Notes under the pieces: model-generated
Database searches by the model: none
What the model saw: only the letters and a program-made list of their open reading frames with translations
What the model was told of the DNA's origin: nothing
Position numbers and translations under genes: made by a program
From: Sphingomonadaceae bacterium
GTDB taxonomy: Bacteria; Pseudomonadota; Alphaproteobacteria; Sphingomonadales; Sphingomonadaceae
Direction of reading: 5' to 3'
DNA: 47,686 nt
Assembly (NCBI GenBank): GCA_020630295.1
Contig: JAHDBR010000015.1
Span: forward strand, 1-47,686
Shown here: piece after piece, positions 1 to 47,686 of the stretch
Layout: the number at the start of each line of letters is the position of its first letter
Position numbering within the stretch: the stretch's first letter is position 1

Positions 1-30
1 AATCCAGCCGTGCGAGACGCTGTGCGGCTG

Positions 31-1107
31 TCACGGAAGCACGCCAATCTCAAGCCGCCACGGTTCTACGAACAGGGCGTTGTAGTAAGGGATATGAGCC
101 CCAGACGAGTTGGCGTACTCTAGCCAACCAAACAAGATGAGTAACATAAGACCACAGATGACCAGTCGCACTGGTCTCCTGAAACGTTCATTCACAATTT
201 GAGGAATTGCCGCCCAGACATACAGCGAAATAGGGAACCAGTAGAAGGAAATCCGTCCCGCAGCTGCCGATGCAAATGGCACCAAGGCCAACGTAAAGAT
301 AGCCGCGAAGGCAATGTTGCGAAGCAATTCGGTCGGGAACAGGATTTTGCGATATTTTGGCAGTAAGAAATACAGAGACGCTGGCACTGCGTTCATCGCT
401 ACATGAATAAATGCGCCGCTAGACTGCACAGACTCGTCCTGTCCTCGTCCGTAAGCCTCATCGTAGTAGCTGGCGAAGCCACTTTGCTGCAACACGTAGA
501 AAGCGCCTAAGCCAAAAACCACAATCCCTGCGAATTTTACAAATTTCGGAATCTTGAGATCGACTGCCACGAAAACCAAGAAAATTATCGCGCTGGCGTG
601 AAACAGGCCGCAAAACAGTATGCCGAGCGTCCTACCGACAATCCCGAAACGGTACCAATTCGCAACAAGAAGCATCAATAATCCGGCAGCCAAGGCTTGG
701 CGGTTTGCGCTCATAGATACAACGACGACAAACATCGGTATTGCTGCCATGATCGCCAGCCATGGCTCGGGCGTTCTCCTCGCATAAGCAAATATGCCGA
801 GCGACCCAAGAAAGGCTGCGATCAAATTGGTGACGTATATACCACCACCACTGGCCGCCCCGATATTTAGCAACGTGGCGTAGCCCGGCTCTGCAACGCT
901 GAATGCTCGACCGAGCGTTGCAGCGTGTTCTGCTGCATAGATCATGCGCAGATAGTTATTCCAATCCATGCCGACATGATGTCGCAGACCGACAAATAGA
1001 ACCATGACCACAAACATAGCGACCCATATGAGCATGGATGGTCTATGCGGACGGTCCAGCGTGGCCGCTGCGGCAAAAGCGCCGCCGAATAACAGAAATG
1101 GCCACAT
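31..1107 (-). CDS. EpsG/Wzy-like polysaccharide polymerase, multi-pass membrane protein
   Basis: ORF 31..1248 (-); start trimmed to ATG at 1107 (MWPFLLFGGAF...). Many hydrophobic segments and a GLRHHVGMDWNNYLRMI motif typical of EpsG-type polymerases. Confidence 0.75.
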   Translation of the reverse strand: MWPFLLFGGAFAAAATLDRPHRPSMLIWVAMFVVMVLFVGLRHHVGMDWNNYLRMIYAAEHAATLGRAFSVAEPGYATLLNIGAASGGGIYVTNLIAAFLGSLGIFAYARRTPEPWLAIMAAIPMFVVVVSMSANRQALAAGLLMLLVANWYRFGIVGRTLGILFCGLFHASAIIFLVFVAVDLKIPKFVKFAGIVVFGLGAFYVLQQSGFASYYDEAYGRGQDESVQSSGAFIHVAMNAVPASLYFLLPKYRKILFPTELLRNIAFAAIFTLALVPFASAAAGRISFYWFPISLYVWAAIPQIVNERFRRPVRLVICGLMLLILFGWLEYANSSGAHIPYYNALFVEPWRLEIGVLP

Positions 1108-1247
1108 ACCCGAGGGTGCTCCGATGCGTTCTTGTGCAGCTGCGCCAGATGCCGTATCGGCTCCGCTCCAGCAAGGGTGAAGTAGTAAACTGGCTGAGTA
1201 AGGCGCGCAACCGCTGCCTTTCAGCCCGAACGGGGATGGGTCAGACA

Positions 1248-1979
1248 ATGAAATTGCGCCTGATTTTCGCGCTGTTGCTGGTTCCGTTCCCTAGCTTCTT
1301 CAAGGTCTGGATGTACCGGATCGGCTTCGGCTATAAAATCGGCAAGCAGGTCAAGATCGGTTTCAGCGCAATTATCGCCGATGAATGTTCGATCGGAGAC
1401 CGTTCGCGTATCGGCCACTTGAATGTCTTTTACCGCAACCAGAACCTGCGTATCGGTTCGGATGTAATCATCGGCTTTGCCAACCGGATTTTCGGCGGGA
1501 AACTGCTGGATATTGGTGATAAATGTCACATCCACCGCTTTAACGAGATTAATTCGATCCTTGACCCGTTGGTGCTGGGCGATTTCGACCCCACGCTTGA
1601 ACTGGGTGAAGGCAGTGTCATCACAGTCAATCACAAGATCGACTTTACCGATCGCGTGACTTTCGGCCCTTCGGTCGTGTTTGCCGGGCGCAATTCCAAC
1701 ATCTGGACGCATAACCGCCAAAAGACCGCGCCGGTTTCGATCGGGCGCAATTGCTATATCGGCTCCAACGTCCAGTTCGTGGCGGGATCCTCTATCGGCG
1801 AATATTGCGTGCTCGCGCTCGGCTCGATTGTGACCAAGAATATCGAAGGGTCGTGGAAGATAGTCGCCGGAATGCCCGCGCAAGTGAAGAAAGATCTGGA
1901 CGAGGATTCCAAGGTTCTGGTCACTTACCCCACACGTCCCGATCTGGAGGGTGCCGAAGGCGCTCTGCCGGTCGCCTGA
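1248..1979 (+). CDS. Hexapeptide-repeat (left-handed beta-helix) acyltransferase
   Basis: ATG at 1248 (MKLRLIFALLLVPFPSFFKVWMYRI...) with repeated hexapeptides (IGKQVKIG, SIGDRSRIG, IGRNCYIGSNVQFVAGSSIGEYCVLALGSIVTK). Confidence 0.85.
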   Translation: MKLRLIFALLLVPFPSFFKVWMYRIGFGYKIGKQVKIGFSAIIADECSIGDRSRIGHLNVFYRNQNLRIGSDVIIGFANRIFGGKLLDIGDKCHIHRFNEINSILDPLVLGDFDPTLELGEGSVITVNHKIDFTDRVTFGPSVVFAGRNSNIWTHNRQKTAPVSIGRNCYIGSNVQFVAGSSIGEYCVLALGSIVTKNIEGSWKIVAGMPAQVKKDLDEDSKVLVTYPTRPDLEGAEGALPVA

Positions 1980-1987
1980 GCCACACC

Positions 1988-3133
1988 ATGCGGTTGCTGT
2001 TCGCAATAAAGGGGTTGGTGATCGCCGGTGGCGGGGCGGAACGTGTCTTTGTTGAAGTGGTCAATGCCCTGTCCGCACGCGGACATGAAATCCACGTCGC
2101 GACTTTCGACCATCCTGACCAAGAACTGTTCTACGATGTCGCCCCCGACATCCGCATCCACTTGTTTGGCGCGGGCGAACCGGGCGTCTCAACTCCGCGC
2201 TCCAATATACCCAAGATCATGCGGCGCATCCGCAAGTTGGCGGCGGATATACAGCCTGATGCAGCAGCCGCGTTCATGCATTCGACCTATGTTCCGGTTG
2301 CCGCCGGCCTGATTGGAAGCGGCGTGCCAATGATTTTGAGCGAACATACGGCAGGCGCGCACTTTGCCGGGCGACCACTGGAAAAAGCACTTACCCGTCT
2401 GGTCCAGAAACTAAGCTTTGCCAAAACGGTCGTGTCGCCGATCATCAAAAGCGAACACGCGCCGGCGTTTCACCGAAACTTGATTGTCCTGCCAAACCCC
2501 GTCGACATGAATGCTTTTGCCCCGGCTCGTGAAATAGCGCCGGACAAGGTCATACTATGCGTTGGCGGCCTGCGGGTGGAGAAGGATCAGGAAAGTCTGA
2601 TTGCGGCGTTCGAACAGATCGCAGACCGCCATCCGGGCTGGAAATTGCGGCTTGTCGGAGACGGCACGACCCGCCCGCAGATAGAAGCGCAGATTGCCCG
2701 CTCTCCGGTTGCCGGACGCATACAGCTGCCCGGAGTGCTAAAAGACGTGCCAGCCGAATATGCCAAGGCAGCAATTGTCGCGATGCCATCACGCTATGAA
2801 GCGTTGCCGATGGTCGCCATCGAAGCCATGGCCAGCGGCAGACCGGTGATCGGGTTTTCCGATTGCGCAGGGGCTGCGGCGCTGATCCGCAACGATGTCA
2901 ACGGATTGCTGATTGATCCGGCAAATGGCCGCGTGACCGCGCTCGCGGAAGCGTTAGAGACATTGATTACGGACGAAGATTTACGCCGTTCGCTGTCTCG
3001 GCAGGCGCCGGATACGGTGCAAAGCTATTCTCTGGACGCAGTGGTAGACCGCTGGGAAACATTGCTACAGGCTGCCGCTTCGAACAATAGAAACGCTGTA
3101 CAGCAAATGGCAGACGAAACAGGATCCGTTTGA
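1988..3133 (+). CDS. Glycosyltransferase family 4 protein
   Basis: ATG at 1988 (MRLLFAIKGLVIAGGGAERVFVEV...). GT4 signatures GGAERV, VLPNPVD, PSRYEALPMVAIEAMASGRPVIGF. Confidence 0.9.
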   Translation: MRLLFAIKGLVIAGGGAERVFVEVVNALSARGHEIHVATFDHPDQELFYDVAPDIRIHLFGAGEPGVSTPRSNIPKIMRRIRKLAADIQPDAAAAFMHSTYVPVAAGLIGSGVPMILSEHTAGAHFAGRPLEKALTRLVQKLSFAKTVVSPIIKSEHAPAFHRNLIVLPNPVDMNAFAPAREIAPDKVILCVGGLRVEKDQESLIAAFEQIADRHPGWKLRLVGDGTTRPQIEAQIARSPVAGRIQLPGVLKDVPAEYAKAAIVAMPSRYEALPMVAIEAMASGRPVIGFSDCAGAAALIRNDVNGLLIDPANGRVTALAEALETLITDEDLRRSLSRQAPDTVQSYSLDAVVDRWETLLQAAASNNRNAVQQMADETGSV

Positions 3134-3134
3134 A

Positions 3135-5054
3135 ATGAAGCCGCCGCATACCGCCATTCAATATCGCCCGGAGGTTGACGGACTGCGCGCCATCGCTGTG
3201 CTGCCAGTGCTGTTTTTCCATGCCGGACTGGAAATTTTCAGCGGCGGCTATGTCGGGGTCGACATCTTCTTCGTGATTTCGGGCTATCTGATCACTTCCA
3301 TCCTGTTGCGCGACCTCGAGAAAGACCGATTCTCGTTACTCACCTTCTATGACCGCCGGATCCGCCGGATATTCCCGGCCTTGATTGTGGTCATATTGGT
3401 AACGCTGGCACTGGCATGGGCGCTGATGCTGCCCAAGGATTTGGTCGATACCGGGCAAAGCGCATTTGCCGCCTCTGTTTTCGCATCCAACATATTATTC
3501 TGGTTCAAGACCGGGTATTTTGCCGGTCCGGCGGAAAGCAAGGCGCTGCTCCACACATGGTCGCTGGCTGTGGAAGAGCAATTTTATGTGTTCTTCCCGC
3601 TGGTTCTGTGGGCCGTATACAGGTTTTGCCGCGCCTATCTGATGCACATTCTGGTGATGCTTGGCATCGCGTCATTCGCTTTCTGCATGGCAGCGATGCA
3701 ATATGACGAAAGTTTCGCTTTCTATATGTTCCCCACTCGTGCGTGGGAACTGATCATCGGTTGCCTGCTTGCGATCGCTCCGGCGCGCAGGCCCTTGGCC
3801 GACCTGTTTACCTTCATCGGACTGGTGCTGATCGGATTTTCGATATTTGCATATGACGGAGACACTGTGTTTCCGGGATTGGCCGCCATTCCGCCGGTGC
3901 TCGGCACAGCACTCGTGATCCATTTCGCACCCGACGCCCGATTGAAGCACCTGCTGTCGTGGAAACCGCTGGTTTGGACGGGGCTGCTCTCATATTCGCT
4001 TTATCTGTGGCACTGGCCGGTCATCGTGTTCCTCAGCTACTGGACAATTCGCCCATTAAACGGAGCGGAAATTGCGCTGGCAATCGTGCTCTCATTCGTG
4101 CTTGCCGGTTTGACATGGCGCTTTATCGAACAGCCGTTCCGGCATTTGCGTGATATCAAAGCTGCCAAAATCGTCATTGGCGGGCTTGCGGCATCTGCCA
4201 TTCCTGCGCTGGTCGGGCTGGTATTTGTATACGGATCAGGAATGCCAAACCGCGTTCCTGCAGAAGCGCAAATAGCGGCCAAGGCACGGCTTTACTATCC
4301 GACCAAAATTGACAGTTGTACCAAAATGGACGGCCTAACCGCTGCATGGATGTGCCGTGTGGGTAATCCCGATGCAGAGCTGAGCTTTGCGCTGCTGGGC
4401 GATTCCCACGCCGGTTCATGGCGCGCAGGTGTTGATGCGTCGGCCAATAGAAACGGTACAGCGGGTCTTCTTTTTACAGCCAATGGCTGTCCACCGGTGA
4501 CCGGGGCCAAATTGCGCAATTCGACCAATGATTGCGATGCATATGAACGGCAGGCCATGGCAGCTATTCGCGAGGCCGGTCTGACAAAGATCATTCTTGC
4601 CGCGCGCTGGCCGATTTATGAAGAGCCGGGCAAATTACAGGATGGCAATCCGGCCAATTGGCTCAAGTTGATTGAAAGTTCCACCAATGCGCTGGGGCAG
4701 GAATTCGATGTCCATTTCACCCTTCCGGTACCGGGCAGCAAATATAACGTGCCGAACGCCGCAGCGCGCAAGTTGATGTTCTCCAGCGATGTAGAATTGT
4801 CTCTCAGCCGCGAGGAGGTCGATGCCCGCGATGCAAATATCAGGGCACTGTCAGACCGTCTCGCCGCTGCGGGGGCTGTGTCGGTTCTCGATCCGGTCGA
4901 ATTGCTGTGTAATGACCGCATTTGCCCGGCCGTCATCGACAATGTGCCGCAATATACGGACGAGACTCACTTGGTAGAAGACGCGTCTATTCGAGCAGGC
5001 GTTATTTTTGACCAAGCAACTACAGCCGCCGAAGAAAGTGCAGCCGTCCAATGA
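3135..5054 (+). CDS. Acyltransferase 3 family (OafA/YrhL-like) with C-terminal SGNH domain
   Basis: YRPEVDGLRAIAVLPVLFFHAG, GGYVGVDIFFVISGYLITSILL; C-terminal ALLGDSHAGSW SGNH block. Confidence 0.93.
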   Translation: MKPPHTAIQYRPEVDGLRAIAVLPVLFFHAGLEIFSGGYVGVDIFFVISGYLITSILLRDLEKDRFSLLTFYDRRIRRIFPALIVVILVTLALAWALMLPKDLVDTGQSAFAASVFASNILFWFKTGYFAGPAESKALLHTWSLAVEEQFYVFFPLVLWAVYRFCRAYLMHILVMLGIASFAFCMAAMQYDESFAFYMFPTRAWELIIGCLLAIAPARRPLADLFTFIGLVLIGFSIFAYDGDTVFPGLAAIPPVLGTALVIHFAPDARLKHLLSWKPLVWTGLLSYSLYLWHWPVIVFLSYWTIRPLNGAEIALAIVLSFVLAGLTWRFIEQPFRHLRDIKAAKIVIGGLAASAIPALVGLVFVYGSGMPNRVPAEAQIAAKARLYYPTKIDSCTKMDGLTAAWMCRVGNPDAELSFALLGDSHAGSWRAGVDASANRNGTAGLLFTANGCPPVTGAKLRNSTNDCDAYERQAMAAIREAGLTKIILAARWPIYEEPGKLQDGNPANWLKLIESSTNALGQEFDVHFTLPVPGSKYNVPNAAARKLMFSSDVELSLSREEVDARDANIRALSDRLAAAGAVSVLDPVELLCNDRICPAVIDNVPQYTDETHLVEDASIRAGVIFDQATTAAEESAAVQ

Positions 5055-6385
5055 GCAAAAAAACGGCAGCAGGCCGGTTTTGGTACTGGTTATGGCGATT
5101 GCTAATTATTGGCATGGCTGCGTTTGTTCTGCTGACGCTTTGGTTTGTGACGGGACCAGCCAGCCGCACGAACCATGCGGATAGCACAGGCGTGCCGGAC
5201 GGGGCGATACCGTACCTGTCGGCGAAAGAAGTGAGCGATCTTCCCATGAGCTGCGCTTATGTCGCGCAAGACGCACCTCTGGAACCCGGCGGCAGGCGGC
5301 CACATCGCAATCATACCTATCTAGCGAAACATGGCGGAAAATACTTCGTCATGTTCAGCTTCTGGTACGGTGCGGAGGGCCAGCCCGATCAGGAGATATG
5401 GTTCGCCACCTCGGAAGACGCAGTTGCATGGTCAAAACCCGAACTGCTGGCCAAGCCGGCTCCGACGCACGGCCTCGTGGCGCGTGGTTTCGTCCAGCGC
5501 GATGGCAAGCTTTACGCACAATATGCAACGCATACCGGAGACGGCGTATTTAGGAACAACCAGCCGGTGCTGGAGAAGAACATTGCGCTGCTGGAGTCGG
5601 TTTTTGACGATGCCACCGGAACATGGTCGCAAGACCGGACAGTCATTGACAAGCTGATCAATAACTACCCCGCCCGCGATTTTGGCGGGGGCACTGTCAT
5701 GGCCATGCGTGATCAGGATCGCGATACGTTTTTGGCTATCAGCGAAGATGGCGGCATGAGTTGGGATGTCAGCGGGAAAATGCCGGTTCCGCCCGGGCCG
5801 GATCCGGGCGAACCCGGACTCTATTTGCCTGACGAGCCGGTTACTTTTGCCTATGCGAACGGCGAGGCGCTTGTCGTGCTGCGTAACAACAACACATTTG
5901 ACGGGCGCCTGTGGGCGGCCAAATATGCCAGTGATGCATGGGGCGCACCCTATCCGCTCAATTTCCCGTCAGCCGCTAGCAAGTTCTATCCGATCACGTT
6001 GAAGGGCGGACAACAGGCCGTGATCGGAAATTTTAATCCCGATGTGCAGCGCGCATTGGTGCATATTGCCATTAGCGATGACGGCAATGATTATGACCGC
6101 CTCTACCGGTTCGCGCTGGAGGGGCAGTATGGCAATTTCCGCTGGCGGTCACCGCAATATCCGCACGCCTTGATTGACGGCGATACATTGGTGCTGGGTA
6201 TGTCATATGACAAACGGGCAATCTCGGTGTGCAAGGGACCCGCATCGGCAGAAGCGATAGAGGAGGCAAGCGGCTTCTCGCTCGCACCGCGGCTTGCGGT
6301 CGGTATGTGCAACAAGAATTACCCGTCATTCTTCCGGCGTATTCTCGGCTATGCCGGCTGCGTCGAACATTTTGTGTGGGGCTGA
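5051..6385 (+). CDS. Membrane-anchored Asp-box/BNR (sialidase-like beta-propeller) protein, function unknown
   Basis: N-terminal single TM (FWYWLWRLLIIGMAAFVLLTLWFV); Asp-box S-E-D-G-G-M-S-W (ISEDGGMSWDVSG) and degenerate copies (ATSEDAVAWSKP, ISDDGNDYD). ATGA overlap with the upstream gene. Confidence 0.6.
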   Translation: MSKKTAAGRFWYWLWRLLIIGMAAFVLLTLWFVTGPASRTNHADSTGVPDGAIPYLSAKEVSDLPMSCAYVAQDAPLEPGGRRPHRNHTYLAKHGGKYFVMFSFWYGAEGQPDQEIWFATSEDAVAWSKPELLAKPAPTHGLVARGFVQRDGKLYAQYATHTGDGVFRNNQPVLEKNIALLESVFDDATGTWSQDRTVIDKLINNYPARDFGGGTVMAMRDQDRDTFLAISEDGGMSWDVSGKMPVPPGPDPGEPGLYLPDEPVTFAYANGEALVVLRNNNTFDGRLWAAKYASDAWGAPYPLNFPSAASKFYPITLKGGQQAVIGNFNPDVQRALVHIAISDDGNDYDRLYRFALEGQYGNFRWRSPQYPHALIDGDTLVLGMSYDKRAISVCKGPASAEAIEEASGFSLAPRLAVGMCNKNYPSFFRRILGYAGCVEHFVWG

Positions 6386-6391
6386 CTGGCA

Positions 6392-8377
6392 ATGTGCGGA
6401 TTAGCCGGTCTTTTTGGCGCAGCGGATCGTCTTGGCGGCGGGTCTTATGATGACCTGGCCAAGCGAATGTCCGATGCGATCACCCATCGCGGGCCCGATG
6501 CGGAAGGCATCTGGACAGATGCAGAGGCGCAGATTGGGCTGAGCCACAGGCGGCTGTCGATCCTCGACTTATCGCCAGCAGGTGCGCAGCCGATGCAGTC
6601 GCAAGACGGACGCTTGGTCATCGCTTTCAATGGCGAGATATATAATTTCGCGGATTTACGTGCCGCGCTGGAGCAAAGGCATGGCGCAATCGCATGGCGC
6701 GGCCATTCTGACACAGAAGTGCTCGTCGAATGCTTCGCGCGTGACGGAATTCAGCGAACACTTGACCGGATAGACGGGATGTTCGGCATCGCCGTGTTTG
6801 ACCGCAAGACGCACGAACTGACGCTGATCCGTGACGCATTTGGAGAAAAACCGCTCTATTACGGATTGTGGCAGGGCGCCGTGCTGTTCGGCTCAGAAAT
6901 GCGCTGCTTGGAGGCAATTCCCGGTTTTCAAGCGCCTATGGACCTGAAAGCGCTTGGTGATTTCTTCAAATATTCCTACATCCCTGGCGATGCCACTATC
7001 TGGCAGAATGTCTCTAAATTGCCGCCAGCACACCTGCTAACCATCAGTCCAGATGATGTGCATGCGGGCAAGCTACCCGAACCGGCCGCGTGGTGGGACA
7101 TGGAGGGGGACGCACTTTCTGCCCGCAGCGGCGGTTTCGACGGCGACATGCAAGCCGCCATCGATCAGGCTGAATCATTGCTTCGTGCCGGCACTGCGCG
7201 GCGTATGATTTCCGATGTTCCGCTGGGTGCATTCTTGTCCGGCGGTATTGATTCCTCGCTCACCGTCGCGATGATGCAGGCGGTATCGGAAACGCCGGTC
7301 CGTACTTTTTCGATAGGCATGGCGGAAGACGGGTTCGACGAATCCCCTGCTGCGGCGGCCGTCGCGCGGCATCTGGGTACCGATCACACCGAGCTGGTAC
7401 TGACCCCGCAACAAGTTCAGGATGCGATCCCGCAAATCGCCGGAGTGCACGACGAGCCATTTGCCGATTCCAGCCAAGTTCCCACTTTTCTGGTTTCACA
7501 AATGGCGCGGCGCGATGTCACAGTAGCGCTGTCCGGGGATGGCGGAGACGAGATCTTCGGCGGATATAACCGGTATTTCCAAGGCCCGCGTGTGTGGAGC
7601 CGCGCAGCACGCCTGCCTGCTCCGCTACGCCGGGTAGCCGGTGGTATTTTGGGAGGCCTTCCAGGCGGGCTGGTCGACGGATTGGTGAAATCCGCTGGTT
7701 CACTTGCTCCTGCGGAACTGGCTGCAGGCCGCGCGGCAGAAAAGCTGCAAAAGCTCGCTCGGGTGATGGCGATGCCGAACGAGAGCGCATTCCATGACCG
7801 CCTTCTGGCGACATCAGACGACCCTGCTTCGATCCTTGGCTACGATGCGCGTTTGTCGTCGCTCCCGGATCGGCTCGACCCGCGTGCTGCAGAACTGTCT
7901 TTTGCCGAGCGTGCAATGCTGATCGATACCGAAAACTACATGGCGGATGATGTGCTGGTCAAAGTAGACCGCGCAGCAATGGCCGTCGCTCTGGAAACGC
8001 GCACGCCCTATCTTGAGCGCGACCTGTTCCGCTTTGCTTGGAGCCTTCCCCTTGAACTTCGCGCGGGTAGTGGAGAGGGCAAGACCATCCTGCGCCAACT
8101 GCTATACAGGCACGTGCCGCAAGAGCTGGTGGACCGGCCCAAGGCGGGCTTTGCGATACCAGTTGGCCGCTGGTTGAAAGGCGGATTGCGCGATTGGGCG
8201 GAAACTGAATTGTCACGGGCCGCGCTGGGCGACAGCGGGCTGCTCGACGTGGATGAAATCCGCACACGCTGGGCCGAACATCTTTCCGGAAAGCGCGATC
8301 ACGAAACGATGCTCTGGAACGTGTTGATGTTTCAGGCATGGCGCCGCAGCCAAACAAATGCAGGCAACGGAAAATGA
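6392..8377 (+). CDS. asnB: Asparagine synthase (glutamine-hydrolysing)-like amidotransferase
   Basis: MCGLAGLFG N-terminal Cys glutaminase; THRGPDAEG, FNGEIYNF, SGGIDSSL PP-loop, LSGDGGDEIFGGYNRY. Confidence 0.92.
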   Translation: MCGLAGLFGAADRLGGGSYDDLAKRMSDAITHRGPDAEGIWTDAEAQIGLSHRRLSILDLSPAGAQPMQSQDGRLVIAFNGEIYNFADLRAALEQRHGAIAWRGHSDTEVLVECFARDGIQRTLDRIDGMFGIAVFDRKTHELTLIRDAFGEKPLYYGLWQGAVLFGSEMRCLEAIPGFQAPMDLKALGDFFKYSYIPGDATIWQNVSKLPPAHLLTISPDDVHAGKLPEPAAWWDMEGDALSARSGGFDGDMQAAIDQAESLLRAGTARRMISDVPLGAFLSGGIDSSLTVAMMQAVSETPVRTFSIGMAEDGFDESPAAAAVARHLGTDHTELVLTPQQVQDAIPQIAGVHDEPFADSSQVPTFLVSQMARRDVTVALSGDGGDEIFGGYNRYFQGPRVWSRAARLPAPLRRVAGGILGGLPGGLVDGLVKSAGSLAPAELAAGRAAEKLQKLARVMAMPNESAFHDRLLATSDDPASILGYDARLSSLPDRLDPRAAELSFAERAMLIDTENYMADDVLVKVDRAAMAVALETRTPYLERDLFRFAWSLPLELRAGSGEGKTILRQLLYRHVPQELVDRPKAGFAIPVGRWLKGGLRDWAETELSRAALGDSGLLDVDEIRTRWAEHLSGKRDHETMLWNVLMFQAWRRSQTNAGNGK

Positions 8378-9729
8378 TCCGCAAACTGATTGAACAGGCC
8401 GTCTCCGTCGCTGGCTTGCGTGTGATCGGTACCGGGCTTTCGGTCGCGGTTTCAATTGTGATTGCGCGGCTCTACGGCGCAGATGCGCTAGGCATTTATG
8501 CCTATTGCGTCGCGCTTATGGCGCTGGCTGCGGTGCCCGTTTCCAACGGTTGGGCCACTTTGCTTTTGCGCAAAGTTGCGAGCGATAAAGCGATTTCTGC
8601 CGACGCCCGCGCTATGATCAAAACAGGTCAGTTCGGAGCAATTTTGCTGGTTGCGCTTGCGGCAACGATTGCGCTCGCCGCGATCACCTTCTCGCAAAGC
8701 GCCATTGCGCGGGCCATACAACCTGTTGCCTTCACCATTATCGGATTGCTGGCAATCGTATCGCTCAGCGACCAGATTTCAGCGCTGCGCATGGCGACAA
8801 TCCGCGGAATGGACCGGCCCGCGCTCGCGCAAATACCGGAAACACTGATCCGGCCCATGGTCCTCATTGGTGGAATAGCAGCGGGGTGGTTCTTTTATCG
8901 CGCAACCGAACAAACCGACCGGCTGACATTATTATTCAGCGCCTTGGCTGCCGGGGCTGTTATCGCGGCACTGGCTGGCCAAATCATACTGACGCGCATC
9001 GCATCAAAGCAGCAATCCGCCTCAGAACCAGTTAGCGAGACCCGGACAGGGAGCCGGAAAGAGTGGATCGCCAGCGCGGGGGCGCTCGCCGGAAGCGCGG
9101 GGCTGGTGCAGTTGAACGGGTATATCGACCTGCTCTTACTGGGCGCATTTGTTCCAGCTGAAGAGATCGGCCTTTACCGCGCTGCGCTGCAAATCGCGAT
9201 GCTCGCCAGCTTCGGCTATATCGCTTTGAACATGCTCGCGGGGCAGCGCTTTGCCCGGCTTCGCAAAACGGGCGACCGCGAGGGTCTTGCAAAAACAGCT
9301 ACCTATCTGGCCCGTTTGGCGCTGCTCTGCGCGGTCCCTATTCCGATTATTCTGACCGCGGCGGGAACGCTTGTCTTTAGCCTGCTATTCGGAACCGATT
9401 TTGCCGCTGCCGCCACGCCGGCGCTGATTATCGCCTGCGGCTTCGCGTTCAGCGCCTCGATCGGGATGGCGCGGACATTGCTGGTAATGCACCAGAAGGA
9501 ATTTCTGGTTATGCGCACCACGCTGGCGGCTCTGTTGGCGAACATTGTCCTGTGCCTAATACTCGTCCCTCAGCTGGGCATCACGGGCGCGGCCATCGGC
9601 AATTTCGGAGCGATGGTGCTGTGGAATCTTTTGCTGTGGTTCTTGGCAAGGAAGCAAACCGGCCTGGATACAAGTGTTATTGGTATGGGCACGATTAGCC
9701 CGTCCGGCGCATCGCAGGAAATGTCATGA
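8374..9729 (+). CDS. Wzx-like flippase / oligosaccharide translocase (MATE/MOP superfamily)
   Basis: Start ATG 8374 overlaps the asnB stop (ATGA). Multi-pass hydrophobic protein with IARLYGADALGIYAYCVALMALAAVPVSNG typical of the Polysacc_synt family. Confidence 0.88.
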   Translation: MIRKLIEQAVSVAGLRVIGTGLSVAVSIVIARLYGADALGIYAYCVALMALAAVPVSNGWATLLLRKVASDKAISADARAMIKTGQFGAILLVALAATIALAAITFSQSAIARAIQPVAFTIIGLLAIVSLSDQISALRMATIRGMDRPALAQIPETLIRPMVLIGGIAAGWFFYRATEQTDRLTLLFSALAAGAVIAALAGQIILTRIASKQQSASEPVSETRTGSRKEWIASAGALAGSAGLVQLNGYIDLLLLGAFVPAEEIGLYRAALQIAMLASFGYIALNMLAGQRFARLRKTGDREGLAKTATYLARLALLCAVPIPIILTAAGTLVFSLLFGTDFAAAATPALIIACGFAFSASIGMARTLLVMHQKEFLVMRTTLAALLANIVLCLILVPQLGITGAAIGNFGAMVLWNLLLWFLARKQTGLDTSVIGMGTISPSGASQEMS

Positions 9730-10478
9730 GCAAACCCGCCCGCCAAACCCTGTATTTGCATATTGGAACGCACAAAACAGGCTCATCTTCCCTGCAATAT
9801 TGGTTGGGCCAAAACCGTATTACGCTTGGCAAAGCTGGCTTGGCATTCTTCACCGGCCGGTTTGAGGCAGATAATCACGTCGAATTATTTGCCGATCCGA
9901 TGCGCTCTGAACGCGAGGCATTTTCCAAAGACAAATATGCACTCAACGGAACAAAAGACAGCCTGAAGCGCACAGAAGGACTTTTCGCGAAGTTTAAAAA
10001 GCTAAACAGGGAATCAACCCTCATCGCTTCGACGGAAGGGCTTTCATTGCTTCGTTATGATGACGAGATCGAACGGCTGAAGGCAATTCTCGGTTCGGAA
10101 AATTTGACAGTCAAAATCATCTTGGTTGTTCGCGACAAAGCCGACTTTCTGGAATCTTTCCGTAAGCAAATTCTCAAGCATCCCGAGCGCGAATTGTCGG
10201 CTGATCCGTCAAGCATCAACTATGTCGAGCCTGATAGCTGGTTGGCGAATTACGAAGAGATCAAAGCTGTATGGTCGCGCCATTTCGGTGCGGATGCAAT
10301 GACGGTGATAGACTATGATGCCGAAATGGCGCGGGACGGCGATGTTTTACCGGCGGTACTGCGCGCGATGGAGGTTCCGGCTGCAATGCTACCTGCGCCG
10401 GGAAGCGTGCGCGTGAACGTGGATAGCTGGAAGAGCGCCCTGCGGCGTATGTTGCGCAAGCTGGGGCTTAATTTCTAG
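9726..10478 (+). CDS. Sulfotransferase-like P-loop protein
   Basis: N-terminal LYLHIGTHKTGSSSLQYWL (PAPS 5'-phosphosulfate loop-like) and VKIILVVRDKADFLESFRKQ (3'-phosphate loop-like). ATGA overlap with the flippase. Confidence 0.7.
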   Translation: MSKPARQTLYLHIGTHKTGSSSLQYWLGQNRITLGKAGLAFFTGRFEADNHVELFADPMRSEREAFSKDKYALNGTKDSLKRTEGLFAKFKKLNRESTLIASTEGLSLLRYDDEIERLKAILGSENLTVKIILVVRDKADFLESFRKQILKHPERELSADPSSINYVEPDSWLANYEEIKAVWSRHFGADAMTVIDYDAEMARDGDVLPAVLRAMEVPAAMLPAPGSVRVNVDSWKSALRRMLRKLGLNF

Positions 10479-10490
10479 GCGGCGGCCGGG

Positions 10491-11339
10491 TTAGCTAGCC
10501 GCGCCGCCATCCTTTGCGTAAACATAATCGCGCACCCACGGCCGCGGATCATCGCGCCGCTGGTCAATTTCCATATTGCGCGCGCGGAAATGGCTGAGAA
10601 TTTCCTCACGCGTACGCAATTCATCTGCATTGCCATCGCGGTCCGCGACAAAATCGTGGCATGAAATGGCATAATAGCGAACCGAATGATCATCTTCGGC
10701 CATCCCCTTGATCGCAAGACGTTCGGCGCCCTCAATATTCATTTTCAGCATCGCGACTTCGCCAACGCCTTCGCGCGCGATAATTGTATCCAGCCGGTGT
10801 GCCGGAACTTCGACACCCTTGCCGCCAGAGGACTTCATTACCGAGTGGCTGATATGGTTCTGGCTGTCATCATCCTCAATCGTGAGCATCCCCTCTGCGT
10901 CGGCAATTGCGCAGTGGATGGCTGTCACATTGGTCAGACCGGAACGGGCAACCGTTTTTTCCAAACAGCGGAATGTGTGCGGATGGGCTTCAATAGCGAT
11001 AACCCGGCCCGTTGGCCCGACCATTTCCGAAAAAACAACAGCTTCGTCACCAATGCCTGCGCCGACGTCAATCACAACATCTCCCGGCCCGGGACGGTAT
11101 TGATGGCACCACAGATCGCGAATTTCGGCCTGCTTATCGGAAAGTTTGGTGAACAGGGCGTCTGGACTCACAAACACCGCGCCGGATTGCAGGTTGACCC
11201 AGTCACCGTCGCTATCGGCGGAAAATCTTTGGTCGCGCCCGAGTAGCCGCACGGCCAGCGTTGCAATTTTGGCAAGTGTGCCGCGGTGTCCGCCACGGTC
11301 CATCCCGTCAACTGCATTGCGCAGAAACTGTTTCAGCAT
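10491..11339 (-). CDS. FkbM family methyltransferase
   Basis: ATG at 11339 (MLKQFLRNAVDG...). SAM motif VVIDVGAGIGDEAVVFSEMVGPTGRVIAIEAHPHTFRCLEK and LKMNIEGAERLAIKGM typical of FkbM. Confidence 0.88.
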   Translation of the reverse strand: MLKQFLRNAVDGMDRGGHRGTLAKIATLAVRLLGRDQRFSADSDGDWVNLQSGAVFVSPDALFTKLSDKQAEIRDLWCHQYRPGPGDVVIDVGAGIGDEAVVFSEMVGPTGRVIAIEAHPHTFRCLEKTVARSGLTNVTAIHCAIADAEGMLTIEDDDSQNHISHSVMKSSGGKGVEVPAHRLDTIIAREGVGEVAMLKMNIEGAERLAIKGMAEDDHSVRYYAISCHDFVADRDGNADELRTREEILSHFRARNMEIDQRRDDPRPWVRDYVYAKDGGAAS

Positions 11340-11554
11340 TTCAAAACCCCGGCCCAAACTTCCAGAAATGGCGACGTAAATGCCAACCAATCACTCGGGG
11401 GCGTGCATTAGACTATCATGCATCAACAGCAAGCCCCAAGGCGTGCGTCACGACCGGCTCATCGAGAGGTAGCGGTTTTACCCGCAGCTTGGTTGCTATG
11501 CGTATGCAATGGTCTATCAGGGCGCGGAATTGCAAAAATGAGATCAGGTTACCC

Positions 11555-12526
11555 ATGTCCACCACATCACCTTCAGCCTCGCCCGCACAAATCGGTGCAG
11601 ACGTTATCACGACAGAAGCCGCTGCCCTGACGCAAATGGCGGACAGTCTAGGCGATGCTTTCAACACAGCGGCTGAATTGATGCGTGACGCAAAAGGGCG
11701 CGTCGTTATTTCCGGTATGGGGAAATCCGGGCATATTGGAAACAAGATTGCCGCAACTTTGGCTTCAACCGGCACACCATCATTCTTTGTCCATCCGAGC
11801 GAGGCAAGCCACGGCGATCTCGGCATGATCACCCGCGATGATGTTTGTATCGTCATTTCCAATTCGGGCGAGACAACCGAATTGCACGCCTTGCTGGCTT
11901 ATCTGACGCGTTTCTCGATCCCGATGATTGCCATGACGAAAAACGCGGACAGCACTCTGGCCCGGCAAAGCACAGTCGCGCTGCTGCTTCCTGACGCAGC
12001 CGAAGCTTGCAGCGTCGGTATGGCGCCGACCACCTCGACCACGTGCACGCTGGCCTTGGGCGATGCGCTGTCAGTGGCAGTGATGCGGATGAAGGGCTTT
12101 GCCAAGGAAGACTTTCACGTGTTTCACCCGGGCGGAAAGCTGGGCGCACAATTTGTCCGGGTCCGCGATGTCATGCATCAGGGCGGAGAGCTGCCACGCG
12201 TATCCAGCGGTGATCCGATGGGCGATGTGCTGATCGAAATGAGCGCCAAGGGATTTGGCGTCGCCGGAGTTGTTGCGGAAGATGACGCGCTGCAAGGCAT
12301 CATTACTGATGGCGATTTGCGGCGGAATCTGGACGGATTGATGGACCGGACCGCGGGCGAAACGGCCACAGCATCACCGCAGACGGCCGAACCGGATATG
12401 CTTCTGACCGAAGCTATGGCGATCATGAATGAACGCAATATCAGCGCGCTTCCCGTGCTTGACGATGCCGGACGGTTTGTTGGTCTGATCCACATCCACG
12501 ATTGTCTGCGTGCGGGCACAGCCTGA
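11555..12526 (+). CDS. kdsD: Arabinose-5-phosphate isomerase, KpsF/GutQ family (SIS + 2 CBS domains)
   Basis: ATG at 11555 (MSTTSPSASPAQIG...). RVVISGMGKSGHIGNKIAATLASTGTPSFFVHPSEASHGDLGM and CBS domains at the C-terminus. Confidence 0.93.
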   Translation: MSTTSPSASPAQIGADVITTEAAALTQMADSLGDAFNTAAELMRDAKGRVVISGMGKSGHIGNKIAATLASTGTPSFFVHPSEASHGDLGMITRDDVCIVISNSGETTELHALLAYLTRFSIPMIAMTKNADSTLARQSTVALLLPDAAEACSVGMAPTTSTTCTLALGDALSVAVMRMKGFAKEDFHVFHPGGKLGAQFVRVRDVMHQGGELPRVSSGDPMGDVLIEMSAKGFGVAGVVAEDDALQGIITDGDLRRNLDGLMDRTAGETATASPQTAEPDMLLTEAMAIMNERNISALPVLDDAGRFVGLIHIHDCLRAGTA

Positions 12527-12553
12527 ACGAATCCGCGGCGGGAGCGAGACGCA

Positions 12554-13663
12554 ATGCATATCGTCCTGACGGTCAATGCAAGCTGGAATATCTGGAACTT
12601 CCGCAAGCCCTTGGTCGAGGCATTGCTGGCGGACGGACACCGCGTCACGATCCTCGCCCCGCATGACGAGACAGTAGCCAAACTGACCGCGATTGGCGCG
12701 GAGCACGCGCCGCTGGCGATGGATGTACGCGGTGTGGGTGTCCTCAATAATCTGGGCCTAGTCGGTCACTTCAAGCGGCACTTCGCAGAACTGAAGCCAG
12801 ACATTGTGCTGAGTTATACAATCAAGAACAACGTGTTCGGTGCAATCGCCGCTCGGCTGACCGGAACCCCGTTTTTGCCCAATGTGACAGGGTTGGGCAC
12901 GATCTTTCTGGGATCAAAAGCGATGTTCGTGGCAGGCAAGGCCTTGTACCGATTGGCTATGGGCAGACTGCCAATTGTCTTCGTGCAGAACGAGGATGAC
13001 CGCAATTTTCTGGTCGCCAACAAGCTGCTGCAACCCGCGCAATTGCATTTGCTGCCCGGTTCAGGAATCGATTTGCAGGAATTCCCCGCTTGCCAGTTGC
13101 CGGCCGGAGGGACCAATACAGTTTTTCTTATGATTTCGCGCCTGATCCGCGACAAAGGCGTTGGCGAATATCTCGAAGCTGCCCGAATAGTCCGAAGGCA
13201 GAACGCGAATTGCACATTCCAGTTACTGGGTCCTTTGGGTGCGGAAAACCGCACGGCTATCACTTCGGATGAACTGCAACCTTTTCTGGATGATGGCTCT
13301 GTCGAGTATCTGGGCGCGACCGAAGATGTCCGCCCCTATGTCACAAAATCGCATTGCGTGGTGCTGCCATCTTATCGGGAAGGCGCGCCGCGGTCTCTGA
13401 TAGAAGCAGCCGCGATGGGCCGCCCCGTAATTACAACTGATGTGCCCGGCTGCCGCGCAGTGGTGGACGCTGGCAAGTCAGGCTTGCTGTGCGAAGTACG
13501 CAGCGCCGAAAGCCTGGCCGCCGCGGTCACGCGCTTTGCCGCACTTCCCCATGCCGGTAAACAGGCAATGGGTGATGCCGGCCGCGCAAAGATGATGAGC
13601 GAATTCGATGTCAGCATCGTGATTGATCGCTACCGCAATGCAATCAGCAAACTTGTCGGCTGA
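12554..13663 (+). CDS. Glycosyltransferase family 4 protein
   Basis: MHIVLTVNASWNIWNFRKPLVEALLADGHRV; LPGSGIDLQEF; VLPSYREGAPRSLIEAAAMGRPVITTDVPGCR. Confidence 0.92.
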   Translation: MHIVLTVNASWNIWNFRKPLVEALLADGHRVTILAPHDETVAKLTAIGAEHAPLAMDVRGVGVLNNLGLVGHFKRHFAELKPDIVLSYTIKNNVFGAIAARLTGTPFLPNVTGLGTIFLGSKAMFVAGKALYRLAMGRLPIVFVQNEDDRNFLVANKLLQPAQLHLLPGSGIDLQEFPACQLPAGGTNTVFLMISRLIRDKGVGEYLEAARIVRRQNANCTFQLLGPLGAENRTAITSDELQPFLDDGSVEYLGATEDVRPYVTKSHCVVLPSYREGAPRSLIEAAAMGRPVITTDVPGCRAVVDAGKSGLLCEVRSAESLAAAVTRFAALPHAGKQAMGDAGRAKMMSEFDVSIVIDRYRNAISKLVG

Positions 13664-13734
13664 ACGCGCGACGCCTAAAGCGCGGTCAATCTGCATCATA
13701 GCACTACCGTTTATCTCTGAGTGAAAGCATTCTT

Positions 13735-14541
13735 ATGTCCGGCGAAACTCTAATCGTCATCCCTGCCCGCTACGCGTCCCAGCGTTATCCCGGCAAGCCG
13801 CTGGCCGAATTACACGGCGCTTCGGGAACACCGAAAACCCTGATCGAACGCAGCTGGGAAGCAGCGCGGCGGGTTCCCTCGGCTGACCGCGTTATTGTTG
13901 CTTCGGACAGCGACGCAATTCTGGATGCCGCGCGGGCCTTCGGCGCGGAAGCGCAGTTTACCTCTGCCGATTGCCGGAACGGGACCGAACGCTGCGCAGA
14001 ACTGCTCGGTACATTAGACGCGGAACCGGAGATCGTGGTCAATTTACAGGGCGATGCGCCGCTGATCCCTGACTATTTCGTTGAGAATCTGATCTCGGCC
14101 ATGCGGGCTGACCCGTCAATCGAAGTTGCCACACCTGTCGTTCGCTGTACGCGCACCCTGTATGACAAGCTGGTCGCTGACGAAAAAGAGAACATTGTCG
14201 GCGGCACATTCGGCGCGATCTCGACCGCTGGCGACGCGCATTATTTCTCTAAACGTATCATTCCGCATTTCGACGCTGACAAGGCAGATGACGCCAATTT
14301 GCCGGTTCTGCTGCATATCGGACTATACGCCTACCGTCCTGCAGCCTTACGGAAATATTCCGAATCCGACCCGACCCCTCTCGAACAGCTTGAGGGATTG
14401 GAACAATTGCGGTTCCTTGATCTGGGCGTATCCATTCGTACAATCGAAGTGAAATCGCCGGCGTGGGAAATTTGGGAGCTGAATAATCCCAGCGATATTC
14501 CGCATATCGAACAGTCGCTGGCTGTCATGGGTCTGGATTAG
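13735..14541 (+). CDS. kdsB: 3-deoxy-manno-octulosonate cytidylyltransferase (CMP-Kdo synthetase)
   Basis: LIVIPARYASQRYPGKPLAEL, NLQGDAPLIP, HIGLYAYRPAALRKY, PTPLEQLEGLEQLRFLDLG. Confidence 0.96.
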   Translation: MSGETLIVIPARYASQRYPGKPLAELHGASGTPKTLIERSWEAARRVPSADRVIVASDSDAILDAARAFGAEAQFTSADCRNGTERCAELLGTLDAEPEIVVNLQGDAPLIPDYFVENLISAMRADPSIEVATPVVRCTRTLYDKLVADEKENIVGGTFGAISTAGDAHYFSKRIIPHFDADKADDANLPVLLHIGLYAYRPAALRKYSESDPTPLEQLEGLEQLRFLDLGVSIRTIEVKSPAWEIWELNNPSDIPHIEQSLAVMGLD

Positions 14542-14716
14542 AACCTACAGGTACCGATGGCGACACAGCAGTACATCGCAGGGACACATCGCAGCCGCTA
14601 CATTTTCTTTTTGCGCCGATTGCCCTAAGGGCGCGCGAGACATCTATTTTAGGCAGCACAAAAACTGCCACACACCGGCGCTAAACGGCAGCCGGATATA
14701 ATTTGGAAAGATTGAA

Positions 14717-15577
14717 ATGAAACTTTGCGGCAAAGATATCGGCCTGGACCAACCCTTCTTCCTGATTGCGGGGCCATGCGTCATCGAATCCGAAGATATG
14801 GCCTTGCGCACTTCCGAAGCGATCAAGAAAATCACGGACGAACTGGGTATTCATTTCATCTACAAAAGCTCGTTCGACAAAGCCAACCGTACATCAGGCA
14901 CCAGCTTCCGCGGGCCGGGTCTGGACGAAGGGCTGGAGATTCTGGCGAAGGTCAAGCGCGAGCTGGGTGTGCCGGTTCTCACCGATGTCCATGAAAAGGA
15001 ACAGGTTAAGCCGGTTTCCGAAGTTGTTGACGTGATGCAGACACCGGCATTTCTGGCGCGGCAAACTGATTTCATCACCACTGTTGCGGCCGCAGGCATT
15101 CCCGTGAATATCAAGAAGGCACAATTCATGGCGCCGGGCGATATGGTCAATGTCGTCGAGAAAGCCGTGACCGCTTCCAAAGATGCTGGCCACGACGGGG
15201 ACAATATCATGGTGTGCGAACGCGGCGCATCGTTTGGTTATCAAAACCTCGTCTCGGATATGCGCAGCCTCGCAATTATGCGCGAAACAGGCCGGCCGGT
15301 CGTGTTCGATGCGACCCACTCGGTCCAGCTTCCCGGCGGACAGGGCAAAAGCTCGGGCGGACAACGTGAATTCGTACCGGTATTGGCACGCGCAGCAACC
15401 GCTGTGGGTGTTTCCGGATTGTTCATGGAAACCCATCCGGACCCCGCCAATGCAATGTCTGACGGCCCGAACGCGGTTCCGCTCGACTACTTGGCGCGGC
15501 TGCTCTCCAGCCTTGTCGAATTGGATAAGGCTGTGAAAGCGAAGCCTTTTCTCGAGGACGAGCTCGCCAATTACTGA
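14717..15577 (+). CDS. kdsA: 3-deoxy-8-phosphooctulonate synthase
   Basis: [77 protein letters not shown]. Confidence 0.97.
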
Positions 15578-15692
15578 TTGCAGCAGGCGTGACAGGCGGG
15601 CTGGCGCGATTCTTGTGCCCCCAGCTTATCGCAGCTAAATGGCTGAATGAGGGTTTCGGAGCGCAGCTGTCTCAGTTGCGGGGGGTCTAGCA

Positions 15693-16994
15693 ATGCTGAT
15701 GCAACATACAGACGTTCAGGCGGTGCAGGATAGCCATCCGTTGACGCGGCAGGGTGTCCAGTTTGCCTGCTACATCCTGTTTGGCGTTATCGTCCCGCTG
15801 CTCATCTGGTTTGCTGCGCGTTCGCCGGCCCTGACATCGCCCATCATTCAAAGCACTGTTCCGGCAGTTTTGGCCGCCTGTATCTTCAGCTGGTACATTC
15901 TGGCCAAATTGCGCCTTTATGCCAAAGCCCGCCGACTGTCTTATGTGTTGCCTGTCAATTTTCTGACCTTTGCGATTGCATCGTCAGTGCTATTTGTCCT
16001 GCGTACACCCTATTCGACATCGCTGATCGCTTCGGCGTTTCTGGCGACCTTGACCACCAGCTACGTCCTGACGGCCCTGACACGGCTCGGCAGCAAGCCG
16101 CAATTCATAGTTCAGGGCGGGCGCGTATCGGAACTGCCGAAGCGCCAGAACCAACATACGGTCACTTCTGCTCCGGAGCTGGAGGCGCTAATCGATTCCG
16201 GCCAGATGCAGGGTTCGCTGGTAGGCGATCTGCATTTTGACCATGAGGATCAGTGGGAACGGCTTTTCGCCAAAGCTGCGCTGCACGGCATACCTGTGTA
16301 CCATTACCGCCAGATATTGGAGCTGGAGACCGGACAGGTTCGAATCGACCGATTGAGCGAGAATGTACTTGGCTCGCTGATCCCGAACCTGCCCTATATG
16401 GCGCTGAAACGGGCGGTCGATGTCGCCTCGGTTATCCTGCTTATTCCGGTCCTGATCCCGCTTATGGCCACTATTGCCATTTTGGTGCGGCTCGATTCAA
16501 AAGGACCCGTATTGTTCATTCAGGAACGGATGGGCTTTCGCGGCGAAATCTTTCGAATGGTCAAATTTCGGACCATGTCCGAACGCGCGGTCGATGACGA
16601 CACATTGGCGCAACGCGAAGATTCAATGACGAAAAATGATGATGCACGCATCACTCGGATCGGGCGTTTCCTTCGCAAAGTCCGGCTCGACGAATTGCCC
16701 CAAGCGTGGAACATTCTGAAAGGCGATATGAGCTGGATCGGCCCGCGGCCCGAAGCAATCAACCTGTCCGAATGGTACGAACAGGAAATTCCGTTCTATT
16801 CATATCGGCACATCGTCCGCCCCGGGCTGACCGGATGGGCACAAGTGAACCAGGGTCACGTGACAGATCTGGGCGATGTGAATGCGAAGCTCCGTTATGA
16901 TTTCTACTACGTCAAGAACATCTCCCACTGGCTGGATATGCTAATCGCACTGAAAACGATCCGTGTTATCCTCGGGGGATTTGGCGCGAAATAA
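15693..16994 (+). CDS. Polyprenyl-phosphate sugar-1-phosphate transferase (WcaJ/ExoY-type initiating transferase)
   Basis: C-terminal bacterial sugar transferase domain: LKRAVDVASVILLIPVLIPLM...FIQERMGFRGEIFRMVKFRTM...KVRLDELPQAWNILKGDMSWIGPRPE. Confidence 0.93.
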   Translation: MLMQHTDVQAVQDSHPLTRQGVQFACYILFGVIVPLLIWFAARSPALTSPIIQSTVPAVLAACIFSWYILAKLRLYAKARRLSYVLPVNFLTFAIASSVLFVLRTPYSTSLIASAFLATLTTSYVLTALTRLGSKPQFIVQGGRVSELPKRQNQHTVTSAPELEALIDSGQMQGSLVGDLHFDHEDQWERLFAKAALHGIPVYHYRQILELETGQVRIDRLSENVLGSLIPNLPYMALKRAVDVASVILLIPVLIPLMATIAILVRLDSKGPVLFIQERMGFRGEIFRMVKFRTMSERAVDDDTLAQREDSMTKNDDARITRIGRFLRKVRLDELPQAWNILKGDMSWIGPRPEAINLSEWYEQEIPFYSYRHIVRPGLTGWAQVNQGHVTDLGDVNAKLRYDFYYVKNISHWLDMLIALKTIRVILGGFGAK

Positions 16995-17025
16995 CCTGCC
17001 GAACCAAGTGAAGGCTCTCTCAACT

Positions 17026-18039
17026 ATGCGCACTGTTTTCGTTACCGGTACAGCCGGGTTTATCGGTTTCCACCTTGCCAGCCTGCTGCTGAAAGAGGGG
17101 TTCCGTGTCGTCGGTTTTGACGGGATGACCGATTATTACGATGTGCGGATCAAGGAACGGCGCCATCAGATGCTTCTGCAGAACGAACATTTCAGCGCGC
17201 ATATCGGAATGCTCGAAGATTTCGATTCTCTGCGTGACTTGATGCTGGCGGAAAAGCCCGATGTCATCGTCCATTTGGCGGCGCAAGCCGGCGTTCGCTA
17301 CAGCCTGGAGAACCCGCGCGCATATCTGGATGCGAACATCGTCGGCACGTTTAACATTATGGAATGCGCGCGAGAGCTGGGCGTGGATCATTTGCTGATG
17401 GCCAGCACCAGTTCGGTTTACGGCGCGAATGAGGAAATGCCGTTTGACGAGCTTGAGCGGGTGGAAACGCCGATGACATTCTACGCCGCAACCAAAAAGG
17501 CCAACGAATCCATGGCGCACAGCTATGCGCATTTGTGGAACCTGCCCACGACCATGTTCCGTTTCTTCACGGTGTACGGGCCTTGGGGCCGCCCGGATAT
17601 GGCGTTGTTCAAATTCACGAAAGGGATTTTGGACGGCACCCCGATCGACATTTACAATCACGGCGAGATGTACCGGGACTTCACCTATGTGACAGATCTC
17701 GTCCGCGGCATCCGGCTACTGATAGATGCAGCGCCGGAACGTCCGGAAAGCAAGGACGACATTGCCGAAGGCGACAGCCTGTCACCAGTGGCGCCATTCC
17801 GTGTCGTCAATATCGGCAATAGTGACAAGGTAAAGCTGACAGACTTTATCGACGAGATCGAGAAGCAATGCGGCAAGGAAGCCATCCGCAATTACATGGA
17901 CATGCAGAAGGGTGATGTTCCCGCAACTTGGGCGAATGCCGAATTGCTCAAATCACTCACCGGATACCAGCCGCAAACCGATTTTCGCGATGGAATCCGG
18001 CAATTTGTCAGCTGGTACCGTGAGTATTACGGGGTCTAA
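17026..18039 (+). CDS. NAD-dependent epimerase (UDP-glucuronate 4-epimerase-like)
   Basis: ATG at 17026 (MRTVFVTGTAGFIGFHLASLLL). Rossmann TGTAGFIG, FDGMTDYYDVRIKERR, YAATKKANE (YxxxK) and TVYGPWGRPDMALFKFTKGIL as in uronate epimerases. Confidence 0.92.
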   Translation: MRTVFVTGTAGFIGFHLASLLLKEGFRVVGFDGMTDYYDVRIKERRHQMLLQNEHFSAHIGMLEDFDSLRDLMLAEKPDVIVHLAAQAGVRYSLENPRAYLDANIVGTFNIMECARELGVDHLLMASTSSVYGANEEMPFDELERVETPMTFYAATKKANESMAHSYAHLWNLPTTMFRFFTVYGPWGRPDMALFKFTKGILDGTPIDIYNHGEMYRDFTYVTDLVRGIRLLIDAAPERPESKDDIAEGDSLSPVAPFRVVNIGNSDKVKLTDFIDEIEKQCGKEAIRNYMDMQKGDVPATWANAELLKSLTGYQPQTDFRDGIRQFVSWYREYYGV

Positions 18040-18042
18040 TAT

Positions 18043-19344
18043 TTAGCTGGCGAGGCGCAGGCCCGGTTTCGCTGATTTCACTGCGACATCCGGCCAAATG
18101 CCGCGCGTGTCATAGACCAGTGCGTTCTCGCGTTCTTCGGCAGGTACGACTTTGAAAATGTCGTGATCGACCAGCACGATAAGAATGCCGCAATTTTCCA
18201 AAGCGTAGTCGACATCCACCAGCTCTGCGCCGGTTCCGTCGAATTCACGCGGTAGCTCTGCAGCATAGGGTTCGACAATCTTGACGCGTTCGCCAAATTC
18301 GCGCGCAATGCTTGCCGCGACATAACGCGCCGGACTTTCTCGGAAATCATCAATATTCGCTTTGAATGCAAGGCCCAGACACGCCACCGGCACGCCGGGA
18401 TTGTCGGCAACAAGCTTGCGGGCCTGCTCTACCACGTGGTGCATCTTGCCGTCATTTACTTCACGCCCCGTCCGGATCAGCGGAGACTGGTCGGGCGCGC
18501 CGTGCATGATGAAATAAGGATCAACCGCAATGCAATGGCCGCCTACTCCGGGGCCGGGTTGCAGGATGTTCACACGCGGGTGACGGTTCGCCAACTTGAT
18601 TACTTCCCAGACATCCAGACCCATATGGTCGGAAATCATCGAAAGTTCGTTGGCAAATGCGATATTCACATCGCGATAGGCATTTTCGACCAGCTTGGTC
18701 ATCTCTGCACTGCGTGCATCGGTGGTGACGCAAGTGCCGCGAACAAATTGCTTATAGAATGCCAGAGCCTTACGCGCACAACGCGGGGTAATGCCGCCGA
18801 TGGAGCGGTCATTATGGGTCAGCTCTTCAAGGATTTTGCCGGGAAGAACGCGCTCCGGGCAATAGGAAATCGCTACATCGGGAATGTCGGACGTTTTGCC
18901 CGGCATTTTCAGATCAGGGCGCAAACCGCTGATCAGATCACGCATCGCCTCAGTCGTGCCCACGGGAGATGTCGATTCAAGAATGATGCAATCGCCCTTT
19001 TTCAGAACGCCTGCAACTTCGGTCGCGGCTGACATCACGTAGGACGTGTCGGGCGTATGATGCCCGTCTTTTTCGAACGGTGTCGGGACGGCGATCACGA
19101 ATACGTCAGCCGGAACAATCTGCGTCGATGCTTTGAGCATACCGCGCTGCACTACGCCGCGGACAAGCCCGTCCAGATCAACTTCTTCAATGTGGATTTC
19201 ACCGCGATTGATTGTCTCGACAACATGGTCGGACACATCAATGCCGGTCACCGGGCAATTCGCCCGCGCAATAATCGCTGCCGTGGGAAGGCCGATATAT
19301 CCAAGGCCGATAACACAGACTTCTGGTTTGTTTTCGCCGCGCAT
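18043..19344 (-). CDS. wecC: UDP-N-acetyl-D-mannosamine dehydrogenase
   Basis: CVIGLGYIGLPTAAIIARANCPVTGIDVSDHVVETINRGEIHIEEVDL; KLVENAYRDVNIAFANEL; GPGVGGHCIAVDPYFI. Confidence 0.92.
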   Translation of the reverse strand: MRGENKPEVCVIGLGYIGLPTAAIIARANCPVTGIDVSDHVVETINRGEIHIEEVDLDGLVRGVVQRGMLKASTQIVPADVFVIAVPTPFEKDGHHTPDTSYVMSAATEVAGVLKKGDCIILESTSPVGTTEAMRDLISGLRPDLKMPGKTSDIPDVAISYCPERVLPGKILEELTHNDRSIGGITPRCARKALAFYKQFVRGTCVTTDARSAEMTKLVENAYRDVNIAFANELSMISDHMGLDVWEVIKLANRHPRVNILQPGPGVGGHCIAVDPYFIMHGAPDQSPLIRTGREVNDGKMHHVVEQARKLVADNPGVPVACLGLAFKANIDDFRESPARYVAASIAREFGERVKIVEPYAAELPREFDGTGAELVDVDYALENCGILIVLVDHDIFKVVPAEERENALVYDTRGIWPDVAVKSAKPGLRLAS

Positions 19345-19462
19345 GATTTTCCTGCTGCTTTAGAGTTCGCAAAAGGCTTAGCGGGAGAGGGTAAACATCC
19401 CGGTAACGCTGGCACTTTAGTTTTGGATAGTTCTTGCGGGACTTTACCGGTCTATCGGCGAA

Positions 19463-20587
19463 TCAGCCGCCAGCCAGCGCCTCGACAATGCGGGCAACCG
19501 ATTTTCCGTCCCCGAACGGATTGTGTGCTTTCGACATTGCCGAATAAGCAGCTTCATTATCAAGCAGATGGTTGCATTCGCGCACGATCACATCTGCATC
19601 TGTCCCGACCAGCTTGGCGGTGCCTGCCTCGACGCCTTCGGGGCGCTCGGTCGTTTCGCGCATCACCAGCACGGGTTTACCCAAAGCGGGCGCCTCTTCC
19701 TGAACACCGCCGCTATCAGTTAACATCAGCGTGCAGATATCCAGCAAACGGGCGAAATGTGGATAGTCCAGCGGCTCGATCAACGCGACATTCTCAAGCC
19801 CGTCCAATTCGGCATTCATGACTTTGCGAACATTCGGGTTGAGATGGACGGGGAAGATCATCGCCACATCATCGCGCGCTGCAATGCGCCGTATCGCTTC
19901 CGCGATCGCTTCCATCCCGCCGCCAAAGTTTTCGCGGCGGTGGCTGGTCACACCAATGATTCGTTTGCCAGTGAAACGCTGCTCCAGATCCGCCAGATCG
20001 CCTGCCAAATCGGGTTTTTTCGCGATTTCGCCGGTAATCCAGTGAAGCGCATCAATCACGGTATTGCCTGTGACGTGGATACTGGCCGGATCGATGGCTT
20101 CACGCCGCAGCGCGTTTGCCGCAGTTTCGGTTGGCGCAAAATGAAGCGCGGCAAAACTGCCCACAATCTTGCGATTTACCTCTTCAGGCCAGGGATGATG
20201 GATATTGCCGCTGCGCAAGCCGGCTTCGACGTGAGCCACAGGGATCTTGCGGTAATAGGCAGCAAGCGCGCCGGACATGGCCGTAGCGGTGTCGCCTTGG
20301 ACAATCACCCAATCAGGCTTTTCCTCGTCCAGAACCCTGCCAATGCCGGTCAGCAAATTCGCCGTCAGAGCATCCAGCGTTTGATCGGGCTGCATCAGGT
20401 CAAGATCATGATGCGGGACAATGCCTGCAATTTCGAGAACCTGATCCAGCATACCGCGATGTTGCCCGGACACACAGACCCGCGAATCGAAACGATCATC
20501 CGCATCCAGCGCATGGACCAGCGGAAAGAATTTGATAGCTTCGGGACGGGTCCCGAAAACGGAAAGGATCTTGATCGGCTTGCTCAT
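19463..20587 (-). CDS. wecB: UDP-N-acetylglucosamine 2-epimerase (non-hydrolysing)
   Basis: ILSVFGTRPEAIKFFPLVHAL, VHLNPNVRK, LTDSGGVQEEAPALGKPVLVMRETTERPEGVEAGTAKLVG. Confidence 0.96.
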   Translation of the reverse strand: MSKPIKILSVFGTRPEAIKFFPLVHALDADDRFDSRVCVSGQHRGMLDQVLEIAGIVPHHDLDLMQPDQTLDALTANLLTGIGRVLDEEKPDWVIVQGDTATAMSGALAAYYRKIPVAHVEAGLRSGNIHHPWPEEVNRKIVGSFAALHFAPTETAANALRREAIDPASIHVTGNTVIDALHWITGEIAKKPDLAGDLADLEQRFTGKRIIGVTSHRRENFGGGMEAIAEAIRRIAARDDVAMIFPVHLNPNVRKVMNAELDGLENVALIEPLDYPHFARLLDICTLMLTDSGGVQEEAPALGKPVLVMRETTERPEGVEAGTAKLVGTDADVIVRECNHLLDNEAAYSAMSKAHNPFGDGKSVARIVEALAGG

Positions 20588-20621
20588 AGAGAGCGCCTTA
20601 GCCGAATAAGGTTAATGGAGC

Positions 20622-21194
20622 CTATTCGCCTGACGGATTTGGCAAAGGTGCCGCATCAGAGTTCGCAGCCTCGTCAGGCAATTCTGCAGCACGTTCGCGC
20701 TCCAGCCGGTCCAGATATTCGCGTTCGATCACTTCAACACGTGCTTGTTCGGCAGCCGCCTCGGCATCAATTGACGAAAGACGTTCTGCCCGTGCCGCTG
20801 CAATCAGTTCCGCAAAACGGATGCCGGAGCTTTCGCCCTTTTCACCATAAGCAGCCTTGATCATTTCCTGTGTGCAGCCGGTCATTCCGCCCGCACCGGT
20901 TGGCGAACACGACATGGTGCCAAATGCGCCTACGGTTTCAAAACTCTCAACCCGCTGTGCCCAGGCGACATTCTCACCGCTTTCGCTGGTGCGCAGGTTT
21001 TCCGGGATGCGGTAACGCTCGCTTTCAGCCTTCCGGGCGCACACATTGATCATGTCATCGGTTGATTGCGGACATTCGTCATCGCCGTATATGATGACCA
21101 TATTCACGCTTTCGCCGTCTTGATCCTGAGCAGAGGCAGGTGCGGCCAGCATCGATGCTGAGGCAAACAGTGTAGCGGCAAGAATATGTTTCAT
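20622..21194 (-). CDS. Hypothetical secreted/periplasmic protein
   Basis: ATG at 21194 with signal peptide (MKHILAATLFASASMLAAPASAQDQDG). Two Cys pairs; charged Glu/Arg/Ala-rich C-terminus. Confidence 0.75.
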   Translation of the reverse strand: MKHILAATLFASASMLAAPASAQDQDGESVNMVIIYGDDECPQSTDDMINVCARKAESERYRIPENLRTSESGENVAWAQRVESFETVGAFGTMSCSPTGAGGMTGCTQEMIKAAYGEKGESSGIRFAELIAAARAERLSSIDAEAAAEQARVEVIEREYLDRLERERAAELPDEAANSDAAPLPNPSGE

Positions 21195-21267
21195 CGGTCG
21201 TTTCCGGTTGTCAGGGTTTTGAATGCATAATTTAGCACCGCAGGCGGTGAATGTCATATGAAGCGCC

Positions 21268-21789
21268 TCAGACGCGCTCGGCCAGCTTGATCGCCACGCG
21301 GCATCCCAAGCGGATTGCACCGGACAAAAGCGGATAGGCCGGCGCTTTCTCCGCGCCGGATGCCAAAGCGGTGTCGCGGTGTTCACGTTCTTCTTCGCGG
21401 AACTGTTCGATCATGCCCGCCAATTCGGGATCGCTACCGCTTTCCTCTAACGCATCGAGTTGATCGGAATAATGCTTGTCGATTTCTGTCTCGACCGCAG
21501 CGGTACACGCCATCGCCGCCTCGGGGCCGAGCAACGCAGTTCCTGCGCCAAGCGCATAACCTGCGGCTGACCAGAAAGGCTGTAACACAGTCGGTCGGAC
21601 GCCGCGGCGCGCCATCAGCGCGTTAAATTTTTCGTGATGCACGTCTTCTTGCGCCGCCATCGCGGTAATCTCCGCCGACAGCGGGTGACGGTCCCCCATC
21701 ACTGCCAATTGCCCGGCATAGATGCGCGTGGCGCCAAATTCACCGGCCTGATCGACCCGGATCATACGTTCTGTATCAATATCGCTCAT
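21268..21789 (-). CDS. coq7: Demethoxyubiquinone hydroxylase family protein
   Basis: MIRVDQAGEFGATRIYAGQLAVMGDRHPL...MAAQEDVHHEKFNALM...EFREEEREHRDTAL-type di-iron ligands. Confidence 0.95.
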   Translation of the reverse strand: MSDIDTERMIRVDQAGEFGATRIYAGQLAVMGDRHPLSAEITAMAAQEDVHHEKFNALMARRGVRPTVLQPFWSAAGYALGAGTALLGPEAAMACTAAVETEIDKHYSDQLDALEESGSDPELAGMIEQFREEEREHRDTALASGAEKAPAYPLLSGAIRLGCRVAIKLAERV

Positions 21790-21798
21790 GCCCGCTCC

Positions 21799-22275
21799 TT
21801 AGCGTGATGTGCGCTGCGCCAGCAATGCCAAGATCGCCAGACCGCCAGCCGTAGAGATGAGAAAATTCCATCCTGCCAGACTAACGCCCAAGAAGTCCCA
21901 TGGTGCCCGATCACAACGGACCATTGGCGCATTCATGATCGCATCAAGCGCATTACCGCCATCTGCGCCCGCAGTAATTGCGCAATCGGTGATGCCCTGC
22001 CACCATCCATATTCGACCCCGGCGTGAAACCCGCCTATCAGACCCGATGCGATCACCGCCAAGGCTGCAAGCGCGATCCAGCCGCGCTTTCCGGGCAGGA
22101 AGTAGGACAAAAGCGCAAATCCGATAGCCGCGAAATGCGGCCAGCGTTGCCACCAGCACATTTCGCACGGGTAAAGACCGAAACCATATTCGGAAATATA
22201 TGCTCCGCCCACCAAAAGGGCCGGAATTGCGAGGGCTAGCTGCTGCGCCAGCCTAAGCCGCGGACTACCTGTCAT
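21799..22275 (-). CDS. dsbB: Disulfide bond formation protein B
   Basis: Four TM segments with LYPCEMCWWQRWPH (CxxC) and second Cys pair (ITDCAITAG..MVRCDRAPWDFLG). Confidence 0.9.
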   Translation of the reverse strand: MTGSPRLRLAQQLALAIPALLVGGAYISEYGFGLYPCEMCWWQRWPHFAAIGFALLSYFLPGKRGWIALAALAVIASGLIGGFHAGVEYGWWQGITDCAITAGADGGNALDAIMNAPMVRCDRAPWDFLGVSLAGWNFLISTAGGLAILALLAQRTSR

Positions 22276-22286
22276 TTCCGCCCCGT

Positions 22287-23624
22287 TCAGTTACGCGAAG
22301 CCACGGAGCTTGGCGTAGTGCGCCGCAAAGTATCCAGCGCGTAATGGAGCTGGAAGTCCTCTACCCCTTGCGCCTTCAGCTCCTCTGCCGTCAGTTTGAA
22401 GCGGGGATCATCGCGCACGTCATTCTCCAGATCCTCGTCCTCAAGCTCGATCTCGTTGATCAAATGACCGCGAAGATCGGATTCGCGGAGTTGAAACTTC
22501 GCGCGTTTCTCCAGATCAGGATCAGACAATTGCGGAACCGCAATATCGGGCGCGATGCCGCCTTCCTGAACCGATTTTCCAGCGGGCGTGTAATAGCGTG
22601 CGGTTGTCAGCTTGAGCGCACTATCCCGGGTCAAAGGCAGCAAAGTCTGCACGCTTCCCTTGCCAAAGCTGCGCTGGCCCATAATTACGGCACGGCGGTG
22701 ATCCTGCAGCGCACCCGCAACAATTTCCGAAGCCGAAGCAGAGCCGGCATCAATCAGTACGATCATCGGCAGATCATCGGCAATCTGTCCGCGAAACGCC
22801 GATTCTGCGTCGTAATAGATAGTTTCGCCCTGCGCACGGCCGCGCTGTGATACGATCCGGCCCTTGTCCAAGAACAGATCGGACAGAGCCACCGCTTCGT
22901 CCAGCTGGCCGCCGGGATTGGAGCGCAAATCAAGCACCAGGCCCTTCATCCGGCCGGTGGCTTCACGCGAAAGCGTCCGCCAGGCATTCAAAACATCCTC
23001 GCCGACATCGGTGGAGAATTCATTCACGCTGATGACACCGATATTGCCGGCTTCCAGCTTATGCGTAACAGGCTCCAGCTCGATAACGCCGCGGGTGACG
23101 GTGACATCAAATGGCTCGTCACGGCCGGCACGGAAGATAGTCAGCCGGATTGAGGTACCTGCCGGACCGCGCATCTGATTCACGGCTTCGTCCAGATCAC
23201 CGCCGTAAATCAATTTTCCGTCGAGGTGCGTGATGTAATCGCCAGCTTTCACACCTGCTTCTTCCGCAGGGCTGCCGCGGAACGGCGAGATAATTTTCAC
23301 CGCGCCATCATCCATGATGACGGACAGGCCGAGGCCTGAATAATTTCCGTCAATCATTGTGTTGATACGCTGGAAATCGGACCCGTCGAGATAGCCGGAA
23401 TGCGGATCGAGCGATGACAGCATCCCGTCAATCGCGCCGCGGATCAGCTTTTCATCATCTACATCTTCAACATAGTTGGCTTTAATCTGCTGATAGGTAG
23501 CAAAAAGCTTCGAAAATTCGGGGCCTGCACGCCCGTCTACTTGCGCCATACCGGCGGTCGTGACCGGAACAAGGGCAACTGCCGTAACCAAAGCAGCGGA
23601 GCGAGCGAGTGCGGCAAATTTCAT
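22287..23624 (-). CDS. ctpA: S41 family C-terminal processing peptidase
   Basis: GAIDGMLSSLDPHSGYL; PDZ domain; GLVLDLRSNPGGQLDEAV; VLIDAGSASASEIVAGALQDHRRAVIMGQRSFGKGSVQT. Confidence 0.95.
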   Translation of the reverse strand: MKFAALARSAALVTAVALVPVTTAGMAQVDGRAGPEFSKLFATYQQIKANYVEDVDDEKLIRGAIDGMLSSLDPHSGYLDGSDFQRINTMIDGNYSGLGLSVIMDDGAVKIISPFRGSPAEEAGVKAGDYITHLDGKLIYGGDLDEAVNQMRGPAGTSIRLTIFRAGRDEPFDVTVTRGVIELEPVTHKLEAGNIGVISVNEFSTDVGEDVLNAWRTLSREATGRMKGLVLDLRSNPGGQLDEAVALSDLFLDKGRIVSQRGRAQGETIYYDAESAFRGQIADDLPMIVLIDAGSASASEIVAGALQDHRRAVIMGQRSFGKGSVQTLLPLTRDSALKLTTARYYTPAGKSVQEGGIAPDIAVPQLSDPDLEKRAKFQLRESDLRGHLINEIELEDEDLENDVRDDPRFKLTAEELKAQGVEDFQLHYALDTLRRTTPSSVASRN

Positions 23625-23744
23625 CTTGGTACCTTTCGATTCACCAGGAGACTATCGCGCATTGGCTGTGAACGCCAGATGAGGATTGCGCCATCGTCCC
23701 GCGGTGGGTCGAGTCGCGATAGGCAAGTTACTGGATTAGATGGC

Positions 23745-24962
23745 CTATCGCAGATACTGGAGCGGATTGACCGGCGTTCCGTTCCGCCGAAGTTCCAATG
23801 TTACCAAAGGACGATCTGCGCCTGCTACACCCAAGGGGGAGCCAGCCACAAGTTCGTCACCGACCGCTACATCTGTGCGGGCTAAACCGGTGACGAGGCT
23901 GGTCCAGCCGCCATCATGCTCAAGAATAACGATCCGGTCATATCCGCGATACGGGCCGGAAAATGCCACCCGGCCTTCTGCCGGAGCGATCACCTGAGCG
24001 CCGCCGCGGGGGGACAATGTCAGCCCGGTGCTGCGCACACCCACTGCATCCACATCTCCGAACCCGGCAATCGTTCTACCTGTGACAGGCAACTGGAAAC
24101 CGGATGCGGGACCGGTGGAAGACGGGGTCGGCGACGGCGCCGTGTCTGCCAGTGCTTCTTGCGGTTGACGCGGGCGCATCACAGGTCCGGAAAGGGCGGC
24201 CAGTTCCGTCCGCAAACTGCCGGCCTCGTCCAGCCGTTCGACCAATGTGTCCAGATCGCGCGCTTCCTCTGCCAAAGCCAGCGCCCGTTCGTTTTCCCGA
24301 TCAGCTTCGCCGCCTGCTTGCCGCGATTCCAGCCGTTGCCGCGTTTCAATCGCTGCCAAGCGGGTGCGCCGATCATCCAGCGCATCTTCGCTGGACTTTA
24401 GAACCGCAAGCGCTTGGCTGGCCTCTTGCTCCAATGCACGCCCGCGATCTATCTCTGCACGCAAAGCTGCGGTTCGGGCGCGCACTTGCGGAATGGTGCT
24501 TTCCAGCATCGCGCGCAGATACACTGTTTCGCGTAGGCTGCCGGGCCGGAGGGCAGACAGTGCCAGCGGGCGGCGGGCAAAATTTTGCAAGGCGCCAGTG
24601 AGGCGGACCAGAGGTTCGCGCCGTTCGGCCAGGGTCCGCTGCAATTTCTGCCGCTGCCCGTCAATCAACGCGATGCGTGCTTCTGCAGCGGCAATCCCTG
24701 CTTCGGCCTGCTGAATGCGCGCGGCGAGTGCTGCAGCTTCACGTGCAGTTTTTTCGGCAGCTTCGGTGGCGAGACGTGCTTCAGCCTCAAGTTTCTTCCC
24801 CCGCGCTTCGGCCTCGCGCGCATCGGCCAATGCCTGATTTAGCGAGGTCCGGACTGCCGCAGGATCATCAATCACGGCAGCGCGCTGAGCAACTGCACCA
24901 ACGCTCAGGATCGCGGTAATGACCAGCACACTACCTGCAATATGATTGCGCCCCGCGGTCAT
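23745..24962 (-). CDS. EnvC-like murein hydrolase activator (coiled coil + M23/LytM domain)
   Basis: Long Ala/Glu/Arg coiled-coil after a signal peptide; C-terminal GAQVIAPAEGRVAFSGPYRGYDRIVILEHDGGWTSLVTGL. Confidence 0.9.
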   Translation of the reverse strand: MTAGRNHIAGSVLVITAILSVGAVAQRAAVIDDPAAVRTSLNQALADAREAEARGKKLEAEARLATEAAEKTAREAAALAARIQQAEAGIAAAEARIALIDGQRQKLQRTLAERREPLVRLTGALQNFARRPLALSALRPGSLRETVYLRAMLESTIPQVRARTAALRAEIDRGRALEQEASQALAVLKSSEDALDDRRTRLAAIETRQRLESRQAGGEADRENERALALAEEARDLDTLVERLDEAGSLRTELAALSGPVMRPRQPQEALADTAPSPTPSSTGPASGFQLPVTGRTIAGFGDVDAVGVRSTGLTLSPRGGAQVIAPAEGRVAFSGPYRGYDRIVILEHDGGWTSLVTGLARTDVAVGDELVAGSPLGVAGADRPLVTLELRRNGTPVNPLQYLR

Positions 24963-25384
24963 TGTCCGGCCCGGTGATACGGATGGCCAGCCAGAATCGC
25001 CGTGGCGCGGTAAAGCTGCTCCATCAACATTGCCCGCGCCAAAAGATGCGGCCAGGTCGCGTTTCCAAAAGCTAGAAGCATGTCCGCTTCCTCACGCTCT
25101 TGCGGTGAATGCCCGTCGGCAGCGCCAAGTACGAAGCGCGCTTCGCGTATTCCGTCATCCCGCCATCGCCCGATCAGGGACGCGAAATCTTCCGAGCCAA
25201 GCTGCTTGCCTCGCTCATCCAAAAGCACCGTTCTGCAGGGTGTCTGCGGTTCTGGTATACGGCCGCCGGTTTCAGGAAGTTCGGTCAGTTTTACCGGCCA
25301 GCCAATTCTCTTTTCGTAACGCGCAACCAGTTCGGCCTCGGGCGAGCGGGCAATTTTTCCGCGTGCGATCACATGCAATTGCAT
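24959..25384 (-). CDS. rlmH: 23S rRNA (pseudouridine1915-N3)-methyltransferase
   Basis: MQLHVIARGKIARSPEAELVARYEKRI, LLDERGKQLGSEDFA, FVLGAADGHS, RAMLMEQLYRATAILAGHPYHR. ATGA overlap with the envC-like gene. Confidence 0.96.
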   Translation of the reverse strand: MQLHVIARGKIARSPEAELVARYEKRIGWPVKLTELPETGGRIPEPQTPCRTVLLDERGKQLGSEDFASLIGRWRDDGIREARFVLGAADGHSPQEREEADMLLAFGNATWPHLLARAMLMEQLYRATAILAGHPYHRAGQ

Positions 25385-25425
25385 AGTGAAATAGCCCTCG
25401 ATCAGTTACCCGTTACAACGTCTGC

Positions 25426-25854
25426 TTACGCGGACCCGGCGGCTACCGGCGGGGCATCACCAAACGCCCACATTCGTTCGAGATTGTAGAAACTACGCAC
25501 TTCGGGGCGGAACAGATGTACCACCACGTCGCCGCCATCAATCAATACCCAATCGGCTGCGGGCAAGCCTTCTAACCGGACCGGACCAAAGCCGCCGCGC
25601 TTCAATTCTTCGGCGAGCTTTTGGGCCATGGAGGCAACCTGCCGCGTAGAGCGGCCCGATGCGATGACCATGTGGTCCGCAATGCTCGATTTGCCTTCCA
25701 GCGGAATAGCGACAATTTCTTGCGCCTGATCGTCATCCAGTTGCTTCATGACGAGCGCGAGCGGCGTGCCAGGTTCCACTTTGACATCAGTCATAGCGGA
25801 AGCTTCGGCAGGAGATTGGGCCTGATCGGCCGGGGTGTTTGACGCCGGTGACAT
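25426..25854 (-). CDS. rsfS: Ribosome silencing factor
   Basis: Start trimmed to ATG 25854 (exact start uncertain). DDDQAQEIVAIPLEGKSSIADHMVIASGRSTRQVASMAQKLAEELK...DWVLIDGGDVVVHLFRPEVRSFYNLERMW. Confidence 0.93.
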   Translation of the reverse strand: MSPASNTPADQAQSPAEASAMTDVKVEPGTPLALVMKQLDDDQAQEIVAIPLEGKSSIADHMVIASGRSTRQVASMAQKLAEELKRGGFGPVRLEGLPAADWVLIDGGDVVVHLFRPEVRSFYNLERMWAFGDAPPVAAGSA

Positions 25855-25911
25855 AGGCGGTGTGGTTACTCCAGTTAGGATGAACAGGCGCTGTGCGGTG
25901 CGCATAACCGA

Positions 25912-26574
25912 TCATTGGTCATGCCCGCTGTGAATTGCAGCCTGGTCTGGTTTAATAAGTCGGTGGGTCACATGGTCGCGCAAATTTCGAGTTTGCATTG
26001 CATTTGCCCAATCGGGATTGTCGCGGCGGATAGCTGTCGCGGATCGCGGATCAGGGTCAAAACGTAATGTCACCAGGGTTGGCGCGCTCCATCGGCCCGA
26101 GCTTCGAAAACTCTCGGCTGAAACACGATTGTTCCTGAGCCAAGCCATTGCCGGGCTTGCAATAGCCTCCCCCTCATAGCCGGGCCGGGCGATGACCGCA
26201 ATCGGCATTGTCCGCGCAATGGTGCGCCAGCTGCGCCAAAGGTGGAACTGGGCCAGATTGTCCGACCCCATCAACCATACAAATTCGCGCTTGGGATAAC
26301 GCCTGCTAATTGTTCGAAGCGTGTCGACCGTATAGCGCGTACCGATCTGTTGCTCGATCGCAGTCACTTTGATCGGAGCGCGGCGGGCCTGGCGGACGGC
26401 GGACGCCACCCTTGCTTCAACCGGCGCCATTCCCGCTTTGGATTTTAACGGATTGCCGGGGGAAACCAGCCACCAAATCTCGTCCAGACCCAGAGCTTCG
26501 ATTGCGAAAAGTGACACCTTTCGGTGACCGCCATGCGCCGGATTGAAGCTGCCGCCAAGCAATCCTGTGCGCAT
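25912..26574 (-). CDS. nadD: Nicotinate-nucleotide adenylyltransferase
   Basis: Start trimmed to ATG 26574: MRTGLLGGSFNPAHGGHRKVSLFAIEALGLDEIWWLVSPGNPLK; MGSDNLAQFHLW. Confidence 0.93.
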   Translation of the reverse strand: MRTGLLGGSFNPAHGGHRKVSLFAIEALGLDEIWWLVSPGNPLKSKAGMAPVEARVASAVRQARRAPIKVTAIEQQIGTRYTVDTLRTISRRYPKREFVWLMGSDNLAQFHLWRSWRTIARTMPIAVIARPGYEGEAIASPAMAWLRNNRVSAESFRSSGRWSAPTLVTLRFDPDPRSATAIRRDNPDWANAMQTRNLRDHVTHRLIKPDQAAIHSGHDQ

Positions 26575-26754
26575 CAGCAGGAGCCGCTTTGCGAGTGTTT
26601 TGGGGCCTGTCCCGGTCTGGGAAATTTCAATCTCATACCTTACCAAATAGCAGTGAAATCGGCGTATGTAAGGCATTTCAAGTCGATTGTGAGGCACATT
26701 CCATACGCCAGGATCGATAATTCAATCGCAGACGCGCACGAAAATGTTACAGTT

Positions 26755-26766
26755 TGAAACGTTTCA
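26755..26766. promoter_or_regulatory. Perfect 12-bp palindrome TGAAACGTTTCA, LacI/Cra-family operator-like
   Basis: Read directly; lies in the intergenic/leader region between nadD (-) and the M23 peptidase (+). Confidence 0.45.
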
Positions 26767-26870
26767 CCGCAGGAGTCCGTCATTTCGGCTCCCGTAAAGG
26801 TAAACCGATTCGACCCAGACCACATCACGTGCTAGCCGCCCTCATCGATAAAGAATCGTATGGGGTCGCT

Positions 26871-28040
26871 TTGAGTAATCACGCATCTTCTGATGGATGG
26901 AACAGCCGTTTGGCTAACTGGTTCCCGGACCGCGAATTTTTTATGCGGTCGCAAGGGCAAGTCCGCTTCATCAAAGTATCGAGCCGAATTCAGAAAATCG
27001 GTGCAGCTGCCGTTCTGGCAGCTTTGGTGGTTTGGGCGCTTTCTATGGCTGTCATGGCATGGTCTCAATACCGCGCCGAAGCTGACCGCGCATCTTTGCT
27101 GGAACGCGAAGCCAAAGTCGCCACCGCTGAAGACCGTGTTGCTGAATATGCCGATGATCTGGATGAAGTGACTTCGGATCTTGCCAAGCGGCAGACCTTT
27201 ATTGAGTCAGTTGTCGATAGTTTGCCTGCTGATGCGAAAGAGGGCGAAACGGTATCAGATTCGACCAGCGAAGCCTCTGAAACGGTTTCCAAAGTAAGCG
27301 CGCTCATCCCTGAAGCTGCCGCCCTCGCCGAATTGGAAGCCCGGCAGATTGTTTTTGTAGAGCGTCTGACGCGTTACGCAGACCGGCGCGCTGAACGTGC
27401 CTCCATCGCGATCCGCAAGTTGGGCCTGAACCCGCAGGCAATGCTGAACTCTGGCGATACTGACGCTATGGGCGGCCCGCTGGAACAGCTTGCGACCGCC
27501 GCGAATGGCGAAATTGATCCGCGTTTTGAGCGTCTGGGCCTCAGCATTACCCGCATGGCCGCACTTGAGCGCGGGCTGGACAGTATCCCGCAAGTCGCGC
27601 CCGCGCACGTAGAAATGGTTTCGTCCAGCTATGGCTATCGCCGCGATCCTTTCACTGGCGCAGGAGCGATGCATAACGGCCTCGATTTCCGCGGGCCGCA
27701 TGGCGCACCGATCTATGCTGCCGCGAAAGGCACAATCACATTCGCGGGTCGCAAATCGGGTTACGGCAAAACTATCGAGATTTCACACGGCAACGGCATG
27801 ATGACGCGCTATGCGCATATGTCACGTTATGCCGGTACACTTGGCCAAGAAGTTGGCGCGGGCGATGTAATCGGCGCGATCGGCAGTACCGGCCGTTCCA
27901 CCGGACCGCATTTGCACTTTGAAGTGCGCATCAATGACCGGCCGGTAAACCCTCGCCCATTTTTGGAGAAAGCCCCCCATGTTCTCAAAGAAGCCCGAGC
28001 AGGCACCCGTAATACGGCAAAACCGCAGAGCGTCAGATAA
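26871..28040 (+). CDS. M23 family metallopeptidase (membrane-anchored), upstream partner of bactofilin
   Basis: ORF 26754..28040; start uncertain (TTG 26871 or ATG 26943 plausible). WFPDREFFMRSQGQVRFIKVSSR, TM, coiled coil, then SSYGYRRDPFTGAGAMHNGLDFRGPHGAPIYAAAKGTI...GRSTGPHLHFEVRIND. Confidence 0.88.
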   Translation: MSNHASSDGWNSRLANWFPDREFFMRSQGQVRFIKVSSRIQKIGAAAVLAALVVWALSMAVMAWSQYRAEADRASLLEREAKVATAEDRVAEYADDLDEVTSDLAKRQTFIESVVDSLPADAKEGETVSDSTSEASETVSKVSALIPEAAALAELEARQIVFVERLTRYADRRAERASIAIRKLGLNPQAMLNSGDTDAMGGPLEQLATAANGEIDPRFERLGLSITRMAALERGLDSIPQVAPAHVEMVSSSYGYRRDPFTGAGAMHNGLDFRGPHGAPIYAAAKGTITFAGRKSGYGKTIEISHGNGMMTRYAHMSRYAGTLGQEVGAGDVIGAIGSTGRSTGPHLHFEVRINDRPVNPRPFLEKAPHVLKEARAGTRNTAKPQSVR

Positions 28041-28452
28041 GTCGATGGGCGGCAATTCTACATTCTCGGTGATTGGTTCCGATGTCACTATTAAAGGTGA
28101 TGTTTCTGCATCAACCGAATTGCACGTCGACGGCCGGATCGAAGGCGACATTGAATGCGCTTCGCTGGTCCAAGGCGAAGACAGCGTAATCATGGGCGGT
28201 ATAACTGCTGAATCAGCACGCATGGCCGGCACGGTGACCGGATCTATTGCAGCCCGCGATCTGGTAATTCTACGCTCTGCGAAAATCGAAGGCGATGTGC
28301 ATTATGATGCACTGACTATTGAACAGGGCGCAGTTGTAGAGGGCCGGTTTGCACCGCGTGGGAATACCGCCACAGCCGCTCCGTCGCTCGGATCGAAAGA
28401 TGCCGCCAAAAATGCTGGTGATGACGAGCCGAAGCTGACAATTGCCAATTAA
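27979..28452 (+). CDS. Bactofilin family polymer-forming cytoskeletal protein
   Basis: FSVIGSDVTIKGDVSASTELHVDGRIEGDIECASLVQGEDSVIMGGITAESARMAGTVTGSIAARDLVIL; MFSKKPE N-terminus. Confidence 0.92.
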   Translation: MFSKKPEQAPVIRQNRRASDKSMGGNSTFSVIGSDVTIKGDVSASTELHVDGRIEGDIECASLVQGEDSVIMGGITAESARMAGTVTGSIAARDLVILRSAKIEGDVHYDALTIEQGAVVEGRFAPRGNTATAAPSLGSKDAAKNAGDDEPKLTIAN

Positions 28453-28548
28453 TTTCGGCTGACGCTGAGGCGATCAGGCGAACTTACTACAAATCAGTGA
28501 TGCTCTTCGGGCGGCCAGGGTCGACCGACCCTATTCGTCTGCGTGCAA

Positions 28549-30240
28549 TTACTGTGCGGTAACTTCTGCCTTTAGCGCCTTGCGGTCCAGCTTGCCGATC
28601 ATTGTTTTCGGCAGCTCTTCGCGAATTACCACATTCGAAACACGCTCGTGTTTTCCGACTCTTTGATTGAGCCACTCCTTCAGATCATCTTCGGAAATCT
28701 CATGGCCATCATTTAGCGTAATGTATGCGTGCGGGGTTTCGCCCAGATAATCATCGGGTAACCCCAGAACGAGCGATTCCTTGACCGCTTCATGGTCGAC
28801 CAGCACTGCCTCGACCTGGCTCGGGAACACTTTGAAGCCCCCCACGGCAATCATATCTTTGCTGCGGTCGACGATCTTGATGAAACCCTCGTCATCCTGA
28901 ACCGCAATGTCGCCGGTCCGAAGCCAAGATTCGCCCTGTATAATTACAAATGCTGATGCAGCCTCTTCCGGCCTGTTCCAGTAACCTTGCATGATCTGAG
29001 GGCCGCGAATGACCAATTCGCCTGGTTCGCCGTCCGGCGCGGGTTTGGAGGGATCTTCCTTGTCCACGAGCCTGACCAGTGTGCCCGGCACCACTTGCCC
29101 GATCGTACCGGGCTTGCGCACGCCCGCATAGGGATTCACGGACACTACGCCGGAGCTTTCAGTAAGTCCGTACCCTTCCACGACACGCACGCCGGTATGC
29201 TCCTCAAACTTCTCGCGCGTCGGGGCCGAAATGGGAGCGCCGCCAGAGATGCAAACCTTGAGCTTCGAAAAATCGCACTGGGCCGATTTCGGATTATCGA
29301 GCAGTGCCTGAAACATTGTTGGAACGCCGGGAAAGCCGGTCGTACCCATGCCGGAAATCGTATCCAGAACCTGCTCAACCTCGAACCGCGGGACCATCGC
29401 GATTGATCCCCCGGACGCCACCGCATGATTAAGTAACGCCGTGTTCGCGAAAACGTGGAACATGGGCAGCGCACCCATGAAAACTTCGTCCTGCGGATTA
29501 TCAAACGGATTAATCGATGCCACTTGCTGGGCATTCATCGACAGATTTGAATGCGTCAGCATCGCGCCTTTGGGCGCGCCCGTCGTCCCGCCAGTATATT
29601 GCAGCAAAGCGAGATCATCGACTTTGATTGCCGGCAAATCGGCTTCCGCCGCATCATCCAACATCGCCTGCCAGTTGAGTGTCTCGTCCGAATAGGTAAC
29701 GCTGGCAATCTTGCTTCGCGCAAACAGCTTCATCGCGAAGCCTTTCAACTTTGGCAGCATGGCCGAAAGCTGACCCACGATCAGCGTTTCCAGCTTCGAT
29801 GTGCGTAGCACTTCTGCCGCCGTGCCATACAGTTCAGGAACATCGATGGTCACCAGCATCCGGGTGCCGGAATCAGCGACCTGATGGTTCAGTTCGTCCA
29901 CCGTATATAAGGGAGAGAAATTGACCACGACAGCACCCGCCATCATCGCGCCGTAATAGGCCGCGACATAAATAGGAGCATTGGGCAGAAACAAGCCGAC
30001 CCTGTCGCCCGGACGAATACCGCGCGATGTCAGTGCGAAGGCGAAACGCTGCGCATCGGCAAAGATTTCACGATAGCTGAATGTGCGTCCCATGAAATGC
30101 ACCAACGGTGCATCCGGCGCACGAGCCATGGTCCCTGCAAACATTTCCGGCAGCGCCATCGGTTCAAATGCCGTATCCCACGGCTTAGGGTGGTGATAGG
30201 CGATATTCGCAAACGGATTCTGTGCACTACTTACATTCAT
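28549..30240 (-). CDS. fadD: Long-chain fatty acid--CoA ligase (AMP-dependent synthetase)
   Basis: ATG at 30240. LLQYTGGTTGAPKGAMLTHSNL, VVEGYGLTESSGV, SWLRTGDIAVQDDEGFIKIVDRSKDMI, LPKTMIGKLDRKAL. Confidence 0.92.
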   Translation of the reverse strand: MNVSSAQNPFANIAYHHPKPWDTAFEPMALPEMFAGTMARAPDAPLVHFMGRTFSYREIFADAQRFAFALTSRGIRPGDRVGLFLPNAPIYVAAYYGAMMAGAVVVNFSPLYTVDELNHQVADSGTRMLVTIDVPELYGTAAEVLRTSKLETLIVGQLSAMLPKLKGFAMKLFARSKIASVTYSDETLNWQAMLDDAAEADLPAIKVDDLALLQYTGGTTGAPKGAMLTHSNLSMNAQQVASINPFDNPQDEVFMGALPMFHVFANTALLNHAVASGGSIAMVPRFEVEQVLDTISGMGTTGFPGVPTMFQALLDNPKSAQCDFSKLKVCISGGAPISAPTREKFEEHTGVRVVEGYGLTESSGVVSVNPYAGVRKPGTIGQVVPGTLVRLVDKEDPSKPAPDGEPGELVIRGPQIMQGYWNRPEEAASAFVIIQGESWLRTGDIAVQDDEGFIKIVDRSKDMIAVGGFKVFPSQVEAVLVDHEAVKESLVLGLPDDYLGETPHAYITLNDGHEISEDDLKEWLNQRVGKHERVSNVVIREELPKTMIGKLDRKALKAEVTAQ

Positions 30241-30334
30241 GTAAGTTTGATGCCGCAAGCCAGCCGCAGGAACAAGGGCAAATGCCCTCGAACCATTGGA
30301 TTAGACAAGATTTCTCATTTACCGGCCGGGGCTA

Positions 30335-31063
30335 TCAACCCTCTGCCGGAGTTTCCCCGCTCTCGTCAGCGCGTTTTGCTTCTAACCATGCAGCAGCTTC
30401 TGCTTCTTGCGCGGCTTCCGATGCGGCTTTCTGCGCATCGTCACGCTCAGCCCGCAATTCAGCGATCAGCTTTTCACGATCAGTGAGACCAGCCGCAACC
30501 GGAATAGCCACTTCAGCTTCTTCACCTTCAACCGGTTTGATGTTCTTAGCGGCTTTGGCGACAACGGCGTCCAGTTCACGCTGGGAACACAGACCCAGAG
30601 TTACAGGATCCTTCGGCTGGATATTCTGGATGTTCCAGTGGCTGCGGTCACGAATCGCATTGATCGTATTGCGCGTGGTACCGATCAATTTGGAAATCTG
30701 CGCGTCGGAAATCTCCGGGTGGTTCCGCAGCAACCAGTTGATGCCATCCGGCTTGTCCTGACGTTTGGATACCGGCGTATAGCGCGGGCCCTTGGTACGG
30801 GTAACTTCGACAGGAGCCTTCTGCATAACCAAAGAATATGCCGGGTCTGCTTGACCCTTCTCGATTTCTTCCTGCGTCAACTCGCCTGAATGGAGCGGAT
30901 CACGGCCGGTATATTTGCTGCCCGCCAGATCATCTGCCATCGCTTGCACTTCAAGAATGTGCAGGCCGCAGAATTCTGCAATCTGTTCAAAACCGAGCGA
31001 CGTATTGTCGATCAGCCAGGTCGCAGTCGCGTGCGGCATCAGCGGTTTAGGTTGGTCAGCCAT
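30335..31063 (-). CDS. trcR: DUF1013 / TrcR-family cell cycle transcriptional regulator
   Basis: MADQPKPLMPHATATWLIDNTSLGFEQIAEFCGLHILEVQAMADDLAGSKYTGRDPLHSGELTQEEI typical of DUF1013. Confidence 0.88.
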   Translation of the reverse strand: MADQPKPLMPHATATWLIDNTSLGFEQIAEFCGLHILEVQAMADDLAGSKYTGRDPLHSGELTQEEIEKGQADPAYSLVMQKAPVEVTRTKGPRYTPVSKRQDKPDGINWLLRNHPEISDAQISKLIGTTRNTINAIRDRSHWNIQNIQPKDPVTLGLCSQRELDAVVAKAAKNIKPVEGEEAEVAIPVAAGLTDREKLIAELRAERDDAQKAASEAAQEAEAAAWLEAKRADESGETPAEG

Positions 31064-31078
31064 GGTGTTCTCCGCCCG

Positions 31079-31132
31079 TTAGGGGCCAAATTCGTCCAAA
31101 AATAGAAGGGCCGCCCCTTTCGGAGCGGCCTG
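31079..31132 (-). terminator. Rho-independent-terminator-like hairpin in the 5' leader of the DUF1013/trcR gene
   Basis: Minus strand GGCCGC (31130-31125) ... GCGGCC (31114-31109), then TTCTATTTTTGG. Perfect 6-bp GC stem plus inner CC/GG and a U-rich tail. Confidence 0.5.
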
Positions 31133-31285
31133 TGCCTGATGATTTAGGGCATCGACCTTCATTGAGCAAGCAATTCCGTATCGTACGGCAATTCCGGCAT
31201 AATTGCACTGTGCCCGGATTAACTTCTTGTTTGGGTAAGTTTGGTAACTGCCTGAAATATCAGCTGAGATTGGGAGGGAACAGCT

Positions 31286-32005
31286 ATGCGCAAGATAGGA
31301 AAAATCGCTTCGGTAACATTAAGCGCGGCAATGCTCGCCGGATGTTCTGGCGGCGAAGATTTCGCCGTGGATGTTCAGGCACCCGCGCAAGCGGTGCACG
31401 CGGCACTGGGAGACCTGCACTCCAGTTCATTGCCGTCTATGCTCAGCCTCAGCGCAGCGAACAAATCATCTCCCGAACCGGGGCAAATCCTTTATTCGAT
31501 TCCGGCGCGCGGAAAGTCTGACCCCGCCACGATCCTGTTTGACGTTAACGAATTGGAACCAACCCGATCGCGCATCACCGTATCGGTCGACATCCCTGCT
31601 GTGAAAGTGAGTGTGAATGAAATTGTAAGCGAAGATAAGGTGGAGCAGTATCTTGAGGAAGAACTGCGCGCTTGGGCAGTTACCAGAAGCAAGGGGCAAT
31701 CCGGTTTGCTCGAAATCGATGCCATGCAAAGCTCCATGGGGAGCCTGGCCGTGGCGCTGCAATATGCGGGTGATTTAAATGCGCTTGCGAATGGCGATGT
31801 CCCGATAGGTTTCGGATCATTTGGATCATACGAAACGGACAATGACTATGGCGGCTCAGACTATGCCAGCAATGATACAGCGCCGATGACCGATCCTTCA
31901 CAGGACGCTGCGAATTACGGAACCCCAACAGATTATGGCGAACCGTCGACCAGCGAATATGACACTTATGAGAGCGATGATGGCGGCTGGGGCAATTCCG
32001 GCTAG
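31286..32005 (+). CDS. Putative lipoprotein with acidic Tyr/Gly/Ser/Asp-rich C-terminal tail
   Basis: Signal peptide with lipobox LAGC (MRKIGKIASVTLSAAMLAGCSGG); low-complexity tail GFGSFGSYETDNDYGGSDYASND...SEYDTYESDDGGWGNSG. Confidence 0.8.
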   Translation: MRKIGKIASVTLSAAMLAGCSGGEDFAVDVQAPAQAVHAALGDLHSSSLPSMLSLSAANKSSPEPGQILYSIPARGKSDPATILFDVNELEPTRSRITVSVDIPAVKVSVNEIVSEDKVEQYLEEELRAWAVTRSKGQSGLLEIDAMQSSMGSLAVALQYAGDLNALANGDVPIGFGSFGSYETDNDYGGSDYASNDTAPMTDPSQDAANYGTPTDYGEPSTSEYDTYESDDGGWGNSG

Positions 32006-32013
32006 TGCTGCGG

Positions 32014-32628
32014 TTACATCGCAATAAAGCCGGGTAAACGCTCCACGCGGGTAATCCACGCGCATATATTTCGGTACTCCTGAAGGCGGAAGCCGCCTGC
32101 CTCCGCCACGTGGGAGTAAGGATAGAGCACAATATCCGCCAGACTTGGAGCGCCGCCAACAAACCAGTCTTGGTGGGCCAAATGATCGTCCATCAATTGC
32201 AAAGCATCTGCGCCTGCGAGACGTTTTGCCATGATCTGCGACTGCTGTTCGGGCGTCAGCTTATCCTCGCCAACAAAGGCGAGCCAGAAACGCAAAGTCG
32301 CGATGTTCGGCTCGTGACTATATTGCTCGAAAAACATCCACCGGAACATCTCGGCCTTGGCAAACCGGTCTTGGGGGATCAGCTCAGACCCGTCTGCAAG
32401 ATAGCAGCAAGCGGCATTGCTTTCCGGCAGGAACCGGTCACCGACCTGCAAAACCGGGATCCGGCCATGCGGGTTCACATTGTCTATAAAGTCAGGCGTG
32501 CGCGTTTCACCCTTCAGAATATCATATTGCCGCGCATCGAGTGGCTGGCCAAGAAGCGCAGCCGTAAGTTTGATCTTATAGCAATTCCCGCTGCGGGGAT
32601 CTTCGTGCAGGATAAGCTCGTCACTCAC
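32014..32628 (-). CDS. Glutathione S-transferase family protein
   Basis: GTG start at 32628 (VSDELILHEDPRSGNCYKIKLTAALLGQPL), NPHGRIPVLQVGDRFLPESNAACCYLAD. Confidence 0.85.
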   Translation of the reverse strand: MSDELILHEDPRSGNCYKIKLTAALLGQPLDARQYDILKGETRTPDFIDNVNPHGRIPVLQVGDRFLPESNAACCYLADGSELIPQDRFAKAEMFRWMFFEQYSHEPNIATLRFWLAFVGEDKLTPEQQSQIMAKRLAGADALQLMDDHLAHQDWFVGGAPSLADIVLYPYSHVAEAGGFRLQEYRNICAWITRVERLPGFIAM

Positions 32629-33631
32629 CGCCAATCTCCAGAACGATTTTGCCGATATGGTCGCCCGCCTCCATATGCGCATGCGCCGCGCCGGCTTGAT
32701 CCAGCGGAAATGCCCGATCCATTTCCGGACGCAGCGATCCATCTTCCACGTGGGGCCAAGCCGTGCGGAATATTTCATCGCATAGCAGCTGTTTGAATGT
32801 GTCAGGCCGCGCACGCAGGGTTGATCCTGTCAGCGTCAGGCGGCGCGCCATTATCTGCGCCATGTTCAATTCTGCCTTCATGCCGCCAAGCACCGCGATG
32901 GTGACGTGCCGCCCATCTTCCGCGAGGCAAGCCAAATTGCGAGGGACATAGTCTCCGGACACCATATCAAGCACCAGTTCAACGCCTGTGCCGTCAGTGA
33001 TGGTTTTCACCTGTTCGACAAAGTCGCTGGTCTTGTAATTGATTGCGTGATCCGCGCCGATAGCCTTGGCGGCCGCGCATTTGGCGTCGTCGCCGCAGGT
33101 GACAATTACTTGCAAGCCAAACAATTTGCCCAGCTTGATCGCCATAGTGCCAATGCCGCTCGTCCCGCCATGCACAAGCAGTGTTTCCCCGTCGCACGCC
33201 CAGCCGCGTTCGAACACATTATGCCATACTGTAAACAAGGTTTCCGGGATCGCGGCGGCCTCTGCCAAACTCAATCCATCGGGTACGGGAAGACAATGCG
33301 CCATTTTGGCGACGCAATATTCGGCATAACCGCCGCCCGTCACCAACGCACAAACTCGCTGGCCGATAGTGTCCCGTGCCACATCTTCGCCGCAAGCGAC
33401 GATTACGCCAGCAATTTCCAGCCCCGGTATCGGTGACGCACCGGGCGGCGGGGGATAATGTCCCATCCGCTGGATTACATCGGGACGGTTCACACCTGCA
33501 TATGCCACGCGGACCAGAACCTCTCCCTCAGCTGGCTGGGGAACGGGCGGGCGCTCGATCCTTAGCACCTCCGGCCCGCCGGGAGCGTCATAGCCCGAGG
33601 CGCGCATATTTTGTGGAATCTCGACAGTCAT
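32621..33631 (-). CDS. Zinc-independent NAD(P)H quinone oxidoreductase (QOR/PIG3-like)
   Basis: ATG at 33631 (MTVEIPQNMRASGYDAPGGPEVLRIERPPVPQPAEGEVLVRVAYAGVNRPDVIQRMGHYPPPPGASPIPGLEIAGVI). Confidence 0.93.
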   Translation of the reverse strand: MTVEIPQNMRASGYDAPGGPEVLRIERPPVPQPAEGEVLVRVAYAGVNRPDVIQRMGHYPPPPGASPIPGLEIAGVIVACGEDVARDTIGQRVCALVTGGGYAEYCVAKMAHCLPVPDGLSLAEAAAIPETLFTVWHNVFERGWACDGETLLVHGGTSGIGTMAIKLGKLFGLQVIVTCGDDAKCAAAKAIGADHAINYKTSDFVEQVKTITDGTGVELVLDMVSGDYVPRNLACLAEDGRHVTIAVLGGMKAELNMAQIMARRLTLTGSTLRARPDTFKQLLCDEIFRTAWPHVEDGSLRPEMDRAFPLDQAGAAHAHMEAGDHIGKIVLEIGGE

Positions 33632-33741
33632 TGAGCCCCTCATCAGCTGTGACCTGTAAGAGACAGGCCGCGTGCTAGGGCCCAGAACTAACCCCGCCAG
33701 CAGTTGACAGCAACCACTGTTGCTTGCGAGACTTCGTTTTG

Positions 33742-33945
33742 ATGGATGAAGATGATCGGCCACGCGCCAAAGGCGACGCAGCGAGCAAGCTCTCGGCAGA
33801 AGACCTTGCCCCCTATTCGCAGGACGAGCTGGCCGAAAGAATTGCTCTTCTCAAAGCAGAGATCGAACGGGTTGAAGCCCACCGCAACAAAGCGGCAGCT
33901 CACATGGCCGCAGCGGATGCGCTGTTTGGCAAGAAAAGCTCATGA
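33742..33945 (+). CDS. DUF1192 family small protein
   Basis: MDEDDRPRAKGDAASKLSAEDLAPYSQDELAERIALLKAEIERVEAHRNKAAAHMAAADALFGKKSS matches the DUF1192 pattern. Confidence 0.82.
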   Translation: MDEDDRPRAKGDAASKLSAEDLAPYSQDELAERIALLKAEIERVEAHRNKAAAHMAAADALFGKKSS

Positions 33946-34067
33946 CCGGACAAGCAAAATTCGCGGCTCGCAATCTTGCTGATAATCACCATCTATGGCC
34001 TGTTCATCATGCCCCTTCATATTACTCCTGTACGGGCCATTTATTTCTAACGCCGAAAGATATCTGA

Positions 34068-36467
34068 ATGCCAAGCTTTGCTCAGAACCTCGAAAAAACG
34101 CTCCATAACGCACTGGCGAATGCGTCAGAGCGGCGGCATGAATATGCCACGCTGGAGCATTTGCTGCTTGCGCTGATTGATGATGAAGATGCCGCGCAGG
34201 TAATGAACTCCTGCGGCGTCGATCTGAAAGAGCTGACAGAGGTGGTCAAAACCTATCTCGATCAGGAATATCAGTCGCTTAAAACCGAGGAGGACGCCGA
34301 CCCGCAGCCAACGGCAGGTTTCCAGCGCGTAATCCAGCGCGCCATTCTGCACGTTCAGTCATCGGGCAAAGACACTGTTACGGGGGCTAATGTGCTTGTT
34401 GCGCTGTTTTCAGAGCGCGATTCATATGCGGTCTATTTCCTCCAACAGCAGGATATGAGCCGGCTCGATGCAGTCAGTTTTATAAGTCACGGCATAGGCA
34501 AAGGCGGGCAACAGCTTGATTCCACGCCGCAGCCGGGCTTGGAAGACACTGCCGGAGACGAGAAAAGCGCCGAGGGCGGCAACAAGAAGGAAACCGCGCT
34601 CGACCAATTTACCGTCAACCTCAATACCAAGGCAGAAAACGGCAAAATCGATCCGCTTATCGGCCGCGGTCCTGAAGTTGACCGCACCATCCAGATCCTC
34701 TGCCGCCGGAGCAAGAATAATCCGCTTTATGTCGGTGATCCGGGCGTGGGTAAGACCGCAATCGCCGAGGGTCTGGCGCGTAAAATCGTCGAAGGTGACG
34801 TGCCCGAAGTTTTGAATGAAGCGGTGATTTATTCGCTCGACATGGGCGCGCTGCTCGCAGGTACACGCTATCGCGGCGACTTTGAAGAACGGCTGAAACA
34901 AGTCGTTACCGAGCTCGAGCAAATGCCGCATGCAATCTTGTTTATTGACGAGATTCATACCGTGATCGGTGCGGGTGCAACCAGCGGCGGTGCTATGGAT
35001 GCTTCAAATCTGCTGAAACCTTCGCTTAGCAACGGTTCGATCCGCTGCGTCGGCTCCACCACATATAAGGAATTCCGCAACCACTTCGAAAAAGACCGCG
35101 CTTTGCTGCGCCGGTTCCAGAAAATCGATGTGAACGAGCCGACGATCGACGATACAGTTAAAATCCTCAAAGGTTTGCGCAGCGCATTCGAAGAGCATCA
35201 CCAGGTCAAATATACGCCGGATGCGCTCAAAACTGCCGTGGAGCTTTCCGCCCGCTATATAAATGATCGCAAACTGCCGGATAAGGCAATCGACGTGATT
35301 GATGAAGTTGGCGCGATGCAAATGTTGGTCCCGCCCAGCCGCCGCAAGAAAAAGATCACCGCACGCGAGATCGAAGCTGTTGTTGCTACAATGGCGCGGA
35401 TCCCGCCGAAATCTGTCAGCAAAGACGATAAGAAAGCCCTCGAAAATCTTTCGCGCGATTTGAAGCACGTCGTGTTTGGACAAGACGAGGCTATCAACCG
35501 GCTTTCAACGGCTATGAAGTTGAGCCGGGCGGGTCTGCGCGATCCGGACAAACCCATTGGCTCGTTCCTGTTTAGCGGGCCCACCGGGGTCGGTAAAACC
35601 GAAGTCGCGCGCCAGCTCGCCTCTATCATGGGTATAGAGCTGAAGCGGTTCGATATGTCGGAATATATGGAGCGGCACAGCGTCAGCCGCCTGATCGGCG
35701 CGCCTCCCGGTTATGTCGGATATGATCAGGGCGGTCTGCTGACCGATGCGATCGATCAAAACCCGCATTGTGTGCTTCTCCTCGACGAAATCGAAAAAGC
35801 GCATCCCGATCTGTTCAATATCCTGCTGCAAGTAATGGATAATGGCCGCCTGACGGACCAGCACGGTAAATCGGTCGATTTCCGTAATGTTGTGGTGATT
35901 ATGACCACCAATGCCGGCGCATCGGATATGGCGCGTAGTGGTATTGGTTTTGGCGATGTGTCGAAGGCCGATGCGGGTACCGAGGCGGTGACCAAGATGT
36001 TCACGCCGGAATTCCGCAACCGTCTGGATGCAATTGTTCCCTTTGCCTATCTGGGTAAAGACACGGTCAGCCGTGTGGTCGATAAGTTTATCCTACAGCT
36101 TGAATTGCAGCTTGCTGATCAGAATGTGCATATCCAGTTCGACAGTGATGCGCGCGACTGGCTGGCAGAAAAGGGATATGACAAGCTTTACGGAGCTCGT
36201 CCGATGGGCCGCTTGATTCAAGATAAGATCAAGCAACCGCTCGCAGAGGAACTGCTATTCGGCAAACTGGCCGACGGCGGCGAGGTGCACGTTAGTGTGA
36301 AAGACGGCAAGCCGGTGTTCGAAATGACGCCTGCCCCGCCAAAAACGCAGACAAAGCGCAAGGCTCCGAAAAAGAAACCTTCTGCGAAGAAGGCAACATC
36401 AAAGAAGCCCGATGCGGACGCAAGCGATAGCGGTGGCAGTCCGGATAGCGGAGACGATAACAGCTAG
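34068..36467 (+). CDS. clpA: ATP-dependent Clp protease ATP-binding subunit ClpA
   Basis: [42 protein letters not shown]; two Walker A motifs ([30 protein letters not shown]); ends in a Lys/Pro/Ala tail. Confidence 0.97.
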
Positions 36468-36491
36468 TATATTGGCCGGCTGAGAACATTG

Positions 36492-36531
36492 CAGGGCGCG
36501 GATCGGGAACGGTTCGCGCCCTGTTCTTGTT
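36492..36531 (+). terminator. Rho-independent terminator after clpA
   Basis: CAGGGCGCG (36492-36500) / CGCGCCCTG (36515-36523), perfect 9-bp stem, then TTCTTGTT. Confidence 0.65.
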
Positions 36532-36539
36532 AAACCTGT

Positions 36540-37571
36540 ATGTCTGCCGACTTCTCTTGGATCAAACCCGCGCCGCACGGGATATATGTCGAACCCGCAG
36601 ATTGCTGGGTCGACCCGTCGCAAGCGGTCGACAATGCGCTAGTGACGCATGGCCACGCCGATCATGCCCGCGGCGGTCATGGGGCAACCATTGCTACTCC
36701 CGAAACATTGGCGATCATGAAATTGCGCTACCGCACGGGCGCCGAGGACGAGAATGGCGAGATCCCGACCAAAGCAACTCCGGTAGCTTACGGTGAGACA
36801 ATCCGCCTGAAAGGCGGTGTCGATGCAACCTATATCCCCGCCGGTCACGTGCTCGGTTCAGCGCAGATATTGCTGGAGCACGCAGGCGAAAAGATCATCG
36901 TCACAGGCGATTACAAACGCCGTCATGACCCCACTTGTCCGCCATTTAAAGTCACGAAATGCGATGTGTTGATTACCGAGGCGACGTTCGGTTTACCTGT
37001 CTTTACCCACCCGCCCATCAGCGGAGAGATTGCCAAGATCACCGAACGGTTGGCCGCCTATCCAGACGCGTGCGTGCTGGTCGGTGCCTATGCTTTAGGC
37101 AAGGCGCAACGGGTGATCGCGGAGCTGCGTGCTGCCGGGCATATGGATCCGATCTATCTGCATGGGGCGATGGAGAAGATGTGCCGCCTCTATCAGGAGC
37201 ACGGCGTAGACTTGGGCGAATTACGGCTTGTGAGCGATCATTCAAAGGACGATATGCGCGGCGCAGTTGTGGTGGCACCACCCTCAGCGATGAATGATCG
37301 CTGGTCGCGCCGCTTGCCCGACCCGATAACGGCAATGGCCAGCGGATGGATGCGGGTGCGGCAGCGCGCACGGCAACGCAATGTCGAACTGCCATTGATA
37401 ATTTCCGACCATGCAGACTGGACTGAACTGACCCAGACAATCCGCGATGTAGATCCGCAAGAAAGCTGGATTACGCACGGAAGGGAGGAAGCGCTGCTTC
37501 GCTGGTGTCAACTGAACCAGCGCCGTGCCCGTGCGCTTGCCATGGTCGGTCGCGAAGAGGAAGACGAATAG
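36540..37571 (+). CDS. Ligase-associated DNA exonuclease (metallo-beta-lactamase/beta-CASP fold)
   Basis: WVDPSQAVDNALVTHGHADHARGGH, YIPAGHVLGSAQILLEHAGEKIIVTGDYKRRHDPTCPPF, LIISDHADWTEL. Confidence 0.9.
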   Translation: MSADFSWIKPAPHGIYVEPADCWVDPSQAVDNALVTHGHADHARGGHGATIATPETLAIMKLRYRTGAEDENGEIPTKATPVAYGETIRLKGGVDATYIPAGHVLGSAQILLEHAGEKIIVTGDYKRRHDPTCPPFKVTKCDVLITEATFGLPVFTHPPISGEIAKITERLAAYPDACVLVGAYALGKAQRVIAELRAAGHMDPIYLHGAMEKMCRLYQEHGVDLGELRLVSDHSKDDMRGAVVVAPPSAMNDRWSRRLPDPITAMASGWMRVRQRARQRNVELPLIISDHADWTELTQTIRDVDPQESWITHGREEALLRWCQLNQRRARALAMVGREEEDE

Positions 37572-37572
37572 G

Positions 37573-39168
37573 GTGAATGAATTTGCCGCCCTCATCGATG
37601 CGCTGGTCTATACCCGCAGTCGCAACGAGAAATTGCGTCTGATCGCAGAGTATTTGCGCAATACGTCCGATCCGGATCGTGGATGGGCACTGGCTGCGCT
37701 TACCGACGGGCTTGATTTCCCTGCCGTCAAATCGTCAACCATACGCAATGCGATGAAAGAACGGGTCGATCCCGTTCTATGGACGCTTAGCCGCGATTTT
37801 GTTGGCGATACGGCAGAGACCGCCAGCCTGTTATGGCCGGAACCTATTGCGGACCAGCCAGAGGCGCCCGGCGTGAGTGAAGCGGTGTCTTTGCTGTCCG
37901 CAATGACTCGCGCCAACGTACTTACCGAGCTGCCCGCATTGCTTGACAGGCTCGATAGTTCAGGACGCTACGCGCTGCTCAAACTGGCCACTGGCGCAAT
38001 GCGCATCGGCATCTCCGCACGGCTTGGCAAAACGGCATTTGCGCAAGCTTTTGGGGTGTCCGTGGATGATGTTGAAGAATATTGGCACGCTCTGAAACCG
38101 CCGTACTCTGGTCTGTTTGAATGGGCGGCCGATGGCGGAGAGCCGCCTGACACTGAAAATATTCCATTGTTTCGTCCATTCATGCTCGCGCATCCGCTGG
38201 AGGATACGATAGTATCGATGGATGAGTACGCGGCAGAATGGAAATGGGACGGAATTCGCGTGCAGCTCGTCCATGTCGCAGGGCAGACACGTCTCTATTC
38301 CCGCTCTGGTGACGATATTTCCGCCACTTTCCCGGAGTTGCTTAGTGCTCTCGAGATACCGGCGGTGTTGGACGGGGAATTACTGGTTCGGGGAACCGCA
38401 CAAGGCGGCGAAGAAGGCGGGGCGGCCAGCTTTAACGCTCTGCAGCAGCGATTGGGCCGCAAAACAGTAAGCAAGAAGATGCTGGCCGAAGCGCCGGCAT
38501 TTGTCAGGCTTTACGATGCTATCAATATCGAGGGCGATGATTTGCGCGCCCTGCCATGGGAGAACCGGCGCGCTCGGCTCGAAGAATTTGTTCCGCGCCT
38601 GCCGGAAAGCCATTTCGACATTTCGCAGATCGTCGAGGCGGAGGATTTTGCGCAGCTCGCGAAGATACGCGAGGGGACCCGCGATGACGCCATTGAGGGG
38701 CTGATGCTGAAAAAGCGCGACGCACCCTACATTGCCGGCCGCAAGACCGGATTATGGTATAAATGGAAACGCGACCCGCTGCTGATCGACTGCGTAATGA
38801 TGTATGCGCAGCGCGGAAGCGGGAAACGCAGCAGTTTCTATTCCGACTACACATTCGGGTGCTGGAATGGGGACCCCGATCAGGGTGCAGAGCTATTGCC
38901 GGTGGGCAAGGCCTATTCCGGTTTTACCGATGCGGAATTGAAGAAGCTGGACAAGTTTGTGCGGCAGAATACCTTAAATCGCTTCGGGCCGGTCCGCGAA
39001 GTTGAGAAATCCATGGTGCTTGAGATTGCATTTGACAGCGTTCATTCCAGCAAGCGGCACAAATCGGGTCTGGCGATGCGGTTTCCGCGCATTCACCGCA
39101 TCCGCTGGGACAAACCGGCACATGAGGCCGACCGGATTGACAATTTGAAAGCCCTGATGCGGGATTGA
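37573..39168 (+). CDS. ATP-dependent DNA ligase (cisplatin/LigB-type associated with the Lhr/exonuclease cluster)
   Basis: GTG start at 37573 (VNEFAALIDALVYTRSRNEKLRLIAEYLR). Motif I AEWKWDGIRVQ, motif IV-like EGLMLKKRDAPYIAGRKTGLWYKWKRDP. Confidence 0.92.
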   Translation: MNEFAALIDALVYTRSRNEKLRLIAEYLRNTSDPDRGWALAALTDGLDFPAVKSSTIRNAMKERVDPVLWTLSRDFVGDTAETASLLWPEPIADQPEAPGVSEAVSLLSAMTRANVLTELPALLDRLDSSGRYALLKLATGAMRIGISARLGKTAFAQAFGVSVDDVEEYWHALKPPYSGLFEWAADGGEPPDTENIPLFRPFMLAHPLEDTIVSMDEYAAEWKWDGIRVQLVHVAGQTRLYSRSGDDISATFPELLSALEIPAVLDGELLVRGTAQGGEEGGAASFNALQQRLGRKTVSKKMLAEAPAFVRLYDAINIEGDDLRALPWENRRARLEEFVPRLPESHFDISQIVEAEDFAQLAKIREGTRDDAIEGLMLKKRDAPYIAGRKTGLWYKWKRDPLLIDCVMMYAQRGSGKRSSFYSDYTFGCWNGDPDQGAELLPVGKAYSGFTDAELKKLDKFVRQNTLNRFGPVREVEKSMVLEIAFDSVHSSKRHKSGLAMRFPRIHRIRWDKPAHEADRIDNLKALMRD

Positions 39169-39218
39169 GTTGCTATTTGCAACTTAGTGAGTTAGTGGGC
39201 GTCTAAAGGAGCACTCTT

Positions 39219-39734
39219 ATGACACTCTACGACCAATCAATCGCTGTATATCGCCAAGGACTTTCCGTATTGACGGGTCTGCTCACTAAGGCAGAGGCTC
39301 ATGCGAAAGGCGACGCTCTTCTTGAAGCGAAACTGGCCGATGATATGCATCCTCTGAAGGTGCAGATCCGGTTTCTGTCGAACCAGCCAGGCGAAGCGGC
39401 GGAGCGGCTGGCCGGGGTGAGCTTTACATCGCGCGACAATGATGATGCGACGCTGTCAGAGGCTAAAGACGCAATCGGCAAGACAGTTGCGCATCTTGAA
39501 GCTATTGAAGAGTCTGCAATGCTGGCCGCCGACACAGTGACGGTCATGGACCTGCCGAATGGTATGCAGTTCACGATGAAGCTGGATGAATATGTCCGCG
39601 ACTGGGCAATGCCGAATTTCTATTTTCACCTGACTACCGCTTACGCCATTCTGCGCAGTGAAGGTGTCGAATTGGGCAAGGCCGACTTCGTCCCGCATAT
39701 GTTCAAATACGCCACGAAGATGCCCGACGCATGA
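39219..39734 (+). CDS. DUF1993 family protein
   Basis: MTLYDQSIAVYRQGLSVLTGLLTKAEAHA...LADDMHPLKVQIRFLSNQPGEAAERLAG...MPNFYFHLTTAYAILRSEGVELGKADF typical of DUF1993. Confidence 0.85.
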   Translation: MTLYDQSIAVYRQGLSVLTGLLTKAEAHAKGDALLEAKLADDMHPLKVQIRFLSNQPGEAAERLAGVSFTSRDNDDATLSEAKDAIGKTVAHLEAIEESAMLAADTVTVMDLPNGMQFTMKLDEYVRDWAMPNFYFHLTTAYAILRSEGVELGKADFVPHMFKYATKMPDA

Positions 39735-39792
39735 ACCAGTAGCCACCTGCAGACAGGGCATGGCGCAAGTTGCGCTGCGCAACTCGGCCCGG

Positions 39793-40365
39793 CTACTGCT
39801 GATCCATCTCGGCCACTGCCGCACTATGGTGCCGCGCATTCTCGGCATAATGGGCCACGCCCATTCGCATACCGGCAATCGCGGCCTCGTTCAGATCCTT
39901 CAGATATTTCGCCGGGCGCCCTGCCCACAATGTGCGCGGTTCCATAACCTTGCCTTCGGTCAACATCGCGCCTGCCGCCAGCATCGCATCAGATCCGATG
40001 CGTGCCTTGTTCATCGCAATTGCTCCCAGCCCTATAAAGCCCCGATCCTCCACGATACAGCCATGGACCATTGCCATGTGACCGACCAGCACATCGTCTC
40101 CGATGATAGCGGGCGAACCATCCGGATCGCCTGGCCGCTCTGGGTCGCAATGAACGACGCTGCCGTCCTGAATATTTGTCCTCTGGCCAATCACGATCCG
40201 GCTGACATCGGCGCGCAGGACACAATTATACCACACCGAACTATCAGCGCCGATTTCAACATCGCCAACGATAACGCAGCCCGGAGCGATAAAGGCACTG
40301 TCATGGATTCGCGGTGATTTGCCATGAATGGGCACGATCGTGACACCGGGTCTAGTGATACTCAT
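39793..40365 (-). CDS. Gamma carbonic anhydrase family protein
   Basis: ATG at 40365 (MSITRPGVTIVPIHGKSPRIHDSAFIAPGCVIVGDVEIGADSSVWYNCVLRADV); hexapeptide repeats with His ligands. Confidence 0.93.
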   Translation of the reverse strand: MSITRPGVTIVPIHGKSPRIHDSAFIAPGCVIVGDVEIGADSSVWYNCVLRADVSRIVIGQRTNIQDGSVVHCDPERPGDPDGSPAIIGDDVLVGHMAMVHGCIVEDRGFIGLGAIAMNKARIGSDAMLAAGAMLTEGKVMEPRTLWAGRPAKYLKDLNEAAIAGMRMGVAHYAENARHHSAAVAEMDQQ

Positions 40366-40914
40366 CAGGCTTTCTCCTGCCATTGCTGCTTGGTCAGACT
40401 ATACTGGATTGTCATGCGATCCGCTGCCGGAAAATCCGGGTCTTCAAAGTCGAGATCGGCGCGGCGCTGCATACCCAGCTTCTCCATCAGCTTCCAGCTG
40501 CCAATATTGGTCATGCTGGTCAGTGCGACCACGTGAGGCGCATCCACCGGACCGAAGGCCCAATCCAAAACAGCCCGCATCGCCTCTTCCGCATATCCGC
40601 GCCGCCAACGATCTTCGCGAACTAACCAGCCGATTTCATGATCGCCTTGATTTGACGCGATGGGATTGTCGACGCGCTTTATTCCGCAATGTCCGACCAT
40701 TTCGCCGGTCTTTTTCTCAATCATGAAAAGAAAGCTGAAACCCTCGCGCGCATACAGCGCCATGCTCTTAGCATGCTTTGCCTCTATCTCGTGCAGCTCT
40801 TTTGTACCCCCTAACCGCGCCATCACAGCCGGGGTATTTAGGATGCGATTATGGAGCTCTGCATCGCCATCGGCTATCGTTCGCAAAACCAAACGGTCTG
40901 TTTCGGCGATGATA

Positions 40915-40922
<8 letters not shown>
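40365..40922 (-). CDS. GNAT family N-acetyltransferase (RimJ/RimL-like), copy B
   Basis: ETDRLVLRTIADGDAELHNRIL, EIGWLVREDRWRRGYAEEAMRAVLDWAF, MTNIGSWKLMEKLGMQRRADLDFEDPDF. GTG start at 40922. Confidence 0.9.
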
Positions 40923-42505
<1,583 letters not shown>

Positions 42506-42530
42506 TCAAACCAATTGGCACGCGCGCAAA

Positions 42531-44147
42531 TCAAGTAACTTTTTTGGGCTCTTCCAGCTTGTCAATCTCGCGAACCGGCTCGTCTTCTACCGGCTGCGCC
42601 GATTTCAAATCACCCAGCGCCGCACCTGCTTCGACTTGCTTCAAGGTCGCCAGCGATTGCCGGAACCGGCGCAGTTCATCGCCGGATAATTGGGCGCGGG
42701 TCACAAATTTGACCGATGCCGGATTAACCGAGCGGCCATTGCGATACATCTCATAATGCAGATGCGGTCCGGTAGAGAGGCCGGTCGATCCGACATAGCC
42801 GATCACTTGGCCGCGGCGAACCGATTGGCCGTTCCGCACTGCGATGCGGCTCATATGGCAATAGCGCGTGGCCATTCCGCTACCGTGATTCAGCCGCACG
42901 GCATTGCCGCAGCCACCCATCCGGCCAGCGCCGACCACGCGGCCGTCGGTTACCGCAACAATAGGTGTGCCGCGCGAGGCGCGGAAATCCAGGCCAGCGT
43001 GCATCCTGCGGTAACCCAAGATCGGATGGCGGCGCATCCCGTAGCGGGAACTGATCGCACCCGGAACCGGCGCCAGCAATCCGCTGCGTTGTTCGCCAAC
43101 GCCTGATGCCTCGAAAAAGCGCCCTTTTGATCCCCAGCGCATAAGCTGGGTCTTGGGTTTGCCATCGCGGTCGATGCCGGCATAGAGCAGCTTACCCGCC
43201 TGACGCTCACCTGTGGCGGCGCGGCGATGCGATACGATAATGTCGAATGTATCGGTCGAGCGCACTGACCGGTCGAGATCCATCTTGTCGCCAAGTGTCT
43301 CCAGATATTGCTGGACCGCACTAGCAGGCGCACCGGCTGCCCGCGCCGAGCGGTACAGACTATTCCCGACAATACCGCGAATGCGAAGCGGCGTATCATC
43401 CACCTCGATAGGCATCCGTTTCAAGACCAGATTTCCATCTATTCTGTCGACCGACAGTGCCAGGTCAAACCTCGCACGAAAATTGAGTGAATCCAGCGGA
43501 CGCGGATCGCCCGGAGAGAGCCTACGGCCAAGCGTTATGTCAACTTGTGTACCAGGGTCTATTTCACCCAGGGACATTGTCTGCGCGACCAATCCGCTGA
43601 CCCGCTGTGCATCGCCGGAGCCGACGCCTGCACGCTGCAGCATCCGTCCAAAGCTATCACCCTTTGCCAAGGTGGCAAGTAACTGAAGCTGCGGACGCTC
43701 GGGGGCGCTTTTTAGCGGGATCACCGCAGGCGTTGCGCCCATATGCCGGCCGCTATCGGCGCCCAGTGCAAGAGGCAGGATCATCTGACTGCGAAATTCG
43801 TCACGCACGTCATCGTCAATCTGCATAGCAGGCGCGGCTTCAAGCGGTGAAAAATCTGGCCACATCGCCAACGCCACCGCCGACAGGGCAATCATTGTAC
43901 CAAGGCCGCGGAACCAGCGGCCGCTACCGATACTTTCAGCAAGATCGGGAGCGATATCCATTGCGTCCAGTTTTTCCGATGCGCTGAAGCGCCACTCGTC
44001 AAACTTCTCGGCAAAGCCGCGGGCCCGTTGAATTACCTTCGGGCTTCCATCATCCAGAATCTGCGCGTGAGAAAGCGTGACTGCGCGCCATGGCGCAGCA
44101 TCATTTTCCGCTCCAGCGGATTCTTCGCTTTTGCGCGGGTTAAACAA
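42531..44147 (-). CDS. M23 family metallopeptidase with long N-terminal cytoplasmic region and TM
   Basis: SRYGMRRHPILGYRRMHAGLDFRASRGTPIVAVTDGRVVGAGRMGGCGNAVRLNHGSGMATRYCHMSRIAVRNGQSVRRGQVIGYVGSTGLSTGPHLHYEMYRNGRSVNP. Confidence 0.93.
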   Translation of the reverse strand: MFNPRKSEESAGAENDAAPWRAVTLSHAQILDDGSPKVIQRARGFAEKFDEWRFSASEKLDAMDIAPDLAESIGSGRWFRGLGTMIALSAVALAMWPDFSPLEAAPAMQIDDDVRDEFRSQMILPLALGADSGRHMGATPAVIPLKSAPERPQLQLLATLAKGDSFGRMLQRAGVGSGDAQRVSGLVAQTMSLGEIDPGTQVDITLGRRLSPGDPRPLDSLNFRARFDLALSVDRIDGNLVLKRMPIEVDDTPLRIRGIVGNSLYRSARAAGAPASAVQQYLETLGDKMDLDRSVRSTDTFDIIVSHRRAATGERQAGKLLYAGIDRDGKPKTQLMRWGSKGRFFEASGVGEQRSGLLAPVPGAISSRYGMRRHPILGYRRMHAGLDFRASRGTPIVAVTDGRVVGAGRMGGCGNAVRLNHGSGMATRYCHMSRIAVRNGQSVRRGQVIGYVGSTGLSTGPHLHYEMYRNGRSVNPASVKFVTRAQLSGDELRRFRQSLATLKQVEAGAALGDLKSAQPVEDEPVREIDKLEEPKKVT

Positions 44148-44334
44148 CGCGCTCTCCTGATTGAAGCCGCGATGTATGTGCGACCCGGCCCGAAGACCTC
44201 CTATGCAGATTTCTCTGCCAATTTAAAGTTAACAGCCATTTAAGTTGCGGTAATCGGGCGCAATTGCGCGGCAGGCTGTTTATGGCCCGATTCGGGTGGT
44301 TGCGGCAGGGACTGACGAGTGCCACATTCTAGCG

Positions 44335-46854
44335 GTGACCGGTCGCTCCCCCAACTCTTCCACTATCAAGGCTGTGCTGGGCCCGACTAATACCGGCAAG
44401 ACGCATTTGGCAATTGAGCGGATGTGTGCACATTCGAGCGGTGCGATGGGGTTTCCGCTGCGTCTGCTGGCGCGAGAGGTCTATGACCGTGTTGTTAAAA
44501 TCAAAGGCGAAAAGCAGGTCGCGCTCATAACCGGCGAAGAGCGGATCGAGCCACCGGACGCGCGCTATTTCTGCTGCACGGCAGAGGCCATGCCCAAAAC
44601 CGCTGGCGGGCCGAATGGTGATTTGGCGTTTATCGCACTGGATGAAGCGCAATTGGGCGCAAACCGCGAACGCGGTCATATATTCACCGATCATTTGCTA
44701 CATACCCGCGGCAGGGAAGAAACCATGCTGCTGGGCGCCGCCACATTGGAGCCGCTGGTGCGCAATTTGTTGCCGCGTGCAGAGATCGTCAAACGGCCCC
44801 GCTTCTCCACTTTAACCCATATTGGCCCGCGCAAATTGTCCCGCCTGCCCCCGCGGAGCGCTATCGTCGCCTTCTCGGCAGAGCAGGTTTACGCGGTGGC
44901 GGAGATGTTGCGCCGGTTTCGCGGCGGGTCCGCAGTGGTGATGGGCGCGCTTAGCCCTGAAACCCGCAATAAGCAGGTCGAATTGTTCCAGTCGGGCGAG
45001 GTGGACTATATTGTTGCCACCGATGCCATTGGCATGGGCCTGAACCTGGATATAAACCACGTCGCTTTTGCCGCGCTGAAGAAGTTTGACGGTATTCGCC
45101 AGCGACGCCTGATCCCAGCCGAAATGGCGCAGATCGCCGGCCGTGCAGGCCGTCACCAGACAGATGGCACATTCGGGACACTCGCCGGCGCGGGCAAGGG
45201 AATCGAACCTTCCGAATTTACCGAGGAAGAGATTTACGCCGTCGAGGAGCACCGCTTCGCCCCCCTTACAAAATTGTTCTGGCGCGATTCACAACCGCGA
45301 TACAGTTCGGTAGCAACGCTGATTTCCGATCTCGAGCGGATCCCAAATGAAGCCGAACTAAAGGTGATGCCCGAAACCGTCGATCTTGCGGTGCTGAAAC
45401 GATTGGCGGAGGAGCCGTTCGCCGCAGGCGTCAAGGGGCCAGCCCAAGTACGCAGATTTTGGGATGTGTGTTCGCTGCCCGACTTCCGTCAACAAGGCGC
45501 AGAGACCCATTCCCGGTTTGTCGCGCGTCTGTGGCAGGATCTGCGCCATGATTATCTGGGCGCTGATTTTGTGGCGGCACGTATTTCCGAACTCGACAAT
45601 ATGCAGGGCGATATTCACGCCCTTCAGGGCCGCATCGCGGCAATTCGCAGTTGGGCGTATATTTGCCAGCGGCCCGATTGGGTTCTAGCGCGTGACGAGA
45701 TGGCCAGCCGCGCCCGCGCTGTTGAGGCGAAACTGTCCGATGCACTGCATGGCAGGCTGACCGAAAGATTTGTGAACAGAAGGACTGCACTACTGATGAA
45801 AGCTCTGGGCCAAGATGCCTCAATGCTATCCGTAACTCTGGCTGAGGACGGCGCGCTATGCGTGGAGGATGAACCGATCGGCCGGGTCGAGGGGTTCCGC
45901 TTTGCAGTTGATCCAAATGCCAATGTAACGGACCGGAAAATGCTCCTGTCGGCAGGCGAGAAAGCTCTGCCGCGCATTCTGGGCGAACGCGCCCGCGTGC
46001 TTGCTAATGAAGGGCTTGGTGAATTGCAGCTCCGCAAAGGCGCCGTGTGGTGGAAAGGGCAGAAAATTGCAGTGCTGCAGAAAGACAGCGCTCCTACCGC
46101 TCCGAAAATCGAGGCTGCCCGCGAACTTTCTGTGCTGTCCGATGCTGACCGCAGCCTGCTCGTTGATGCCATGGAAAGCTGGCTCGCCAAGCAGGCAGAG
46201 CCGCTTGGGGCATTGGCAAAAATGAAGGCCGCGACGCAGGATAGCAATGCGGGCTCCGAGGCACGTGCGCTGCTGCTGACACTGATCGCCGGTCACGGCT
46301 TTGTCTCGCGTGAAAAGGCCGGTTTGGAACATTTACCCAAAGAAATGCGGCCCTTCCTGCGCCGTCTTGGGGTCACTTTTGGTGCGCTGGATATTTTTGC
46401 ACCTGCTTTGCTCAAGCCCGCACCGCGTAATATTCTCCACGCGATGGGGATTGATCGGCGACCGCTGCAGGAGGCTATGATCCCGGTAATTGACGGGGCT
46501 GGTAAATTACCCTCCGGTTACCGCCCGGCAGGCAAGCAGGCGATCCGCCTCGACATTGCGGAGAAGATTGTCAAAGCCGCGCACGAAACGCGGGCGAAGG
46601 CCAGTAAGAAGCGATTTATCATCGATCCTTCTCTCCCGATTTCCACCGGGCTGACACCTGACAGCATCAAACGGCTGTATGGCGCTGCGGGCTTCCGCAT
46701 CCACCCAGCCAGATCATTGGCTGAAAATGCCTATGGTCCCCCTGGACCGGATTTTTGGGAATGGCGTCCGTCGCGGCGCAAGAAGCAGCGCGAAGCCCCG
46801 GCCAAACCGCGCGAGGGCAATGCGTTTTCAGCATTGGCTGACCTCGTCCGGTAA
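44335..46854 (+). CDS. SUV3-like DEAD/DExH helicase
   Basis: ORF open from 44296; GTG 44335 is the likely start (other starts possible). IKAVLGPTNTGKTHLAIERM Walker A, FIALDEAQL, FQSGEVDYIVATDAIGMGLNLDINHVAF, QIAGRAGRH. Confidence 0.93.
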   Translation: MTGRSPNSSTIKAVLGPTNTGKTHLAIERMCAHSSGAMGFPLRLLAREVYDRVVKIKGEKQVALITGEERIEPPDARYFCCTAEAMPKTAGGPNGDLAFIALDEAQLGANRERGHIFTDHLLHTRGREETMLLGAATLEPLVRNLLPRAEIVKRPRFSTLTHIGPRKLSRLPPRSAIVAFSAEQVYAVAEMLRRFRGGSAVVMGALSPETRNKQVELFQSGEVDYIVATDAIGMGLNLDINHVAFAALKKFDGIRQRRLIPAEMAQIAGRAGRHQTDGTFGTLAGAGKGIEPSEFTEEEIYAVEEHRFAPLTKLFWRDSQPRYSSVATLISDLERIPNEAELKVMPETVDLAVLKRLAEEPFAAGVKGPAQVRRFWDVCSLPDFRQQGAETHSRFVARLWQDLRHDYLGADFVAARISELDNMQGDIHALQGRIAAIRSWAYICQRPDWVLARDEMASRARAVEAKLSDALHGRLTERFVNRRTALLMKALGQDASMLSVTLAEDGALCVEDEPIGRVEGFRFAVDPNANVTDRKMLLSAGEKALPRILGERARVLANEGLGELQLRKGAVWWKGQKIAVLQKDSAPTAPKIEAARELSVLSDADRSLLVDAMESWLAKQAEPLGALAKMKAATQDSNAGSEARALLLTLIAGHGFVSREKAGLEHLPKEMRPFLRRLGVTFGALDIFAPALLKPAPRNILHAMGIDRRPLQEAMIPVIDGAGKLPSGYRPAGKQAIRLDIAEKIVKAAHETRAKASKKRFIIDPSLPISTGLTPDSIKRLYGAAGFRIHPARSLAENAYGPPGPDFWEWRPSRRKKQREAPAKPREGNAFSALADLVR

Positions 46855-46878
46855 TGCGCGAGGTCGTGTCTTTCAAAC

Positions 46879-47136
46879 ATGCGGATTGACCGGTTGCTCT
46901 GCTATTTACGGTTCGTCAAAACCCGCAGCCAGGCGCAAGGCCTGATTGATACCGGCCATGTCAGATGCAATTCGGCCCGCATCTTGCGGACCAGTCAAAC
47001 CGTTCAACCGGAAGATGTGCTTACCATCCCCTTGGGCAAGCGCGTGCTGGTCGTCCAAATTCTGTCCTTGCCGGAACGGCGCGGATCGGCAGCAGAGGCA
47101 CGGTCGCACTATCAGTTGCTTGACCCCAGCCCGTAA
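46879..47136 (+). CDS. S4 domain RNA-binding protein (Hsp15-like)
   Basis: MRIDRLLCYLRFVKTRSQAQGLIDTGHVRCNSARILRTSQTVQPEDVLTIPLGKRVLVVQILSLPERRG. Confidence 0.9.
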   Translation: MRIDRLLCYLRFVKTRSQAQGLIDTGHVRCNSARILRTSQTVQPEDVLTIPLGKRVLVVQILSLPERRGSAAEARSHYQLLDPSP

Positions 47137-47185
47137 GGTCCATAGCAGGGGCGAAAGCGTTACAGAATAAAGGACCACGCCAGCC

Positions 47186-47524
47186 ATGACTTATGTCGTC
47201 ACCGAAGCGTGCATTAAGTGCAAATATACCGATTGCGTTGAAGTCTGCCCCGTGGATTGTTTCTACGAAGGCGAGAATATGCTGGTCATCAATCCGAGCG
47301 AATGCATCGACTGCGGCGTGTGCGAGCCTGAATGCCCTGCGGAAGCGATTCTGCCTGACACCGAAGACGGGCTGGAAAAAGTTCTGGAGCTGAACACCAA
47401 ATATTCAGCTGAATGGCCAAACATCACCAGCCAGAAAGAACCACCTGCCGACGCTGACGATTTCAAAGGCGTCGAAGGCAAGATGGAGAAGTTCTTCTCC
47501 GCAGAACCAGGCGAGGGCGATTAA
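47186..47524 (+). CDS. fdxA: Ferredoxin FdxA (3Fe-4S/4Fe-4S)
   Basis: [55 protein letters not shown]. Confidence 0.97.
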
Positions 47525-47634
47525 GTCGCCGCCTGCGGACACTCGCAAGAACCACTCTAGCGCAAACTGCTGACCAATAATTGCGCCGCTGGCCAAGGGC
47601 ATAGCGGCCCCAATATCCTGCCTATCCAAAAGCG

Positions 47635-47655
47635 ATTCGCAATTTTGTTGCGAAT
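47635..47655. promoter_or_regulatory. Inverted repeat ATTCGCAA-TTTTG-TTGCGAAT just upstream of a TATAAT box
   Basis: Perfect 8-bp dyad; TATAAT at 47662-47667. Confidence 0.45.
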
Positions 47656-47686
47656 GTGCTATATAATGTTGCGACCGCGCCGGTTT

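Follow-up and report, generated by a model that had tools for sequence, protein, structure and literature searches.

A membrane-anchored sialidase-fold protein in a Kdo-bearing Wzx/Wzy-type polysaccharide locus of a Sphingomonadaceae bacterium and its possible role in polymer editing

A 444-amino-acid protein with a sialidase-type propeller and an N-terminal membrane anchor is encoded at positions 5051–6385 (forward strand) of the window, the whole stretch of 47,686 nucleotides from contig JAHDBR010000015.1 that was analyzed, within a polysaccharide locus that also encodes Kdo synthesis. The best explanation, held tentatively and with slightly less than even confidence, is that this BNR protein is anchored in the inner membrane and acts in the periplasm as a GH33-like Kdo glycosidase or trans-glycosidase that would edit the polymer. 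Possible too, though a step less probable, is the broader proposal that the protein belongs to a new family of membrane-anchored enzymes, Kdo glycosidases or trans-Kdo-glycosidases, which would edit a Wzx/Wzy polysaccharide in LPS-free hosts where Kdo is found only in the polymer. To our knowledge, few Kdo-cleaving enzymes have been described and the documented ones (KdoH1/KdoH2) act on lipid A. If true, a Kdo-editing enzyme inside a Wzx/Wzy locus would add a new means of adjusting the chemistry of a polymer, LPS-free bacteria with a seemingly dispensable Kdo synthesis would offer a clean study system, and the protein might become a tool enzyme for Kdo glycans.

Gene, membrane anchor and propeller fold

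The open reading frame represents a real, conserved protein: it lies exactly at the positions given in the preliminary description, and its frame is uninterrupted in four homologues of 51–57% identity. Tight coupling to the upstream gene was confirmed, as the ATG of the BNR gene overlaps the TGA (ATGA, 5051–5054) of an OafA-type acyltransferase with an SGNH domain (3135–5054, forward strand), and the gene for an AsnB-like glutamine amidotransferase (6392–8377, forward strand) starts 6 nt past the BNR stop codon. Both neighbors are present as originally described but the acyltransferase is peculiar to this genome; in the homologues the upstream partner is a GT4 glycosyltransferase or a methyltransferase instead, and the close spacing of the BNR gene to its upstream partner and to AsnB is kept despite the change of partner.

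The proposed single N-terminal transmembrane segment was recovered by hydropathy (window maximum at residue 17, mean 2.34, no other hydrophobic segment) and by the AF2 model (helix at residues 4–34), placing a signal-anchor helix at approximately residues 12–35 (5084–5155, forward strand). The propeller domain is predicted to reside in the periplasm, with the protein tethered to the inner membrane, because the basic residues ahead of the helix and four cysteines that are invariant in an alignment of five orthologues fit this topology.

The AF2 model was built on four sequences and is of moderate confidence (mean pLDDT 66, pTM 0.69); it consists of the N-terminal helix followed by six blades, counted from the strand list. 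Based on the strand order and the sialidases matched by Foldseek, the six-bladed propeller domain covers approximately residues 67–399 (5249–6247, forward strand). The top Foldseek matches are nearly all sialidases and trans-sialidases, mostly of GH33 (E = 2.5e-11), a Kdnase is matched at 3.0e-08, and L-Rha-GlcA lyases on related propellers rank below the sialidases and the Kdnase. A non-propeller fold had been named as one outcome that would speak against the initial reading; model and fold search both returned a sialidase-type propeller. Matches in the PDB to acyl-CoA dehydrogenase were discarded as chance matches, and a viral fold search gave nothing beyond sialidase-like propellers and noise.

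On the sequence level, the protein matches PF13088 (BNR_2) at 1e-13, above the curated cut-off, and BNR_2 is matched by all four proteins of the homologue alignment (4/4, best 4.5e-18). The Asp-box signal is therefore beyond chance; the strict Asp-box that had been noted, SEDGGMSW (residues 231–238), is accompanied by two degenerate copies near residues 121 and 342, approximately 111 residues apart. A search of NCBIfam returned no name for the BNR protein.

Candidate active-site residues

Five residues that are invariant over the five orthologues were aligned to or, for Y370, near catalytic positions of GH33 (all coordinates on the forward strand). R86 (5306–5308) is the candidate Arg1 of the arginine triad, its RNH sequence being matched in alignment to the RIP motif in a sialidase of known structure. 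E262 (5834–5836), the candidate Glu partner of the nucleophile, and R278 (5882–5884), the candidate Arg2, align to the corresponding Glu and Arg of mouse NEU1 as well as to GH33 via an intermediate family, and the gap of 16 residues between them is the same as in a Sphingomonadales GH33 protein (L045). R334 (6050–6052), the candidate Arg3, and Y370 (6158–6160), the candidate Tyr nucleophile, were reached through the intermediate family, with the register of Y370 uncertain by two residues. The arginine triad (R86, R278, and R334) is thus matched to GH33 by alignment only. Invariant residues are enriched where the inner strands of the propeller begin (32 out of 54, compared with 89 out of 279, p = 1.5e-4). 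The lack of a conserved catalytic pocket would have spoken against the initial reading; the residues at these strand starts form a conserved polar set that includes the arginine triad, the Glu and a Tyr.

Two features of GH33 are not kept. The acid/base Asp of blade 1 is not in place, with the invariant E109 nearby and position 110 occupied by Gly in the protein of the window and by Asp in the orthologues. The Glu that clamps Arg1 is also missing, with Y386 or Leu at the site and an invariant K388 instead. Direct HHalign comparison of the family profile with two Sphingomonadales GH33 proteins gave no match, and the link to GH33 was made through the intermediate family (L020/L021), which aligns E262, R278, and R334, itself lacks Arg1, and leaves the Tyr register off by two. 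Since neither the acid/base Asp nor the Arg1-clamping Glu is kept, the BNR protein is here called GH33-like and not a member of GH33.

The polysaccharide locus, gene loss and the supply of Kdo

The BNR gene occupies a constant slot, before AsnB and Wzx, in one Wzx/Wzy-type locus of approximately 20 genes. The conserved order starts with a UDP-sugar dehydrogenase, a pyruvyltransferase-like protein, an unnamed protein, an EpsG/Wzy-like polymerase (31–1248, reverse strand in the window), a hexapeptide acyltransferase-like protein (1251–1979) and a GT4-family glycosyltransferase (GT4a, 1991–3133), the latter two and the named genes that follow, up to the initiating enzyme, being encoded on the forward strand. 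It continues with BNR, AsnB, a Wzx-like flippase (8377–9729), variable modifiers, the arabinose-5-phosphate isomerase KdsD/KpsF (11552–12526), a second GT4-family glycosyltransferase (GT4b, 12554–13663), the CMP-Kdo synthetase KdsB (13735–14541) and the Kdo-8-phosphate synthase KdsA (14717–15577, single copy in the genome), the three Kds proteins being named by NCBIfam. The initiating transferase, a polyprenyl glycosylphosphotransferase (15693–16994), an epimerase and the ManNAcA genes follow, the last being a UDP-ManNAc dehydrogenase and a WecB epimerase for UDP-ManNAcA supply (18043–20587, reverse strand). The variable slot after Wzx holds sulfotransferase-like or FkbM-methyltransferase-like genes that differ by genome, and in the window a weakly sulfotransferase-like protein (9726–10478). 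A type I phosphodiesterase-like protein was found only in two loci with a more divergent polymerase (L015:6628–8070 and L009:11698–13104; polymerase approximately 39.6% identical to that of the window), and the AsnB match in one genome (G003, L034:11495–13462) contains one TAA in the matched frame of the genome search. An AF2 model of the Pfam-less conserved family upstream of the polymerase (pLDDT 38) was too poor for a fold search.

This gene content bears on the substrate: instead of Kdo, the propeller might, as a glycosidase or lyase of the periplasm, attack a different acidic sugar in the polymer, such as ManNAcA, GlcA or GalA. Genes for UDP-ManNAcA synthesis, for a UDP-sugar dehydrogenase and for an epimerase are present in the locus, the BNR gene always adjoins an AsnB-like amidotransferase that could act on uronic acids, and L-Rha-GlcA lyases are among the fold matches. 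However, a full arginine triad, which marks 2-keto acids with an anomeric carboxylate as in sialidases, is present by alignment, and the lyases are outranked by sialidases and Kdnase, making this alternative unlikely.

The family survey of 401 genomes yielded three more that encode a full-length homologue, and another such homologue came from one MAG contig, which is short and shows BNR-AsnB-Wzx only; Pontixanthobacter sp. CEM42 and Parerythrobacter lutipelagi are two of the carriers. Wider surveys of the order and the class gave no additional full-length homologue, a one-sequence scan of genome contigs confirmed no close relative and a plasmid search found none; orthologues were seen only in a few Erythrobacteraceae-type genomes. 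One match (G262) was discarded as a repeat protein, and tandem BNR genes in another genome (G022) are unrelated to the locus. Three congeners carry the kds locus and lack the BNR gene, and in one of these (G002) approximately 25 codons of the BNR 3′ end are left just before AsnB (L010:9040–9330, reverse strand; TFLRRLFGYAGCVEHFVWS*), a scar of recombination or deletion. The BNR gene is accordingly an accessory part of the cluster that is lost or replaced as the polymer chemistry changes, and its absence from the three sister loci implies that the polymer can be made without the BNR protein.

Dispensability of this kind would suit a non-catalytic propeller that binds the polymer or serves as a scaffold for its assembly, modification or export. 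Many Asp-box propellers are not enzymes, and the protein departs from GH33 at the acid/base Asp and at the Glu that clamps Arg1. However, Arg, Glu and Tyr residues are invariant at the expected places and the inner-strand starts are conserved, so that a purely structural role is judged improbable, to about the same degree as action on another acidic residue.

The proposed co-occurrence with Kdo genes held, as every complete locus with a BNR gene carries kdsD-kdsB-kdsA. Kdo synthesis is sporadic in the family: a close KdsA was identified in 12 out of 37 family genomes searched, and in a survey of 61 relatives the three genomes with the BNR gene all belong to the 12 that have a close kdsA (3/3, chance probability 0.006, the association being inflated by shared descent). 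The Kdo-lipid A transferase WaaA was found in none of 19 family genomes (the genome of the window and 18 others) while control genomes were positive. According to the literature, Sphingomonadaceae and Erythrobacteraceae have no LPS and contain glycosphingolipids (PMC7956469). Based on these two observations, Kdo most likely serves only the surface polymer here. The Kdo-directed glycosidase that the preliminary description had considered conceivable agrees with the propeller, the conserved residue set, the co-occurrence with kds genes and the absence of WaaA, but not with the two GH33 features that are missing.

Known counterparts, proposed action and a candidate Kdo transferase

KdoH1 is reportedly, by the account of Zhao and Raetz from 2010, a sialidase-related protein with one N-terminal transmembrane segment that is located in the inner membrane. 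The BNR protein is alike by description in its single N-terminal transmembrane helix and sialidase-like domain. The KdoH1/KdoH2 Kdo hydrolase of Helicobacter and Francisella, for which Kdo is documented as the substrate (PMC3245313, PMC4688374), is by this analogy the nearest functional precedent. It differs in that KdoH1 trims Kdo2-lipid A, for which WaaA is absent here, and in that KdoH1 needs KdoH2; no KdoH2-like multi-TM partner was recognized among the locus open reading frames read by eye.

The GH33 sialidases and Kdnases share with the BNR protein the fold class, the Asp-boxes, the aligned Arg and Glu positions and a probable Tyr of uncertain register, but not the membrane anchor or the location in a biosynthetic locus. 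The closest relatives outside the family are BNR_2 proteins from Sphingomonadales and other Alphaproteobacteria (L020, L021, L073, and L074), which have the same pattern of Glu, Arg2, Arg3, Tyr and Lys but lack Arg1 and look secreted instead of anchored; no polysaccharide genes were recognized beside them in the listed open reading frames. Polymer-degrading enzymes are common in EPS operons, and AlgL, PelA and BcsZ are likewise degrading-type enzymes encoded inside a biosynthesis locus (PMC8829089), although these come from synthase-dependent systems and differ in fold, whereas the locus studied here is of the Wzx/Wzy type.

As a Kdo-directed enzyme, the BNR protein would act after Wzx, its sialidase-fold domain meeting the flipped Kdo-containing acidic repeat unit or the nascent polymer in the periplasm. 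The arginine triad would bind the carboxylate of the ulosonic acid, and Y370 and E262 might act as a Tyr/Glu pair that releases Kdo or moves it to another acceptor, by which the Kdo content of the finished polymer would be set or mis-assembled chains would be cleared. A dedicated trans-glycosidase that moves Kdo from one place in the polymer to another acceptor, such as a lipid anchor or a side chain, is the least probable alternative and rather remote. In its favor, trans-sialidases appear near the very top of the fold matches, and the membrane to which the protein is anchored is also the site of acceptor synthesis; but sialidases and trans-sialidases share residues and sequence cannot separate transfer from hydrolysis.

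A separate observation concerns a conserved family of approximately 470 amino acids without Pfam or PDB match (L015:4028–5446, L017:3413–4795 and, on another contig of the genome of the window, C53:1142–2401), which displays an invariant RPHPQI sequence that includes an HP motif as well as a PSTV motif. The beta-Kdo transferases carry an HP motif and could not be recognized as transferases from their sequences (PMC10148158), which makes this family a candidate for a new Kdo transferase. It is present in seven of the 61 relatives, all of which contain kdsA (7/7).
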